From the NCBI RefSeq assembly GCF_902833085.1, contig NZ_CADFEB010000003.1, forward strand, positions 496,001 to 560,000: a stretch of 64,000 nt of DNA, read 5' to 3'. The stretch comes from Burkholderia ubonensis. Lineage in GTDB: Bacteria > Pseudomonadota > Gammaproteobacteria > Burkholderiales > Burkholderiaceae. Position numbers and translations under genes: made by a program. The stretch's first letter is position 1; every line of letters begins with the position of its first letter. This document shows positions 1-64,000 of this stretch, piece by piece. The notes under the pieces are model-generated. The model had not been told where the DNA came from. It saw only the letters and a program-made list of their open reading frames with translations, and ran no database searches.

Positions 1-208
1 CGGCGCGAGCGCCGACGACGCCGAGCTGTGTCCGTTCCTGTCTCGCTGCGCGATGCGGGTGGACGGCGTGTGCAACCGGACCGCGCCCGCGCTGCGCACG
101 CTCGAGAACGGCGCGCAGGTGTTGTGCCATCGCAGCGAGGAAGACCTCGCGCGCTTCCAGGCCGAGCCGGCGGACGGCGTCGCGCCGGTGCAGCCGGTGC
201 GCCAGTAG
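1..208 (+). CDS. Peptide ABC transporter ATP-binding protein, C-terminal end (partial)
   Basis: Only the last 68 codons are present and the start lies before the window; the reading frame begins at base 2. The visible piece is the Cys-containing C-terminal extension of Dpp/Opp-type ATPases (oligo_HPY region): a CPFLSRC motif, then VCNRTAP and a final LCH. The ABC signature and Walker motifs are outside the window. The protein would energise import of di- or oligopeptides or similar amide compounds at the inner membrane. The catabolic genes that follow on the same strand, including an M20 amidohydrolase, fit such a substrate. Subfamily (DppD or DppF type) cannot be settled from this fragment. 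Confidence 0.8.
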   Translation, partial: GASADDAELCPFLSRCAMRVDGVCNRTAPALRTLENGAQVLCHRSEEDLARFQAEPADGVAPVQPVRQ

Positions 209-408
209 CGTGCCGCGCCGTTCATTCATCGCGGCCGCCGGCTCCGGCGAGCGGCCTTCCGCATAGTGTGCTGCGGCGGTCGTGCAAAACGGTGAATCGT
301 GCGCGCGCCGTGCGCGAATACGCGGCAACTGCGCTTTGTGACGGTGGTTAAATGGTTTTCAACGGGCGATCGCCGATCGCTGTCGCCGGAATGCTTGAGA
401 AGGATCCG

Positions 409-1686
409 ATGAAATTCGATTCGTACTGGCTGGATACCCGCCCCGCGTTTCGTGCCGGCTGCGAAGGGCCCGTCGAGGGGCGCGCCGACGTGGCCGTGAT
501 CGGCGGCGGCTTCACCGGCCTGTCGGCGGCGCTCGCGCTGGCGCAGCGCGGCGTATCGGTGGTCGTGCTCGAAGCCGCGCAGATCGCGGGTGAAGCGTCC
601 GGCCGCAACGGCGGCCAGTGCAATACCGGCGTCGCGCAGGACTACGCGTCGCTGGTCGCGCGGATCGGCGCCGAACCCGCAAGGCAGTTCTATCGCGCCT
701 ACGAAAGCGCGGTGAGGAGCGTCGAGGCGATCGTCGCCGAACATGCGATCGACTGCGATTTCCGGCATGCCGGCAAGCTGAAGCTCGCCGCGAAGCCGCA
801 GCATTTCGCGGGACTGGCGAAGACGTTCGACGTGCTGCGGCGCGAAGTGGATCCCGACATCGAACTGATCGAGCCGTCGCGGATCCGCGATGAAATCGCC
901 TCCGACGGCTTCTACGGCGGGCTGTTGCAGCGCAACGGCGTGCAGATGCACATGGGCAAGTTCGGCGTCGGCCTCGCGCAGGCGGCCGTGCGGGCGGGCG
1001 CGCGCATCTACGAGCAGGCGGCCGTCACGGGGCTCGAGCGGCTCGACGGCGAGCGTTACGCGATCACCTGCACGCGCGGCACGCTCGTCGCCGATCGCGT
1101 GCTGGTCGCGACCGGTGCGTCGCAACATGGCCCGTTCGCGTGGTTCCGGCGGCGCATCGCGCCGGTCGGCAGTTTCATCGTCGTCACCGAGCCGCTGCCC
1201 GACGTGCAGCTGAACCGGTTGTTCCCGCACCGCCGTGCGTACGTGACGTCGCGCCAGATCGGCAACTACTTCCGCGTGACGCCCGACAACCGGCTGTTGT
1301 TCGGCGGCCGCGCACGCTTCGCGATGTCGAGCCCGCGCTCCGACGCGAAAAGCGGCGAGATCCTGCGCGCCGGCATGGCCGGCTATTTCCCGGAACTGGC
1401 CAACGTGCGGCTCGATTACTGCTGGGGCGGGCTGGTCGACATCACCGCCGACCGGCTGCCGCGCGCGGGCCAGCACGACGGGCTCTATTACTCGATGGGC
1501 TACAGCGGCCACGGCGTGCAGATGTCCGTGCACATGGGCCGCGTGATGGCCGACGTGCTGTACGGCGCGGCCGCGTCGAATCCGTGGCGCGAGCTCGACT
1601 GGCCGGCGATGCCCGGCCATTTCGGGCACGCGTGGTTCCTGCCGCTCGTCGGCGCGTATTACCGGATGCAGGATTTCCTGCACTGA
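409..1686 (+). CDS. FAD-dependent amine oxidoreductase, PuuB-like (DAO family)
   Basis: A 425-residue flavoprotein of the DAO fold. The N-terminal YWLDTRP segment is followed by the Rossmann motif VIGGGFTGLSA near residue 30, then a GEASGRNGGQ segment typical of gamma-glutamylputrescine oxidase (PuuB) relatives. The C-terminal WGGLVDIT and YSGHGVQMS motifs close the FAD site. An ATG at 352 is in frame, but 409 is preferred because GAGAAGGA lies just upstream and homologues begin at this point. Such enzymes oxidise a primary or secondary amine to an aldehyde and release peroxide. The aldehyde dehydrogenase downstream would take the product. The real substrate is unknown; polyamine derivatives are one option. 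Confidence 0.85.
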   Translation: MKFDSYWLDTRPAFRAGCEGPVEGRADVAVIGGGFTGLSAALALAQRGVSVVVLEAAQIAGEASGRNGGQCNTGVAQDYASLVARIGAEPARQFYRAYESAVRSVEAIVAEHAIDCDFRHAGKLKLAAKPQHFAGLAKTFDVLRREVDPDIELIEPSRIRDEIASDGFYGGLLQRNGVQMHMGKFGVGLAQAAVRAGARIYEQAAVTGLERLDGERYAITCTRGTLVADRVLVATGASQHGPFAWFRRRIAPVGSFIVVTEPLPDVQLNRLFPHRRAYVTSRQIGNYFRVTPDNRLLFGGRARFAMSSPRSDAKSGEILRAGMAGYFPELANVRLDYCWGGLVDITADRLPRAGQHDGLYYSMGYSGHGVQMSVHMGRVMADVLYGAAASNPWRELDWPAMPGHFGHAWFLPLVGAYYRMQDFLH

Positions 1687-1711
1687 AGCGGCTGCCCCGG
1701 GAGGATTCGAC

Positions 1712-2143
1712 ATGACCACACGATTCGTTTGCCCGCTCCATGTCCCGCGGCCCGTATCGCCGGCGATCGGCGACGTGCTGCGCACGATCGATGCATCGTT
1801 CGCGCAGCCGCTGAACCTCGACACGCTCGCGGCGGTGGCCGGATTGAGCGTGTCGCGTTTCACCGCGCGCTTTCGCAGCGAAGTCGGGTTGTCGCCGCAT
1901 CGATATCTGTGCCTGGTGCGCGTGCGGTGTGCGCAGGACTTGTTGCGCGCCGGTCTGGCGCCCTCGGTCGTCGCGACCGAGGTCGGATTCTTCGATCAGA
2001 GCCATCTTTGCCGGCATTTCCGGCGGGTGCTCGGGATCACGCCGCGCGAATACGTGATCGTGCGGCCGGGTGGCGCGCCGGCGCGAACGTCGTCGATGCG
2101 CACGCGCGCCGAACGCCGCGAAGGGGCGTGTCACGTTGCGTAG
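1712..2143 (+). CDS. AraC-family DNA-binding regulator, HTH domain only
   Basis: A 143-residue protein made almost entirely of the AraC/XylS double helix-turn-helix domain. The first helix-turn-helix covers LDTLAAVAGLSVSRFTARF and the second ends in the family signature GFFDQSHLCRHFRRVLGITPREY. The ligand-binding half seen in full-length AraC proteins (about 250-300 residues) is missing, so it may act constitutively or sense through a partner. A GGGAGGA ribosome site precedes the ATG. It sits 25 bp after the PuuB-like gene and is co-oriented with the catabolic genes, so local regulation of this cluster is the simplest reading. Confidence 0.85.
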   Translation: MTTRFVCPLHVPRPVSPAIGDVLRTIDASFAQPLNLDTLAAVAGLSVSRFTARFRSEVGLSPHRYLCLVRVRCAQDLLRAGLAPSVVATEVGFFDQSHLCRHFRRVLGITPREYVIVRPGGAPARTSSMRTRAERREGACHVA

Positions 2144-2233
2144 GCGCAAGCGCGGACGGTGTCCGCGAACAACGATTTCCAATACCGTGCGACGGGTTCT
2201 CGACAACCCCGTCGCGCACTGGCAGGAGCAGAA

Positions 2234-2968
2234 ATGACCGCAGCTTTCGTGTTGCATCGTGCCGACGGCACGGCCAATACAACCGTCTTCCGCACGCAGG
2301 CGTTCGGCGAGCGCGATCCTTTCGCGGGACATCGGGAGATCGCGTGGGAAGGGCCCGACTCGATGGCCGCCGGCCGTATCCGTTTCATCGGCAAACTTGA
2401 CGTCCCGGGTTATCCGCACATCGAAACGATCGTCGTCGTCGAAGGAGAGCTGACGCTCGAAGCGGCGGGAGCCGCCCCGTTGGTGCTGGGCCCGGGGGAG
2501 GGGGCAGTCATCGGCAGCGGCACGGCGCTTCGCGTCGCCGCGCAATCGCGCGTGCTCGTCATGTTCTGCGCTGCCGCGTGCGCGAAACCGACGAAGCGCG
2601 GCCTGTTCCCGCTGCGCGCAGACGCCGACTTCAAGCCCTCTGCGTCGCTACCGGCTGAGGTGCTGCTCGGCCCCGCACCGCAATGCCGCAGCGACAACGT
2701 CTTCGTCGACGACGGCGCCGAGTTCTGCGCGGGCACGTGGGATTCGACGCCCTATCACCGGATCGTTCGCCCGCATCGCGTGAACGAGTTCATGTTCCTG
2801 CTGGCCGGCAGCGTACGGTTCGCCGCGCCCGACGGCGGCGTGCTGTCGCTCGGCGCCGGCGACGCGCTGTTCGTGCCGCGCGGCGCATCGATCGGGTGGG
2901 AAAGCAGCGAACGCGTGGCGAAATTCTACGTCGTGCAAAACGTCCGCGTATCAACCGAACGAGACTGA
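2234..2968 (+). CDS. Two-domain cupin protein (DUF861-like C-terminal half)
   Basis: A 244-residue protein with two cupin beta-barrels. The N-terminal barrel contains GELTLEAAG and LGPGEGAVIGSG. The C-terminal one contains YHRIVRPHRVNEFMFLLAGSV and LGAGDALFVPRGASIGWES, the motif pattern of the DUF861 (ethanolamine/ureidoglycolate-like) cupins. The start at 2234 follows GGCAGGAGCAGAA; an upstream in-frame GTG at 2159 has no comparable ribosome site. The stop is 2 bp before the next start, so it is coupled to the downstream FAD oxidase. Cupins of this type often accompany FAD oxidases and aldehyde dehydrogenases in amine catabolism. Whether it is enzymatic or a ligand sensor is not clear. Confidence 0.75.
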   Translation: MTAAFVLHRADGTANTTVFRTQAFGERDPFAGHREIAWEGPDSMAAGRIRFIGKLDVPGYPHIETIVVVEGELTLEAAGAAPLVLGPGEGAVIGSGTALRVAAQSRVLVMFCAAACAKPTKRGLFPLRADADFKPSASLPAEVLLGPAPQCRSDNVFVDDGAEFCAGTWDSTPYHRIVRPHRVNEFMFLLAGSVRFAAPDGGVLSLGAGDALFVPRGASIGWESSERVAKFYVVQNVRVSTERD

Positions 2969-2970
2969 AC

Positions 2971-4296
2971 ATGTCCCCTCCGCTGCGCCATATCGAAACT
3001 TCACCCACGCTGCCGGCCGCGGCCGATGTCGTCGTGATCGGCGGCGGAATCATCGGCGTCTTTACCGCGTACTACCTGGCCCGGCGCGGGGTGTCGGTCG
3101 CGCTGGTCGAGAAGGGGCGAATCGGGGCCGAGCAGTCGAGCCGCAACTGGGGCTGGTGCCGGCAGCAGAACCGCGACGAGCGTGAATTGCCGATGGCAAG
3201 CAAGAGCATCGATCTGTGGGAACGATTCGCCGCCGAATCCGGCGAAGACACGGGCTTTCATCGCTGCGGGCTGCTGTATCTGAGCAATGACGAGGCCGAG
3301 CTGTCCCGCTGGGCCAGTTGGGGCGACTTCGCGAAGACCGCGGGCGTGACGACGTATATGCTCGACGGCAAGCAAGCCACCGAGCGCGGGCACGCAACCG
3401 GGCGGCCGTGGAAAGGCGGCGTGTTGTCGCCGAGCGACGGCACGGCCGATCCGGGTAAGGCCGCGCCGGCCGTGGCAGCCGCACTGATGACGCTCGGCGG
3501 CAGCGTCCACCAGCACTGCGCGGCTCGCGGCATCGAACTCGAGGGCGGGCGCGTCAGCGGCGTCGTCACGGAAGCCGGCGTGATCAAGACCAGGACGGTC
3601 GTGCTCGCCGGGGGCGCGTGGGCGTCGTCGTTCTGCCGCCAGCTCGGCGTCCGTTTTCCGCAGGCGTCGATCCGTCAGTCGATCCTGAGCGTGTCGCCCG
3701 TCGAACAGCGCTTGCCGGATGCGCTGTACACCTCCGGCGTGTCCGTGACGCGCCGCGGCGATGGACGCTACGCACTCGCCATCAGCGGCCGCGCGCGCGT
3801 GGACGTGACGCCGCAGTTCCTGCGATTCGCCCCGCAGTTCGTGCCGATGTTCGCGAAGCGCTGGCGCAACCTGCTTCCGGGCGGCCTCGAAGGCATGCGC
3901 GGCGGCCACGAAACGCTCAAGCGGTGGCGGCTCGATGCGCCGACCCCGATGGAGTCGGTGCGCATTCTGGACCCGAAGCCCGATATGCGGACGGTCACCG
4001 AAACGTACCGCCGTGCGGTCGAACTGCTGCCCGAACTTCGCGAAGCGACGATCACGCACGCATGGGCGGGGTTCGTCGACAGCACGCCGGATGGCGTCCC
4101 GGGTATCGGCGAAGTGCCGGGCGTGCCGGGATTGATCCTGGCGGCGGGTTTTTCCGGGCACGGTTTCGGCATCGGCCCGGGCGCCGGTCACTTGATCGCG
4201 GATCTTGCCACGGGCGCGCAACCGATCGTGGACCCGATACCGTATCGGCCGAGCCGGTTCGACGATTCCGCATGGGGCAAGGTCGCTGATTTCTAG
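2971..4296 (+). CDS. FAD-dependent oxidoreductase, DadA/DAO-like
   Basis: A 441-residue DAO-fold flavoprotein. VVVIGGGIIGVFTAYYLARRG near residue 18 is the dinucleotide-binding motif, and SRNWGWCRQQNRDERELPMA resembles sarcosine or D-amino-acid dehydrogenase relatives. The C-terminal GFVDSTPDGVPGIG and GFSGHGFGIGPGAG segments complete the FAD pocket. The ATG at 2971 lies immediately after the cupin stop, so translation is probably coupled. It probably oxidises the C-N bond of an amino acid or amine delivered by the neighbouring transporter and amidohydrolase. It is clearly different from the PuuB-like protein at 409, so the cluster carries two separate amine oxidases. Confidence 0.85.
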   Translation: MSPPLRHIETSPTLPAAADVVVIGGGIIGVFTAYYLARRGVSVALVEKGRIGAEQSSRNWGWCRQQNRDERELPMASKSIDLWERFAAESGEDTGFHRCGLLYLSNDEAELSRWASWGDFAKTAGVTTYMLDGKQATERGHATGRPWKGGVLSPSDGTADPGKAAPAVAAALMTLGGSVHQHCAARGIELEGGRVSGVVTEAGVIKTRTVVLAGGAWASSFCRQLGVRFPQASIRQSILSVSPVEQRLPDALYTSGVSVTRRGDGRYALAISGRARVDVTPQFLRFAPQFVPMFAKRWRNLLPGGLEGMRGGHETLKRWRLDAPTPMESVRILDPKPDMRTVTETYRRAVELLPELREATITHAWAGFVDSTPDGVPGIGEVPGVPGLILAAGFSGHGFGIGPGAGHLIADLATGAQPIVDPIPYRPSRFDDSAWGKVADF

Positions 4297-4344
4297 TTCG
4301 AGGCCGTCCCGCGGCACATGGCATCGACTCAAGGACACCCTGCA

Positions 4345-5814
4345 ATGCATTCACTCATCGACTCACCGGTTCGTCACCTGATGGAAGCCGGAAGGCTGGA
4401 TCGTTTCTTCATCGACGGCGACTGGGTTTTGCCTGACGGCGGCGACCGGTTCGCGGTCGTCTGTCCGTCCACTGAAGACACGCTGTGCGACATCCCGCTC
4501 GGCAACGCGCGCGACGCCGAGCGCGCGGTGCAGGCCGCGCGCCGCGCTTTCGAGCGCTGGGCCGCGACCTCGCCGCAGCAACGCGCCGCGCTGCTCGACC
4601 GCGTTCACGCGTTGATACTGGCGCGCGCCGAACGGTTCGCCATGGCGCTCGCGATGGAAATGGGCGCGCCGATCAACTACGCACGCGGCGCTCATGTGCC
4701 GCTCGCGGCCGAACATATCCGGGTCGCGCGCGACAATCTGGCCGGTTATCCGTTCCGGACCCGGCGCGGGACGACCGCGATCGTGCGTGAGCCGATCGGC
4801 GTCTGCGCGCTGATCACACCGTGGAACTGGCCGATCTATCAAATCACCGCGAAGGTCGGCCCGGCGCTCGCGGCAGGCTGCACGGTGGTGCTGAAACCCA
4901 GTGAGCTGTCGCCGCTCAGCGCGTTGCTGTTTGCGGAAGTGATCGCCGACGCGGGCGTGCCCGCGGGCGTGTTCAACCTGGTGAGCGGCAATGGAACGGA
5001 AGTGGGCGCGTCGCTCGCGTCGCACCCGGAGGTCGACATGGTGTCGATCACCGGGTCGACGCGTGCCGGCGTGCTGGTTGCGCAAGCGGCGGCGCCGACC
5101 GTCAAGCGCGTCGCGCAGGAGCTTGGCGGCAAGTCGCCGAACATCGTATTGCCCGATGCGGACCTGCAGCGGGCCGTCGCGCCAGGCGTCGCCGCCGCGT
5201 TTCGGAACATGGGCCAGTCGTGCAGCGCGCCGACCCGGTTGATCGTGCCGCGCAGCGTCCTGGGCCGCGTCGAGGAGCTGGCCGTCGCGGCAATGGAACG
5301 GATGGTGGTCGGCGATCCGTTCGCCGAGGCGACGACGCATGGCCCGCTGGCCAATCGCGCGCAGTTCGGCCGGGTCGCGCAGATGATCGACGCGGGCATC
5401 GACGAACGGGCGAAGCTGCTCGCCGGCGGCCCCGGGCGGCCGGCGGGATTCGACCGGGGCTTTTATGCGCGGCCGACCATCTTTTCCGACGTCCGCACCG
5501 ACATGACGATCGCGCAGCAGGAGATCTTCGGCCCGGTCCTCGCGATCCTTCCTTACGACACCATCGACGAAGCCGTCGCCATCGCGAACGACACGGTTTA
5601 CGGGCTGGGCGCACATGTGCAGGGCACCGACAAGGAACGCGTGCGCGCGGTGGCTGCGCGCATCCGGGCGGGGCAGGTGCACCTGAACTATCCGGTATGG
5701 GACCCTCAGGCTCCGTTCGGCGGGTACAAGCAGTCGGGCAACGGCCGCGAGTACGGGATCGAAGGGATGGAGGAGTACACGGAGGTCAAGTCGATCCTGG
5801 GCTTCTACGACTGA
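4345..5814 (+). CDS. NAD(P)-dependent aldehyde dehydrogenase
   Basis: A 489-residue ALDH-superfamily enzyme of normal length. It has the ITPWNWP motif, the general base Glu259 in QELGGKSPN and the nucleophile Cys293 in MGQSCSAP; the Glu-Cys spacing of 34 matches class members. The C-terminal FGGYKQSGNGREYG motif is present. The start at 4345 follows AAGGACACCC; an in-frame ATG at 4318 is possible but less well placed. It would oxidise an aldehyde produced by either FAD oxidase upstream to the carboxylic acid with NAD(P)+. The exact aldehyde cannot be read from the sequence. Confidence 0.92.
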   Translation: MHSLIDSPVRHLMEAGRLDRFFIDGDWVLPDGGDRFAVVCPSTEDTLCDIPLGNARDAERAVQAARRAFERWAATSPQQRAALLDRVHALILARAERFAMALAMEMGAPINYARGAHVPLAAEHIRVARDNLAGYPFRTRRGTTAIVREPIGVCALITPWNWPIYQITAKVGPALAAGCTVVLKPSELSPLSALLFAEVIADAGVPAGVFNLVSGNGTEVGASLASHPEVDMVSITGSTRAGVLVAQAAAPTVKRVAQELGGKSPNIVLPDADLQRAVAPGVAAAFRNMGQSCSAPTRLIVPRSVLGRVEELAVAAMERMVVGDPFAEATTHGPLANRAQFGRVAQMIDAGIDERAKLLAGGPGRPAGFDRGFYARPTIFSDVRTDMTIAQQEIFGPVLAILPYDTIDEAVAIANDTVYGLGAHVQGTDKERVRAVAARIRAGQVHLNYPVWDPQAPFGGYKQSGNGREYGIEGMEEYTEVKSILGFYD

Positions 5815-5850
5815 AAGAGCCGCTGTGCGCGAACGCGGCGGCAGTACAGA

Positions 5851-7083
5851 ATGGAAGCCGTCTACTTTTCGAAGGTGCCGACATTGGAAAACCCCGACAT
5901 CCCCGAGACGTCCCTGAAAGCCCATTACGCACACTGGGCGGCCTTGCGCCGCGATCTGCATGCGCATCCCGAGTTGCGATTCGAGGAACACAGGACGGCC
6001 GACGTCGTTGCCCGCGAGCTTGAGGATATCGGCTATACGGTGTCGCGCGGGCTGGGCGGCACGGGCGTCGTCGCGAGCCTGCCCGGGGCGGACCCTGGCC
6101 GCGGAATCGTGCTCCGTGCGGATCTGGATGCGCTGCCGATCCAGGAAGCCAACGACTTCGCGCACGCATCGGGCGCGCAAGGGGTCATGCATGCGTGCGG
6201 GCATGACGGGCATACCGTCATGTTGCTCGGGGCAGCACGCGTCATGAGGGGCCTGCCGCAGTTGCCGGGCACGGTTCATTTCGTGTTTCAGCCAGGAGAG
6301 GAGGGCGGCGCGGGCGCGCGGAAGATGATCGACGACGGGCTGTTCGAGCAATGCCCGACGGAAGCGGTATTCGGCATGCACAACTGGCCCGGTTTGCCGG
6401 CCGGGCATTTCGGGTTGCGCACGGGGCCGATCATGGCCGCGGGTTCCCGGTTCAGGATCACGGTAACCGGCAAAGGCGCGCATGCGGCGCAGCCGCATCT
6501 GGGCGTCGATCCCGTCCCGCTCGCATGTTCGATGGTGCTGCAGTGTCAGACCATCGCTGCGCGGCACAAGGATCCCGTGGATCCCGCCGTCATTTCCGTC
6601 TGCATGTTCCATGCGGGAACGACGGACAACGTCATTCCGGACAGCGCCGAGCTGCGCGGGACGATTCGCACGCTGTCGTCTGCATTGCAGCAACAGCTGC
6701 AGCGCGACGTCCAGCTCATGTGCGAGGGGCTGGCCCGCGCCCATGGCGCGCAAGTCGAGGTCGAATTTTTTCAGTACTACCCGGCGACGGTCAACACGCC
6801 GGCCGAAACCGCACTCTGCGAAGCGGTGATTCGCGAGACGTTCGGCGACGAACGCCTTTACCCCGACGTGCCGCCGAACATGACGTCCGAAGACTTCGGC
6901 TTCATGCTGGAGGAGCGCCCCGGCGCTTACGTGCTGATCGGCAATGCGCCGGCCGAAGCGGGCGCGCCGGCGCTGCATCACCCGAAATACGATTTCAACG
7001 ACGACATCATTCCGGCCGGCGTCCGGTATTGGGTTGCCCTGGCACAGGGTTACTTCAGGCGTTCACCGGGAACGTGTGCCTGA
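5851..7083 (+). CDS. M20-family amidohydrolase (hippurate hydrolase/IAA-amino-acid hydrolase type)
   Basis: A 410-residue M20D metallopeptidase. Zinc-site motifs are visible: MHACGHDGH near residue 112, FQPGEEGGAGA near 148, FGMHNWPG near 175, and a C-terminal MTSEDFGFML. The lid domain has VTGKGAHAAQPH. These enzymes hydrolyse N-acyl amino acids or similar amides. As the last gene of this run it plausibly liberates the amine or amino acid that the two FAD oxidases and the aldehyde dehydrogenase then degrade. Its 3' end overlaps by 34 bp with the convergent Fe-S subunit gene, which ends at 7050. Confidence 0.88.
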   Translation: MEAVYFSKVPTLENPDIPETSLKAHYAHWAALRRDLHAHPELRFEEHRTADVVARELEDIGYTVSRGLGGTGVVASLPGADPGRGIVLRADLDALPIQEANDFAHASGAQGVMHACGHDGHTVMLLGAARVMRGLPQLPGTVHFVFQPGEEGGAGARKMIDDGLFEQCPTEAVFGMHNWPGLPAGHFGLRTGPIMAAGSRFRITVTGKGAHAAQPHLGVDPVPLACSMVLQCQTIAARHKDPVDPAVISVCMFHAGTTDNVIPDSAELRGTIRTLSSALQQQLQRDVQLMCEGLARAHGAQVEVEFFQYYPATVNTPAETALCEAVIRETFGDERLYPDVPPNMTSEDFGFMLEERPGAYVLIGNAPAEAGAPALHHPKYDFNDDIIPAGVRYWVALAQGYFRRSPGTCA

Positions 7084-7994
7084 CGCCCATCGCGTCGTGA
7101 TGCCGGAGCACATACGGTGTCCGGCGAACTCGGCACTGTTGAGGTGGCCGAGTGGCTCTGACTGAGCCTGATCTCGCCCAGGTACGCGCTGTCGCCCAAT
7201 TCGCATTCGCGCCAAGCGTTGCCGAGGGCGTGTCGGATCTTGACTCGGTAGATGCCGCTGCCCCTGGCCAGGCCGTCGAACCGGAAATCGCCGAAGCCGT
7301 CCGAGACGGTTTCGGCTACCTGCAGATTACCTGCATATAAGGCGACGACCGCATCCGTGACACACTCGACCACATCTCCTGCCTGGGCGCTGACACTTCC
7401 GCCGACGAAGCACGTTTCCCAGCGCTCGAGGCCGCTATACCATATGCGGGGCTTCGTGCCCAGGTTGGGTCGCAATACCTTGAGTCCCTCGCGCCGGGCC
7501 TTTTGGGCCATCGCTGCGTCATCGAGCTTGACCGTCTCGAAAACACCGGTGGGGCACGACTGCTGACAACGCGGACGGGGCCACCCCTGGTCGAGCAAAT
7601 GAGCATCGAAGATCCAGATCTGGGGCAGTTGCAGTTCTTCGTTCCAGACGATCGCCTTGTAGGGGCACGCCTTCACGATGTCCTTTCGGCCTCGCGCCTT
7701 GTCCGGATCGATGATGACGATGCCGTCGGCGCGCTTGCGAATGGCGCCACCGCCCACACGCATGCAGGGCGCGTCGTCGCAGTGGTTGCACATGACCGGC
7801 AGATAAGTGGTCTCGATCATATGCGAAGCACCCTGTACACGACGCAGGATGCGGATGGGGCTCTCGGCGTTGGCCGCGGCGGGTGCGGCGTAACCGGGGA
7901 AGTCGTTGCCGACGTGCTCGTCCCGCGCGGCGATCACGCAATTCTGGCAATTCTCGCAACGCCCGACTTTGACAATCAGGTTCCACTTGCTCAT
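7050..7994 (-). CDS. Fe-S subunit of a transhydroxylase-like molybdoenzyme (BthL-like)
   Basis: A 314-residue ferredoxin-type electron-transfer subunit of the DMSO-reductase family. Cysteine groups are visible at residues 13/16/19, 69/72/77, 110 and 143/147. About residues 200-260 look like a Cna-B or carboxypeptidase-regulatory beta-sandwich (AETVSDGFGDFRFDGLARG). That third domain is the hallmark of the small subunit of Pelobacter pyrogallol-phloroglucinol transhydroxylase (about 274 residues); here there is a further C-terminal tail of roughly 40 residues. The ATG at 7994 has an excellent GTGAGGAATTT ribosome site. It lies 10 bp downstream of the catalytic subunit and is surely its partner. 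No Tat or Sec signal is present, so the complex is cytoplasmic. Confidence 0.8.
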   Translation of the reverse strand: MSKWNLIVKVGRCENCQNCVIAARDEHVGNDFPGYAAPAAANAESPIRILRRVQGASHMIETTYLPVMCNHCDDAPCMRVGGGAIRKRADGIVIIDPDKARGRKDIVKACPYKAIVWNEELQLPQIWIFDAHLLDQGWPRPRCQQSCPTGVFETVKLDDAAMAQKARREGLKVLRPNLGTKPRIWYSGLERWETCFVGGSVSAQAGDVVECVTDAVVALYAGNLQVAETVSDGFGDFRFDGLARGSGIYRVKIRHALGNAWRECELGDSAYLGEIRLSQSHSATSTVPSSPDTVCAPASRRDGRQAHVPGERLK

Positions 7995-8004
7995 TTGAAA
8001 TTCC

Positions 8005-10983
8005 TCACGCTGCGCGACCGAGCATGAACGCCTCGGCACCGCGCCATTTCTCGACCTGCACCAGGCAGGAATTCGGGCTCATGCTGCTGGTGCCGGAGGT
8101 CTGCGGCCGGTCGGAGGTAAGCATGTTCATGCAACCGCCGATCTCGACTTGCTCGCCGTCGATTTCGATCAGCTGAAATTCAGCGCTCGCCTCGTAGGAT
8201 TTCACCACTCCGGCGTTCACCAGAGGCGAGACATCGGCCGCACAGATCACGGCGCCGCGGTCGTTGTGCACTTTGACGAGATCGCGATGGGCAATGCGTC
8301 GAATGGCGGCGTCAGCCGGATTGAGCCTCAGCAGCCAGAACCGGTGCCCCGCGATCAGCGCGCGATGATCGTCGATGCCGTTCACCGCGGAATTCTTGCC
8401 GTCACAATGGGTATGAAAGCTGTAGCGGCTGTGGGTGGCGATCAATTGCAGCGGGTAGCGCCGAGCCAGGTCCGAGCGCAGGCCCTCCCAGGAGGGGATA
8501 TATCGGTTGAGCGCTGGCCGCTCGGGGTTGTCCGCAGTGTGCCGCTTCAGCAACTCGGGCACGAACTCCAGCTTGCCGCTCGGCGTCTGAAGGCCCCTGC
8601 CGAACTTTTCCGAGAACTGCGACGGCAGCGGATGAGGTTCCGGCAGGTCCTTCCTCCTGTCTTCCGCATACCAGCGCATGTCCACGGGATGGCGCAGCTC
8701 GGGCTTTTCGGGCGGCACGACGAAGTAGCCCTTGCGGCAGAATTCGCGCCACGAAATGTGATCGGGCAGGTCCGACGAGTCGAAGACGCGCTTGACCCAG
8801 TCAAGATCGCCGCAGCCTTCGGTGAAAACGCCACCCAGGCCCAACCGGGTCAGGATGGCGGTGAAAATGTCGTAGTCGGAGCGGGACTCGCCCAAGGGTT
8901 CGATGCATTTGTGCTGCAGCGTCAGCATTCGATGGTTGACCGTGCCATACCCATGGTGGGCGTAGCCGCCCGAATTCGCCCATTCTCCGATGTCCCAACG
9001 CTCCAGCGAAGTGCACGCGGGCAGGATGATGTCGGCGAACTGGGCTTCGCCTTCCATCCAGATCGACTGATTGACGACGAACTCGATGCTCGAGTGCCGG
9101 TAGGCCTCCGTCCAGCGTCCGGAATTCGTCACGGTACTGAACGCGGATCCGCCGTAGCGATAGATCATGCGGATCGGCGAATAGCCGGGCATCGGGTAGG
9201 TGAACGGCGCAAACTGGGCTTCCTGGGACATGCCGTCCCAGAGATAACCGGTGGCGTGACCGTTGAGAATCGCATCGGGCATCTGCTGTCGCGGCACCAT
9301 TTGCTTGACGGGATTCATGGTCAGGATGTGCGGCATGCGCTGGTAGTTGTCCACCGCATTGGCGGTCCACGCCAGGTCGCCTGAAATGCCGCCGTCCGCG
9401 TAGCCGGGGAAGTAGAACTGGAGGTCGTGCGGGACGCCGATTTCGAGGCAGCCGAAATTCACTCCCGGCTTGCCCCAGCCCTGCATGGACATCATCATGA
9501 TCATGCAGCGCGCCCATTGCGCCCCGGTCGCCCCGCGGCCCGCGCCGCCGAATCCCGCGCCGGTCATCCCGACGGCGAGATGCACCTTCTTCTTGCCCCA
9601 TAGGCGCGCAAGCGCACGGGCGTCCTTGGCCGGCACGCCGGTCTCGCTCTCCTGCCACTCGGGCGTCTTGGGGGTACCGTCGGTTTCGCCCAGAAGGTAG
9701 GCTTTCCAATCGTCGAAACCGGTTGTGCGCGTCGCGACGTAATCCTCGTCGTACAGGCCCTCCACGGTCCAGACGTACATGATGGCGGTAGCGAGGGCGG
9801 CATCGGTTTGCGGCCGGATCGGGATCCAGCGGCCGCCCAGCAGCTGGGCGGTCGGATTGCAGTGCGGGTCGATGTGAACGAACTCGATGCCGAGCTCCTT
9901 GGCCCACAGGCGGCGTGGGGTTCCCTCGAATCCTGCGTAGGCCCCGTTGGTACTTTCGGGGTCGCAGGACCAGAAGACGATCATTTCGGCTTCCTTGAGA
10001 CCATCTTCGAGGCCGCCATAGCCGGAGGGCACGCCGACGCGCATCGAATTGCCGAAATGATGCATGGCGCCCCAGTACCAGCCTTCCCAGCTGTCCGGAT
10101 TCGCGGCCACCCGGGTGAAGCCGATCAGGTTGGCGAAGCGCGTCAGCGCGCTGAGGTAGTAGCCGACGTTGCCCCACTGGTGGTGGGACGACATCGGGAA
10201 CGTGATGGAACCGGGACCGTGAACGCGCTTCTGCCGGTTGATCTCCTTGGCGACGATGTCCAGGGCCTCGTCCCAGCTGATACGCACATAGCCGGACTTG
10301 CCTCGGTTCTGGGGATTGCGCTCGCCGTCAGGGTCGAAGTCGACCCGTTTCATCGGGTGAAGGATGCGCTTGTCGGAGTAGACCAGCGACTTGAGGGTCA
10401 ACGCGTGGGGCGCGACCAATCCACGCCGTGGTGGGCTGAAGCGGCGTCCACGTGCCTCGATCACCCAGCTTGACGCATCCGTATCGTCCAGCTCGATGGG
10501 CGTCACGCGGACGATGCGGCCATCCTTGACGTAGACGAACAGGGGCCCGCCATTGGTACAGGTCGTGTAGCGTCGGGTGCCGTCGCGCATGGGCGTGCCC
10601 ATTGGCAGACCGACCGTGCGCATCATGCTCAGGGTTTGCATGAGCCAAACCAGCAGTTCGTCCTCGCCCTCGGTGACCACCTTGAAGTTCTTGGCGGCGT
10701 GGACGATTTCGCCCTGGTCCGGGCTCGGGGAAAGGAACTTCAGGGCGGTGGCGACGTCCTTGAAGGCCATGCGCACGTCGGGCCGCGGATGCTTGCCGGC
10801 GCGCGACCGAATGCGGCCATTCCTGAACTCGATCGCGCGACCGATGCTTTGATCCATGAGCCCGATCCACGCGACGAGATTGCGCTCCTTGAGGCGATCG
10901 CGATAGGCGGGGAAGCGGCGCGCCGTCAGGTCCAGTACCTTGGGCAATGCAAAAAGAATGGTCTTGAGGGCCTGTCGTTTCAT
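8005..10983 (-). CDS. Molybdopterin oxidoreductase, transhydroxylase-like catalytic subunit with N-terminal SCP2-like domain
   Basis: A 992-residue DMSO-reductase-family protein. Residues 1 to about 120 look like an SCP2/sterol-carrier fold (FRNGRIRSRAGKHPRPDV, then AFKDVATALKFL and a late VTEGEDELLVWL). From about 138, YTTCTNGGPLFVYVKDGRIV starts the molybdopterin region without the usual N-terminal four-cysteine cluster, as in Pelobacter transhydroxylase. The first His of SSHHQWG (267), Asp297 and Ser298 have the same spacing as the family's His144, Asp174 and Mo-ligand Ser175, and Tyr528 lies close to the Tyr404 position. No Tat motif is seen. The Pelobacter enzyme is about 875 residues, so the SCP2-like part is an addition. 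The natural substrate is unknown; a polyphenol or CoA-bound aromatic is inferred from the neighbours. Confidence 0.8.
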   Translation of the reverse strand: MKRQALKTILFALPKVLDLTARRFPAYRDRLKERNLVAWIGLMDQSIGRAIEFRNGRIRSRAGKHPRPDVRMAFKDVATALKFLSPSPDQGEIVHAAKNFKVVTEGEDELLVWLMQTLSMMRTVGLPMGTPMRDGTRRYTTCTNGGPLFVYVKDGRIVRVTPIELDDTDASSWVIEARGRRFSPPRRGLVAPHALTLKSLVYSDKRILHPMKRVDFDPDGERNPQNRGKSGYVRISWDEALDIVAKEINRQKRVHGPGSITFPMSSHHQWGNVGYYLSALTRFANLIGFTRVAANPDSWEGWYWGAMHHFGNSMRVGVPSGYGGLEDGLKEAEMIVFWSCDPESTNGAYAGFEGTPRRLWAKELGIEFVHIDPHCNPTAQLLGGRWIPIRPQTDAALATAIMYVWTVEGLYDEDYVATRTTGFDDWKAYLLGETDGTPKTPEWQESETGVPAKDARALARLWGKKKVHLAVGMTGAGFGGAGRGATGAQWARCMIMMMSMQGWGKPGVNFGCLEIGVPHDLQFYFPGYADGGISGDLAWTANAVDNYQRMPHILTMNPVKQMVPRQQMPDAILNGHATGYLWDGMSQEAQFAPFTYPMPGYSPIRMIYRYGGSAFSTVTNSGRWTEAYRHSSIEFVVNQSIWMEGEAQFADIILPACTSLERWDIGEWANSGGYAHHGYGTVNHRMLTLQHKCIEPLGESRSDYDIFTAILTRLGLGGVFTEGCGDLDWVKRVFDSSDLPDHISWREFCRKGYFVVPPEKPELRHPVDMRWYAEDRRKDLPEPHPLPSQFSEKFGRGLQTPSGKLEFVPELLKRHTADNPERPALNRYIPSWEGLRSDLARRYPLQLIATHSRYSFHTHCDGKNSAVNGIDDHRALIAGHRFWLLRLNPADAAIRRIAHRDLVKVHNDRGAVICAADVSPLVNAGVVKSYEASAEFQLIEIDGEQVEIGGCMNMLTSDRPQTSGTSSMSPNSCLVQVEKWRGAEAFMLGRAA

Positions 10984-11038
10984 CGTTCGATCCAAAGTGT
11001 TGCTTCCATGCGGGGGCGCTGGCATCGGGGCGCATCCG

Positions 11039-11776
11039 CTAGAACGTATAAGCGACGTTCAGGAAAACGCTGACGGGATTGAGTCGGAGCGTCGATGTGG
11101 AAACGATCTGCGTCCCGGTCGCGGTCTGCCCGTATAACGTGAGGTGGGTCTTCACCGGCATGTAGCCGACGGAAGCACCGACAGACCAATGTTTGGTCAT
11201 TGCGTAACTCGCCCCGAGCTCGAACACCGGGTTCCACGATGCGCTGAGTGTCGCGCGCGCCGAGCCGCCCGGCCCAAAGCTGTCGGAGACGAACTGGCGA
11301 TTGGTGGCTCGAACCTGGGTGAACCACGTATAGTTCACGCCAAGTCCTGCGTACGGGCGGAATTTCGATGTAGCGGAAAACAGGTGATATCGAAGTTCGA
11401 TGGCGGGCGGCATCGGCCTTGTCGTGCCGAGGGTGCCATACTTCTGCAGCGTCCCGTCACCGACCAGATTGACTGTCAGCGGCAGTCCGAGCAGCATGGC
11501 GACACCAACGTTGTCGGTGACGTAGTACTCGGTGGTGATGCCCATCGTATCCGTCGAGCTGGCATGCGCCCCGGTACCAGATAGTTGCTGATTCACCGTT
11601 ACGCCGCCAACACTTTGCACGGTCAGCGGCGTTGCGTTGCCCTGTGGCGATACGTGCAGCCATCCCACCGATGTGGTGATGCTTCCGGCCGTCTGTGCAT
11701 CTGCATTGTCGGCAAGTGCAGCCGTGCAGATACAAACCGCCATGCCTGCGAAACTCGTCATTCGCCTTGAATTCAT
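11039..11776 (-). CDS. OmpW-family outer membrane beta-barrel protein
   Basis: A 245-residue exported protein. The N-terminus MNSRRMTSFAGMAVCICTAA is a signal peptide, with cleavage probably after ADAQ near residue 28. The mature part alternates amphipathic strands: GITTEYYVTDNVGVAML, FRPYAGLGVNYTWF, FELGASYAMTKHWSVGASVGY. It ends in NVAYTF, with the terminal Phe required for barrel insertion. This pattern fits OmpW/AlkL, which let hydrophobic substrates cross the outer membrane. The gene lies between the molybdoenzyme and the acyl-CoA synthetase on the same strand, so uptake of the hydrophobic pathway substrate is likely. GAGGAGA precedes the ATG. Confidence 0.85.
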   Translation of the reverse strand: MNSRRMTSFAGMAVCICTAALADNADAQTAGSITTSVGWLHVSPQGNATPLTVQSVGGVTVNQQLSGTGAHASSTDTMGITTEYYVTDNVGVAMLLGLPLTVNLVGDGTLQKYGTLGTTRPMPPAIELRYHLFSATSKFRPYAGLGVNYTWFTQVRATNRQFVSDSFGPGGSARATLSASWNPVFELGASYAMTKHWSVGASVGYMPVKTHLTLYGQTATGTQIVSTSTLRLNPVSVFLNVAYTF

Positions 11777-11891
11777 CTTGTGTCTCCTCTGTCTCGATCC
11801 GATTCACGAACAACAACTAATTTGGATACCTTATTGATAGTGACGAGCCGCTTTCTGAGTTTGTGTTGTCGCGGCTAGTGGTGCTTCTTCG

Positions 11892-13886
11892 TCACCGCGG
11901 ATCTGTCGCCGTCGATCCAGGCGATCGTATTGGCCCCGCGGCGATCGAAATCGAGAACGCAAACGGAAAGCGCCCCAGCACGAAGCGCGCCGCAGTCTCG
12001 AACCCGGGATCGCTCAGCTTGACCGAGACCGACATTCCGCCGGAATCACTGGTCGCGACGTCGACTGATGCGCCGGGGGCTCCGCCCTGGTCCAATGCCG
12101 TGCGGAGTGCGTCACTCGTCTCCCGGCGCTTGAGTTCCGGTTTGAAAATCTTGCCGACGCCCGTGAGCGGGATCGCTTCGACGATTCGGACATGCTTGGG
12201 CAGGGCGGCGCGTTCAGCGATCTCCTGCTGCATGAACACTTCCAGATCGTGCGCGGTAGCGGTCATACCCGGCTTGAGCTGAACATACGCGACCGGCAAC
12301 TCGCCGGCATAGGCATCGGGGCGCCCGATTGCCGCGGCGATCTGGACCGCCGGGTGTCGATGCAGCGGTTCCTCGATCGTCGCCGGGTCGATATTGTGTC
12401 CGCCGCGGATGATCAACTCCTTCTTGCGGCCGGTCAGCCAGAAGTAACCGTCGACGTCGCAGCGGCCGAGGTCGCCGGTGTTGAGCCAGCGCTTGCCGTC
12501 ACCGAGATCGAGCCACAGGGCCTTGTTCTGGTCGGGATGTGTGTAGCCGGTGAAAACGTTCGGCCCGGAGATGACGAGCAGCCCCTCCTCGTTAGCTGCG
12601 CAGTCGCGCAGATACCGTCCCGCATCGTCCACGACGACTGCCTTCATCGCCTGGAAGGGGATGCGAAGCCCGATCGATCCCGGCCGGCGCTCGCCGGTCG
12701 TCGGGTTGACGCTGCTCACGCACGTTCCTTCGGTCAGGCCGTAACCTTCGAGAATCCGGATGCCCGTTTTTTCCTGGAAGGCCCTGAAGACGCCGACCGG
12801 CATTGGCGCAGCACCGCACAGGCCGTATTCGAGCGAGTCGATGACATGACCGTCGACAGGAATGTCGAGCAGCGAGGCATAAAGCGTCGGGACGCCACTG
12901 AAGAAATTGATGTGATGATGTTCGACGATTTCCCAGAAACGTTTGACGACGCCGTCGCCTCGGTAACCCTGCGGTGTGCCGAGCACGACATGGGCGCCGC
13001 GCGAGAAAGGCAGGAGGCCGGTCACCATCGCGGCATTGACGTGAAAGAGCGGCAAGCCGCAGAAAGTCGCTTTGCCGGGGCCGATACTGTCGCCGAAGAA
13101 CCGCCCGGCGCTCCATGCATTCGCCACTTCGTTGCCGTGGCTGCGCATCGCGATTTTCGGCAACCCGGTGGTTCCACCGGTACAGAAGTAAGAGGACATG
13201 TCGCCAGGTTGAATGCGGCGCGCATTGTCGAGCGCTGTACCGGATTCCCGCGCGATTGCCGTACCGAAGTCGTGGATCTGGATGCGCGCAGGCACGGCGC
13301 TGCGCAAACCGCCATCGCCGTATAGCTGCGCACACGCGTCATGCTGGAGCGTGCGTGCCGCCGACTGCGCCGTGCCCCGCACGCGATCGGCCGGATTGAC
13401 CAGCACGAGATGCCGCAGCGGCTCGACCTCGTGAAGGACATCCGCGACTTTTTGCCAGAGGTCGATCCCGGGAAATGGCGCGAGCGTCACGAGCACGCTG
13501 GCACCGGCCGCTTTGAGCAGATGGCCTATCGCTTCGCCTTCGAGCAGCGGATTGATCGCGCATACGATGCCGGTCGCCTGTCCGCCCCAGATCACGAAAT
13601 GCGTTTCGGGAAGATTGGGCAGCACATAAGCGATCACCGACTGCGAATTCACACCGAGGCGCGCGAACATGTTGGCCGTGCGCGTGATGTCGCGAACCAG
13701 CTCGCGATAGGTCCAGCATTCGGCGTCGCGGTGCGCGTCGGCGGTCATGAAAAAGGAGAGGGCGGGGGCGGACGGATCGATGGCTGCACCCGCGCAGATC
13801 ATCTCGTACGTGCTGGCCGGAAGGTCCGGCGGAAGGCCCAGCGCTTCGATCGCCAGCACGTCGTCTTGGGTCGCGATGCCGTTCAT
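11892..13886 (-). CDS. Acyl/aryl-CoA synthetase (AMP-binding family) with C-terminal extension
   Basis: A 664-residue adenylate-forming enzyme. The P-loop-like motif FCTGGTTGLPKIAMRSH, the A5 motif EGYGLTEGT, the NTGDLG motif and the catalytic lysine region GVGKIFKPEL are all present. It would activate a carboxylic acid with ATP and link it to CoA. A tail of about 65 residues after the normal end, rich in Ser and Gly, does not belong to the family core. The start overlaps the stop of the upstream fumarylacetoacetase-like gene by 4 bp (ATGA), so both are co-translated. The substrate is probably the acid formed by ring cleavage or a side-chain acid; sequence alone does not say. Confidence 0.85.
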   Translation of the reverse strand: MNGIATQDDVLAIEALGLPPDLPASTYEMICAGAAIDPSAPALSFFMTADAHRDAECWTYRELVRDITRTANMFARLGVNSQSVIAYVLPNLPETHFVIWGGQATGIVCAINPLLEGEAIGHLLKAAGASVLVTLAPFPGIDLWQKVADVLHEVEPLRHLVLVNPADRVRGTAQSAARTLQHDACAQLYGDGGLRSAVPARIQIHDFGTAIARESGTALDNARRIQPGDMSSYFCTGGTTGLPKIAMRSHGNEVANAWSAGRFFGDSIGPGKATFCGLPLFHVNAAMVTGLLPFSRGAHVVLGTPQGYRGDGVVKRFWEIVEHHHINFFSGVPTLYASLLDIPVDGHVIDSLEYGLCGAAPMPVGVFRAFQEKTGIRILEGYGLTEGTCVSSVNPTTGERRPGSIGLRIPFQAMKAVVVDDAGRYLRDCAANEEGLLVISGPNVFTGYTHPDQNKALWLDLGDGKRWLNTGDLGRCDVDGYFWLTGRKKELIIRGGHNIDPATIEEPLHRHPAVQIAAAIGRPDAYAGELPVAYVQLKPGMTATAHDLEVFMQQEIAERAALPKHVRIVEAIPLTGVGKIFKPELKRRETSDALRTALDQGGAPGASVDVATSDSGGMSVSVKLSDPGFETAARFVLGRFPFAFSISIAAGPIRSPGSTATDPR

Positions 13887-14839
13887 GCTGCTTCGTCCAC
13901 GATCTCGTTACGCTGCACGCCCAGATCGATCGTTCCGTCGCGGCTCGCGATCCGGGCTTCGACGATATCTCCGGCCTTCAGATACTGCGCTCGCCCCGCC
14001 TGCACCTTCATGAACATCTTCCATTTGACGGATTCCGGAAAAAGCGCGACGGCCCGCTGCTTGAGCGGCGACGGGATGCTGAGTGCGCAGCCGGCCGGCG
14101 TGCCGGTCGCGAGCAGATCGCCGGCGCGAAGGTCGTGCACGCCCGACAACTCGGTCAACGTTTCCGCCGGACCATAGACGAGGTTCGATGTCGAGTCCTG
14201 CTGACGCACCGTGCCGTTGACGGTCAACGTCAGGACGAGCGCCTTCAGCTTCGGGAAGTCACGCCGCTCGAGCAGGCACAGATATGGGCCGACCGGGCCA
14301 AACGTCCGGAAGCTCTTGCCCTTGTAGAACTGCATCTGCGGGATCTGGACATCGCGCGCGGAATAGTCGTTGACGATCACGGTGCCGGCGACATAGTCGT
14401 GCAGGTTCGTGTCCGTGATCTGCTGGTGAGACGTGATGTCGCGTTTGAGGATGAGGCCGAGCTCGATTTCGTAGTCGAGAAACCGGACGTGCCGCGGTTT
14501 CACGACCTGTGAGTCGGCAGCGACGATGCAGCTCGTCGCCTTCGTGAAGATCATGTTGAACTTTTTCGCGTCCGGATCCATGCCCGATTCGATCATGTGC
14601 CGACGATAATTCGCGCCCTGGCAAACGAATTGCTGGTTGGCTGTCACCGGCGGAAGCCACTCAACGTCCGACTCCGGAATCGTCGATCCGTCGAGCGTGA
14701 CGAGTCGTTCAACCGGATTCGCCGCGAGAAAGCTCGCGGTTGTCTCGAAGTCGCCGGGAATCGGCGTGACGGCGCCGTTGGCGACCACACCCCATTGGGC
14801 GCGGCCTTGATGCCGGAAGTGCAGGACATGCAGTGACAT
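13883..14839 (-). CDS. Fumarylacetoacetate hydrolase-family protein
   Basis: A 318-residue FAH-fold hydrolase. Acidic metal ligands appear in RFLDYEIELGLIL and VNDYSARDVQIPQ, followed by FYKGKSFRTFGPVGPYL and LLATGTPAGCAL, all typical of 2-hydroxymuconate-type hydratases, decarboxylases or C-C hydrolases in meta-cleavage pathways. It has an added N-terminal domain like fumarylacetoacetase. It follows the extradiol-type dioxygenase in the operon (37 bp gap), which fits a role on the ring-opened product. It overlaps the acyl-CoA synthetase start. Hydratase, decarboxylase and hydrolase activities cannot be separated from sequence alone. Confidence 0.85.
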   Translation of the reverse strand: MSLHVLHFRHQGRAQWGVVANGAVTPIPGDFETTASFLAANPVERLVTLDGSTIPESDVEWLPPVTANQQFVCQGANYRRHMIESGMDPDAKKFNMIFTKATSCIVAADSQVVKPRHVRFLDYEIELGLILKRDITSHQQITDTNLHDYVAGTVIVNDYSARDVQIPQMQFYKGKSFRTFGPVGPYLCLLERRDFPKLKALVLTLTVNGTVRQQDSTSNLVYGPAETLTELSGVHDLRAGDLLATGTPAGCALSIPSPLKQRAVALFPESVKWKMFMKVQAGRAQYLKAGDIVEARIASRDGTIDLGVQRNEIVDEAA

Positions 14840-14875
14840 GAATGATCTCTCGTGAATCGAATTGGCGGTTGGGGA

Positions 14876-15946
14876 TCAGGCGAACAGCTTTGCCAGCGTC
14901 AGCAGCTTGCCGACCGTAAGATCGGGACTGCGGCGCAGGTTGCGAAACAGCGCCGCGAGGCTCGACGGCGTGAGCCGGGGCTTCGTGAAGCTGCGCGGCA
15001 TCGTCGGGCCCCACTGCGCCATCGCTTCGCGGCTGACCGCGTGCACGCCCGTCGGCTCGTCGGCCGTGAACAGGTCGCCGTCGCAATAGTGTTCGTGCTT
15101 GTCGCCCCACGGGTCCTGCCAATAGTCGAAGATCTGGCTGCCGAGAATGTGCCGGCCGATGCCCCACGCGTGCGCCCACCCGTTGTCGTGGAGCATGCGC
15201 TGGCCCATGCCGACGGCATCGGCGTCGACGAGTTCGTACGCGCTATGGCTGTAAGTCGACACGAACCCTTGGGCGAGCGCGAGCGTATGGTGGTCGGCCG
15301 GCCTGTCGCCGAGATCGAGCCGCATGAACGCAACCGCAGGGGAGCCGTCCGGCAGCACCTGGACATCGCTGGGGATGAACCCGAAATGCTGCGTGTACCA
15401 CGCGCAGGTTTCCTGGTAGTCGGCCAGCTCGAGTACGACGTGTCCGAGCCGAATGACCTCGGGCGCGCTCGCCGGCGGCCGCTGCGTTTCGTTGATCCGC
15501 ACGGGCGCGTCGACCGAGTTGAACGGGAGCGGGGCGCGATGCGGCAGCGTGTCGGCCAGTGACTGGCCCGCAATCGCGTCGACCCGAAAACCCGACGGAT
15601 CGACGAGCCGCACCCGGAGGCCGCCGCCTGGCCAATCCGATGCCTCGATCTCCGACGCGCCAGGGACTTTGGCGAGCGCCTCCAGATCGGCTCGGCTGTC
15701 GACCTGCAATCCGAAGCCTACGAAGCTGGCCTTCGGCGCATGGCGAACGACATAACAGAAATGTGCGGTGCCCGTTCCGCGCAGCAGCAATTGCGTGTCG
15801 TTCCGCAGCACCGTTCGGAGACCGAAGTCGTTGAGAAAGTGCTCTGCCTCGTCGAGATCGGGGCGATCGAAGATCAGATAGGCGAGCGCCGATGCCTTCG
15901 TCGTGGGGTGAGGGTGGCGAGCCGGTTGTGTGGTGGTCAGTTTCAT
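14876..15946 (-). CDS. VOC-superfamily extradiol-type ring-cleavage dioxygenase
   Basis: A 356-residue protein with two VOC modules, the layout of catechol 2,3-dioxygenase and 2,3-dihydroxybiphenyl dioxygenase. The Fe(II) triad is visible in the C-terminal half: His in IRLGHVVLEL, His in VSTYSHSAYEL, and Glu in WGDKHEHYCDGD. The N-terminal module lacks these ligands, as expected. The last 60 residues (SFTKPRLTPSS onwards) are an unusual basic tail. ATG at 15946 was chosen over a TTG at 15958 that abuts the preceding gene. It should open a vicinal-diol aromatic ring next to the hydroxyls. Together with the FAH-fold protein it is the strongest sign that the operon degrades an aromatic compound. 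Confidence 0.82.
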   Translation of the reverse strand: MKLTTTQPARHPHPTTKASALAYLIFDRPDLDEAEHFLNDFGLRTVLRNDTQLLLRGTGTAHFCYVVRHAPKASFVGFGLQVDSRADLEALAKVPGASEIEASDWPGGGLRVRLVDPSGFRVDAIAGQSLADTLPHRAPLPFNSVDAPVRINETQRPPASAPEVIRLGHVVLELADYQETCAWYTQHFGFIPSDVQVLPDGSPAVAFMRLDLGDRPADHHTLALAQGFVSTYSHSAYELVDADAVGMGQRMLHDNGWAHAWGIGRHILGSQIFDYWQDPWGDKHEHYCDGDLFTADEPTGVHAVSREAMAQWGPTMPRSFTKPRLTPSSLAALFRNLRRSPDLTVGKLLTLAKLFA

Positions 15947-15958
15947 GGCGGATGGCAA

Positions 15959-16279
15959 TCAGGCAGATCGAATGGCAATCGCGAAGGCAGGCGCCGTCGC
16001 ATCGAGGGGCTTGCCGCGCAACGGCAGGCATGCAATCTCACCGTCGCACGACATCACCGGCCGGACCATGAATGTCGCGAGGTCGATCGTCGATTTCGCG
16101 TGGGAGCGGCGCGCCTCGTCGCCGGTGCCGTGACTGGCCGACAAAGGGCCCGATGCGGCGCCGACTGGCCCGAATCCCGCGATCAGTACGCCGAGCATCG
16201 AAGGCAGCCCGCACTCCGGCGACGAGAGCGGGTTGTCGTGAATGGACGCGCTGGCGCCCGTGTGCATGTGTGTCTCCAC
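15959..16279 (-). CDS. Short protein with a Rossmann-like glycine motif, function unknown
   Basis: A 106-residue frame at the head of the catabolic operon, ending right before the dioxygenase. Around residues 28-40 it contains GVLIAGFGPVGAASG, close to the GxGxxG motif that opens FAD-dependent aromatic hydroxylases. The rest of the FAD and substrate domains is missing. It may be an in-frame remnant of a monooxygenase or an unrelated small protein. It is preceded at 16339-16367 by a good minus-strand promoter, so it is the first cistron transcribed. I do not recognise a family. Confidence 0.5.
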   Translation of the reverse strand: METHMHTGASASIHDNPLSSPECGLPSMLGVLIAGFGPVGAASGPLSASHGTGDEARRSHAKSTIDLATFMVRPVMSCDGEIACLPLRGKPLDATAPAFAIAIRSA

Positions 16280-16338
16280 CGTTTCTCCATTCGTCGTTCG
16301 ATCGGTTCCTGAGGCCGTGTTCCGCAGCCTTTGGTGAC

Positions 16339-16389
16339 ATTAAAGTCATAGATGATGACTTTGTCAATGTAGACATTTGAATCTATACT
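16339..16389. promoter_or_regulatory. Divergent promoters with overlapping -35 boxes and palindromic operator
   Basis: Plus strand: TTGTCA (16361-16366), 17 bp, TATACT (16384-16389), reading toward the TetR gene. Minus strand: TTGACA (16367-16362), 17 bp, TTTAAT (16344-16339), reading toward the catabolic operon. Inside the minus-strand spacer lies a perfect inverted repeat, AAAGTCAT (16342-16349) and ATGACTTT (16355-16362), with a 5 bp centre. A dimer bound there would block both promoters. The same geometry is found at 43405-43455 next to a paralogous TetR. Confidence 0.75.
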
Positions 16390-16416
16390 TGGGTACGAAC
16401 AAGGATCGGAAACGTC

Positions 16417-17172
16417 ATGCCGAATACATCGAATCGCCGGACACCAAAGCGCTCGGCTCCGGAAGCACCCAGTCCCGTGGCCGCGGTCGCCGAAGAGCGC
16501 GAGCCGCGCGGCGCGCGCCGCAAGCGGGAGACCCGTGCCCGGCTGCTGGACGCCGCGCTGAGACTGATGGCGGAGAAGGGCATGGAAGGCGTCGCCATCA
16601 ACGAAATCACCGAGGCCGCCGACGTCGGCTTTGGCTCGTTCTACAACCACTTTGAATCGAAGGAGGCGATCTACGCCACCCTCGTGGAATCGGTATTCGA
16701 GGAGTTCGCGGATTCGCTCGATCGCCTGGCCAGCGGCTTGTCCGACCCGGCGGAAATCATTTCCGTCTCGGTGCGGCATACGCTGATGCGCGCGCGGCGC
16801 GAGCCGGTGTGGGGACGCTTCCTGATACGCGAGGGCTTTTCGGCGCGCGTCCTGACGTTTGGCCTGGGTCAACGCCTGCTGCGCGACATCGAGCGCGGCA
16901 TCGCCGAGAAACGCTTCGTGGTCGCCGACCCATTCATCGGCTTCCTTTCGGTTGGCGGGACGGTGCTGACCGCCATTGCCGCCGAGCTCAACTTCGTCGC
17001 TCCGGGCGCGCCGGCGGCCGGCGTTCTCAAGGAACTCGGCTTCAGCGGAGAGCATTTTCCGGAACGCACGGCGGCGACGCTGCTGCATACGCTGGGGCTC
17101 AAGCGCGGGGAAGCCGAGAAGATCGCAAGCCGGCCGCTGCCGGTCGTGGAAGCGGCCGAGACGGCACGGTGA
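16417..17172 (+). CDS. TetR-family regulator, probable repressor of the divergent catabolic operon
   Basis: A 251-residue TetR protein. The DNA-binding domain spans about residues 30-80, with the recognition segment INEITEAADVGFGSFYNHFESKEAIY. The ligand domain that follows has conserved segments such as LASGLSDPAEI and HTLMRARREP. It is closely similar to the TetR at 43462 along nearly its whole length. Start: ATG at 16417 with AAGGATCGGA upstream. It is transcribed away from the operon that starts at 16279 and its promoter overlaps the operon promoter, so autorepression and repression of the operon are likely. The inducer is probably the aromatic substrate or a CoA product (inference). Confidence 0.87.
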   Translation: MPNTSNRRTPKRSAPEAPSPVAAVAEEREPRGARRKRETRARLLDAALRLMAEKGMEGVAINEITEAADVGFGSFYNHFESKEAIYATLVESVFEEFADSLDRLASGLSDPAEIISVSVRHTLMRARREPVWGRFLIREGFSARVLTFGLGQRLLRDIERGIAEKRFVVADPFIGFLSVGGTVLTAIAAELNFVAPGAPAAGVLKELGFSGEHFPERTAATLLHTLGLKRGEAEKIASRPLPVVEAAETAR

Positions 17173-17368
17173 CGCAGCGGGGTGACGCAGGCGCCGGCCA
17201 GGCGACCCCGAGCGCTCGTGCGGTACCCGTCAGCTGACCGGGTCGATGAGCCAGGCGTGCGCCGTCCAGCCGTCGCCTGTCGAAGCCGGACAGCGCACGG
17301 TCGATGTGGGCGTCATTTGGGACGCAGTATTGCCAATGCGAGCTTGCCCATCGATTGCCCGACGCAAG

Positions 17369-18628
17369 TCATTGAACATCCGCCGCACGTGCCGGAACCG
17401 TTGTAGCGACCAAAGTCTCGTGGATGATTTTCGGCAGCCAGGCAAACGCAATCGTTACCAGCGTCACGCCGACGATGAGCATCGGAACCACCATGGGCCA
17501 CGCGCCCAGTTGATAGCGCGGATCGGTAAACACCGCCGCCGTCTGTCCCACGCTGAAAGCGAAGAACATCATGATGAAGCCGGACCAGGATACCGCGCGG
17601 CCTGCAAGGTGGGGCAGACCGCTGACCGCTCCTGCCTGCCCGCATGGCTGATGGATTCCGTGGCCGAGGCAATACACGCCATGCCCCACGAGCAGCGGCC
17701 AGATGCTTCCAGGAAGCAGCGCGCACCCCAATGCCTGAATCACCGCGCCGGAAAGGCTCAACGTTGCACCTTGTCGCACCGTTCGCAGCATGCTTTGACG
17801 TCGCAGCAGCAGGCGGCAGCCATACGTACTCAGGACATAGACGAGCGTGCCGCTCGCTGGTATCCAGCCATATCGCTGGGGCGACAGGCCGAGATGCCGG
17901 ATGTAGATTGCGGGAGAAAGCAATAGAAAGCAGAACATGCCGGTGTACGTCGAGGCGGCCAGCAGCGCCCATACCCTGAACGTGGCATTGCCGAATATTT
18001 CGCGCACGTCCCGGGTCGAGCTCCGGCTCGGCGCGATTCCGGAGAAACTTTCCTCGAAGCCGTACCAGCACATGACGAGCAGCCCGAACGCATACAGGCT
18101 CATCCCTGCGAGCACCCATCGCCATCCGGCCTGCTGCGTGACATACGCACCGAGAATCGGCGCGAGGAACGCCATCATCCCCATTCCCATGAAACCGCGC
18201 GCCATCACGTACGGACCATCGGCCGCCGAATACCGGTCGCGCACCGTCGCGCGTGCGCATACCAGTATCGCGGCCATTGCAAAGCCCTGCATTGCACGAG
18301 CGGCCACCAGCATTGCTGCGCTTGAAGCCAGCGCCGCTGCCAGCGCTGCCAGCGCATAGAGCGCAAGGCCGGTCAGCAAGACGGGACGGCGGCCGAATCG
18401 GTCGGAAAGACTGCCCATCGGCAATTGCCCGATACCGAATATCAATGCGAAAACCGTGAGGCTGACGCTGGCGGACCCCAGCGTTGCGGCGATTTCAGGC
18501 AGCGCCGGCAGGTAACTGTCGGTCGCCACCGGCTGGGCCGCCAGCAGAAGCGGCAACATGAGCGCGAAGTTCAGGCGAGCGGGGCGCGTGGTGTCCGGCA
18601 TGACGGTTTTCGACACGGTATCGGGCAT
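17369..18628 (-). CDS. MFS transporter, Bcr/CflA drug-efflux type
   Basis: A 419-residue major facilitator with about 12 membrane helices. The N-terminal half has ATDSYLPALPEIAATLG, typical of Bcr/CflA proteins, and the MFS signature GSLSDRFGRRPVLLTG. It would export a drug-like or amphipathic compound by proton antiport. The start is uncertain: ATG 18628 lies in a 7-bp tandem repeat that also carries ATGs at 18635 and 18642 in other frames, and an ATG at 18601 is a possible alternative. No clear ribosome site precedes any of them. It points toward the TetR gene at 16417 but shares no transcript with it. Confidence 0.85.
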   Translation of the reverse strand: MPDTVSKTVMPDTTRPARLNFALMLPLLLAAQPVATDSYLPALPEIAATLGSASVSLTVFALIFGIGQLPMGSLSDRFGRRPVLLTGLALYALAALAAALASSAAMLVAARAMQGFAMAAILVCARATVRDRYSAADGPYVMARGFMGMGMMAFLAPILGAYVTQQAGWRWVLAGMSLYAFGLLVMCWYGFEESFSGIAPSRSSTRDVREIFGNATFRVWALLAASTYTGMFCFLLLSPAIYIRHLGLSPQRYGWIPASGTLVYVLSTYGCRLLLRRQSMLRTVRQGATLSLSGAVIQALGCALLPGSIWPLLVGHGVYCLGHGIHQPCGQAGAVSGLPHLAGRAVSWSGFIMMFFAFSVGQTAAVFTDPRYQLGAWPMVVPMLIVGVTLVTIAFAWLPKIIHETLVATTVPARAADVQ

Positions 18629-18640
18629 CGGGCATCGGGC
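18620..18640. repeat. Heptanucleotide tandem repeat at a start codon
   Basis: Three perfect copies of ATCGGGC on the plus strand (GCCCGAT on the minus strand). Each copy boundary creates an ATG on the minus strand (18628, 18635, 18642), and these fall in three different frames. Because 7 is not a multiple of 3, slipped-strand copy changes would move the start codons relative to the MFS gene. Confidence 0.7.
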
Positions 18641-18751
18641 ATCGAGTAAGGGCAGCGGTAACGCAAGGTCGCTCGTCCGGTGAGAGCGGCAGCAGCGAGC
18701 TGAAAAGGCTGGGCGACGGGGCGCCGAACACGACGCCCCGTCGCGTGCTGG

Positions 18752-20179
18752 CTAGCTGCCGACGGATCCTGGCACGTGTTCGTGCGCGATGCGACTGCGC
18801 GACATCGCTTCGACGCGCAGTCGGTCGTATTCTGCGTTGTCGACCGGTTGAGCGTTCGCTCGCCCCAGGTCGTTCATATGGACACGATGTGTCTCGCGTG
18901 CGCTCAAGGCTGCGAGCGACGCAATCACGGTGATGCCGAACGCGATCGTCCCGACGATCAGCCAGACGTGGTGCCCGCCGGGCGGCGCGACCGCCGTGAA
19001 CAGCGCGGGCAGCATCGCCGTGGCCGCGGTACCGAGGTTCTGCGCGATTGCCATCGCCGAGACGCGCGTGCGGGTCGGGAAGAGTTCCGGGTAAAAGGCG
19101 GGAAATACGGCGTTGTAGCCCTGGTACACGACACCCCACATGAGCATCGACATCACGAATGCAAGCGGCACGTTCCGGATGCTGATCGCATACAGGTAGG
19201 CAAACGCGAGCAGCCCGGCGGCCAGCGAGCCGACGATGATCGGCGGCCTGCGGCCGACCCGGTCGGACAGGTTGCCGACGAACGGAATCACGATCATCGC
19301 AACGATATTGCCCACCACCGTGATCCAGAGATAGACATCTTTCGGGAATCCGATTCGATACGCCGGCTGGACCGCATAGGCTGCGCCGAAGATCGTGGCG
19401 ACGACCGGAATCACGTTCATCATCGACATGCAGGCAACGCGCGCCATGTCGGGAAAGTGATGCCTGAAAGCGTCGGCAACGGGCGAGCCGGCTTGCGGCC
19501 GATTGCGTACCGCTTCGTCGAAGGCCGGCGACTCGTCGACCTCGCGGCGAATGATCCAGCCCGCAACGATGACCAGCGCACTCAGCAGGAACGGAATGCG
19601 CCAGCCCCAGCTATCGAATTGCGCGGACGGCATGTAGTAGGCGAGCGGCAGGAACACGGCGGCGGCCAGTACTTGCCCGGCCTGCACGCCCTGTAGCGTG
19701 AAGCTGACGAAGTATCCGCGTCGGCCGAACGGCGCGTGCTCCAGGATCATCGAGCTCGCGCCGGTAATCTCGCCGGCCACGGCGAAACCTTGCAGCAGGC
19801 GAAGCGTCACCAGCAATGCAGGCGCGATCAGCCCGGCTTGCTGATAGGTCGGCAGCAGGCCGACTCCGACGGTCGAGAATCCCATCAGGAACATGCAGAA
19901 AAGCAGGACGGTTTTCCGTCCGCGCGTGTCGCCGAGATGACCCAGCACGAACGCGCCGATCGGGCGGGACACATAGCCGACGCCGTAAGTGGCCAGCGAC
20001 GCGATGATGGCAGTCGTCGGGCTGCCGTGCGGAAAGAATATCTGCGGGAAGATCAGCGCCGATGCCGTGGCGTAGATGAAGAAATCGTAGTATTCGAGCA
20101 CCGAGCCGATCCAGCCGCTGACGGCGGCTTTTCTCGACTGGTGCCCGCCCCGGGGCTCGTCTCGCAAGGTCGTGGTCAT
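18752..20179 (-). CDS. MHS-family MFS metabolite:H+ symporter (ShiA-like)
   Basis: A 475-residue transporter of the metabolite:H+ symporter family. VSGWIGSVLEYYDFFIYATAS is the classic MHS N-terminus. It is followed by RPIGAFVLGHLGDTRGRKTVL, the loop 2-3 signature, and by GNLSDRVGRRPPI in the second half. Relatives import shikimate (ShiA), citrate, alpha-ketoglutarate or proline. Because AroQ and AroE homologues follow directly upstream on the same strand, import of shikimate, quinate or a related cyclic acid is the best guess. The hydrophilic C-terminal tail of about 45 residues is normal for the family. Confidence 0.85.
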   Translation of the reverse strand: MTTTLRDEPRGGHQSRKAAVSGWIGSVLEYYDFFIYATASALIFPQIFFPHGSPTTAIIASLATYGVGYVSRPIGAFVLGHLGDTRGRKTVLLFCMFLMGFSTVGVGLLPTYQQAGLIAPALLVTLRLLQGFAVAGEITGASSMILEHAPFGRRGYFVSFTLQGVQAGQVLAAAVFLPLAYYMPSAQFDSWGWRIPFLLSALVIVAGWIIRREVDESPAFDEAVRNRPQAGSPVADAFRHHFPDMARVACMSMMNVIPVVATIFGAAYAVQPAYRIGFPKDVYLWITVVGNIVAMIVIPFVGNLSDRVGRRPPIIVGSLAAGLLAFAYLYAISIRNVPLAFVMSMLMWGVVYQGYNAVFPAFYPELFPTRTRVSAMAIAQNLGTAATAMLPALFTAVAPPGGHHVWLIVGTIAFGITVIASLAALSARETHRVHMNDLGRANAQPVDNAEYDRLRVEAMSRSRIAHEHVPGSVGS

Positions 20180-20236
20180 CGTCGTCTCCAGATATTGATA
20201 TGCGTGCCGGGCAAGGCGGGTGATGCGGGAATCGGC

Positions 20237-20680
20237 CTAATCCTCTCCGAGCGCCGAGACTGCGGCCCTCAGCGCCAGCAGATAGCTTTGAACACCGAAG
20301 CCGCAAATTTGCCCGCTGACGATCTCGGCCAGGACGGAGTGATGCCGGAACGGCTCGCGTGCATGAATGTTGGACATGTGCAGTTCGACGATCGGGCACG
20401 TGAGGATGGCAAGGGCATCGCGAATGCCGTAGCTGTAATGCGTCCATGCCCCCGCGTTGATCAGCACCGCATCCTGGCGTTCCTCGAAAGCGCGATGAAT
20501 GCGCTCGCACATCGCTCCCTCGCTGTTCGTCTGGAACGACTCCACCTGTACACCCAGTTCCGTCGCGAGCCCTTGCAGCCGCGCATCGATCTGCGCGAGC
20601 GTGATCGTCCCATACTGTGCCGGATTGCGCTTGCCGAACATGTTGTGATTGATGCCGTGCAGCATCAGGATCTTCTTCAT
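20237..20680 (-). CDS. aroQ: Type II 3-dehydroquinate dehydratase (AroQ-like, divergent)
   Basis: A 147-residue protein, the family length. It keeps the catalytic Arg and Tyr in FGKRNPAQYG and the motif ELHMSNIHAREPFRHHS. Two signatures are altered: the canonical NGPNLNLLG is HGINHNMFG, and INPGAYTH is INAGAWTH. The fold and activity are likely, but the substrate may be shifted or the enzyme catabolic rather than biosynthetic. ATG 20680 follows GGAGATCCGC; the upstream ATG at 20692 overlaps that site. It interconverts 3-dehydroquinate and 3-dehydroshikimate in the cytoplasm. The neighbouring AroE and MHS transporter support a quinate/shikimate use. Confidence 0.8.
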   Translation of the reverse strand: MKKILMLHGINHNMFGKRNPAQYGTITLAQIDARLQGLATELGVQVESFQTNSEGAMCERIHRAFEERQDAVLINAGAWTHYSYGIRDALAILTCPIVELHMSNIHAREPFRHHSVLAEIVSGQICGFGVQSYLLALRAAVSALGED

Positions 20681-20699
20681 GCGGATCTCCATTGTGTGT

Positions 20700-21536
20700 T
20701 CAATCGAACGGCACGGCCAGCCGATCGATCACCGAACTGGTCTTGGGGCGTACGCCGCGCCACCACGCGAACGCTTCGGCCGCCTGCTCGACCAGCATGC
20801 CGACGCCATCCGCGATCCCGTGCACCCCGGCATTTTTCGCGAGCCGGAGAAACGGCGTCAGACGCTTGCCGTATGCAAGTTCGTAGGCCGTGCCGGCCGG
20901 ACTGAACACGCTCGGCGGGACAGGCGGCAGGTCGCCGGTCAGGCTGGCCGACGTCGCATTGACGACCAGGTCGAAACGCCCCATCCGCGCGAGGTCTGCG
21001 TAGCCGCTGGCAACGAGCGAACCGCGTCCGGCAACCTGCGCGGCGAGTGCGCGCGCCTTGTCGACGTCGCGATTCGCGATGACCAGTTCGGCCGGCGCGG
21101 CTTCGAGGAACGGCAAGAGCGCGCCGCGTGCCGCGCCGCCTGCACCGAGCACCAGGACACGCTTGCCGGCCATCGGAAGATTGAGGTTCGCTTCGATATC
21201 GCGAACCAGTCCGATGCCGTCGAAGTTGTCGGCCAGGATGCGGCCGCCGTCGAACTTGAGCGCGTTGGCCGCGCCCGCGAGCTTCGCACGCTCGCTGCGT
21301 TCGTCCGACATCGCGAACGCGTCGAGCTTGAACGGCGCGGTGACGTTGATGCCTTTGCCGCCGCCCTCGAAAAACGCGCGAACCACGGCAGCGAAAGCGC
21401 CTGCCGGCTCGACGGGCCCCTCGATCGCCGTATAGCTGATGTCCTGCCGCGTTTCTTGCGCGAAGAGACCGTGAATCAGTGGGGATTTCGTGTGTCCGAT
21501 CGGATTGCCGATCACCGCGTATTGGTCGGTCATCAT
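20700..21536 (-). CDS. aroE: Shikimate/quinate dehydrogenase (AroE-like)
   Basis: A 278-residue AroE-family protein. The substrate domain has IGNPIGHTKSPLIH, the catalytic Lys in GINVTAPFKLDAF, and Asp in DNFDGIGLVRD. The NADP domain begins with VLVLGAGGAARGALLPFL. The nucleotide-binding turn reads IANRDVDKA, so cofactor preference is open. It overlaps the CoA-transferase stop by 4 bp (ATGA). In this non-biosynthetic setting it probably works in the oxidative direction on shikimate or quinate imported by the MHS carrier, as a second copy beside the housekeeping enzyme (inference). Confidence 0.87.
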   Translation of the reverse strand: MMTDQYAVIGNPIGHTKSPLIHGLFAQETRQDISYTAIEGPVEPAGAFAAVVRAFFEGGGKGINVTAPFKLDAFAMSDERSERAKLAGAANALKFDGGRILADNFDGIGLVRDIEANLNLPMAGKRVLVLGAGGAARGALLPFLEAAPAELVIANRDVDKARALAAQVAGRGSLVASGYADLARMGRFDLVVNATSASLTGDLPPVPPSVFSPAGTAYELAYGKRLTPFLRLAKNAGVHGIADGVGMLVEQAAEAFAWWRGVRPKTSSVIDRLAVPFD

Positions 21537-22753
21537 TGGCTCGCTTTTGAATAGAGGACGCCGTCGGCCTGCATCGCGTCGATTTCGGCCGAATCGAACC
21601 CGAGGGAACGCGCGATTTCCGCGTTGTGCTGCCCGAGATCGGGCGCGACGTCGCGAATCGTCGTATCGCAATCGGAAAACCGGAACGGCAGGTTGGGCAG
21701 GCGCAGCGTCCCGTAGCGCGGATGCTGTTGCTCGACGACCATGCCTCTGGCCTGGATCTGCGGATCGTTCAATACCTCGTCGATGCGCTGCACCTTCGCG
21801 CAGGGAACGTCGATGCCGTCCAGCAGATCCAGTACCGACGCGACGGAACGCGCGGCCACCCACGGCTCGACCACCGACAGAATCTCCGCACGGTGCGCGT
21901 TGCGGCCGCTGCTGTCGTGAAACCGTGTGTCGGCGCCGAAATCCGCCGGGCCGCCGTGCGTCGCGATCAGCTCGGCAAAGCGCTTCCACGCGTCGTCGAC
22001 TTGCGCGGCGATCACGAGATCGCCGTCCGCGGCACGGAACACGCCATAGAGCGTCGAGGTCGGCATGTCGTGCCCGGTCTGCTCGGGCAGCACGCCCTGC
22101 AGCGTATAGCACTGCACCGCGTATTCGTGCATCGACACGAGCGTGTCGTACAGCGCCATGTCGACGTGCTGACCGCGGCCGCTCTTCACGCGCCCCAGCA
22201 GCGCGGCGTTGATGGCCGCGACCGCATGAATGCCGGTGTACATGTCGCCGAGCGAGATGCGCAGCAGCGGCGGCCGCTCGCCCGGCGTGCCCACCATCTG
22301 CATGATTCCGCTCTTGGCTTCCGCGATCAGCCCGAAGCCCGCGCGATGCGCATCGGGACCGGTATGCCCGTACGCCGAAATCGAACAGTAGACGAGGCCC
22401 GGATTGCGCGCCGACAATTCGGCATAGCCGAGCCCGAGCTTGTCCAGCGCGCCCGGCCGATAGTTCTCGATGAACACGTCGGCCGAGTCGCACAGCCGCT
22501 GCATGAACGCCTTGCCGCGCGCGTCCTTCATGTTGACGCTCACGCCGCGCTTGCCCATGTTGAGCTGCAGGAAGTAGCCGCTCTGCTGGTCGTCGAGCAC
22601 GGTCGCGTGCTGGCGTCCGGCGTCGCCCGATCCGGGACGCTCGACCTTGATGACTTCGGCGCCGAGCGCCGCGAGACAGCGCCCGACATACGGACCGGCA
22701 AGGAAGTGGCTGTAGTCGACGACGCGAATGCCTTCGAGTGGGCGAGCCTGCAT
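21533..22753 (-). CDS. Class III CoA-transferase (CaiB/BaiF family)
   Basis: A 406-residue family III CoA-transferase. The N-terminus LEGIRVVDYSHFLAGPYVGR, the NYRPGALDKLG segment and the catalytic Asp in RISLGDMYTGIHA are all typical. It moves CoA between an acyl-CoA donor and a carboxylic acid through an aspartyl-anhydride intermediate. The start at 22753 overlaps the MaoC stop by one base (TGATG) and the stop overlaps aroE, so the operon is tightly coupled. Its acceptor should be the carboxylic acid that is then hydrated by the MaoC-like neighbour. Confidence 0.9.
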   Translation of the reverse strand: MQARPLEGIRVVDYSHFLAGPYVGRCLAALGAEVIKVERPGSGDAGRQHATVLDDQQSGYFLQLNMGKRGVSVNMKDARGKAFMQRLCDSADVFIENYRPGALDKLGLGYAELSARNPGLVYCSISAYGHTGPDAHRAGFGLIAEAKSGIMQMVGTPGERPPLLRISLGDMYTGIHAVAAINAALLGRVKSGRGQHVDMALYDTLVSMHEYAVQCYTLQGVLPEQTGHDMPTSTLYGVFRAADGDLVIAAQVDDAWKRFAELIATHGGPADFGADTRFHDSSGRNAHRAEILSVVEPWVAARSVASVLDLLDGIDVPCAKVQRIDEVLNDPQIQARGMVVEQQHPRYGTLRLPNLPFRFSDCDTTIRDVAPDLGQHNAEIARSLGFDSAEIDAMQADGVLYSKASQ

Positions 22754-23211
22754 CACAGTGCCTCCGGGCGGCGCGGCACCATCAGGCGATGCTCGCCGCG
22801 TTGAACGACCTGACCGTCCTGATTGATCAGCTCCGACGGCAGCACGACGATGCCCCAGTCCGGGCGGCTCTTGCTGGCCCGCATCGAGCCGACGCGGAAC
22901 TTCACGTGCAGCACGTCGCCGACCTTGATCGGCAGCAGAAAATCCCAGCTCCAGCCGAGCGACATGCCCGGCAGAAAGCGATAGTCGCTCTGCGTTTTCA
23001 GGCCGTCGGCGATGGACAAGCCGAACAGCCCGTGCGCGACGAGGCACCCGAAATGGCTCGCGTTCGCGTATTCCTCGTCCACGTGGACGGGCGTATGGTC
23101 GCCGGTGAGGTCGGCGTACGCGAGAATGCGCTCCTTGGTCACGATGTAGCTCGGACTCGTGCACACGTCACCCTCGCGGGCGTCGTCCCAGTATTTTTCG
23201 ACGATCGTCAT
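22753..23211 (-). CDS. MaoC-like hot-dog (R)-hydratase
   Basis: A 152-residue hot-dog fold protein. The hydratase motif is visible as AYADLTGDHTPVHVDEEYA, with catalytic Asp and His, followed by VAHGLFGLSIADGL. Members hydrate enoyl-CoA or mesaconyl-CoA esters. Its position, directly before the CoA-transferase, suggests that the product of the transferase is hydrated, as in C5 dicarboxylate (mesaconate, itaconate) pathways. It follows the VOC gene by 2 bp. The MaoC family is broad, so the substrate is not fixed. Confidence 0.85.
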   Translation of the reverse strand: MTIVEKYWDDAREGDVCTSPSYIVTKERILAYADLTGDHTPVHVDEEYANASHFGCLVAHGLFGLSIADGLKTQSDYRFLPGMSLGWSWDFLLPIKVGDVLHVKFRVGSMRASKSRPDWGIVVLPSELINQDGQVVQRGEHRLMVPRRPEAL

Positions 23212-23213
23212 GG

Positions 23214-23606
23214 TCACGCCTCCGCGCGCGGGTTGATTGCCAGCGCCTGCGCGACGCAGGAAGCCGGTCTGGCCTGGATCAGTTCGACGGCGAGCCCGTC
23301 GGGCAGGCGAAGCCAGTTGCGCCCTTGCGGCATCTCCGTCACGCCGAATCGTTGGGCCGCGGCCAGCGCGGCCTCCAGGTCTTCGCACATCACGCCGAGA
23401 TGCGCGAGCCGGCCTTCCGGGCCTTCGTATTCCGGCGCGTGGATGAACTGCAGGCCGCCGAGCGTCCAGTACTGCCGCGGCGCGTCGAGCGTGCCGTCCA
23501 CTTCGCGCAGCGTCATGCCGAGCACGTCCTCGAAGAAACGGATGTGCCAGCGGATGTCCTTCACCCAGATCGCAACATGTTCGAGATAGGCTTTCGGGGC
23601 ATTCAT
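23214..23606 (-). CDS. VOC/glyoxalase-family protein
   Basis: A 130-residue single VOC module with two babbab repeats. EHVAIWVKDIRWHIRFFEDVLGM opens the first half, and AHLGVMCEDLEAALAAA opens the second. His in LEHVAI, His in RLAHLGV and Glu in LAVELIQ are candidate metal ligands. It could be an epimerase, a small dioxygenase or a glyoxalase. In a cluster with CoA-transferase and MaoC hydratase, an acyl-CoA epimerase role is possible. The start overlaps the stop of the ApbA-like gene by 4 bp. Confidence 0.75.
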   Translation of the reverse strand: MNAPKAYLEHVAIWVKDIRWHIRFFEDVLGMTLREVDGTLDAPRQYWTLGGLQFIHAPEYEGPEGRLAHLGVMCEDLEAALAAAQRFGVTEMPQGRNWLRLPDGLAVELIQARPASCVAQALAINPRAEA

Positions 23607-24553
23607 GCGGCGGCCTCCTGCCGTTGGCGGTCGGCCATCGCGCGTTCCAGCCCCTTGATGCAGGCGACGAGCGTTGCATTCACCGGGGTCGGCACGCCGT
23701 AGCGCTGCCCCCAGCGCACGACCGAACCGTTGATGAAGTCGATTTCGGTGATCGAGCCCTTCTCCAGGCTTTGCAGCATCGACGTCTTGAAGGTCGCGGG
23801 CAGCCCCTCGGCGGCGAGCGTCCATGCCTGTTCGGGATCGGTCATCGACAGCTTCACGCCCGCCGCCTGCGCCGCCGCGATCGCCTCGGCCACGGCCGCG
23901 AGCGACGTCGCCTTCAGAAGCGGCTCCTCGTAAAGCTGCCCGTAGGTGAGGCCGGTAAGACCCGTCAGCGCGCCGGTCGCGACATTCACCAGCAGCTTGT
24001 CCCACATCGTGCCGACGATGTTGTCGCTGATCGTCGTGGCGAGGCCGGCGGTATTGAATGCGGCGGCGATCGCCTGGATACGCGGTGTGATGCGGCCGTC
24101 GAGTTCGCCGATATAGGTGGTCTTGCCGATCACGCCGGATTCGATATGACCCGCGCCGCGCAGCACGCCGCCGACGTAGGTTTTGCCGGCGAGCACGCGC
24201 TCGCGGCCGACGACGTCGATCAGGATGTCCTCGTGTCCGAGGCCGTTCTGCAGCGACAGCACGGCGGTATCCGGCCCCACCAGCGATTGGGCGCCGCGGA
24301 TGGCCGCATCGGTGTGGAACGACTTGACCAGCACCACCACCAGGTCGGCCACGCCGACGTCGGCGGCCCGAGTCGTCGCGTGAACGCGTACGTGGCGGGT
24401 GCCGCCGGCGTCGTCGACGCGCAGGCCGTCGCGGCTCATCGCATCGACGTGCGCGGGCGAGCGGTCGATCAGCCAGGTCTCATGGCCGCCTTGGGTGAGG
24501 GTGGCGCCGATCGCACAGCCCAGCGCGCCAGCTCCCAGAATCGCGATTTTCAA
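23603..24553 (-). CDS. 2-Dehydropantoate 2-reductase family oxidoreductase (ApbA/PanE)
   Basis: A 316-residue ketopantoate-reductase-fold protein. It opens with KIAILGAGALGCAIG, the NADPH site, and contains VLVKSFHTDAA, LQNGLGHED and the catalytic Lys in WDKLLVNVATGALTGLTG. The start codon is TTG at 24553, preceded by AAGGAGACACCA, and it fits homologue N-termini; the ATG at 24580 would add nine unmatched residues. As first gene of the operon controlled by the divergent LysR regulator, it is more likely a catabolic 2-oxoacid reductase than the pantothenate enzyme. Confidence 0.85.
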   Translation of the reverse strand: MKIAILGAGALGCAIGATLTQGGHETWLIDRSPAHVDAMSRDGLRVDDAGGTRHVRVHATTRAADVGVADLVVVLVKSFHTDAAIRGAQSLVGPDTAVLSLQNGLGHEDILIDVVGRERVLAGKTYVGGVLRGAGHIESGVIGKTTYIGELDGRITPRIQAIAAAFNTAGLATTISDNIVGTMWDKLLVNVATGALTGLTGLTYGQLYEEPLLKATSLAAVAEAIAAAQAAGVKLSMTDPEQAWTLAAEGLPATFKTSMLQSLEKGSITEIDFINGSVVRWGQRYGVPTPVNATLVACIKGLERAMADRQRQEAAA

Positions 24554-24620
24554 TGGTGTCTCCTTGACGTATGGCCTCACGATAGAAGTCGCCGCTCATG
24601 CCGACAATGCAATGGATACA

Positions 24621-24651
24621 ATGGCATCATTGCTATGGACAATAATGCCAT
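24621..24651. promoter_or_regulatory. Probable LysR binding region at a divergent start
   Basis: Inverted repeat ATGGCAT (24621-24627) and ATGCCAT (24645-24651), enclosing a T-N11-A type box, ATTG (24629-24632)-N7-CAAT (24640-24643). The right arm runs into the first codons of the LysR gene at 24635, so bound protein would also hinder its own expression. Confidence 0.5.
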
Positions 24652-25555
24652 GATGCCCGCCGACCTGCCCGACCTGAAGCTGCTTCAGCTTTTCGATCTC
24701 CTGTACGACGTGCGCAGCGTCACGCGCGTCGCCGAGCAACTGGGCCAGAGCCAGCCGACGGTCAGCATCTGGCTCGGGCACTTGCGGGAATACCTGCACG
24801 ATCCGCTCTTCATCCGCACGCCCGGCGGCATGGCGCCGACACCGCAAGCCGACGCGCTGATCGGGCCTTGCCGGGAAATTCTCGAATCCCTGCGGCGCTT
24901 CACCGCGTGGGAGATCGCGTTCGATCCTGCGACGGCCCAGAGACGGTTTCGCATCTGCATGACCGACGCGAGCCACATCACGCTGCTTCCGCGGCTGCTG
25001 GCTCATGTCCGGGCGCAGGCGCCCGGCGTCCGGCTGGAAGCCGCACGGATCGACGGCAATACGGAGCGGGCGCTCGAATCCGGCGAAGCCGATCTCGCGA
25101 TCGGCTATGTGCCATGGCTCGGCGGCGGCATTTATCAGCAGAAGCTGTACGACCAGGACTGGGTATGTCTGGTCAATCGGCATCACCCGAGGATTCGCGG
25201 TCGCCTCGGGGCAAAGCAGTATCGTTCGGAAGGACATGTCGCCATTACGGCGGGAACGGGCGCGCAGCTCCTCGAGCAGGCGCTGCGGCAGGCGCGCATC
25301 GAGCGCGACGTGGTGCTGGAGTTGCCGGGTTTTCTGGGTTTGGGTGCGATCGTCCAGACGACCGACCTGATCACGACGCTACCCCGTCATATCGGCCAGA
25401 CACTGGCTCAGGCGAGCGATCTGGCGGTTCATGCGTGCCCGATCCCGGTCGACGGGTTTGCGGTACGGCAGCATTGGCATGCGCGCTATCACCATGAGGC
25501 GGGCAACCGGTGGCTGCGCGGCGTCGTGATTCGATTGTTCGGTGCATCGCATTGA
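24635..25555 (+). CDS. LysR-family transcriptional regulator
   Basis: A 306-residue LysR protein. The helix-turn-helix is near residues 20-45 (SVTRVAEQLGQSQPTVSIWLGHLREYL), followed by DPLFIRTPGGMAPT. The C-terminal half is the periplasmic-binding-like inducer domain (FRICMTDASHITLLPRL; ADLAIGYVPWLGGG). It is divergent from the minus-strand operon starting at 24553 with an 81 bp gap that contains the inverted repeats. It probably activates that operon in response to the imported acid. In-frame ATGs at 24650 and 24653 are possible alternative starts. Confidence 0.9.
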   Translation: MDNNAMMPADLPDLKLLQLFDLLYDVRSVTRVAEQLGQSQPTVSIWLGHLREYLHDPLFIRTPGGMAPTPQADALIGPCREILESLRRFTAWEIAFDPATAQRRFRICMTDASHITLLPRLLAHVRAQAPGVRLEAARIDGNTERALESGEADLAIGYVPWLGGGIYQQKLYDQDWVCLVNRHHPRIRGRLGAKQYRSEGHVAITAGTGAQLLEQALRQARIERDVVLELPGFLGLGAIVQTTDLITTLPRHIGQTLAQASDLAVHACPIPVDGFAVRQHWHARYHHEAGNRWLRGVVIRLFGASH

Positions 25556-25652
25556 CGGGTCGCTTCGGCATTTCCGGCGGCGGTTGCCACAGGCCATCGC
25601 ATCCTGCTGCCGCGCCGAAACAATTTGTTACAAAGAGTCATTTTCATGGCCT

Positions 25653-25680
25653 CTTGAAGCGCGCGATGGGCGCCTCTATT
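25653..25680 (+). promoter_or_regulatory. Possible sigma32-type promoter upstream of groES-groEL remnant
   Basis: CTTGAA (25653-25658), 14 bp, CCTCTATT (25673-25680). This resembles the heat-shock consensus CTTGAAA / CCCCATnT and has the same 14 bp spacing as the two small-Hsp promoters near 28800. It lies about 105 bp before the remnant's ATG and probably once drove a groESL operon. Confidence 0.45.
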
Positions 25681-25786
25681 TCGCAATCCGCCAGACATTG
25701 GCTCGGCTGCACTGCGGCGTTCCACGCGCCCCGGTGTGCAGCCGGATTCCCTTATTGGTGATCCTTTAATCGCTCAGGAGATGGAA

Positions 25787-26014
25787 ATGCAGATTCGTCC
25801 CCTCTACGGCCGGGTACTCGAAGGCAAGGACAACTTCGGCTACAACGCGGCCATCGGCGAGGCGGGTGTGTTCGATCCCACCAAGGTCACGCATACGGCG
25901 CTGCAGAACGCCGCATCGATTGCCGGGCTGATCCTGACGACGGATGCAACGGTTGCCGAAGCGCCGAAGGACGAAAAGCCGGTTCAGGCTGCCACACCGG
26001 AACGCGAGTACTGA
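25787..26014 (+). pseudogene. groES-groEL fusion remnant
   Basis: A 75-codon frame. The first 11 residues, [11 protein letters not shown], match the start of GroES (MxIRPLxDRV). From residue 11 on, [12 protein letters not shown] and then [25 protein letters not shown] match the extreme C-terminus of GroEL. Almost all of groES and about 85 percent of groEL are missing, joined in frame at a shared Arg/Lys-Val-Leu. Between GYNAA and DPTKV a few more residues are lost. A good AGGAG ribosome site and a heat-shock-like promoter remain, so a short peptide may still be made, but it cannot be a chaperonin. Confidence 0.85.
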
Positions 26015-26034
26015 CCTGGCAGCGGGTCGTGCAC

Positions 26035-26110
26035 GCGCCGGCCAGCAGTCGCGGCCGGCGCAACGCGTTCGGCGCCGAGCGCTGTCCTCGCAACGCGGCG
26101 CCGCTTTTTT
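26035..26110 (+). terminator. Tandem hairpins with T-tract after groES-groEL remnant
   Basis: The first hairpin has a perfect 9-bp stem, GCGCCGGCC (26035-26043) and GGCCGGCGC (26053-26061). The second has CGGCGCCG (26070-26077) paired with CGGCGCCG (26096-26103), followed by C and six T (26105-26110). The second is a good rho-independent terminator for the plus strand. Confidence 0.7.
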
Positions 26111-26123
26111 GCCGGAAACCAAC

Positions 26124-26378
26124 ATGAAACTCGAACTTCGCATTGACGCAAAACCGCTTGACATTGAGCTCGACGACGTCGTGGCAGGACTGCTGGCTGC
26201 CCGACTCAACCTGCCCGCAGGTGCAGACAACAAGGACGCCCTTGCGCGCTATCTGAGCGAAAAGGGCGAGCCCTGGAGTCTCGACGAGGAGCACATGCGC
26301 AGACGCATACTTCGCCGGCTGATTCTGGATATCGCAGACCCGGCGCTGGTCATCCGCCATCTCATGGCCGACGAATGA
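26124..26378 (+). CDS. Small protein of unknown function
   Basis: An 84-residue frame beginning MKLELRIDAKPLDIELDDVV. It is acidic in the first half and basic in HMRRRILRRLILDIADP. It has no signal peptide or membrane segment and no recognised domain. It begins 14 bp after the T-tract of the terminator and is followed by the ParB-like gene on the same strand. Codon choice is normal for the region, which supports it being real. It may belong to a small mobile or accessory module with its neighbour. Confidence 0.5.
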   Translation: MKLELRIDAKPLDIELDDVVAGLLAARLNLPAGADNKDALARYLSEKGEPWSLDEEHMRRRILRRLILDIADPALVIRHLMADE

Positions 26379-26463
26379 ACTTGCCCAACCAGGCAGGTTA
26401 GGGCGGTGGCGACATAGACCCGTGTCTCGACTGTCTTGCTGTCCCGCAGAATCAGACATCACG

Positions 26464-26859
26464 ATGCCCGGCGATTCCCGTTCGTCTGTCCGCTCGTCGA
26501 TTCGGCTTCCCGCTGGCGTGCTCGGAATCGACTACCTCAAGTTTTTACAACTTTCGGTTGATGATGAGCTTCTCGGCGAGGCGTCACTCGGCGACGAAGC
26601 GCTGGAGGACGCCATGAGCGCCATCCGCGTCGGTTCAATGCGCGCGGCACGGCCGGCAATGAAGGTCTTCTTCGATGGCTGCCGGTTCTGGCTCGCCAGT
26701 CACTTTCACCGCTATGAGGCCGCCCGCCGTCTCGGCGCCCGTCATCAGGAATTCTGGTGCGAGATCAAGCCGGGTCCAAAGGACGACGCAGTGCGATATG
26801 CGTCGAGCGTTTCCAGCGCCATGCATTTACGTCACGACCCGTCCACCTCGGCTGGCTGA
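26464..26859 (+). CDS. ParB/Spo0J-like N-terminal domain protein, short
   Basis: A 131-residue protein. DYLKFLQLSVDDELL, then AMKVFFDGCRFWLASHFHRYEAARRLG and EIKPGPKDDAVRYASS follow the pattern of ParB-like nuclease-domain proteins (DGxxRxEAA type, here SHFHRYEAA). Relatives usually continue past the DAVRYA motif into a DNA-binding part; here the frame ends about 20 residues later, so the gene looks truncated. An upstream in-frame start at 26422 exists without better support. These proteins are common on plasmids and integrative elements, and this one lies beside a tRNA-like gene. Confidence 0.6.
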   Translation: MPGDSRSSVRSSIRLPAGVLGIDYLKFLQLSVDDELLGEASLGDEALEDAMSAIRVGSMRAARPAMKVFFDGCRFWLASHFHRYEAARRLGARHQEFWCEIKPGPKDDAVRYASSVSSAMHLRHDPSTSAG

Positions 26860-26938
26860 CCGTCATCCATGGATTCGTTGCGTTCGTTGCCCATGGCAAG
26901 CCGCGTTTGTCGGGGGGCATCGGATTCCCGGTTTCATG

Positions 26939-27012
26939 TGGGCCGTACTGGATTCGAACCAGTGACCAACGGACAAAAATGTCGGCTGCTCCACCAACTG
27001 AGCTAACGGCCC
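26939..27012 (-). tRNA. tRNA-Lys(UUU)-like gene with abnormal anticodon arm
   Basis: The acceptor stem GGGCCGT/ACGGCCC, D stem GCTC/GAGC and T arm ACTGG-TTCGAAT-CCAGT are all perfect, and discriminator A is at 26939. No CCA is encoded. Overall it follows tRNA-Lys, but the anticodon arm reads GCCGA-CATTTTTG-TCCGT: an eight-base loop instead of seven, a C-C mismatch in the stem and no purine after the U run. It may be a pseudo-tRNA or a diverged accessory copy. Confidence 0.7.
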
Positions 27013-27063
27013 GGTTCGTCTGATATCCGCCCGCCACCATGGCACTTTGCGTGTTTGCCCTAG

Positions 27064-27627
27064 TCAGCCGATATCGATCGTGCGACTCACGGTCTGCGAT
27101 CGCTCCGATTTTGGCACGGTCAACGTGAGCACACCGTTGTCAAACTTTGCCAAGGTGCGATCGGGGTCGGCGTTTTCCGGCATCGGAATCGTGCGCATGA
27201 AGCTTCCATGGGCACGCTCCAGCCGGTAGCAGCCGTTTTCCTCGCTGCGCACATCCTGCTTTTTCTCTCCACGCAGCACGATCGCCCCATCCTCGACGCT
27301 CACCTTCAGATCGTCGCGCTCCATTCCGGGCAGTTCGGCGGTCACGCGCAGTACCGGCCCTTCGTCGACGACGTCGATGCGCGGCTGGAAGCGCGACGAA
27401 CTGAAGTCGCCAAACCATCGTTCGAGCGCGCTACGGCCTGCAAACGGGTCATGAAAGAACTCCTCCACTGCACGCCACGGTTCGCGTGAGAGCAGTCGCG
27501 GAATGTCAGGCCACGAGGCCCGCCACTGTTCGCCTGTCTGTGGGCTTTCCGGGCCTTCTGCATCGGACTTGCGGGCAGCTCCGCGAAGGAACTTGAAGGG
27601 GTTCCATTTTTTCAAATCGGTATTCAT
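27064..27627 (-). CDS. Hsp20-family small heat shock protein, long N-terminal arm
   Basis: A 187-residue protein. The alpha-crystallin domain spans about residues 80-187: PRIDVVDEGPVLRVTAELPGMERDDLKVSVEDGAI, the late LERAHGSFMRTIPMPENAD, and FDNGVLTLTVPK with the conserved GVL motif. The N-terminal 80 residues contain WRASWPDIPRLLSREP and a DPFAG segment. It prevents aggregation of unfolded proteins without ATP. GGAGGA precedes ATG 27627. It is the last gene of a three-gene small-Hsp operon; a hexanucleotide repeat lies in the 164-bp gap before it. Confidence 0.88.
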   Translation of the reverse strand: MNTDLKKWNPFKFLRGAARKSDAEGPESPQTGEQWRASWPDIPRLLSREPWRAVEEFFHDPFAGRSALERWFGDFSSSRFQPRIDVVDEGPVLRVTAELPGMERDDLKVSVEDGAIVLRGEKKQDVRSEENGCYRLERAHGSFMRTIPMPENADPDRTLAKFDNGVLTLTVPKSERSQTVSRTIDIG

Positions 27628-27690
27628 AGCGTCCTCCGATTCAGCTTCAATCTGTTCGGGATTCCTGCATGACATCAGACACCGGTGCCT

Positions 27691-27731
<41 letters not shown>

Positions 27732-27791
27732 TCGCGGCGGCGGCAGCGCGATCGCTGCCGCCTGTGCTTCTGACCTGCCGTTGCTGACGAA

Positions 27792-28199
27792 TCAGTTGGA
27801 CTTGACTTCGATGCGCCGTGGGCGTGCCTCGTCGCGGCGTGGGATCGTCAGCTTGAGCACGCCGTCCTGGAGGCTCGCCTCGATCTTTGACGTATCGAAG
27901 TCCGGTGACAGCGTGAACGTCCGGGCGAAATGCGGTTCGCGGACCTCGGCATGCTGCAGTCGCAGGTTTGCCGGCGTCGGCACCACCGCCTCGGCCTCGA
28001 TCGAGAGGCTGCTGTCGTGAACTTTGACGTCCAGCTTGTCCTTCGTCACGCCGGGCAGATCTGCCCACAGGGTGACGCCGTGACTGTCCTCGTATATGTC
28101 AACGGCCGGGGTGAGGGTGATCCGGCGCGTAGCCTGTTCCGTGTCGCGACGCGTTACTGCGGATCGGTCGCGTTCAGCCAGTTGGGTCGTGTCGTTCAT
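27792..28199 (-). CDS. Hsp20-family small heat shock protein
   Basis: A 135-residue small Hsp. The alpha-crystallin domain starts near residue 28 (LTPAVDIYEDSHGVTLWADLPGVTKDKLDVKV) and contains FARTFTLSPDFD and the LQDGVLKLTIPR motif. The N-terminal arm is short and charged (LAERDRSAVTRRD). It is the second gene of the operon, 15 bp after the first. It likely forms mixed oligomers with its neighbours and hands clients to DnaK, a copy of which is encoded downstream in the island. Confidence 0.92.
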   Translation of the reverse strand: MNDTTQLAERDRSAVTRRDTEQATRRITLTPAVDIYEDSHGVTLWADLPGVTKDKLDVKVHDSSLSIEAEAVVPTPANLRLQHAEVREPHFARTFTLSPDFDTSKIEASLQDGVLKLTIPRRDEARPRRIEVKSN

Positions 28200-28214
28200 G
28201 ATCGGCTCCTCGTG

Positions 28215-28655
28215 TTACTGGATAGCGATGGCGCGTGGCTTGGACGACTCGCGCTTGCCGACACTGATCGACAGGCAGCCATTTTCGTAGCGCGCCTGGA
28301 CCTTGTCGGGATCGGCGGTGTCGGGCAGCTCGATGACGCGCCGGAAGGTGCCGACGAAGCGCTCCTGCACATAGGTACGCGTGTCGCTTCCAGTGTCGGG
28401 TTGTGTCGATTTGCGTTCGCCGCTGATGGTCAGCAGGCCCTTGTCGATCGCTACGTCGAGTTCGGTGGCGTTGATGCCCGGGGCGAAGGCAACGATCTCG
28501 ATCGACTCGTCAGTCGCGCCGATGTTGATCTGAGGAAACGCGCCGAGCCGGCCGGCGCGGATACTGGACGGGAAACCGCCGAAGAGTTGCGCCATCTGCT
28601 GCTGCAGGCGGTCGAACTCGCTCAAGAGATCGGTTCCGAAGTAAAGATCGCTCAT
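28215..28655 (-). CDS. Hsp20-family small heat shock protein
   Basis: A 146-residue small Hsp. MSDLYFGTDLLSEFDRLQQQMAQLF is the usual N-terminal helix. The alpha-crystallin domain contains PQINIGATDESIEIVAFAPGI, VQERFVGTFRRVIELPD and ENGCLSISVGK, in which Val-Leu of the GVL motif is replaced by Cys-Leu. GAGGAGGATACGATC precedes ATG 28655; the longer frame from 28745 is not supported. It is first in the operon, with a sigma32-type promoter 140 bp upstream. Confidence 0.92.
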   Translation of the reverse strand: MSDLYFGTDLLSEFDRLQQQMAQLFGGFPSSIRAGRLGAFPQINIGATDESIEIVAFAPGINATELDVAIDKGLLTISGERKSTQPDTGSDTRTYVQERFVGTFRRVIELPDTADPDKVQARYENGCLSISVGKRESSKPRAIAIQ

Positions 28656-28792
28656 GATCGTATCCTCCTCGAGTGCAGCCGGGAGGCGAACGGGCCTACG
28701 CGCTCCAGTTCGCCTGCCGGACTGCCGGCAAACAAATCGAAACACGCAGCGCGCGGAATGAAGCGACTCGCGCGTCTGCCTGAGCGAAACCT

Positions 28793-28821
28793 AAGATAGG
28801 AACTCTGCGGAAAATTTCAAG
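28793..28821 (-). promoter_or_regulatory. Sigma32-type promoter for the small-Hsp operon
   Basis: On the minus strand CTTGAAA (28821-28815), 14 bp, CCTATCTT (28800-28793). It matches the heat-shock sigma factor consensus well and drives the three Hsp20 genes. Confidence 0.7.
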
Positions 28822-28842
28822 GGGCGTCGGCGGATTTTTGCA

Positions 28843-28871
28843 CTTGAAATTTCGGTGCTGGAACCTATCAT
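28843..28871 (+). promoter_or_regulatory. Sigma32-type promoter, divergent
   Basis: CTTGAAA (28843-28849), 14 bp, CCTATCAT (28864-28871), reading toward the gene at 28905. It is a mirror image of the minus-strand promoter; together they form a 10-bp inverted repeat AAATTTCAAG / CTTGAAATTT separated by 21 bp. Confidence 0.7.
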
Positions 28872-28904
28872 CGCAGCGGCTCGTTACTGCATGCGGAGGA
28901 CGCC

Positions 28905-29288
28905 ATGGAATTCGACACGGACTGGCTTACGCTGGGCAGGCATCGTATCCGGCTGCGCTCGACGAAGGGCTTTCCGACCGAGACGATGCGCACTGTGACC
29001 GAGGTCGTCAGGCTCGCGATCGACAACAACATGAGCGCGCGGGCGCGACTCGTCGAGGTCGTCTGCCGGCAAGAAAAGACCTACGACGTGCTGGTCGGCA
29101 CGACGATGGCGGAGGACAAGGTTTGTGCACCGCAACTTGAAGCCGCGGTTGCGGTCGTGCTCGGCCTGTTGCCTGACCAGATCAACATCACGGTCACCCC
29201 CGTCACGCAAAAGGAGGTCGATCTGCACTTTGGCGTGTACGAGCGGATGCTGTCGGAGAAGCTGAGTACGACGTCGCCGCCCCGCTGA
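28905..29288 (+). CDS. Heat-shock-island protein of unknown function
   Basis: A 127-residue soluble protein, MEFDTDWLTLGRHRIRLRS at the start. It has an amphipathic stretch, MRTVTEVVRLAIDNNMSARARLVEVV, and a C-terminal half ending VTPVTQKEVDLHFGVYERML. No known domain is recognised. It starts 34 bp after the -10 box of a sigma32-type promoter, so it is predicted to be heat-induced. GCGGAGGACGCC precedes the ATG. Its promoter is shared back-to-back with the small-Hsp operon, which suggests a role in protein quality control (inference from context only). Confidence 0.65.
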   Translation: MEFDTDWLTLGRHRIRLRSTKGFPTETMRTVTEVVRLAIDNNMSARARLVEVVCRQEKTYDVLVGTTMAEDKVCAPQLEAAVAVVLGLLPDQINITVTPVTQKEVDLHFGVYERMLSEKLSTTSPPR

Positions 29289-29394
29289 CCGATCGGTCCG
29301 GCACTCCGCCGTGCGGCCGGCACAGGTTCGCGTCTCCCGCCACGCTGGCGCGGGGCGGGCACGGCGGCAACGATCTCGGAATGGGAGCACCATC

Positions 29395-29766
29395 ATGAAA
29401 GTACGTTCACGCGGGCTACTCGCCGCGGCCGCCCTGGCCGCGGGCGCCTTCTCTGGAGCGGTGGTTGCGGTGGCGCCGCGGGCACTGCCGGCCCTGCAGG
29501 ACATCTGGATCGCCGGCACGATCCAGCGGGGCAACGGGCAGTTCGCGCCGGGGGACTATACGACGATCCGGCTGGATCGTCCGGCCGCGTCACCGTGCAG
29601 CGACAAGGTCGTGACCGACATTCTGCTCGGCCGGGCCGACACCACCGAACACTTGCTGCTGTTGCCGTATCTGAACCAGCGGGTCGCGGTGAAAGGGCGC
29701 ATTACCTGCCCGGATTCCGGAATCCAGTTTGCACCGACGCCGGACTTCGTATTTCCGATCTACTGA
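29395..29766 (+). CDS. Small exported protein of unknown function
   Basis: A 123-residue protein with a clear signal peptide (MKVRSRGLLAAAALAAGAFS, then a hydrophobic Ala/Val stretch). The mature domain contains two cysteines (PCSDKV and TCPDSG), likely a disulfide, in a beta-rich pattern (VAVKGRITCPD; FAPTPDFVFPIY). No family is recognised. It follows the heat-shock gene at 28905 by 106 bp on the same strand and may share its transcript. Envelope stress is a plausible theme. Confidence 0.6.
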   Translation: MKVRSRGLLAAAALAAGAFSGAVVAVAPRALPALQDIWIAGTIQRGNGQFAPGDYTTIRLDRPAASPCSDKVVTDILLGRADTTEHLLLLPYLNQRVAVKGRITCPDSGIQFAPTPDFVFPIY

Positions 29767-30144
29767 CCCGGCAGGAGCGCTTCCAACGCGCATGCACTAC
29801 CGTGCGCGGCTTCGGTCCGCCCACCGGGCGGACGTCGTTGCAATCGCACGCGATGCCCAACAGTACATCGACGACCTTGATTTTTTCGTAACTGTTTTTA
29901 TATTTTGTTTTGCCAGCCCGGATAGCGATGAAGGGCAAATGGCGTATGCCCGTGACGTCGGATGACGCGTGTCTGGGAAACACGGCAAGCGGGTAGAGTC
30001 AGGGGTGCGAAGCGAAATCTCACCGCATGTGGTGAGCGTCGTAGCGCAGGCGTCGGGCCGGCGGTCCCGCCCGCGATCGTCCGCCCCTGAGGGAGTAACG
30101 GCCGCCTCCGATGCGGCGGCCAGTGGAAGACGTGCAGGGCTGTC
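29767..30144 (+). other. Intergenic region, AT-rich block with possible promoter
   Basis: No gene is supported here. An AT-rich block near 29877-29906 contains TTGATT (29877-29882), 16 bp, TATATT (29899-29904), a reasonable promoter for the genes at 30145 and 30851. The rest is GC-rich without clear structure. Confidence 0.4.
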
Positions 30145-30798
30145 ATGAAAACGGCGATCAGTTTCCGGAACATTTCGGAGCTTGCCCGCCCCGACCTGAA
30201 AGGCCTGATTGGCAATCTCCTCGACCGACACCTTCAGCCGCACCTGTCGCACTTCCCCGCGGAACTCGTCCGGTTGCGTGCGACCCTCGAACGAAGCGGC
30301 CATCGCAGTCTCTACCGGGCAAGGCTCCGGCTCGGATTGCCGAGCGCCACACTCGCCTGCTCGGACGAATCGCCCGAGCTCGGCAAAGCCCTCGAACTCT
30401 CCTTCACGGAACTGCAGCGGCAGCTCGAGCGCCACATCGCCCATCTGCGTCACGAGGACAACTGCGCCGCGAGGAGCGCCGCGCCGGGTTGCGGCGACTC
30501 AAAGACGCGGCGGCCGGTCCCGCCGGCGCCGGGCTGGCGCTATTCAGCGATCTCGTGCGCCCATTGCTGCCGGCGCTCAAGCGCTTCGTGGAACGCGAAC
30601 TCGCCTACCTGCAGGCGCGTGGCGATCTCGCATCGGGGGACCCCGCCGTCGATGAGGTCGTCGACGAGACGCTGGCCCGCGCCTGCGTCGGAACTCGCTG
30701 GCGCGGACGTACTGCTCGACGAGGCGCTGCAGGAGACCTTTCCGGCCAGGGGACCCGGTCAAGTATCGACCGGGATGCGCGGTGGGATGTCGGCGTAA
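30145..30798 (+). pseudogene. HPF/RaiA-like ribosome-associated protein with internal frameshifts
   Basis: The first 105 codons (MKTAISFRNISELARPDLKG, then HRSLYRARLRLGLPSATLACS) resemble the hibernation-promoting factor/RaiA fold. At about 30456 the sensible frame shifts: from there to about 30690 the second domain (FSDLVRPLLPALKRFVERELAYLQARGDL, VVDEVVDETLARA) is read in another frame. The original frame then resumes (GADVLLDEALQETFPA). Two compensating indels therefore scramble about 75 residues. An intact protein would have an HPF domain plus a helical domain. As written it lies just before dnaK and may be nonfunctional, or the indels could be sequencing errors. Confidence 0.6.
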
Positions 30799-30850
30799 CG
30801 GAGCGGGTTTCACGTGACCTTCTCCGAACCAGATCGAGCGAGTGAACACC

Positions 30851-32776
<1,926 letters not shown>

Positions 32777-32893
32777 GCCGCAGCAAAGTCATGCTTCGGC
32801 TCGATTCCAGGCTTGGACGAACCGATTCCGTCTGGACCCACGGCGGCATCAGGTACGGCGACGGCCCCGACGAGCGCTCGCATGGCCCGTCCG

Positions 32894-33421
32894 CTACGCC
32901 GCATCGCCACGCCGTGCGCATCGCGCGCCGACGCTCAGCAGCGCAACGCCGAGCGCGGCCGCCCATTCGGTCGAGAACGGCATCGTGTCCGCGGCACCCG
33001 CCAAGCCGCCTGCCATATCCGGTGGCGCGGCCGGTTCGGCATGCAGGCGGTCGACGATCTGCCGGAATCCGGCATCGCGCAGCGCGTACAGATGGACCTC
33101 GACCCACAGCGGGAAACATTCCCAACCGGCGGCAATGTCCGCGTAGTCAGCGACCGTACGAGAACCGCAACGCGTGCGCGTCGCCGGCTGCGCCTTCGTC
33201 AGCAGTCGATCGCGGTCGCGGCGCAGGATCTCGATCAACGGCTCGCGCTTGTGCCCGAAGTTCGCATAGAACGCGCCGCGCGTGAAACCCGCGCGCTCGA
33301 CGATATGCTCGACGGTCGTGTCGGCGAAGCCCTTCGCGATGAAGCATTCGCGAGCGGCGGCGATGAGCCGTTCGCGGGTGTCGAGCCGGCGTTGCATGCG
33401 GGTGAGGCGGGCGGGTTTCAT
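32894..33421 (-). CDS. TetR-family regulator
   Basis: A 175-residue TetR protein. The DNA-binding part is residues 10-60 (RLIAAARECFIAKGFADTTVEHIVERAGFTRGAFYANFGHKREPL). The ligand domain is short and ends ALLSVGARCARRGDAA. It lies 102 bp downstream of pqiC on the same strand, so it may be co-transcribed with pqiABC, or act on targets elsewhere. The start at 33421 matches the family; the longer frame from 33514 adds unmatched sequence. Confidence 0.82.
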   Translation of the reverse strand: MKPARLTRMQRRLDTRERLIAAARECFIAKGFADTTVEHIVERAGFTRGAFYANFGHKREPLIEILRRDRDRLLTKAQPATRTRCGSRTVADYADIAAGWECFPLWVEVHLYALRDAGFRQIVDRLHAEPAAPPDMAGGLAGAADTMPFSTEWAAALGVALLSVGARCARRGDAA

Positions 33422-33523
33422 CCTGTGCTGTCCGTGCGGTGGAAATGATTGAAGCGGCGCAATATCGCGCCGCGCGAAACGTCGTGTCGACGATCCGGTC
33501 TGTCGCGTCGTCACGGCGCCGGT

Positions 33524-34225
33524 TCAATCGTCGAGCGCGTCTGGCGCGCCGCGATTGACAGCGGAGGACGCGATCGGGCGCTTGAATGCGCCCGCTCGGC
33601 AATCGGCCGGCGGCGCGGCGTGCGTGGCCGCCGTGCGAATGCCCGCGGCGATCCCGAGCGCGAGCGCATCGAGCGCGCGGCGATACGCATCGACGAGTGC
33701 ATCGTAGCCCGCCGACGTATCGGCCCGAACGATGCTGCGGCACGTCAGTGCCGGCTGTCCGGCCCCGGAACTCACGCTCCAGGCCGCATCGAGCAGCACG
33801 TGCGACGCCGGCCTCGACTCGACATGCTGCATGTCCACCGCGACCCGGTAGACGGGGGTGCCGTCCGGGTGGGCGACGCGGTGAACATCGATCGTGCCGA
33901 GCACGGACGCGACGCGTGTCGACAGTCCGCCGCGCATTTCGTCGCCGAGCGGCGCGGCCCAGCGCTCCTGCTCCAGGATGTCGGCCCGCTGGGGGTCGCG
34001 CTGCACGACGAGCCGGTTGCCGTCCGCCGGCGCCGCGACGTGCACGGCCTGGATGTCGATCAGCCATGGGGGATGCGCGGCGGCGGCCTCAACACCCGCA
34101 TCGTCTGCCACCGCGAGGGTATGGAAATGCACCGGCGGCGAAGCGCACCCGCTCAGCGCCGCGAGTGCGACGCACGTCGCGATGCGCGCCGACATGCGGA
34201 GCCGGCCAAAAGAACGCGCTTTCAT
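33524..34225 (-). CDS. pqiC: PqiC-like ABC-type transport auxiliary lipoprotein
   Basis: A 233-residue lipoprotein. The signal ends in ALAALSGCASPPVHF with the lipobox Cys near residue 27. The core (LIDIQAVHVAAPADGNRLVVQ; RWAAPLGDEMRGGLSTRVASVLG) is the ABC_trans_aux fold of PqiC/YmbA, which sits on the outer membrane and contacts the PqiB tube. The last 30 residues are a basic, low-complexity tail. Its start overlaps the pqiB stop by 4 bp. Confidence 0.85.
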   Translation of the reverse strand: MKARSFGRLRMSARIATCVALAALSGCASPPVHFHTLAVADDAGVEAAAAHPPWLIDIQAVHVAAPADGNRLVVQRDPQRADILEQERWAAPLGDEMRGGLSTRVASVLGTIDVHRVAHPDGTPVYRVAVDMQHVESRPASHVLLDAAWSVSSGAGQPALTCRSIVRADTSAGYDALVDAYRRALDALALGIAAGIRTAATHAAPPADCRAGAFKRPIASSAVNRGAPDALDD

Positions 34226-35817
34226 TGGTGGTCCCCCTTGTTACCGAACAGCAGCGATTCGGGATGACGTTCCAGATAGTCGGCGAGCGCGTTCAACGAC
34301 TGCAGCGTATGCGTGAGCGACTGCATCGCCTCATGCACGTCCGACTGCATCGGCGAATCCTGCCGCAACGTCGACTCGGCCGCGTTGAATGTGCGTTGCG
34401 CGGCCGCCAACGTGTCACGCGCCTGCGGCACGACCTGCTCGTCGAGGTGGCCGAACAACTGGTTCGCATGCGCCAGCGCGCTGTTCAGATTGTTGCCGAT
34501 CCGGTCGAACGGAACCTGATCGAGCTTGCGCGCGATGTCGGCGATCTGCACCTGCAGTTCGTCGAGCGTGTTGGGCACGGTCGGCAGCTCCACGGGCGTG
34601 CGGCGAGCGTCCACGCTCGCGCGCGGCGCCTTCGGGAACATGTCGAGCGCCACGTACAGCTGACCGGTCAGCAGGCTGCCCGTGCGCAACTGCCCGCGCA
34701 GCCCCTGGACCACCAGGTGCTCGAGCAGATCGTGGCCGCCGGCCGTATCGGGCGCGGGAAGCGCCGTATCACTGTGCCGGCTCAGTCGCGACGGATACAG
34801 CGCCATCGTGACCTTCATGCTGAAGTTGCGCGAGTGTTCGTTGTACTCGATGCCGATGTTCGTGACCTGACCGAGTGCGATGCCGCGCAGGTCGACCGGC
34901 GCGCCGACGGACAGCCCGCGCAGCGACTGGTCGAAGCGCATGACGACCATCAGCGGCGTGCCGTCCGGGTCGCGCATCGCGTCGGGCTCGTCCGGCGCGA
35001 GCCGGAACGGCGCATTGTCGGCTGCCTGGGGCGCGTCCTGTTGTCCGGGCGGAGACTGAAACGCGAGACCGCCGACGATCACGGTAGCCAGCGACTGCGT
35101 GTTGAGTTTCAGGCCGCTCGAGTCGAGCCGCAGATCCACGCCGCTTGCGTGCCACCACCGCGTATTGGTGCCGACGTACTTGTCGTAGGGCGCTTTGACG
35201 AACACCTGCACGTCGACCCCGGTACCGTCGTTGTCGAGCGAGAAGCCGACGACCTGACCGACCTGCAGATGCCGGTAGAACACCGGCGAGCCGATGTCGA
35301 TCGAGCCGAGCGAGTCGCCATGCAGCCGATAGTGTCGACCCTGCTGGTCCGCGGTGACGGCGGGCGGCGTCTCGAGACCGGTGAAGTCGGTCTGCTTCTG
35401 CGGCGAGCGGCCGAGATCCGCGCCGATGTATGCGCCGGAGAGCAGTGTGCCGAGCCCGGAAATCCCGGTGGCGCCGACGCGCGGCCGAACGACCCAGAAG
35501 CGGGTATCGCGATTCGCGAACCGGGCTGCGTCGCGCGTCAGTTGAATGCCGACGACCACGCGCTTGAAGTCGGGGGTGAGCGTAATGGTCTGGACGGAGC
35601 CGATATCGACGTCCTTGTAGCGGACCTTGGTCTTGCCGGCTTCAAGGCCCTCGGCATTGGCGAACGTGACTGTGATCGTCGGACCGTTGGCGGCGACGGT
35701 CCGGATCACGAGCGACAGCCCGATCAGCGCGCACACGAGCGGCACGATCCAGACGAGAGACGGAATCCAGCGGCTGCGCGGCCGGATCTCGGGTGGAGGA
35801 AAATCGAACGGAGACAT
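34222..35817 (-). CDS. pqiB: PqiB-like MCE/MlaD-domain intermembrane transport protein
   Basis: A 531-residue protein. One N-terminal membrane helix (WIPSLVWIVPLVCALIGLSLV) is followed by three MCE domains, beginning near ITVTFANAEGLEAGKTKVRYKDVDIG, GDSLGSIDIGSPVFYRHLQVG and MRFDQSLRGLSVGAPVDLRGI. A C-terminal helical region predicts coiled coil (residues 430-520). PqiB forms a syringe-like tube for lipid movement between the two membranes. It is the middle gene of pqiABC. Confidence 0.93.
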   Translation of the reverse strand: MSPFDFPPPEIRPRSRWIPSLVWIVPLVCALIGLSLVIRTVAANGPTITVTFANAEGLEAGKTKVRYKDVDIGSVQTITLTPDFKRVVVGIQLTRDAARFANRDTRFWVVRPRVGATGISGLGTLLSGAYIGADLGRSPQKQTDFTGLETPPAVTADQQGRHYRLHGDSLGSIDIGSPVFYRHLQVGQVVGFSLDNDGTGVDVQVFVKAPYDKYVGTNTRWWHASGVDLRLDSSGLKLNTQSLATVIVGGLAFQSPPGQQDAPQAADNAPFRLAPDEPDAMRDPDGTPLMVVMRFDQSLRGLSVGAPVDLRGIALGQVTNIGIEYNEHSRNFSMKVTMALYPSRLSRHSDTALPAPDTAGGHDLLEHLVVQGLRGQLRTGSLLTGQLYVALDMFPKAPRASVDARRTPVELPTVPNTLDELQVQIADIARKLDQVPFDRIGNNLNSALAHANQLFGHLDEQVVPQARDTLAAAQRTFNAAESTLRQDSPMQSDVHEAMQSLTHTLQSLNALADYLERHPESLLFGNKGDHQ

Positions 35818-35856
35818 CGTTTTGGAATTCGCAAGAAAGCGGGCGCTTGACCCGGT

Positions 35857-37191
35857 TCAGGGTTGGTGATGGGCGGCGGCCGGGCGCGGCGCACCGTCCC
35901 AGATGAGCCGCGGATCGAACTGCATCGACGCGCACATGGTCAGCACGACCACGGCGCCGAACGCGAGCGCGCCGGGGCCGGGCGTGATGTCGGCGAACGA
36001 GCCGAAATGCACGAGTGCGATCGTGAGCGCGACGACGAATACGTCGAGCATCGACCAGCGGCCCACGCGCTCGACCAGCCGATGCAGCCGGGCTCGTTCG
36101 AGCGGCCGCCATTGCACGCCGCGATGGGCGGCGATCGCCTGAAATGCGAGGATCGCGAGCTTGAGCATCGGCACGAGCACACTCGCGATGAACACGATGA
36201 CGGCGAGCGCCCAGTCGCCGGACGTCCAGAAGTACGCGACGCCGCCGAGGATCGTGTCGTCCTCGGCTCGGCCGAGCGAGGTCGCGTGCATGACGGGCAA
36301 CAGGTTCGCCGGGATGTAGAGCAGGGCGGCGGCGGCGACGAGTGCGCCGGTGCGGGCGGCGCTGCGCGGGCGGCGTGCGTGCAGCGGCGAACCGCAGCGC
36401 GTGCAGCGCTGGCCGCACGCGTGGACCGACTGCACGCGTGCGCAGTGGTGACAGGCGATCCATCCCGCGGCGCGGGCCGTCATGCCCGCCGATCCGCTGC
36501 TTTCGGTTGTCCGGGGCGCCGCATGTCGCGTCATGTCGGGGCGGGGCGGTTTCGTATGGTCGGCGTCGCCCGGCTGCAGGGCGGCGAGTTCGTCGTGTGC
36601 TTCCCACAGTCGGGCCGGTTCGATCGTCGACAGCAGGCAGAGCATCACGGTAAGCCCGGCGAACGCGAATAGCGCGGACCCGGCGAGCACGTGTGCGAGG
36701 CTCGTCAGTTTGACGATCGTGATGAGCACGCCGAGCATCAGCACCTCGACCATGCTCCACGGCCGCAATCGGTGAATGCCGCGCAGCACTTGTGCGAAGT
36801 GGCGCGGTACGCGGCCCGCGCGCAACGGCACGAGCAGGTACAGCCATGCGGCCAGCTCCAGCATCGGAAACAGCATCGTCGTGCAGAACACGAGCGCGGC
36901 CACCAGCGGCTGACCGTTCGACCATAGCGCGCGCACCGCGTCGCCGAGCGTCGCGTGCGACGCGATGCCGGCGGCATCGAGCGCGACGATCGGGAAGGCC
37001 TGCGCGATGCAACACGTCACCAGCGCGGCGACCGTCAATGCGCACATCCGGTCGAGGGAGCGGCGGCCGTGCGCCGCACCGCTCACGCGCGCGCGGCATC
37101 TCGGGCAGTGCGCCGTCAGTGCGCGCAGGCGCGGCGGACGCTGAAGCAGCAGGTCGCATTCGTGGCAGGCGACTAGGTTGTCGGATTTCAT
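35857..37191 (-). CDS. pqiA: PqiA-like paraquat-inducible inner membrane protein
   Basis: A 444-residue membrane protein with the duplicated PqiA domain. Each half has a zinc-ribbon, CHECDLLLQ ... CPRCRA near residues 9-32 and CHHCARVQ ... CTRCGS near 235-260, followed by four membrane helices. It anchors the Pqi lipid-transport system in the inner membrane. First gene of the pqiABC run, 39 bp before pqiB. No regulator site was identified upstream. Confidence 0.92.
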   Translation of the reverse strand: MKSDNLVACHECDLLLQRPPRLRALTAHCPRCRARVSGAAHGRRSLDRMCALTVAALVTCCIAQAFPIVALDAAGIASHATLGDAVRALWSNGQPLVAALVFCTTMLFPMLELAAWLYLLVPLRAGRVPRHFAQVLRGIHRLRPWSMVEVLMLGVLITIVKLTSLAHVLAGSALFAFAGLTVMLCLLSTIEPARLWEAHDELAALQPGDADHTKPPRPDMTRHAAPRTTESSGSAGMTARAAGWIACHHCARVQSVHACGQRCTRCGSPLHARRPRSAARTGALVAAAALLYIPANLLPVMHATSLGRAEDDTILGGVAYFWTSGDWALAVIVFIASVLVPMLKLAILAFQAIAAHRGVQWRPLERARLHRLVERVGRWSMLDVFVVALTIALVHFGSFADITPGPGALAFGAVVVLTMCASMQFDPRLIWDGAPRPAAAHHQP

Positions 37192-37318
37192 CGGGAATCA
37201 ATCATGCGGATAACGAAGGCTGGCACCGCGCGATGACCGGTACGCCGGGCATCGGGCTTCGAGATTGCGGACCGGTGCGGCCCGAAGGTGCAGGCCGGTC
37301 CGTCGACGCAAGCAGCGG

Positions 37319-38785
37319 CTACTGCCGGGCCGCGACCGTGGTGCCGGTGTCGGGCGGCAGTTCGCCCATTGCCTGCAGCAGCGCCGCCGTATCGGTCATC
37401 CGGCGGCTCGCGGCACGCACCGCATCGAGCTCCGCGTTCAGATAGAGCTGCTCGCTCGACCGTTGCGCGGACATCGGTACGGCACCCAACGTGCGGCGTT
37501 GCGCCGTTTCGTGGAAGGCCTCGCCTGCCGCGCGCGCCGCGAGTTCGTTCGCGGCCAGCGCTTGCGCATCGTTGTCCAGCGCGGCGAGCGAATCGGCGAC
37601 GTCGCCGAATGCGGACAGCACCGCCGCCTTGTACTGCAGCACTGCGGCGTCGTACGCATCGCGCGACGCCCGCCGGTGAGCCAGCAGCGCGCCGCCGTGG
37701 AAGATCGGCTGCGACAGCCCGGCGCCGACGGCCCACAACCCGCCCGCGCCCGACAACAGCGCTGGCCAGCTGAAGCCGCCGCGCCCCATCGTCGCGGTGA
37801 GCGACAGGCTCGGGAACAGCTGGGCGGTCGCCTCGCCGACGTCCGCCGATGCCGCCTTCACGGCTGCCGCGGCAGCGCGGATGTCCGGGCGTGCCTTCAG
37901 CAGGTCGGACGGCACCACCACGGGCACATGTTCCGGCAGCGACAGTCCGGTGAAGGAGGGGACCGGCGGCGGTGCGTCGGGCGTGCGGCCCAGCAGGATC
38001 GCCAGCGCGTGAACCGCGCTCGCGCGTTGCTGGCGCAGCGGCGGCAGCGTCGCGGCAAGCGACGCCGCACCCTGCGTCGACGCCAGCGCCTGCACGTGGG
38101 ACACCGCGCCGAGCGCGTAGCGCTGCTGGTCTTCGAGCGCGGATGCCTCGGCGACGGCGACCAGGCGCTCCGTCAGCAGGATCTGGCGGTCGAGCGTCGC
38201 GGCGCGGATGGCGGTGCCGACGATGTTGGCCGCCAGCGCACGCCTTGCCGCTTCGAGCTCGCAACCGCGCACGTCGACGCGCGCGGCGCTCGCCTCGTTC
38301 GCATATCGCGTGGCGCCGAACAGGTCGAAGGTGTAATGCGCCTGCAGTTGTCCGACGAACACGTTGTAGCGCAGGCTTTGCGTGCCTGCGCCGGAGATGT
38401 CCGGCGTGCGCGTGCGGGCCACCTGCGCGTTCGCGTCGATCGACGGCAGCGTCGATGCGCCGATCTGCGCGCGCAGTTCCTCCTGCGCGGCGGCGAGCGT
38501 CTTTTCCGTCGCGGCCAGCGTCGGGTTCGCGCGCAGGCCTTCGTCGACCAGCGCGTCGAGCGCGCTGGAGCGATACAGGCGCCACCATTGCGGGACGGGC
38601 GCGGCGCCGACGTCGAATTGCTGCGCGACGCCTGCCGCTTCGGCGGTGCGCGGCGCCTGAGGCGTCGCGCCGTAGTGCGCCGGCGACGGCATCGCGGGCG
38701 GCGTGCTGCTCGGGGCCATTGCACAGCCGCTCAGGCCGAGCGCTGCGCTCACGGCGAGCACCGATGTGATACGAGGGAAGTTCAT
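37319..38785 (-). CDS. NodT-family outer membrane efflux lipoprotein
   Basis: A 488-residue TolC-like factor. The lipoprotein signal MNFPRITSVLAVSAALGLSGC has the lipobox Cys at residue 21. Two OEP repeats follow (ALDALVDEGLRANPTLAATEKTL and ARPDIRAAAAAVKAASADVGEA, with the typical LLKARPDI and LFPSLSLTA motifs). It forms the outer-membrane exit duct of the pump. Its start overlaps the permease stop (TGATG), confirming a single transcript in the order MFP-RND-OMF. Confidence 0.92.
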   Translation of the reverse strand: MNFPRITSVLAVSAALGLSGCAMAPSSTPPAMPSPAHYGATPQAPRTAEAAGVAQQFDVGAAPVPQWWRLYRSSALDALVDEGLRANPTLAATEKTLAAAQEELRAQIGASTLPSIDANAQVARTRTPDISGAGTQSLRYNVFVGQLQAHYTFDLFGATRYANEASAARVDVRGCELEAARRALAANIVGTAIRAATLDRQILLTERLVAVAEASALEDQQRYALGAVSHVQALASTQGAASLAATLPPLRQQRASAVHALAILLGRTPDAPPPVPSFTGLSLPEHVPVVVPSDLLKARPDIRAAAAAVKAASADVGEATAQLFPSLSLTATMGRGGFSWPALLSGAGGLWAVGAGLSQPIFHGGALLAHRRASRDAYDAAVLQYKAAVLSAFGDVADSLAALDNDAQALAANELAARAAGEAFHETAQRRTLGAVPMSAQRSSEQLYLNAELDAVRAASRRMTDTAALLQAMGELPPDTGTTVAARQ

Positions 38786-41700
38786 CAGCATGTCTCCGAG
38801 GACGTGACGTCCATTGCGCGCGACTCGCGTTCGTCGCTGCGCACCTTGAAGCACGTCGCATACAGGGCCGGCAGGAAGAAGATGGTCAGCACCGTCGCGA
38901 TCGTGATACCGCCCATCAGCGCGGTGGCCATCGGGCCGAAGAAGCCGGAACGCAACAGCGGAATCAGCGCGAACACGGCGGCGGCGGCGGTCAGCATGAT
39001 CGGCCGGAAGCGGCGCACGGTCGCACCCACGATCGCGGCGAAGCGCGGCTGCCCGGCCGCGATGTCCTGGTCGATCTGATCGACCAGGATCACGGAATTG
39101 CGCATGATGATCCCGAACATCGCGATCACGCCGAGCAGCGCGACGAAGCCGAACGGCTTGCCGAACAGCAGCAGCGCCGCGACCACGCCGATCAGGCCGA
39201 GCGGGGCCGTCAGCACGACGATGAAGGTGCGCGAGAAGCGCTTCAGCTGGATCATCAGCAGCGTCAGCACCGCGATGATCATGAGCGGCATCTGCGCGTT
39301 GATCGACGTCTGGCCCTTCATGCTCTCCTCGGCTGCACCGCCGATCTCGATCCGATAACCGGCCGGCAGCGTGGCACGCAGCGTCGCCAGGGCGCTGTCG
39401 ATGTCGCGCGTCACGCCGATGCTCGGCGCTTCGCCACGGACGTCGGCCTGCACCGTGACGGTCGGCTGGCGGTCGCGTTCCCAGATCACGCCGTATTCGA
39501 GCGTGTCGCGCACGTGGCCGATCGTGCCGAGCGGCACCGGGCCGTGCGGCGTCGGGATCGCCAGGCCGGCGAGCCTGGACGGGTCGACGCGTTCGCTCTT
39601 CGGCGCACGCAGGTCGACGTCGATCAGCTTGTCGCGCTCGCGATACTGCGTGACCGTATAGCCGGACAGCGTCATCGCGAGGAAGCCCGACACATCTTCC
39701 GAAGTCACGCCGAGCTGGCGTGCCTTTAGTTGATCGATTTCGAACGACACCGATCGCTCCGCCGGCTCGTCCCAGTCGAACTGCACGTTGCGCGTGCGGG
39801 CGTCGGCGCGCACCTTGTCCGCCACTTTTTCGGCGATGCCGCGAACGGTCGCGATGTCGTCGCCGCTCACGCGGAACTTGATCGGAAAGCCGACGGGCGG
39901 CCCGTTTTCGAGGCGCGCGACGCGCGTGCGCACGGTCGGGAAGCGGATTGCAAGCGTCGATTCGAGCCAATGCGACAAGCGGTCGCGCGATTCGACGTCC
40001 TTGGCCGTGATCACGAACTGCGCGAAGTTCGGCTGCTGGAGCTGCTGGTCGAGCGGCAGGTAGAAGCGCGGCGCACCGGTGCCGACGAAATCGACGACGT
40101 GATCGATTTCAGGTCGACCGTCGAGCACCTTCTCGAGCCGCTTCGCCTCGCGCAGTGTCGCGTCGAACGAAGCGCCTTCCGGCAGGCGCATGTCGACCAG
40201 CAGCTCCGGCCGCTCCGAATTCGGGAAAAACTGCTGCGGCACACGCGTGAATGCCGCCATCGCGATCGCAAACAGCACGGCCGTCACGCCGAGCACGACC
40301 CAGCGGCGCTCGATGCAAGCGGAGATCCAGCCGGACAGCCGCCGGTAAAAACCCGTCTCGTAAACATCCTGGCCATGTGCATGACCATCGTGATGCTGCT
40401 GCTCGGGCAGCATGTGGTAGCCGAGCAGCGGCACCAGCACGACGGCCGCGAACCACGACACGATCAGCGAGATCGCGGATACCTCGAAGATCGATCGCGT
40501 GTATTCGCCGGTGCTCGATTTCGCGAGCGCGATCGGCAGGAAGCCCGACACGGTGACGAGCGTCCCCGTGAGCATCGGGAACGCCGTGCTCGTATACGCG
40601 AATGCCGCGGCGCGTGTCCGGCTCCAGCCCTGCTCGAGCTTCACCGCCATCATTTCGACGGCGATGATCGCATCGTCCACCAGCAGCCCGAGGGCGAGGA
40701 CCAGCGTGCCGAGCGACACCTTGTCGAGGCCGATGCCGAACGCGTGCATGCACAGCGCCGTCACGGCGAGCACGATCGGAATCGTGATGACGACGACCAT
40801 GCCGGTGCGCAGGCCCAGCGACACGAGGCTGACGACGAGCACGATCGCGACGGCTTCGCCGACCGCTTCGACGAAGTCGTCCACCGAGTGCTTCACGGCA
40901 TGCGGCATGCTGGACACCGCGGCCAGTTTTAGGCCGGCAGGCAAACCGGCCTGCAGTTCGGCTGCCTTCGCGTCGAGCGCCTTGCCGAGGTCGATCACGT
41001 CACCGCATTTTTGCATCGTGACGCCGATGCCGAGCACCGCGTGACCGTTCGTACGCATCTGCGTGACGGGCGGATCGTCGTAGCCGCGCGTGACCTTCGC
41101 GACGTCGCCGAGCCGGAACGTCCGGCCGTTCACCGCAATCAGCATGTCGGCGAGCGCCTGCGTGTCCTTGAGCGCGCCGCTCGGCCGCACGAACACGCGA
41201 TCGTCCGCTGTCGTGATCGTGCCGACCGGCGCGACGGCGTTTTGCGCGTCGATGGCCTGCGCGAGCTGCTGCGGCGTGATCGCGAGCCGCGTCAGCTGCG
41301 CGTTCGAGATCTCGACGAATACGTGCTGGGCGGGGTCGCCGAAGTAGTCGACCTTCGCGACGCCCGGCACGCGCAACAGCACGGTGCGCAGCTTGTCCGC
41401 GTAGTCGTGCAGTTGCGCGGGCGAATAGCCGTCGCCTTCGAGCGCATAGATGTTGGTATAGACGTCGCCGAATTCGTCGTTGAAGAACGGGCCGACGGTG
41501 CCCTTCGGCAGCGTCGCGCGGATGTCACCGACCTTCTTGCGCACCTGATACCAGGTTTCCGGCACCTGGTCGACCGGTGCCGAATCCTTCATCGCAAAGA
41601 AGATCATCGACTCGCCGGGGCGCGAATAGCTCTTGACGTTATCGACGTAAGGTGCGGCCTGGAGCTGGCGGCCGATCCGGTCCGTGACCTGTTCCTGCAC

Positions 41701-41955
41701 TTCGCGCGCCGTGGCGCCCGGCCAATAGGTTTGGATCACCATGGTGCGGAACGTGAACGGCGGATCCTCCGATTGCGCGAGGCGCGTATAGCCGATCACG
41801 CCGAAGATCGTCGCGAGGCCGATCAGGAAGATCACCAGTTGCTGATGCTTCAGTGCCCATGCGGAGAGGTTGAAACGGCCGTCGCCGCGCGACGTGGCGC
41901 CGATTTGCGCGGCGAGCGCGCTGTCCGTCGAGGGCTGGTGTTCTGGAGCATTCAT
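38785..41955 (-). CDS. RND-family efflux permease
   Basis: A 1056-residue inner membrane pump. Twelve helices in the usual 1+5+1+5 pattern are visible. The first is HQQLVIFLIGLATIFGVIGY, and the proton-relay Asp pair is in ALGLLVDDAIIAVEMM. Periplasmic domains contain TYWPGATAREVQEQV and DEFGDVYTNIYAL. Type resembles the broad HAE group related to TriC/VexK rather than AcrB. A histidine-rich loop (EQQHHDGHAHGQD) lies near residue 520. ATG 41955 overlaps the MFP stop (ATGA). Substrates cannot be predicted. Confidence 0.92.
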   Translation of the reverse strand: MNAPEHQPSTDSALAAQIGATSRGDGRFNLSAWALKHQQLVIFLIGLATIFGVIGYTRLAQSEDPPFTFRTMVIQTYWPGATAREVQEQVTDRIGRQLQAAPYVDNVKSYSRPGESMIFFAMKDSAPVDQVPETWYQVRKKVGDIRATLPKGTVGPFFNDEFGDVYTNIYALEGDGYSPAQLHDYADKLRTVLLRVPGVAKVDYFGDPAQHVFVEISNAQLTRLAITPQQLAQAIDAQNAVAPVGTITTADDRVFVRPSGALKDTQALADMLIAVNGRTFRLGDVAKVTRGYDDPPVTQMRTNGHAVLGIGVTMQKCGDVIDLGKALDAKAAELQAGLPAGLKLAAVSSMPHAVKHSVDDFVEAVGEAVAIVLVVSLVSLGLRTGMVVVITIPIVLAVTALCMHAFGIGLDKVSLGTLVLALGLLVDDAIIAVEMMAVKLEQGWSRTRAAAFAYTSTAFPMLTGTLVTVSGFLPIALAKSSTGEYTRSIFEVSAISLIVSWFAAVVLVPLLGYHMLPEQQHHDGHAHGQDVYETGFYRRLSGWISACIERRWVVLGVTAVLFAIAMAAFTRVPQQFFPNSERPELLVDMRLPEGASFDATLREAKRLEKVLDGRPEIDHVVDFVGTGAPRFYLPLDQQLQQPNFAQFVITAKDVESRDRLSHWLESTLAIRFPTVRTRVARLENGPPVGFPIKFRVSGDDIATVRGIAEKVADKVRADARTRNVQFDWDEPAERSVSFEIDQLKARQLGVTSEDVSGFLAMTLSGYTVTQYRERDKLIDVDLRAPKSERVDPSRLAGLAIPTPHGPVPLGTIGHVRDTLEYGVIWERDRQPTVTVQADVRGEAPSIGVTRDIDSALATLRATLPAGYRIEIGGAAEESMKGQTSINAQMPLMIIAVLTLLMIQLKRFSRTFIVVLTAPLGLIGVVAALLLFGKPFGFVALLGVIAMFGIIMRNSVILVDQIDQDIAAGQPRFAAIVGATVRRFRPIMLTAAAAVFALIPLLRSGFFGPMATALMGGITIATVLTIFFLPALYATCFKVRSDERESRAMDVTSSETC

Positions 41956-43118
41956 GACGTGAAGTCCTCCGCATGCAGCGGCGGCACCACGCGCACGTGC
42001 TGGCCGGTACTGACCGTATGGGCGCCTTGCATCACGACGCGCTCGTTTTCCGCGAGGCCGGACGTGACCGTGACCGTGCGCTCGTCGTAGCGTCCGACCG
42101 TTACCGGGCGCAGTTCCAGCGTGTCGCTGCCTTTGCGAACGACCCAGACCGCCGGCGCTTCGCCGCGATGGAAGAGTGCGGTGGCCGGCAGGGTGATCGC
42201 ACGGTCCGCCGCGGTGTCGGCGGCGCCGTCGAACGCTATGTTGGCGGTCATGCCGGAGCGGACGTCCGGACCCGGCGAAAGTAGCGTCAGCTTCACGCGC
42301 CACGTGCGGCTCTGCGGATCGGCGGCCGCCGCGACTTCGCGCACGCGTGCGTCGAGCACCTTGCCCGGCAGCGCCGTCAGGCTGACGTGCGCGGTGCGGC
42401 CGACCGACAGATCGGGCAGATCACGCTCCGAGACGTCGCAGAGGATGTCGAGGTCGCCGCTCCAGTCCAGATGAAACACCGCGTGGCCGGGCTCGACGTT
42501 CTGCCCGGTATCGGCATCCTCCGACGTGATGACGCCGTCGTGATCCGCGACTAGCGTCGCGTAGCGCACGTGATCTTCCGCGAGCGCCATTTGTGCGAGC
42601 GCGGAATCGCGTTGTGCGACCGCCGATGCATACGCGTCCTGCGTCGTCTCGAGCTGTGCGGGCGCGATCAGGTCGGCCTGAGCCTGGGCGCGGTCGCGAT
42701 CCAGTTGTTGCTTTGCGTACGCGACGCGATGCTCGGCGGCATCGAGCTGTGCGCGCGCGTTCAGCAACGTGTTGTGCAGATCGGCGGGGTCGAGCATCGC
42801 GAGGGCCTGGCCGGCCTTGACGGCGTCGCCGATTCTCACGCGCCGCTCGACGATCTTGCCGCCGACCCGGAACGACAACGGCGTCGAATATCGCGCCTGA
42901 ACCTGCGCGGGCAGCACGCGCTGCACTGCGCCGTTGCCCGAATGAACTGGCAGCGCGACCACCGGCTGCAGTTCGGGCGCGGGGGCCTCGTGCGAGTGGC
43001 ATGCCGTGAGGAGAATCGCACAGCAGGCGAACGCGATCGGGGCTCGCCGAAGCGGCGGCGCGATGCGTGTCAGAAACGGGCGCGTTGAAGTCCGCGCGTC
43101 AAGACCGGGTGATTTCAC
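41952..43118 (-). CDS. RND efflux periplasmic adaptor lipoprotein (MFP)
   Basis: A 388-residue membrane-fusion protein. A signal ending in AILLTACHSHEAP gives a lipobox Cys near residue 38. It then has the barrel-sandwich and hairpin (VERRVRIGDAVKAGQALAMLD; DHDGVITSEDADTGQNVEPGH) and the beta-barrel (VGRTAHVSLTALPGKVLDARV). GTG 43118 is preferred because it gives a compact signal peptide after GGAAAC; the frame stays open to ATG 43235. The promoter at 43405-43433 leaves a leader of about 280 bases. First gene of the pump operon. Confidence 0.87.
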   Translation of the reverse strand: MKSPGLDARTSTRPFLTRIAPPLRRAPIAFACCAILLTACHSHEAPAPELQPVVALPVHSGNGAVQRVLPAQVQARYSTPLSFRVGGKIVERRVRIGDAVKAGQALAMLDPADLHNTLLNARAQLDAAEHRVAYAKQQLDRDRAQAQADLIAPAQLETTQDAYASAVAQRDSALAQMALAEDHVRYATLVADHDGVITSEDADTGQNVEPGHAVFHLDWSGDLDILCDVSERDLPDLSVGRTAHVSLTALPGKVLDARVREVAAAADPQSRTWRVKLTLLSPGPDVRSGMTANIAFDGAADTAADRAITLPATALFHRGEAPAVWVVRKGSDTLELRPVTVGRYDERTVTVTSGLAENERVVMQGAHTVSTGQHVRVVPPLHAEDFTS

Positions 43119-43404
43119 GATGTTTCCAAGACAAGTGAGGGGGCCAACTGAAAAGGGTTCGGCGACCACGGAGGGTCGCCCCGGTTTATGCAGGCGCGCG
43201 CGAGCATCTCCGCCAACGGTGCGCATGACGATCAATCAGTACTCCGACGTTCGAGGTGCAGTTCATTCCGATTGCCGACATGGCGCGGCTTGCGCACGGC
43301 GATGGCCGCCGAGCGTGCCGACGGGGCCGCCTGCACGTCACCGACGCTCGCTAGCAAGGGTCCGACACAGTGTCTGGACGGGAACCGGCTCTGTGATTTT
43401 CGAG

Positions 43405-43455
43405 ATTAGACTCATACCTGATAATGTTGTCAAGTATGAGAGATCGATCTAGAAT
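43405..43455. promoter_or_regulatory. Divergent promoters with overlapping -35 boxes and operator
   Basis: Plus strand TTGTCA (43427-43432), 17 bp, TAGAAT (43450-43455), toward the TetR gene. Minus strand TTGACA (43433-43428), 17 bp, TCTAAT (43410-43405), toward the RND operon. A perfect inverted repeat CTCATAC (43411-43417) / GTATGAG (43434-43440) spans the -35 core. Aligned on TTGTCAA, the block matches 16339-16389 in spacing and partly in sequence (shared ATTA, TCATA, TGAT). Confidence 0.75.
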
Positions 43456-43461
43456 TGCGCC

Positions 43462-44226
43462 ATGCAGAAATTTCTTTTGGACAGGGAAGGCGCGCTCGTG
43501 GACGACGAACCGGCCTGGCCGCGTCTCCCGAACGAGTCAGCGGGCGACGCGGAACAGCGCCAGCCGCGCGGTGCCCGGCGCAAGCAGGCGACACGTATGC
43601 GCTTGCTGCGGGCGGCGTTCGGCCTGATGGCGGAAAAGGGCAGGGACAACGTCGCGATCAGCGAGATCACCGAGGCGGCGGATGTGGGGTTCGGTTCGTT
43701 TTACTACCACTTCGAATCGAAGGACGGGATCTTCGCCGCGCTGACGGAGTGGGTGTTCGACGATTTCGCGGACGGGCTCGAGCGTCTTGCGAGCGGTTTG
43801 TCGGATCCGGCCGAGGTCGTGTCGGTTTGCATGCGTCACACGCTGATGCGCGCGCGCCGCGAGCGGCTCTGGGGGCAGTTTCTGATGCGGGAGGGTTTCT
43901 CGGTGCGCGCGCTCGACCACGGGCTGGGCCGGCGCTTGCGGCGGGACTGCGAGCGCGGAATCGCGGCACGCCGCTTCGTCGTCGGTGATCCGTTCATGAG
44001 CGTGCTCGCGATGACGGGGACGATCCTGGCGGCGATCGCGGCGGAGTCCTACGCGGCGGACACTGCTGCGGGCGGGACGAGGAAGCGGGTGGGAGACGAG
44101 GGCCGGCTCCCCGAGCGTGCCGCGGCGATGGTATTGCAGACGCTCGGCTTGACGCGCGCCGAGGCACAGGACGTGGTGAACCGACCGTTGCCGCCCGGCG
44201 ACTTCGCCGCAGCGGAGAGCGGTTGA
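43462..44226 (+). CDS. TetR-family regulator, probable repressor of the RND pump
   Basis: A 254-residue TetR protein. The helix-turn-helix domain lies near residues 38-85 (AISEITEAADVGFGSFYYHFESKDGIF). It is a close paralogue of the TetR at 16417 through the whole ligand domain (LERLASGLSDPAEVVSV; HTLMRARRERLWGQFLMREGFS). ATG 43462 lies 7 bp after the -10 box TAGAAT with no ribosome site between, so the mRNA may be leaderless. It is divergent from the pump operon and their promoters overlap, so it likely represses both. The inducer is probably a pump substrate. Confidence 0.87.
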   Translation: MQKFLLDREGALVDDEPAWPRLPNESAGDAEQRQPRGARRKQATRMRLLRAAFGLMAEKGRDNVAISEITEAADVGFGSFYYHFESKDGIFAALTEWVFDDFADGLERLASGLSDPAEVVSVCMRHTLMRARRERLWGQFLMREGFSVRALDHGLGRRLRRDCERGIAARRFVVGDPFMSVLAMTGTILAAIAAESYAADTAAGGTRKRVGDEGRLPERAAAMVLQTLGLTRAEAQDVVNRPLPPGDFAAAESG

Positions 44227-44953
44227 CCGGCGGTTGCCGTCGACGCAGGTCCGGCCGGTTCAGTTGGGCAACGAAGCCGATACCGTTTTCATGTTGAACG
44301 GCAGTGCAATACGGATAAGTGGAGGTCTGTCTAGTATGGTAGTCACCATATTTGACATAAGGTGATTTAGCAAAGTTTTAATGGGGTCTGGTTGATATTG
44401 GCCGGCCAGTCAACGTCACGAACGCTGACGTCCGCGTCGCCGTCGCCGATCGCGAATTTCGCGCGCGGCGTCGCGCCGCGGCGCGTGCCACGCAGAGCGA
44501 TGCGAGCGCGGATCTCGCGCAGGGCCCCGCCGTGGACATTGTTACGCATTCAAATGCATATCCGTGCCGATGTTCAAGAATACGATGCGCTTCAACAGCG
44601 TATTCAGGTTGACTTAACAGTTATCACATTGTCATTGCCGGATTTTTCTAAATAATCGTTTTCCAAGCACCTATGCCAGACTGCTTCCGTTTTTAGGACC
44701 GCCAGGCGCGAATCTCATCGTGGCGCGGGGAGTCATTCCCCTGAACGACGCCGAATAGATTTACGCAAGCCAACAACGACATCGAAATCAGTCTTGCAAA
44801 AAAGGGGGTGACCATAGATTTTCTGAAGCGCCCCGAAATTCTCCTTGCATTTCCCAAATCCTGGCCAATACTGATACCAATTTAATACCAAATGCATACC
44901 AAAGTAAGCCAGGCTTCGTCACCGGCATCCGCCATAAAGCAAAGGAGAATGTA
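44227..44953 (+). other. Intergenic region upstream of the chitinase
   Basis: No convincing gene is seen in these 727 bases. Inverted repeat TATGGT (44335-44340) / ACCATA (44345-44350) is followed by TTGACA (44352-44357), with a weak TTTAAT 19-20 bp on. Base composition falls toward the chitinase, with many AT-rich stretches from about 44560 on, unlike the flanking pump and TetR genes. This may mark the edge of acquired DNA. Confidence 0.4.
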
Positions 44954-46540
44954 ATGCAACGTTCGATTCACCGCCTCTGCCTGCCCCTGATCGGCGCGAG
45001 CAGCCTCATCGTGGCCAGCTCTGCGGCCTATGCCCTGCCCAGCTGCAGCGCCTGGCAATCCAGCCAGATCTATAACGCGGGCGATTACGCCTTGTACAAC
45101 GGCCAAACCTGGCAAGCGCAATGGTGGACGCGAGGGGAAACGCCTACAGCCAGCCAAGGGGCCGTTTGGCAGCAGCGCGCCGCCAACTCATGTGCGCCTG
45201 TCAGCGGCGGCGGCTCAGGCAGCGGCGTGCCGCCGGAACCCACGCCCACCGTGGGCTACAACGTGGGCTCTTATTTCACCCAATGGGGTATTTATCAGCG
45301 CCAGTACTTTGTGAAAAACCTGGCGGCCAGCGGCGGCGATAAAAAACTCACCGTGCTCAACTACGCTTTTGGCAATGTCTACGCCAACGGCCAGTGCGGC
45401 ATGGTCACGGTGGCGGAAAGCGGCAATGGCGATGGCGGCGACGCCTGGGCGGATTACCAGCGCACCGTCTCCGCGGCGGAGTCCGTGGACGGCCAGGCAG
45501 ACAGCTGGGACACCCCGCTACGCGGCAACTTCAACCAACTGCGTAAGCTGAAACTGAAAAATCCGCAGCTCAAGGTGCTGATCTCCCTGGGCGGCTGGAC
45601 CTGGTCCAAGAACTTCTCCACCGTAGCCGCCAGCGACGCCAGCCGCCAGGCGCTGGTTTCCTCCTGCATCAACCTCTACATCAAGGGCAACCTGCCGCAA
45701 CAAGAAAACGCCGGGGGACAGGGTGTGGCGCTGGGCGTGTTTGACGGCTTTGACATCGACTGGGAATACCCGGTGGCCGGTGGCCTGCCCACCAATCATT
45801 ACAGCGCGGCGGACAAGCAAAACTTCACCCTGCTGCTGGCGGAGTTCCGCCGTCAGCTGGATGCGCTGGGCCAGCAGAACAAGCGTCGCTATTACCTTTC
45901 CGCCGCGCTGGGCGCTGGCGTGGACAAAATCCGCAATACCGAACCGAGCAACTACGGCGCTTACCTGGACTGGGCCAATGTGATGTCTTATGACTTCCAT
46001 GGCGGCTGGGAAGCGCAAGGCCCCACCAACTTCCAGTCCAACCTCTACCCGGATCCGGCCAATCCGGCCCAGAACGACGCCAAGTTCTACGATATCGACG
46101 ACGCGGTGAATGCCCTGGTCAGCGCTGGCCTGGCCCGCAACCGCATCAATGTGGGCATCCCGTTCTATGGCCGCGGCTGGACCGGCGTGGCCGCCGGCCC
46201 TAATGGCAATGGCCTGTATCAAAGCGCCACCGGCCCCGCGCCCGGCACTTACGAGGCGGGTTACGAGGACTATCGTGTGCTGGGGGGCCGCGCAGGCGCG
46301 CGTTATGTGCATCCCGTCACCAAGCAGCTGTGGAGCTATGACGGCACGCAGTTCTGGAGTTATGACACACCGGATGTGATCCGCACCAAGCTGGGCTATG
46401 TCAAAGCCCAGCAGCTGGGCGGCGTGTTCAGTTGGTCATTGGATGGCGACGATATGCAAGGCTCACTGCTGTCCACCATGGGCGAGTTGCGCAGCGCCAC
46501 CGCCGCCACCAAGCCCACCGGGGTGACGCCGAACCGTTAA
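44954..46540 (+). CDS. Secreted GH18 chitinase with N-terminal chitin-binding module
   Basis: A 528-residue exported enzyme. The signal peptide MQRSIHRLCLPLIGASSLIVAS ends near AYA (residue 28). A CBM5/12 module follows (residues 31-75: WQSSQIYNAGDYALYNGQTWQAQWWTRGETP), then a Gly/Ser/Pro linker and a GH18 barrel from about residue 100. The catalytic motif FDGFDIDWEYP carries the acid Glu near residue 272. SLGGWTWSKNF and YDFHGGWE are further GH18 motifs. It hydrolyses chitin outside the cell. Codon choice is looser and less GC-rich than the neighbours (AAA, GGC, CTG style), which suggests transfer. AAAGGAG precedes the ATG. Confidence 0.95.
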   Translation: MQRSIHRLCLPLIGASSLIVASSAAYALPSCSAWQSSQIYNAGDYALYNGQTWQAQWWTRGETPTASQGAVWQQRAANSCAPVSGGGSGSGVPPEPTPTVGYNVGSYFTQWGIYQRQYFVKNLAASGGDKKLTVLNYAFGNVYANGQCGMVTVAESGNGDGGDAWADYQRTVSAAESVDGQADSWDTPLRGNFNQLRKLKLKNPQLKVLISLGGWTWSKNFSTVAASDASRQALVSSCINLYIKGNLPQQENAGGQGVALGVFDGFDIDWEYPVAGGLPTNHYSAADKQNFTLLLAEFRRQLDALGQQNKRRYYLSAALGAGVDKIRNTEPSNYGAYLDWANVMSYDFHGGWEAQGPTNFQSNLYPDPANPAQNDAKFYDIDDAVNALVSAGLARNRINVGIPFYGRGWTGVAAGPNGNGLYQSATGPAPGTYEAGYEDYRVLGGRAGARYVHPVTKQLWSYDGTQFWSYDTPDVIRTKLGYVKAQQLGGVFSWSLDGDDMQGSLLSTMGELRSATAATKPTGVTPNR

Positions 46541-46558
46541 TGCTAGCAAAGCATTTTT
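46540..46558 (+). terminator. Hairpin plus T-tract after the chitinase
   Basis: ATGCT (46540-46544), a 5-base loop, AGCAT (46550-46554), then a run of T to 46558. The stem is short but the layout is that of a rho-independent terminator, starting at the last base of the stop codon. Confidence 0.5.
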
Positions 46559-46660
46559 AGCTGCAGTCCAGCATGCCGGTCCGCGTGCCCAATCCCTCGC
46601 TCAAGGTACGCGGTCTTTTAACGACGCACCGGCATTGTCACGCTGGCGTAGGATAACGAC

Positions 46661-46769
46661 ATGAAAACGACCTCGCTCTATCGTGGACGCCGGTTTCCTG
46701 CGGCCACCATTGCTCAGGCCGTGCGGTGGTATTTCCGCTTCCAGCTCAGCCTGCGCGATGTCGAAGAAT
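46661..46769 (+). mobile_element. IS6-family transposase fragment (5' end)
   Basis: ATG at 46661 opens MKTTSLYRGRRFPAATIAQA, then VRWYFRFQLSLRDVEE, the N-terminus of IS6/IS26-type transposases (usually about 235 residues). The frame is broken after about 36 codons at the junction with the IS110 fragment. It is not functional. Confidence 0.75.
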
Positions 46770-46771
46770 GT

Positions 46772-46900
46772 AGGTTGTTTATAACGTTCCCGATCTCGGA
46801 CGCGAGAAGACTTGCCGTGACGACACCGATCCCCGGAATCGACAGCAGCCGAGCCGCGTTTTCGTCTTCGCGTAACTGCAGATCCTTGTAAGTGATTGTG
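46772..46900 (-). mobile_element. IS110-family transposase fragment (C-terminal domain)
   Basis: On the minus strand the peptide ENAARLLSIPGIGVVTASLL, then ASEIGN, matches the IS116/IS110/IS902 C-terminal domain, whose SIPGIG motif is diagnostic. Only about 40 residues remain. It meets the IS6 fragment tail-on, so two elements were interrupted here. Confidence 0.7.
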
Positions 46901-47193
46901 CCGCCACCGGAAATAATCGCTCTTTCCCGCGCTCTCGCTCTGAATGCGTGAGTTGGAATCGGCTGAATCCCATCCATGATCGAAGTGCGCAACACGCGGC
47001 TCCTGACGATATGGCGACATTTCAGTTCGGCAGGCCTTTCACACGCTAGAATGGTTGGAGCAAACGTTCCCGAGTTGTGAGAATCACGGCGTCCCCGGTC
47101 AGCCGTGATGATCTCAAAAGTGATCCGCACGAATCCAGACAAGGTACCCCTCAATTGACGACCGCCTGCGGTACCCGTGTTATTTCGGCAAAC

Positions 47194-47982
47194 GTGCTTC
47201 GAACGTTTCTGCTTTCACTGTGCGCCCTCTTGATCATCCACCCTGCTTGCGCAGCCGGTACGGTCGACCCGCAAGACAAGGCCGACGCGCTTACGGCGTT
47301 GATTGGGCGTGCGGACAACGCTGCCGATGTTACGGATAGCGTTGTCCTTGCCCGATGGCTGCACGCACCCGCCGGTAGCGGCGACGTGTGGGTTGTCGCG
47401 GCACTGCTGCCCGTGCCTCACGATGACGATCGGAGAGAACTGTGGACTGGCGTACTGCGTCGAACCGGTCACGATTTTCATCTGCTTGCGCGCAGTTCCC
47501 ACGAAAAACTCGATGACTTCGGTTTTCCGCCTTGGCATCTGTCGCTCCAGCTCGACCTGATTCCTTATCGCATCAGTATGCAGGAGACTGCGTTCGGCGT
47601 ACGCATTCTTGACGACTACAACTCCACGGCACACAGCGACAACTACGAGGCCATCAATCTTTACCGCTTCAGCGGCAGCGCGCTGACGCCGATCTTCAGC
47701 GCGCTGACCTTGTCGTCCGTCTACGACAAGGATGGTGCAGCGGACTGCGCGCAGAAGCTCGCAGGCACGGCCAAGGCGCCGACAGACGACCAGGAGGCAG
47801 GCTGCGACAGCGAAAATACCAGCAACGAAGAATACGTTCTTGGCTTCAGTCCCAATATGACGCTCGACCACTACGATCTGCTGATCCGCACTCGAGCCGC
47901 CCAGGCGAAAACGGGTAAGACCGTTAAACGCGCGGTCTGGGACGGTACCTCCTATAAGCCGCGAAGCTTCCAGGGACAATGA
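47194..47982 (+). CDS. Exported protein of unknown function
   Basis: The proposed GTG start at 47194 gives a compact signal peptide, LRTFLLSLCALLIIHPACAAG. The frame stays open upstream to 47077, so the start is not certain. The mature 240 residues are soluble and beta-rich (VWVVAALLPVPHDDDRRELWTG; ISMQETAFGVRILDDYN) with three cysteines, two of them close together. No domain is recognised. It is likely periplasmic. It lies after the IS fragments and could be part of the acquired segment. Confidence 0.6.
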   Translation: MLRTFLLSLCALLIIHPACAAGTVDPQDKADALTALIGRADNAADVTDSVVLARWLHAPAGSGDVWVVAALLPVPHDDDRRELWTGVLRRTGHDFHLLARSSHEKLDDFGFPPWHLSLQLDLIPYRISMQETAFGVRILDDYNSTAHSDNYEAINLYRFSGSALTPIFSALTLSSVYDKDGAADCAQKLAGTAKAPTDDQEAGCDSENTSNEEYVLGFSPNMTLDHYDLLIRTRAAQAKTGKTVKRAVWDGTSYKPRSFQGQ

Positions 47983-48085
47983 ACCATTCCTCCGGTCAAC
48001 GCAACGTTGACTTCGGTTCCAGATGAGCCGGACTGCGGCTTACGCTGAAGTGAATACCAACAGAAACATCAAAGATCACGGATAC

Positions 48086-48283
48086 ATGCGTGGATTGCGT
48101 ATCTTGGCTCCTATTGCTGTGTTTGCTGCGCATTCTGTTGGTACCCAAGCTCGTGCTGCTTCATTCCAGCAACGAGAAACTGCCGACAACTGGCAGGATG
48201 GGAGCGGTACGGCTACCTGGAAAAACGGCACGAGTGAACTCTGTCGGCGCGATGCCGGCGCTTCGAAGCGGCATGAAATATGA
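48086..48283 (+). pseudogene. N-terminal fragment of an OmpA-type protein
   Basis: The frame begins MRGLRILAPIAVFAAHSVG, a signal peptide ending near ARA. Next comes QRETADNWQDGSGTATWKNG, then TSELCRRDAG, the pattern of the N-terminal segment of Burkholderia OmpA-family proteins (NWxxGTGxxxWxNGTxELCWRDA). The rest of the barrel or linker and the peptidoglycan-binding domain is missing. The stop overlaps the start of the next gene. Confidence 0.6.
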
Positions 48284-48933
48284 AATACGCAAAGACGATA
48301 TATTGGCTGTTCAAGAAGGTGACGATGCTGCTTGCCCTGGCGTGGGCTCTTGCGGCCGTTGTGATCTGCGTGGCTGGTATTTCGATGCCGGATGGCAAGG
48401 CTGAAGTCGCCGCCATATTTGGCAACGCGCTTGACAGCGATGGGACGCCCGCTCCCATTCTGGCCCAACGCCTTGACGTAGCCATACAATGCTACCGGGC
48501 AGGAATGTGTGGCCGGCTGTTCGTAACGGGAAGCATCGATGCGCCGCTCGGCGACGAAACGGTTGCAATGAAGCAATATCTGACAGCACGCGGGGTACCG
48601 GAGACGGCAATCATCGCCGACAATGCCGGCGACAACACGCTCGCTAGCGCTCGCCATCTGGCGGCGTATATGCACGAGCAGCATCTTGCATCCGTCATGC
48701 TAATCAGCCAGTACTATCATCTTCCGCGTGCACGTCTCGCAGTCGAACGTGTTGGTGCCAACGCGCTTACGATATTCGGCGCATATCCGCATGAATTTCG
48801 CGCACTTGACCTGTATTCAAGTTGGCGCGAGGTTCCCGCCTACGCAGTCTATAAGATTCGTCTCACCTTGAATCCGTCCGCGGAACCCGTCACTATCCGC
48901 CCGGTTTTGTTGCTGTTGAGTCTGTTTCGGTAA
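48280..48933 (+). CDS. YdcF/SanA-family (DUF218) membrane-anchored protein
   Basis: A 217-residue protein with one N-terminal membrane helix (VTMLLALAWALAAVVICVAG). The DUF218 domain has the motifs AAIFGNALDSDG, LFVTGSI, AIIADNAGDNTLASARHL and LISQYYHLPRARLAVER. E. coli relatives SanA and ElyC affect envelope barrier function and peptidoglycan lipid carriers. It starts inside the end of the OmpA fragment (ATGA), which suggests it is fused to a broken transcript. Exact activity is unknown. Confidence 0.85.
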   Translation: MKYAKTIYWLFKKVTMLLALAWALAAVVICVAGISMPDGKAEVAAIFGNALDSDGTPAPILAQRLDVAIQCYRAGMCGRLFVTGSIDAPLGDETVAMKQYLTARGVPETAIIADNAGDNTLASARHLAAYMHEQHLASVMLISQYYHLPRARLAVERVGANALTIFGAYPHEFRALDLYSSWREVPAYAVYKIRLTLNPSAEPVTIRPVLLLLSLFR

Positions 48934-49002
48934 GCGCATGATTTGCGATGCCTGCAAGCTTCGTGAAGCCATGACATTTGCGACACCGGGGTATTGTCCA
49001 GC

Positions 49003-50127
49003 ATGAGTCCATCCGCCATCGCTTGTGCCGTGGGCGGCGGCCTGATTCTCGCGGAAGCACTCCTGCTGAGAATGATGCGCCGCGAACGCACGGTCTGGCC
49101 GGAACTCGTCTTCAACCTCAATTCCGGCCATATCCTGATGTGGGCCTTCCGTGGTGTCGAAATCGCGGCCTACGCAGCCGTTCTCGCGCATCTAAACCTG
49201 CACTGGATCGACCGCCTGCCGCGCGCCGCGCAGTGGATTTTTGCGCTGTTCGCGTGGGATCTCTGCTTTTATTGGCGGCATCGCGCGCACCATCGATTCG
49301 GGCTGCTCTGGGCCGTGCATGTCGTTCACCACCAGGGCGAAAACTTCAATCTCTCGCTGTGTAACCGCAATTCCTGGTATGCGTCGCTCACCGATTCTCC
49401 GTTCACCGGCGTGCTGGCCGTTCTGGGTTTGCCGCTCGATATTTACGTCGCCATTTCGTCGTTCCACTATGCCGTCCAGTTCTTCAACCACAGCGGCCTC
49501 GTGCGGTCGGCGGGCGTACTGGACCGCTTTCTGATCACGCCGCGACATCACCGTGTGCACCATCGCGCCGAGCCGCAGTTCTTCAACTGCAACTTCGGCG
49601 GCACCTTTCTTCTGTGGGACAAAATCTTCGGCACCTTCACCCGAGCCGACGACGATCACGTCGATGCCCGTTACGGCGTCGATGGCATTGCGAACAGCCG
49701 CAACCCGCTGCGCGCGAGTCACGAACTGCTGTTGCGGCTCGCGGGCGCGAGGTGGCCAGCCGGCGAACATGGCTCGCCGGCGCGTGTGAGTGCAGTCTTC
49801 GTGGCCAGCGGGGGCTTGCTCCTTTATGGCATGCTCATTTGCTGGCTAAATACGCAGCATCACGCCCACTCCGACTTGCATTGGATGCTGATGGGCTGCA
49901 CGCTGGCCGGCACGATTGCGCTCGGCGCGCATTGCGACGGCAAGCGCTGGGCGCTGCCCGCCTGGTGCGCGCTGGCGCTCGCGCTGCCCGCGCTGCTGCA
50001 CGGCGATCGCACGATGAGCGACACCGTGCCCGCCGCGCTCCTCGTGCTGTTTGCCGTGCACGGCGTCTTCGGCATGATCCAGTTCGCGCGCAACGCTGCG
50101 GCATCCGCCCGACTGCCGCAGCGCTGA
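49003..50127 (+). CDS. Sterol desaturase/fatty acid hydroxylase-family membrane enzyme (AGMO-like)
   Basis: A 374-residue multi-pass membrane protein. It has three histidine boxes of the di-iron hydroxylase superfamily: HRAHH near residue 91, HVVHHQGENFNLS near 106 and HHRVHH near 184. The spacing and the NFNLS continuation resemble alkylglycerol monooxygenase (TMEM195) relatives. It would hydroxylate a lipid using O2. ATG 49003 was chosen over TTG 48994. The C-terminal third has four further helices without boxes. The P450 follows by 19 bp, so the two are co-transcribed. Confidence 0.87.
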   Translation: MSPSAIACAVGGGLILAEALLLRMMRRERTVWPELVFNLNSGHILMWAFRGVEIAAYAAVLAHLNLHWIDRLPRAAQWIFALFAWDLCFYWRHRAHHRFGLLWAVHVVHHQGENFNLSLCNRNSWYASLTDSPFTGVLAVLGLPLDIYVAISSFHYAVQFFNHSGLVRSAGVLDRFLITPRHHRVHHRAEPQFFNCNFGGTFLLWDKIFGTFTRADDDHVDARYGVDGIANSRNPLRASHELLLRLAGARWPAGEHGSPARVSAVFVASGGLLLYGMLICWLNTQHHAHSDLHWMLMGCTLAGTIALGAHCDGKRWALPAWCALALALPALLHGDRTMSDTVPAALLVLFAVHGVFGMIQFARNAAASARLPQR

Positions 50128-50146
50128 ACGCTTTCGCCCTTCGTAG

Positions 50147-51526
50147 ATGAACCTGCTTTCGCCCACGCGTTTCTACCCCCCTTCGCCGACGCCGCACAAG
50201 TCACCGCTCGGCCCCTTCGCGCTGCTGCTCACGCTTCGCCGCAATCCTTTGGAGATCTGGTGCGAAGACGATTTCCGACTGCCGATGCAGCTTCGCAAGA
50301 CCATCGTCGATCGACGCGCGCTGGTCAACGACCCCGCCGCGATCCGTCGCATCTTCGTTGACAACGTGCGCAACTACGAGAAAAACGAGTTGCAACTGCG
50401 TCTGCTGCGCCCGGCACTGGGTGTCGGCATCATCACGTCGAATGGCGATGCATGGCGCAGACAGCGCCAGATGATGGCCCCGCTGTTCACGCCGCAGCGG
50501 GTCAAGGCGTTCGCCGTTGCACAGGCGGCGGCAGCGCAGCAATGCGCGGAGCGCATCGCTCATGTCTCGCGCGCCCGCGGCGAACACACGCTCGACGTCG
50601 CCACTGAAATGGGCCGCCTCACGCTTGAAATCCTCGAGCACACGTTGTTCGGCCAGGGACTCGCGTGCGAGCCTTCGATGTTCCAGCAGGCCATCGCGCA
50701 CTACCTCGAAACGCTCGGACGGCTTGACTACTTCGACCTCGTCGGCTTGCCGGACTGGCTGCCGCGCCTGAATCGCCTCACGGGACGCAAATCCCTGCAG
50801 CACGCCGCGCGCGTTGTCAACGAGATGATCGGGCAGCGTCGCGCGCTGCTCGAACGCGGCGCGCCCGCGCCCCAGGATCTGGTCACGCTGCTGCTGAGCG
50901 CGCACGACGCCGAGGGACAAGCGATGAGCGAGCGCGAACTGCACGACAATATCGTGACGTTCATCGGCGCGGGCCACGAAACGAGCGCCAATGCCCTGAC
51001 GTGGGTTCTCTATCTGCTCTCGCAGTCGCCCGGCTGGCGCGCGCGCGTGGAGGCCGAAATCGATGCGCACGCGCACGAAGGCCCGGCGTTCACCGATCTG
51101 CCCGTAACGCGCGCGGTGATCGAGGAGACCCTGCGCCTGTATCCGCCCATTCCAATGATGAGCCGAATCGCACACGAAGACGACACGCTGTCCGGCGTGG
51201 CGATTCCGGCAGGCACGATCGTCACGGTTGCCACGTATGTGCTGCATCGCCATCAGACGCTCTGGAGCGACCCACACGCATTCGATCCTGAGCGATTCAT
51301 GGGCGCCGCGCGCGAAAACATCCAACGCCATGCGTATATTCCGTTTGGCGCAGGCGCGCGCGTGTGCATCGGCATGAGCTTCGCGATGACCGAAATGCTG
51401 GTGGTCCTGCGTTGCCTACTCGGCCGCTTTCGCTTCGATCTGGTTCCGGGCCATCGCGTCATGCCTCAGGTGCGGGTGGCCATGCGCCCGCAGCACGGCA
51501 TGATGATGCGCATCAGCACGCGCTAA
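50147..51526 (+). CDS. Cytochrome P450
   Basis: A 459-residue soluble P450. The I-helix motif FIGAGHETSANAL, the K-helix ETLRLYPP (ExxR) and the heme-binding loop PFGAGARVCIGMSFAMTE with Cys407 are all present. It lacks a membrane anchor. Length and motifs resemble CYP102-like or other class I bacterial P450s acting on fatty acids or terpenoids. No ferredoxin or reductase gene is adjacent. The neighbouring membrane hydroxylase and acyltransferase point to lipid modification. Confidence 0.93.
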   Translation: MNLLSPTRFYPPSPTPHKSPLGPFALLLTLRRNPLEIWCEDDFRLPMQLRKTIVDRRALVNDPAAIRRIFVDNVRNYEKNELQLRLLRPALGVGIITSNGDAWRRQRQMMAPLFTPQRVKAFAVAQAAAAQQCAERIAHVSRARGEHTLDVATEMGRLTLEILEHTLFGQGLACEPSMFQQAIAHYLETLGRLDYFDLVGLPDWLPRLNRLTGRKSLQHAARVVNEMIGQRRALLERGAPAPQDLVTLLLSAHDAEGQAMSERELHDNIVTFIGAGHETSANALTWVLYLLSQSPGWRARVEAEIDAHAHEGPAFTDLPVTRAVIEETLRLYPPIPMMSRIAHEDDTLSGVAIPAGTIVTVATYVLHRHQTLWSDPHAFDPERFMGAARENIQRHAYIPFGAGARVCIGMSFAMTEMLVVLRCLLGRFRFDLVPGHRVMPQVRVAMRPQHGMMMRISTR

Positions 51527-51610
51527 GCGGGCCGGCCGTGATGGCCGACCCAGCCTTCTCTCAGGTCGTCGCGTACATCATCATTTGCGCGCCCTTTTTT
51601 TCGTTCACGC

Positions 51611-52489
51611 TCAGCCTTCGGCAAGCGAGTAAGTGCGCTCACGCAATTCGTCGATCAATGCGCGATCGCCACGGCCGTTGGCGAGTTGTGCGAAAGGCAC
51701 GGGTGCGCCGATGCTCACCGTGACGGACGACCCGATACGTGCGCCCACCTCGCGGAAAATGAGCGCGAGCTTGAGCGTCCTGTCGATGTGACTCGCGATC
51801 TGGAAGAGCCGACTATTCTGCCCGTGGAAATAGACCGGCAACACCGTGGCGCCAGTGCGGCGCACAAGCTGCGCGGCAAAGGTGCCCCACGGCGGATCGA
51901 TCGCGCGCCGCCGGCCGGCGCGATCCGGCGAGACGGAGATCAGCCCGGCGGGAAAGACAATCAGCGCGCCGCCGTTGCGCACGTGCTCGAGCGCCTTGCG
52001 CCGCGTGGCGACGTTCATGGCGCGTGCGGATTCGCGAATCGAAAGATCGACCGGAAGCAGCCAGGGCTGCAACTCGGGTGCCTGCATGAGCACCGAACTC
52101 GCCAGCAGGCGGAAGTCGGGGCGCAACCGCTCGACAAGCCAGCAAAGTGTGACGCCATCCAGCACGCCATACGGATGATTGGCGATCACCACCAGCGGAC
52201 CTTGCGCGGGCGCACTCGCGAGTGCGGCGGCGTCGAAGCGGATATCGAGTTCGAGCAAACGAGCGGCGGCGGACCAGAAACTCTCGCCTTCGACCGGATT
52301 CAAACGATTCTGCCGGTACAGGTGTTCGAGCTTCGCACGCGCTGTCAGGCGCTCGACCGTTTCGATCAAGAAGCGCCTGAACGGCGTGGTGACTTGCCCC
52401 GCATACGAGAATTGAACACGCTGCGTCGTGCAGGCCCGTTCGATAGGTGTGTCCATGCGCCTCAAGTCCGGCGAATCCATAAAAATCAA
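51611..52489 (-). CDS. Lysophospholipid acyltransferase-family protein (PlsC-like)
   Basis: A 292-residue acyltransferase. NHPYGVLD (the H-x4-D motif), RESARAMN, FPAGLISV and LPVYFHGQN match the four PlsC blocks. It transfers acyl groups to lysophospholipid, ornithine or another acceptor at the inner membrane. It is convergent with the P450, with 84 bp between stops, so not co-transcribed, but shares the lipid theme. The start is either 52489 or 52480; both lack a strong ribosome site. Confidence 0.85.
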   Translation of the reverse strand: MIFMDSPDLRRMDTPIERACTTQRVQFSYAGQVTTPFRRFLIETVERLTARAKLEHLYRQNRLNPVEGESFWSAAARLLELDIRFDAAALASAPAQGPLVVIANHPYGVLDGVTLCWLVERLRPDFRLLASSVLMQAPELQPWLLPVDLSIRESARAMNVATRRKALEHVRNGGALIVFPAGLISVSPDRAGRRRAIDPPWGTFAAQLVRRTGATVLPVYFHGQNSRLFQIASHIDRTLKLALIFREVGARIGSSVTVSIGAPVPFAQLANGRGDRALIDELRERTYSLAEG

Positions 52490-52602
52490 ACTCGTTAAAA
52501 AATCTGTTCCGCACGCCTCGCGATTTCGCGAAAAACAACGCGGCGGCGGAGCTCATCTCCACGGGGCGCCCCAGGTCGGTATTCCGTTCGCGCTGTCACG
52601 CG

Positions 52603-55600
52603 CTATTCGCGCATCCCTTCCAGATCGCGGATCAACTCGCTCGCCGAGATTTCGTCGAGCGTCGACAGCGCGTCGGGCTCGCGAACACCGCCCCAGTTCG
52701 ACGGCGATCCGGTCTGCAATGCGCCGAGCGCCTGCTCCGGATACATGTCGACCGAACCGACGATGATCCCCGGGTCAAGCGACAGCTCGATCACCTTGCC
52801 CGCGCCGAGCGGCTTCGTGAAATACCAGATGCAGCCGGCATCCTGCGCTTCGCCGCGCCGCCAGCCCTTGTTGACAAGCCCAAGCACGCGGCCGGTCGGT
52901 ACCTTGACGCCCTTCCAGCGTTCGAGCAGAAGCCCGTTGCGCTCGTCGTCGGTCAGCCGGTACACGTCGCGGCCGAGCTGCGCGAACGGCTGCAGCAACT
53001 CGTAGTCGGCGAACACCTGCCCGAACGCGGCGGCATCGGCCGGCTCGATTTCCAGTGCATGCGGCACGCCGATGCGGATCGTCTTGCCTTCCGGCAACGT
53101 GAACACATCGTCGTCGGCCGTCGCCGCGGTGCCGTCCTCGGCCACGCGGAAGCAGGCCTTCAGCGTGCCGCCGAAGTTGCCGCCATCGTCGACTTCGTAC
53201 ACACCCCAGACGAGGCGCTGCACGAGGTGGCGCACCAGCGGATGCTCGGCGAGAAACGCGCGAAACACATCGGGTGCCCAGCGGCGGCGCCCGCACATCG
53301 CAACCTCGAGCCGCGCGAGCTGCTGACTCGCGATGGTGCGTGCATCCTTCTTCAGCAGCTTGAAGCGCTCGACCGCTTCCTTGCCCTTCACGGGATCGTC
53401 GGTCTTCTTCGGCTTCGGAAGATCCGCGAGCCGCGCGCCCGGCACGCCGTCGGCGCCCGTCTCGCGCACATACGGCTTGAGCGTCTCGTCGAAGCCGACC
53501 CGGAACGCACGCGGACCGAAGTCGAGCAGTATCGTGCCTTGCGCGTCGAGCCCGAGATCGGGCGCGAGACGATCTTCCAGCTCCTCGGACGACAGTCCGC
53601 GCGCGTCCGCAATCGCTTCGATCTTCTCGCGCGCGCGGTCCTGCAGCGCGCGGAACTTGACCTTCTGCGCGATGCCGTTGAGCAGCATCAGCGCGACGTC
53701 GCTGCCGATCGAGGCCAGCACGTCGAGGCCCGTCGCCGCGCGTGCGTGCGCCGATTCGCCGGGCCACGTGCGGATCAGCGGCGTCAGCTTGCGCGCGGTG
53801 TCGTCGTTGCCGAACAGGCCCAGCGCGGTCAGCGCCCAGCCTTCCTTGCCCGGCGCGCCCGCATCGAGCCATGCGTTGAAGCAGTCCCACGCGAAGTCGG
53901 CCAGCGACTCCGCCGTGCACGCGTCCTTCACGACGTCGATGCCTCCGTATACCCCTTCATTGGTCGGAAACGTCAGCATCTGGCCGAAATGATCGAGTGC
54001 TTCGTCAGGCAGCGCCTTGCCGTTTTTCAGCACCGGCCGGCGCCAGCCGCGCGGCTGCCAGAATTCGGGCAGCTTGCCGCGCTTGGTCGGAAAACGGTCG
54101 AGCGGGCTCTCGTCGAGCACCGCGCGCACCGCTTGCGGTACCGCGTCGTCGGCATAGCGCGCGGCGACGTCCATCAGCAACGCCTCGTGACCGTTCGCCT
54201 GCAGCAGGCGCAGCGCGGCGCCCGCGCAGTCGCGCGCTTCGCCCGGCTTGCCGAGCGACGGCGCAATCAGGCCGCTGGCCGCGTGCTCGGGAAACTTCAG
54301 CAACCACGCACGGCCGTCGTCGCGCAGCGTCTTCAGTTTCGCAAACGCGCGCGCCGCGATCGGCGCGCATTCGACGGCGCCGTAGTTCAGCGCGTAGTGG
54401 AAATTCTCCGTCGGCTTGTTGCGCACGGTCGCGACGAGGCCAGGCAATGCGGACAGGCCGAAGGTGGCCATCAGCATGTCCACGGACCCGGTGCTGTACT
54501 CGCCCGCGATCGCGTTCCAGATCTCGACCCCCACCCCGGCCGGCAGCAGCGTCAGGTACTCGGCGCGCAACCAGTACCAGAAGTACCGTTCGCGCTTGCG
54601 CTCGTCGAGCATCGCGCGCCACGCGTCGACGAACGCCGGCGCGTCGCGTTGCCGGAGCGCCTTCGCCGCGGCCTCGCCGAGCGGACCGTAGTACTTCTTG
54701 CTTGCATCGAAGCCGAGGCCGTCGATCAGCGCCATCGCGTCCTTTGCCGCGGCGGCGAGCCGCTTCGCCTCCCACTGGTCGGGCGTTTTCGCCTGGTTGC
54801 GCTTCGCTTCGTCCCAGCATTCGATCGCCGTCAGTTCGAGCGGCTCCAGCGTCAGTGCGGCCGTCTTCTTCTGCCGGGCGGCGAGCCACGGCGGCGCTGC
54901 CAGCACGTCCGGCAACTCGGCGGTCGATGCGACGTCGGTTGGGCCGGCCAGCAACGCGAGCAGCCTGTCGATCACCGCCTGTGCCGGCGCGTCGAGCCAC
55001 GGCCGCAGCACGTCGACGTGCGCCGTATGCGCGCGCAGCAGGCGCGTCAGGCTCGGTGTCAGCAGCCCGGCATCCTTGCCGCCCGCTGCCACGAGCCGCG
55101 ACAGCGCAACCATGCCCGCCACCGGCCAGCGATCCAGCGACAGCGACAGGCGCGCGAGCGCGCCCTTCGAACCGCTGGCGACCTTCGCCAGCGCGGTCAC
55201 CGCGTCGGGCGTGCCGATCGCGGCAAGCGCGTCGCCTGCCGCATCGTCGGCAGCGCCGCGTTCGAGCACGTCGAACGCCGCCGCGCCGCGCTCGCGCAGC
55301 ACGGTCGCCGCCATCCGCTCCATCCCCCAGAACGTATGGCCATAGCTGTCCGGCCGGATTTTCGCGGCAACCGCGATCGCATCGGGATCGGTCGCGGTCA
55401 GCAGCATCCAGTGCAGCGTCTCGGGCACGTCGCGCCCGGCGCCCAGCCGGCGCACCAGTGCGTTGGACAAGTCCGGCGCATCCGGCAGCAGCAGCGCGGG
55501 CACCGGCTGGCGGCTCGGATGCAGCGCCGGCAAGCCTGCTTCGATCCTGTCGACGCAGGCCTGCCAGTCCGCGTCGCTCGCGGCGGCCAGATGCTCGCGC

Positions 55601-56820
55601 AGCGTCGCCTCGCCGCCCGCGATCGGCCCGCGCCAGCTGGCGCGCACCGGGCCATCGACGTTCGTCGAGAAACGCTGGACGCGGCGCTGCGCCTGACGAT
55701 CGTAGTCGCCGTGCACCTGGAGCTTCAGCGCGTCGAGCAGCACGTCGATCGCACCGATCAAACCGTATTGCGCGACGAGATAGTCGGCGACCGGGCCGCC
55801 GATCGCGGTTTCGCCGTGATAGTCGCCCAGCGTCAGCGCCAGCGCGAACAGCGCGGCGTCGGCCTCGGCATCCGCCGCCGGTCCGGCGATCGGCGTGCGC
55901 GCGGCCAGCCGGTCGAGCATGCGCTGGACGGCTGGGCGCAGCGCCGCATCGGTCGCGCTCATGTCGATCGAGTAACCGTTCTTGCCTTCGATCTTCAGCC
56001 ATGCGGCGCGCACGTCGAGCACGTTCACCGCAACCGGAAAGCGGCGCGACGCGTAGGCAACGCGCTGGATCTGCGGCGACAGGCGCACCGGGTCGCCGTG
56101 CATCAGCCACGGCGGCGCGCCGGTGTCGGCAACCGCGGGCGGCGCGGGCTCCGGCGCGACGGCGGCGGCCTCGGACGCCGCCCACTCGCCAAGCGCCGCG
56201 GCCGTTGCCTGCGCGTGCTCGTGCACGTCGGCCGACGTCCCCCAGCCATACAGCAGGCGGCGCGATTTGAGCAGGTCGAACGCCATCGCCGCGCCCTGGT
56301 CGCTGACATCGTAGCGGCGCTTGATCACGGCGACCGTCAACGTCTCGCCGGGCTTCATGTCACCGTTCGCGATCTGCGCGCGAACGGTCTCGAAGACGCG
56401 CTCGCACTGTGCATCGAAGCCGTCGGCCGCAACGGGCGGCACGGGGGCGGGAGCGGAAGAGTCAGTCGATGCCGGCGCCGATGCGGCAGCCGTGGCGGCC
56501 GGCTGGGCCGATGGCGCGGCCGGCGCGCCATTCACCGTCGCAGGTTGCGCGCCCGCCGCCGCATCTGCCGCCGGCGGCTTCGCGGCGGTCGCGCCGATGC
56601 CGGCGCCGGCAGCCACCGCGACTTCCGCATAGCCCTTGCCGGTCTTCTCCTTGACGAGCTTGTCGAGCGCGGCGCGCGCCTTCGTGTCGTCCGCGAACGA
56701 CTTCGTCTGGCTCTGGCCCGCGGTGCCGATACGGCCCCAGCGGATATCGAGCCCGGAGCCGTCCTGCTCCACTTCCCAGAACTTGCTGGAATTGCCTTCG
56801 ATCAGTTCAAAACGACGCAT
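52603..56820 (-). CDS. WGR-domain and DUF4132 protein (YehI/MolR-like)
   Basis: A 1405-residue protein. Residues 1-75 are a WGR domain (FWEVEQDGSGLDIRWGRIGTAG). Residues 75-140 are an Ala/Pro-rich linker. A long helical-repeat middle part follows. Near residues 1160-1340 is DUF4132 (VAMCGRRRWAPDVFRAFLA; WGVYEVDDGGNFGG; GVPHALEIEPADAAAFG). E. coli YehI, about 1210 residues, has the same domains. WGR domains bind nucleic acids or poly-ADP-ribose-linked partners. It is the last gene of the minus-strand system, 170 bp after the SWIM gene. Role unknown. Confidence 0.87.
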   Translation of the reverse strand: MRRFELIEGNSSKFWEVEQDGSGLDIRWGRIGTAGQSQTKSFADDTKARAALDKLVKEKTGKGYAEVAVAAGAGIGATAAKPPAADAAAGAQPATVNGAPAAPSAQPAATAAASAPASTDSSAPAPVPPVAADGFDAQCERVFETVRAQIANGDMKPGETLTVAVIKRRYDVSDQGAAMAFDLLKSRRLLYGWGTSADVHEHAQATAAALGEWAASEAAAVAPEPAPPAVADTGAPPWLMHGDPVRLSPQIQRVAYASRRFPVAVNVLDVRAAWLKIEGKNGYSIDMSATDAALRPAVQRMLDRLAARTPIAGPAADAEADAALFALALTLGDYHGETAIGGPVADYLVAQYGLIGAIDVLLDALKLQVHGDYDRQAQRRVQRFSTNVDGPVRASWRGPIAGGEATLREHLAAASDADWQACVDRIEAGLPALHPSRQPVPALLLPDAPDLSNALVRRLGAGRDVPETLHWMLLTATDPDAIAVAAKIRPDSYGHTFWGMERMAATVLRERGAAAFDVLERGAADDAAGDALAAIGTPDAVTALAKVASGSKGALARLSLSLDRWPVAGMVALSRLVAAGGKDAGLLTPSLTRLLRAHTAHVDVLRPWLDAPAQAVIDRLLALLAGPTDVASTAELPDVLAAPPWLAARQKKTAALTLEPLELTAIECWDEAKRNQAKTPDQWEAKRLAAAAKDAMALIDGLGFDASKKYYGPLGEAAAKALRQRDAPAFVDAWRAMLDERKRERYFWYWLRAEYLTLLPAGVGVEIWNAIAGEYSTGSVDMLMATFGLSALPGLVATVRNKPTENFHYALNYGAVECAPIAARAFAKLKTLRDDGRAWLLKFPEHAASGLIAPSLGKPGEARDCAGAALRLLQANGHEALLMDVAARYADDAVPQAVRAVLDESPLDRFPTKRGKLPEFWQPRGWRRPVLKNGKALPDEALDHFGQMLTFPTNEGVYGGIDVVKDACTAESLADFAWDCFNAWLDAGAPGKEGWALTALGLFGNDDTARKLTPLIRTWPGESAHARAATGLDVLASIGSDVALMLLNGIAQKVKFRALQDRAREKIEAIADARGLSSEELEDRLAPDLGLDAQGTILLDFGPRAFRVGFDETLKPYVRETGADGVPGARLADLPKPKKTDDPVKGKEAVERFKLLKKDARTIASQQLARLEVAMCGRRRWAPDVFRAFLAEHPLVRHLVQRLVWGVYEVDDGGNFGGTLKACFRVAEDGTAATADDDVFTLPEGKTIRIGVPHALEIEPADAAAFGQVFADYELLQPFAQLGRDVYRLTDDERNGLLLERWKGVKVPTGRVLGLVNKGWRRGEAQDAGCIWYFTKPLGAGKVIELSLDPGIIVGSVDMYPEQALGALQTGSPSNWGGVREPDALSTLDEISASELIRDLEGMRE

Positions 56821-56990
56821 CCGCTCCCTCTCACTCGGATCGACGGCGCGGCACGGTGCCGCGCCCCGTATGTCATGGCCGCCAGGCAGCCACGACGCCC
56901 TCTCGATAATTCATCCCGCGATCCGCGCGCTGCCGTGCGACGAATCGCGATGCCGGGCGCTGCCTGCTCGCCCGATCGACGGTCATGCCG

Positions 56991-59231
56991 TCATTGCTCG
57001 ACGATGCCCAGCAGCAGCAGCGTCAGCGAACCCAGTTGCGCCTGCATCGATGCCGATTGCGCGGCGTGCAAGCCGTCGGCCAGCGCGCGCAGCAGCCGGC
57101 CCGCCTGCGCGAGGCCCGCCCGCTCCAGCCGCGCGGCCTGCGACAGCGCGCGCTCGACCGCACCGCCGCCCTGATGGCGCATGCCTTGGCGCAGCCACTC
57201 GGCCAGCAGCGCCAGCGTGTCCTCCGCGAGCGCGACCAGCGCCGGCAACGGCTCGCGCGCGCCGGACAGCGGTAGCGGTTGCGGCGCCGTCGCTTCGGTC
57301 TGCAGCACGACGGCGCGCTGCGCAGTCAGAACGGCCAGCGGCCGCATCACGGCCGCGCCCGCATGCAGGCGCACGGTGCCCGCCATCGCGCGCAGCGCGC
57401 CCCATTCACCGGACAACGTGCGCGCCAACGCATCGACCGCGCCGGGCGCCACGGCACGATGCGGCAACGCGACGTGCAGCGCATCGGCATCGCCGTCCAC
57501 GTCGGCCGTGTGCGCTTCGCGCTGCGCGAGCCGTGCGTGAAGCACCTGCGCGGCCGCGTCCCAGTGGACCGACCGCACGATCATCGGCTCGAATGCGACG
57601 ACGTGCAGCGACCCGGCCGCGCCGGCCGCGCCGGCCGCCGCGCCGTTCGCCGCCAGCCTCGGCCGCACGAAATCGGGCAGCGCGTCGCGCAGGTGCGCGA
57701 CGAGCGCCGCGACGCTCGACTGGCGGATCGGCGCGACGAGATCGTCCCAGGATTTCGGCGACAGCGGCAACACGCCCGTCTGCCGCACGCCGGCCGCGAT
57801 GTCGAGCGCGCCGTTCGCGCGCCGCGTGGCCGCTTTCGTGACGACCTGCCCGGCGGCGATCTGCCGCAACGGAAAACCCGCGACGCGGCGACCGGCCAGA
57901 TCCGGCGCACGACCGCCGGCCGCGACGTCGGCGGCACGCGGCCAGTTTCGCGTCAACGCCATCACGGTCTGCGTGTCGGGATCGGCGAACAGCACGCTGG
58001 CGCCCTCTTCCGCTTCGTCGGCCCACAGCTCGACGCCGAGCGACACCAACCGCAAATGATCGAGTTCGACCTCGCCCTTCACGCCGATGCCGAGCATCTG
58101 GCGCGCAGGCACGGCGACACCGTCGCGCTGCGTCGCGGCGCACGTCGCCGCGCGCAGGCGCGCCCACAGCTCGGCCAGCACGCGCACGAGCCGCAGCGGC
58201 TCGAAACGGCTGCTGCGCGCGTGTTGCGCGTGCACGAGCTGCCAGGCTTCGTCGAGCGCATCGTCGACCCACTGCCAGCCGCGTTCGCGCAGGCGGCCGC
58301 GCAGCGACTCCACGCGCGCGGCCAGCGCGATCGGCGGCTGGCTCGAACCGTCCAGCCACAGCGCGCGCACCAGCATGTCGAGGTCGGCGATCAATGCGTG
58401 CGCCGCGTCGTCGCGCAGCGGCGACCGGTCGTCGTTGCTCGCGGCCTCCTCGCCGGCCGGCGGACGCACCTCGACCATCGTCTCCGACGCGCCGTCGGCC
58501 AATGCGCCGGCCTGGCGAAATGCCCAGACGGCCACCACGACATGCGCGCAGCCGCTGCCCTGCCGGCAATCGCAGCGCGCATGCGTGAGCGAGCGTCGCG
58601 AGAAGAACCGCACGCTGCACATCGGCAGTCGCGCAACCGGCGACGAGCGCGGCCCGGACCACGGCTGCACAGCCACGACGGGCCGCGCGGCCGCCATGCC
58701 CGCAGCCTGTTCGAGCACCGACGGCGCGAAGCTCGCCGCAAGCGCGGCATCGTCGAAATCGGCGGGGCTCCATGCGCGGTCGGCGGACGGCACGCCGTTC
58801 GCATCGTCATCTGCTGGTGCATCGCCCGAGTCGTCGCGCGTTTCGTCGTTCACCACATCGTTCGGATGACGGATCGTTCCCTCATGCGTATCGATCTGCT
58901 CGGTCGCGCCGTCACCGTCTGCGCGCGCATCGGCCGCTTCGGTCGCCTGCATGCTCGCCTGATACGCCAGCACCAGCATCACGCGATGCCGGCACATCCC
59001 GCTCGCGGTGCAACTGCACGCCGCGTCGCGCAAGGTCCGGCCCGGCGGCAGGCTGGTGCGCACGCCGTCTTCGAACGACGCGTGCACCGTGCCGTCGCCG
59101 TCGACGACCAGCGCCGGCACGGCACCGGCCGCGACATCCTTCTGCGCGCGCTTGACGAATCCGGCGTTGGCAAGCGCGGTCAGCGCCTCCGACGTCAGTT
59201 CGAGCAGGTCGTCACGCATCGGCGCGCTCAT
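56991..59231 (-). CDS. Double SWIM zinc-finger protein (YehQ-like)
   Basis: A 746-residue protein. Two SWIM zinc fingers are visible: Cys72, Cys74, Cys80, His82 (CSCTASGMCRH) and Cys220, Cys222, Cys228, His230 (CDCRQGSGCAH). The remainder is Ala/Arg-rich and largely helical without known catalytic motifs. SWIM domains bind DNA or proteins. ATG 59231 overlaps the vWA stop by 4 bp (ATGA), so the two are co-translated. The order vWA-SWIM matches E. coli yehP-yehQ. Confidence 0.85.
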   Translation of the reverse strand: MSAPMRDDLLELTSEALTALANAGFVKRAQKDVAAGAVPALVVDGDGTVHASFEDGVRTSLPPGRTLRDAACSCTASGMCRHRVMLVLAYQASMQATEAADARADGDGATEQIDTHEGTIRHPNDVVNDETRDDSGDAPADDDANGVPSADRAWSPADFDDAALAASFAPSVLEQAAGMAAARPVVAVQPWSGPRSSPVARLPMCSVRFFSRRSLTHARCDCRQGSGCAHVVVAVWAFRQAGALADGASETMVEVRPPAGEEAASNDDRSPLRDDAAHALIADLDMLVRALWLDGSSQPPIALAARVESLRGRLRERGWQWVDDALDEAWQLVHAQHARSSRFEPLRLVRVLAELWARLRAATCAATQRDGVAVPARQMLGIGVKGEVELDHLRLVSLGVELWADEAEEGASVLFADPDTQTVMALTRNWPRAADVAAGGRAPDLAGRRVAGFPLRQIAAGQVVTKAATRRANGALDIAAGVRQTGVLPLSPKSWDDLVAPIRQSSVAALVAHLRDALPDFVRPRLAANGAAAGAAGAAGSLHVVAFEPMIVRSVHWDAAAQVLHARLAQREAHTADVDGDADALHVALPHRAVAPGAVDALARTLSGEWGALRAMAGTVRLHAGAAVMRPLAVLTAQRAVVLQTEATAPQPLPLSGAREPLPALVALAEDTLALLAEWLRQGMRHQGGGAVERALSQAARLERAGLAQAGRLLRALADGLHAAQSASMQAQLGSLTLLLLGIVEQ

Positions 59232-60352
59232 CCCTGCACCTTCTCGGCGAGCCACGCCGCCAGTTGCCCGGGCGTCATCGCGCCGACTTGCGCGCCCGCA
59301 TTCACGAGCCGCGCGGCCATCTCGCGGTCGTACGCCGGCTCGGCCGCCGAATCGAGCGCGGCCAGCCCGAGCACGCGCGCGCCGCTCTCGGCCAGCGCCT
59401 TCACGCGGCGCACGAGTTCGTAACCGCTGCCGCCTTCATGGAAATCGCTGACGAGCACGACGATCGAGCGTGCGGGATTCGCGACGCGGGATTGCGCATA
59501 GGCGACGGCCTTCGCGATGTCCGTGCCGCCGCCGAGCTGCACCTTCATCAGCAGCTCGACCGGGTCGGACACGTCGTCGGTCAGGTCGACCACCGACGTA
59601 TCGAAGGCCACGAGACGCGTGCGCATGCCCGGCAATTGCCACAGGCACGCGGCCATCACCGCGCTGTGGATCACCGAATCGACCATCGACCCGCTCTGGT
59701 CGACGAGCAGCACGATGTCCCACGGCTCGACGTGGCGACGCGTGCGACTGTTGAAGACCGGCGTGTCGAGATACAGCTTGCGCCGCTCCGGATGCCAGTG
59801 GCGCAGGTTCGCGGCCAGTGTGCGCGTGTAGTCGAAATTGCGCGCGATCTTCATCCGCGAGCGCCGGCGCCGGTCGCGCGTGCCGCTGAAGGCCTGCCGT
59901 ACCTCGGTCGCCAGCCGCTCCATGATGCGCCTGACCACTTCGGCGACCAGCCGCCGCGCGGCGGCCAGCACCTGCGGGTTCATCAGATGCTTCGTGTGCA
60001 ACACGGCGCGCAGCAGCGATTCGGACGGCTCGATCCGCTCCAGCACGTCGAGGTTCGTGACGACTTCGTCGATGCCGAAGCGCTCGACCGCATCGCGTTC
60101 GAGCCGGTCGATCACCTCTTTCGGAAACAGCGTATGGATCGCGTTGATCCAGTCCGGCGTGCTCAGCGCCGACGGCCCGAGCCCGGCGCCGCGCTCGCCG
60201 CGCTGCGCGCGGTCGCCGTCGCGACCGTACAGCCATTCGAGCGCCGCATCGGCGGCCAGTGCGTTCGCGCCCGGCGTGCCGCACGCGGCTTCGGCGGGTT
60301 CGCCGAGCAGCAGGCGCCAGCGTTCGAGCGGACCGGGAATGTTCAGCGGCAT
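59228..60352 (-). CDS. von Willebrand factor A-domain protein (YehP-like)
   Basis: A 374-residue protein. The first 205 residues are helical. The vWA domain begins near 212 with IVLLVDQSGSM (MIDAS Asp218, Ser220, Ser222) and contains GGGTDIAKAV and LVSDFHEGG, completing the metal site. Such vWA proteins pair with MoxR AAA+ ATPases as substrate or metal-chelation adaptors. ATG 60352 begins a sensible N-terminus (MPLNIPGPLERW); the longer frame to 60538 is arginine-rich shadow. It lies 100 bp after the DUF5682 gene. Confidence 0.88.
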   Translation of the reverse strand: MPLNIPGPLERWRLLLGEPAEAACGTPGANALAADAALEWLYGRDGDRAQRGERGAGLGPSALSTPDWINAIHTLFPKEVIDRLERDAVERFGIDEVVTNLDVLERIEPSESLLRAVLHTKHLMNPQVLAAARRLVAEVVRRIMERLATEVRQAFSGTRDRRRRSRMKIARNFDYTRTLAANLRHWHPERRKLYLDTPVFNSRTRRHVEPWDIVLLVDQSGSMVDSVIHSAVMAACLWQLPGMRTRLVAFDTSVVDLTDDVSDPVELLMKVQLGGGTDIAKAVAYAQSRVANPARSIVVLVSDFHEGGSGYELVRRVKALAESGARVLGLAALDSAAEPAYDREMAARLVNAGAQVGAMTPGQLAAWLAEKVQG

Positions 60353-60452
60353 GGCAGGACTCGCAGGCGCCGCGCCGCTCCGGGCCGGAACGGCGCGACA
60401 TCGTGGTGAAGGAAAGAGAAGCCGGGCGCGCGGCGGCCCGTCGATCGGCTCG

Positions 60453-62939
60453 TCACGACGCCTCCGGATCGGGCGTGAGCCCCCAGCGCCGCAGGCGGCC
60501 GAGCACCTGCGCCTCGATGCGTGCCGCGTGCGCGGCATCCTCGGGCGACGCCTCGTCCGCGCGCCGCTCCGTCAGCACCCGTCGCGACAGGTGCGTCGCC
60601 TGATGCAGCGCCAGCACCTGGTCCGCGAGCCGCCCGCGCTCCTGCGGCGGCAACCACGCGAACGCGCCGCGCAGCCCCGGCAGCGCGAGCACGAAATCGG
60701 TGTCGTCGAGCGCGCGCACGGTCGCGTCCATGCCCGCTACGAACGCGGGCGCGCTTGCCAGCGTCTCGCGCGCCAGCGCAAGCAATCCGCCGAGCGCATC
60801 GCCGAGCACGGCGGCCGGCATCGCCTGCAGCAGCGCCATCGCATCGTCGATGCCGGCGACCGGCTGGCCGTCGTCGCCCCCTGCATGCGCGGCGAGACCG
60901 AGCAGCGCACCCAGCGCCGCGCCGCGACTCGCAGGCGCCGCGGCCGCATCGGCCGCCTTGCGCCGCCAGACGGCCAGTGCGCGCGACGGTTCGATCGCAA
61001 GCGGCGTGTCGACAGCATCATCGACGCCGGCCAGCACATCGGCCACGATCCGGCGCAGCGAGACATGCCCCTGCAGGTGCGCATCGAGATCGGCCGGCGC
61101 CAGCGCGGCGGCCGGTTCCAGCAGCCACAGCGCGCGATCGAACCCGGCCTCGACGACGATCCGCAACACCGGCGCATCGTTCATGCCGAGCAGATGGCCA
61201 TGACGCAGCAGCGTATGCAACGTGCCGAGCGCCGGCGCGAGCAACTCGAAGCGCTGCTCGCGCGCGACCGCGTGACGCAGCGTGTCCAGCAGCGCGGTAC
61301 TCAGTGCCGCCAGCCCGGCCCACGCGGCGCGGTTCAGGCCGTCGGTGAGCGGCTCGATGCGGCCGCCGGCGGCGCGCAATTCGTCCTCGAGCCGCGCGCG
61401 GGCGGCGTCGGACAGCGTCGCGCCCCACGCACCGGCCTCGATCAGCGCCGCCTGCTGCTCGAGCGGCTCGCCGAGCTGCCAGACCTCGTCGCGTTCGCCC
61501 GACATCGCGAGCTGTGCGCCCTGGCGGCGCACGATGCCGGGCACGCGCAGCAGCGCCAGTCGATGCAGCACGCGGCTGCGCGCACGACCTTCGTCGGTCA
61601 GCAGGTCGAGCGTCAGCGTGCCGCGCAGCACGATGCCGAGCGCGGCCAGTTCGTCGCGCACCGCGCAGACGAGCGGCGGTTGCGGCGTGCCCGGCGCGAG
61701 CTCGCCCGTGACGTCCCCGGCCAGCGCATCCATCGCCTCGACCAGCACCGGATCGGTGCCCGCCCGCAGCGGCCCGCGATAGGTCCACGGCAGCGGTGCG
61801 TCGAGCGCGTCCTTCACCAGCGCGCCGGCCAGCGCGTCGAGCCAGTCGCAACGCAGCGGCCGCGCGTGGCCGCGCAGGCGCGCCAGCCCTTCGGCCCGCA
61901 CGTGCACGGCAATCAGGTCGGCCGTCGATACCGGCAGCTTGCGCGCGCGCAGCCGCTGCATCACGTTCTCGAGCACGCGCCGCGCGGCCTCTTCCGCGCC
62001 GTGCGCCCAGACCCACTGGTAATAGGCCGGCGACGGCATGCCCGACGCGTAGCCCGCGAACGCATCGAGGCGCCGGAACGTGTAAGGCACGAGATAGGAA
62101 CCGTAGCGAACGCTGCGCGCGGCCACGTCGGCGGTATTCGAGTCCGTCTCGGGCACGCAGGCGTCGCCCGCCTGCACATCGAGCATGGTGCATGCGCCGC
62201 CGTCGATCGCGCCGGGTTCCGGCGTGTCGGGCAACGTAGCCGGCAGCGTGCGCCAGAGTCGCGCCAGCGCCGGCGCGTGATAACCGCCGCAGACGACCAG
62301 CACGTCGTCCGCCCGCCCGCCGGATTCGGCGACGGCCCAGGCGATCCAGCGCGCCATCGTCCGTTCGCGCGCCTGATTGCCGAGCGAGCCCGGATCGTCG
62401 TCGCGCACGTGCGAGAAGTAGGTCGACAGGCGCTGCGCGAGTTCGTCCAGCGCGCCCGGCGTATCGCCGACGTCCTCGAACAGGTGGTCCCAGAGCGCGT
62501 CGCGTCCCTGCACGGCAAGCGTGTCGGCGAGCGCGCGCTCGTATGCGTCGGCGCGCGCCTCGTGTTCGGCATCCGCGACATCGGCATAGCGATTCTCCAG
62601 CCGCGAGAACGCCGCATGCCACGCGGGCAGGTCGATGAAACGAACCGTCGCGCCGACTTCGCGCCCCGCCTGCAACGCCTGCCATTCCGGCGAATGCTCG
62701 GCGAACGGCGTCCACGAGCCGTAATGCGCGGCATCGCCGGACAGATAACTGTAGATCGCGATCGGCAGGCGGTGTGGCCGATACAGTTCGTCGAGCCGGC
62801 CGTTGAAGTCGGCCGGCCCTTCGATCAGCACGTAACGCGGCCGCCGCGCGCGGATGCGCTCGGCCACCAGCCGCGCGCAGGCGGGACTGTGATGCCGGAT
62901 GCCGACGATGTGCGGTTCGCCGGGCGTGTCGGTCTGCAT
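60453..62939 (-). CDS. DUF5682-family protein (YehM-like)
   Basis: An 828-residue soluble protein. The N-terminus has VGIRHHSPACARLVAERI and YVLIEGPADFNGRLDEL, typical of DUF5682. An Asp/Glu and His-rich segment (SYLSGDAAHYGSWTPFAEHSPEW, then RFIDLPAWH) suggests an unknown enzymatic core, similar to TraB/ChaN-type HH..E folds (inference). DUF5682 proteins are found next to MoxR ATPases. It is the second gene of this system. Confidence 0.85.
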   Translation of the reverse strand: MQTDTPGEPHIVGIRHHSPACARLVAERIRARRPRYVLIEGPADFNGRLDELYRPHRLPIAIYSYLSGDAAHYGSWTPFAEHSPEWQALQAGREVGATVRFIDLPAWHAAFSRLENRYADVADAEHEARADAYERALADTLAVQGRDALWDHLFEDVGDTPGALDELAQRLSTYFSHVRDDDPGSLGNQARERTMARWIAWAVAESGGRADDVLVVCGGYHAPALARLWRTLPATLPDTPEPGAIDGGACTMLDVQAGDACVPETDSNTADVAARSVRYGSYLVPYTFRRLDAFAGYASGMPSPAYYQWVWAHGAEEAARRVLENVMQRLRARKLPVSTADLIAVHVRAEGLARLRGHARPLRCDWLDALAGALVKDALDAPLPWTYRGPLRAGTDPVLVEAMDALAGDVTGELAPGTPQPPLVCAVRDELAALGIVLRGTLTLDLLTDEGRARSRVLHRLALLRVPGIVRRQGAQLAMSGERDEVWQLGEPLEQQAALIEAGAWGATLSDAARARLEDELRAAGGRIEPLTDGLNRAAWAGLAALSTALLDTLRHAVAREQRFELLAPALGTLHTLLRHGHLLGMNDAPVLRIVVEAGFDRALWLLEPAAALAPADLDAHLQGHVSLRRIVADVLAGVDDAVDTPLAIEPSRALAVWRRKAADAAAAPASRGAALGALLGLAAHAGGDDGQPVAGIDDAMALLQAMPAAVLGDALGGLLALARETLASAPAFVAGMDATVRALDDTDFVLALPGLRGAFAWLPPQERGRLADQVLALHQATHLSRRVLTERRADEASPEDAAHAARIEAQVLGRLRRWGLTPDPEAS

Positions 62940-63074
62940 GCTGCGCCTGTCAGTCGATGTCGATGCGTGCGGCGCCGGCGGCGGCCGACGCCTCCACGCA
63001 GCCGCCGCGCGCGCCGGCCGCGACGCGTCGCGGCCCCGGCATGCGTCCGTGATCGAGCATACTCATGTCACGCG

Positions 63075-64000
63075 TCACGGCAGGCGGTGACGCGCCGCGT
63101 AGTACGCGCGCCAGTGCGGCCCTTCGCGCCGCGCAGCCTTCTGCTCGAAGTAGCGGCGCAGCTTCGCGCGATCGTCGGCGTTGTCCTTGACGACGGTGCC
63201 GGCGATGCAGTCGACGAGATCCTGCGGCGACCCTTCGCGCTGCTCGAGAAACCATGCGCGCACCCCGACCGCATGCGCGACGTTCACCGCTTCGGCCGTC
63301 GACATCACCGCGGTCAGCCGGTCCATCGCGCCGTCGCCGCCCGCCGCATCGCCGGCCCCGCCGCGCAGATCGCGAAACGTCGTGACCAGCAATTCCAGCA
63401 CCGGTTGCGGCACGGCCGCCGGAATGCCGCTGCCGGCCAGCAGGCGCGCGCTGGCTTCGCGCACGAGCGCGAGTTCGCTGTCGAAGTCGAGGATCGGAAA
63501 CACGGTTTCGAAATCGAAACGCCGCTTGAGCGCCGCGCTCATCTCGTTCACGCCACGGTCGCGCGTGTTCGCGGTCGCGATGATGTTGAAGCCCTCGCGC
63601 GCGTACAGCATCCCGTGTTCGCCGTGCAGCTCGGGCACCGCCATCACGCGGTCCGACAGCATGCCGAGCAGGCAGTCCTGCACCTCCAGCGGCGCACGCG
63701 TGAGTTCCTCGAAGCGCACGATCCGGCCGTCGTTCATTCCCTGGTACAGCGGCGCGGGCACAAGCGCGCGTGGGCTCGGCCCTTCGTTGATCAGCAACGC
63801 GTAGTTCCAGCCGTACTTGATCTGGTCTTCGGTGATCGATGCGCCGCCCTGGATCGTCAGCGTCGACGTGCCGCTGATCGCGGCCGCCAGCAACTCGGAC
63901 AGCATCGATTTCGCGGTGCCCGGCTCGCCGACCAGCATCAGCCCGCGGCCGGTCGCGAGCGTGACGAGCATGCGCTCGATGCTCGCGATCGGCGCGACCA
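63075..64000 (-). CDS. MoxR-family AAA+ ATPase (YehL-like), 5' end outside window
   Basis: The visible 307 codons run from the stop at 63075 to the window edge and the frame stays open. Walker A is GEPGTAKS. The Walker B region is VRFEELTRAPLEVQDCLLG. Sensor 1 is ATANTRDRGVNEMS, followed by the arginine finger region KRRFDFE. Homologues are about 370 residues, so roughly 60 residues are missing. It is the motor of the five-gene system and would act with the vWA protein as a chaperone or remodelling complex. Confidence 0.9.
   Translation of the reverse strand, partial: VAPIASIERMLVTLATGRGLMLVGEPGTAKSMLSELLAAAISGTSTLTIQGGASITEDQIKYGWNYALLINEGPSPRALVPAPLYQGMNDGRIVRFEELTRAPLEVQDCLLGMLSDRVMAVPELHGEHGMLYAREGFNIIATANTRDRGVNEMSAALKRRFDFETVFPILDFDSELALVREASARLLAGSGIPAAVPQPVLELLVTTFRDLRGGAGDAAGGDGAMDRLTAVMSTAEAVNVAHAVGVRAWFLEQREGSPQDLVDCIAGTVVKDNADDRAKLRRYFEQKAARREGPHWRAYYAARHRLP

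Follow-up and report, generated by a model that had tools for sequence, protein, structure and literature searches.

A Burkholderia ubonensis gene was found to encode a transhydroxylase-like molybdoenzyme fused at its N-terminal to an SCP2-like domain, a fusion that is usual in a widespread clade. The gene lies in a stretch of 64,000 nucleotides (contig NZ_CADFEB010000003.1, positions 496,001 to 560,000), here called the window, from a genome of 7.77 Mb, and occupies 8005..10983 on the minus strand (alpha subunit, 992 aa; Pfam, phmmer and structure match). The folds, the conserved residues, the gene linkage and the loss of cluster ligands from the partner subunit were observed by computation. 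The general picture drawn from them, to which we give somewhat less than an even chance, is of a wide proteobacterial molybdenum family that combines its own lipid-carrier domain with a two-cluster beta subunit and would hydroxylate lipid-like phenols independently of O2, as the first step of an otherwise aerobic ring cleavage.

Catalytic core and N-terminal domain of the alpha subunit

Pfam analysis of alpha revealed AhtL-like domain 1 (PF21423) at residues 146-200, with 96.1 bits against a cut-off of 27, together with a molybdopterin oxidoreductase domain and a dinucleotide-binding domain. The top solved relative was the large subunit of the pyrogallol-phloroglucinol transhydroxylase (PTH) of Pelobacter acidigallici (4v4c_A), with 908 bits across residues 138-983 by phmmer, followed by DMSO reductases at no more than 237 bits, which bears out the PTH-like catalytic subunit proposed in the first-pass annotation. 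The N-terminal Fe-S cluster was missing, as also claimed there, since a motif check of alpha found no CxxC and hence no N-terminal [4Fe-4S] motif. The catalytic part was 98% identical to its counterparts in B. stagnalis and B. catarinensis, and in the tree the window alpha was nearest to that of B. stagnalis. Catechol dehydroxylases, considered as the nearest group, were set aside because the available portion of PMC7028382 places their clade away from PTH.

Next to be compared were the active-site positions. H267, D297 and S298 of alpha aligned to H144, D174 and S175 of PTH (phmmer alignment, letters checked), which reproduced the expected His-Asp-Ser spacing against the Pelobacter large subunit; Y528 and Y674 aligned to Y404 and Y560, and S671 to C557. 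These six PTH residues we take to belong to its active site. A scan of genome contigs confirmed at least 539 relatives out of at least 596 pattern matches, and the best 80 (at least 59% identity) were analysed. Positions 267, 298 and 528 were invariant in these best 80 of at least 539; Tyr674 was present in 74, position 297 was Asp in 68 and Ile in 12, and position 671 varied (S, C, A, G, T or P). A different Mo ligand was ruled out by Ser298 in 80/80 of the same set. The change to Ile297 occurred once on the tree, and the 12 proteins that carry it form one fork. The results support a catalytic core that is transhydroxylase-like with Ser at the Mo-ligand place; PTH is itself Ser-coordinated at Mo according to the available portion of PMC10100899.

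The SCP2-like domain comprises about residues 1-125 (10609..10983, minus strand) and was identified by AF2, Foldseek/VIA and profile comparison. About 120 extra residues had been claimed; the extension is present, and 137 aa precede the PTH-aligned region. The domain alone gave no Pfam match at E<=10, PF02036 included, under filters that drop most weak matches, and a single unrelated match (E 0.86) among PDB sequences. Its predicted structure was an SCP2 fold (AF2 pLDDT 88), and both Foldseek and VIA matched it to SCP2 folds. The 22 Foldseek matches at E<=0.001 comprised alkylsulfatase-type chains (SdsA1, Pisa1, SdsAP, YjcS), UbiJ and an archaeal SCP2-like protein; in the VIA rows the alkylsulfatase match region was residues about 531-674, the C-terminal domain of these enzymes, which we take to be SCP2-like. 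Profile-profile comparison with SCP2 (PF02036) gave a probability of 93.4 (P 2.4e-7, 107 columns), and five column-shuffled controls gave 0.2-0.6. The agreement of these methods confirmed the SCP2 fold that the first-pass annotation had suspected. For the full-length model, the 50 entries listed by VIA held no SCP2 chain, the catalytic part taking up the list.

The SCP2 profile used 27 of 30 loci, leaving out L134 and L137 (short) and L125 (stop). The structure prediction alignment (A5) was A3 (57 rows) without L021 and L101, leaving 55 rows. Alignment A6 was A4 (50 rows) without L021, leaving 49, and A4 consisted of the window, L021 and 48 of 55 loci thinned from the 79 with an N-domain match.

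The alpha start is the ATG at 10983; another in-frame ATG lies upstream at 11025, and the annotated homologue in the B. stagnalis record begins at the codon equivalent to 10983. That start, with the presence of the domain in relatives, ruled out that the fusion is peculiar to this locus or stems from a wrongly placed start codon. The N-domain has many hydrophobic columns. Its retention across a wide clade rules out an extension that arose by chance, and the domain may bind a hydrophobic ligand.

Distribution of the fusion and the beta subunit

Matches to alpha at E<=1e-60 were found in 11 of 121 genomes (own and relatives, own included), one of them a 32% DMSO-reductase-like protein. Among 18 plasmid records, eight carried the gene (59-98% identity over at least 87%), one a fragment and nine a match at 26-28%; four of the eight annotate alpha, each as 'molybdopterin-dependent oxidoreductase'. 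The survey for the extra domain that had been proposed earlier found it in 79 of the best 80 of at least 539 relatives, L077 being cut by a contig end and the match being partial in L058, L084 and L091. Many genera of the fused clade are ones that we take to be aerobes, and one relative came from a strain named Pseudomaricurvus alkylphenolicus.

A second sample was drawn from loci with PF21423 above the cut-off in Pseudomonadota genomes. With the own genome counted in each set, such matches were found in the own genome only among 398, in 6 of 399 and in 2 of 369 genomes, and further in 1 of 4 and 5 of 64 genomes from families picked because they held a match. Outside the own genome these samples gave 12 distinct loci, which all have the N-domain and may overlap with the best 80, and the three matches under the cut-off (L017, L158, L159) showed none. 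One alpha without the domain is a second gene in L101 (open frame 839 aa), where positions 5996-9377 hold a second alpha-beta pair adjoining the fused one. In Sinorhizobium terangae (L023, 8001-10592) the SCP2-like domain lies in a separate open frame upstream (165 aa between stops), which indicates a split gene or a frame error in the record. In L009 and L058 the reading frame of alpha takes in no more than roughly the latter half of the N-domain, which looks like damage or misassembly at the 5' end.

The tree was built from 81 of 84 rows, leaving out L050, L072 and L077 as fragments. A branch with support 99 separated the 78 fused rows from PTH, the unfused L101 gene and a DMSO-type protein. 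A single gain of the N-domain is likely from this topology, although not proved, because these three are long branches for which false joins are possible.

The beta subunit (7050..7994, minus strand) is ferredoxin-like; it scores 205 bits against 4v4c_B, the small subunit of PTH, and keeps eight Cys for two [4Fe-4S] clusters. PTH beta has Cys at 13, 16, 19, 23, 68, 71, 76, 109, 126, 129, 145 and 149 (and 209), which by the ferredoxin rule we assume to pair as 13/16/19/149, 68/71/76/109 and 126/129/145/23. The window beta has Ala23, Trp127, Asp130 and Cys143 at the PTH places 23, 126, 129 and 145, so that the third set is broken: three of its four Cys are gone, and ligands for three [4Fe-4S] clusters were not found. 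The beta subunit has thus lost one Fe-S ligand set relative to PTH.

The same loss was examined in 78 of the best 80 of at least 539 loci (L050 and L072 had no match). In 70 of the 78 the first two sets were complete, with eight Cys, and at most one Cys of the third was left. Position 126 was Trp and position 129 Asp or Glu in 75; two had gaps there and one had both Cys. Cys23 was retained alongside Trp and Asp in L097 and L098, and at least one Cys of the first two sets was missing from the alignment in L055, L069, L077, L082 and L100, partly from cut contigs. All four Cys of the third set were kept in L103, the first branch of the fused clade, and the beta of the L101 pair without the N-domain has all twelve Cys. 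Since these two, one fused and one unfused, keep the third set, the order suggested is that the SCP2-like domain was gained first and the cluster lost later.

Gene neighbourhood in the window and in relatives

The minus-strand genes are arranged in the order VOC, FAH, acyl-CoA synthetase, OmpW, alpha and beta, with a divergent TetR gene. In order of rising coordinates, the OmpW-family outer-membrane channel (11039..11776; PF03922, 97.7 bits) is followed by an acyl-CoA synthetase of the NCBIfam PRK07529 subfamily (11892..13886; 927.8 bits, cut-off 632), a fumarylacetoacetate-hydrolase-family (FAH) protein (13883..14839; PF01557, 160.6 bits) and a VOC extradiol-dioxygenase-like protein (14876..15946; PF00903, 35.5 bits), all on the minus strand. 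The FAH and synthetase genes overlap by 4 bases, and the alpha-beta gap is 10 bases. The solved relatives of the FAH protein were FAH-family hydrolases, HpcE-type enzymes and acylpyruvases. The family scores of the VOC protein were modest (61.9 bits against the HpaD model, under its cut-off of 321). Its His169, His234 and Glu285 stand at what we take to be the metal-ligand places, and His220, His266 and Tyr275 presumably match catechol 2,3-dioxygenase positions; these active-site residues were conserved in 43 or all 44 of the aligned proteins, the one from the window being among them. The claim that O2-using ring-cleavage genes adjoin the enzyme held, as they lie upstream of alpha in the same orientation, with the need for O2 assigned by family.

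The TetR regulator (16417..17172, plus strand; PF00440, PF21306) is separated from the operon by a perfect 8-5-8 inverted repeat (16342..16362), which is a possible operator. One exact copy of the repeat was found, beside TetR in B. stagnalis (L018), and none in the other 164 loci examined. Further along, 18752-22493 of the window holds an MFS transporter, a class II dehydroquinase and a same-strand ORF that by eye reads like shikimate dehydrogenase, which may be a quinate/shikimate cluster.

Neighbours were counted at the 54 of 80 loci with near-full flanks (26 were short), from the best 80 of at least 539 relatives, and related loci among them are not independent. At the 45 Asp297 loci, FAH was found at 36, a large VOC at 30, FAH with a large or small VOC at 35, an acyl-CoA synthetase at 25 and any of OmpW, FadL, DUF1302 or DUF1329 at 28; eight of the 45 had neither a large VOC nor FAH. 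At the nine Ile297 loci the respective counts were FAH 2, VOC 0, synthetase 1 and outer-membrane families 0. BLAST alone gave FAH at 38, VOC at 30, synthetase at 26 and OmpW at 15 of the 54 loci, and for control genes of the window MFS1 at 0, DAO at 0, MFS2 at 2, M20 at 2 and ALDH at 10, the last indicating that common families can be linked by chance at some loci.

The gene order in B. stagnalis was the same as in the window. In Ensifer canadensis, a synthetase, two small VOC genes, FAH and a Toluene_X/FadL outer-membrane transport gene lie downstream of beta, and in Pseudomonas benzenivorans one FAH, a synthetase and one VOC are on the opposite strand, with extra VOC and FAH copies beside alpha-beta. 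Because the order differs among the Burkholderia, Rhizobium and Pseudomonas loci, the linkage survives rearrangement. In the Ile297 sub-clade (L082, L085-L087 and L089-L096) a large VOC gene was not found nearby, and this, with Ile at the place of PTH D174, indicates that the sub-clade may have a different substrate or reaction. The Asp/Ile split is a single tree change, so its tie to the neighbour genes counts as one event.

Proposed function and relation to known systems

The best explanation, which we rate at close to an even chance, is that alpha-beta is an O2-independent Mo hydroxylase of hydrophobic phenols, with the SCP2-like domain holding the tail, that feeds a ring-cleavage pathway. 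We infer its substrate, direction, electron acceptor, tail binding and cell compartment as follows. A cytoplasmic bis-MGD Mo enzyme would act on a hydrophobic phenol that bears an alkyl or acyl chain and hydroxylate its ring, taking the hydroxyl from water or a hydroxyl donor and not from O2. The SCP2-like domain, whose tail binding would have a parallel in the one proposed for UbiJ (PMC9499169), would offer the ring to a Mo site with Ser298 as ligand and His267, Asp297 and Tyr528 arranged as in PTH. The VOC extradiol dioxygenase would then open the hydroxylated ring, the FAH-family hydrolase would split the ring-fission product, and the synthetase would activate the freed fatty or 3-oxo acid for beta-oxidation, with an OmpW or FadL channel importing the substrate and TetR regulating the genes.

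In the orcinol pathway, 5-methylresorcinol is converted via 2,3,5-trihydroxytoluene to a trioxo acid. Since the proposed steps follow that order, the most parsimonious candidate by analogy is a lipid of the 5-alkylresorcinol type, and other hydrophobic phenols fit equally. Such a lipid might be hydroxylated next to the chain and cleaved by the extradiol enzyme to a 2,4,6-trioxo acid, from which an acylpyruvase-type FAH enzyme could supply the synthetase with either a 3-oxo fatty acid, released along with pyruvate, or a fatty acid. Delivery of a hydrophobic or CoA-bound substrate by the extra domain had been proposed in the first-pass annotation; the hydrophobic half has become likelier from the OmpW/FadL-type channels and the synthetase, whereas the CoA-bound half has not: the synthetase, found near 25 of 45 Asp297 loci, would more readily act later in the pathway, and in some members only.

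The loss of cluster ligands from beta is no harder to reconcile with a redox-neutral transhydroxylase than with an electron-exporting hydroxylase. An enzyme that moves OH between small polyphenols as in Pelobacter, with an SCP2-like domain that is structural or serves oligomerisation, would have no need of long-range electron transfer, and alpha retains the PTH catalytic residues. We nevertheless consider it unlikely, given an N-domain with many hydrophobic columns kept across a wide clade, a cluster that often carries genes for hydrophobic substrates, and the variable position that is Cys557 in PTH and Ser671 here. Less probable again is that the domain binds ubiquinone and a ring hydroxylase sends electrons via the two remaining clusters to quinone: UbiJ is among the best fold matches, and its SCP2 domain is, in the available portion of PMC9499169, a proposed binding site for the polyisoprenoid tail of ubiquinone intermediates, but no quinone-binding residue could be named and beta lost a cluster rather than gaining one. 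Least probable is a dehydroxylase, or an enzyme acting on an aryl-CoA ester from the neighbouring synthetase; a synthetase stands in the same gene row and Mo catechol dehydroxylases exist, but the available portion of PMC7028382 assigns these to another clade, nearest acetylene hydratase, and a synthetase was not found at 20 of the 45 Asp297 loci (from the best 80 of at least 539), against FAH at 36.

The hydroxylase reading would tie a PTH-type fold, with an added domain and an altered electron-transfer subunit, to O2-using ring cleavage. If it is true, soil bacteria use O2-independent hydroxylation on oily phenols, and a defined gene set becomes available for testing whether alkylresorcinols and plant lipids like them are broken down this way. 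A simple structure-function test is offered by the Asp297/Ile297 split, as it tracks the neighbour genes.

Literature searches on the enzyme, the pathway and substrate, SCP2 and UbiJ, with most subscription journals outside their scope, showed, among the matches listed and judged by title or start of the abstract, none describing an SCP2-fused transhydroxylase, the gene cluster or the beta change. Both the catalytic family and the SCP2 fold are established, whereas the fusion and the change in beta are, as far as these searches reach, apparently undescribed.

PTH of P. acidigallici transfers OH from a tetrahydroxybenzene cosubstrate. Its alpha subunit (875 aa) begins at the place that aligns with residue 133-138 of the window alpha and hence has no SCP2-like domain, and its beta subunit has all 12 Cys, of which the window beta has lost three. 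The resorcinol hydroxylase RhLS of Azoarcus anaerobius may itself carry an SCP2-like domain or a changed beta; in the available portion of PMC10100899 it is grouped with PTH, Ser-coordinated, cytoplasmic and active in hydroxylating resorcinol, and the named PTH-type enzymes work in fermentation (PTH) and anaerobic respiration (RhLS). The SCP2 domains of UbiJ, SdsA1/Pisa1 and human MFE-2 share the fold of residues 1-125 at about 8-19% identity, whereas here that fold is fused to a molybdoenzyme. The orcinol catabolic pathway shares the order of ring hydroxylation, extradiol cleavage and hydrolysis, its hydroxylation being carried out by a flavin monooxygenase.
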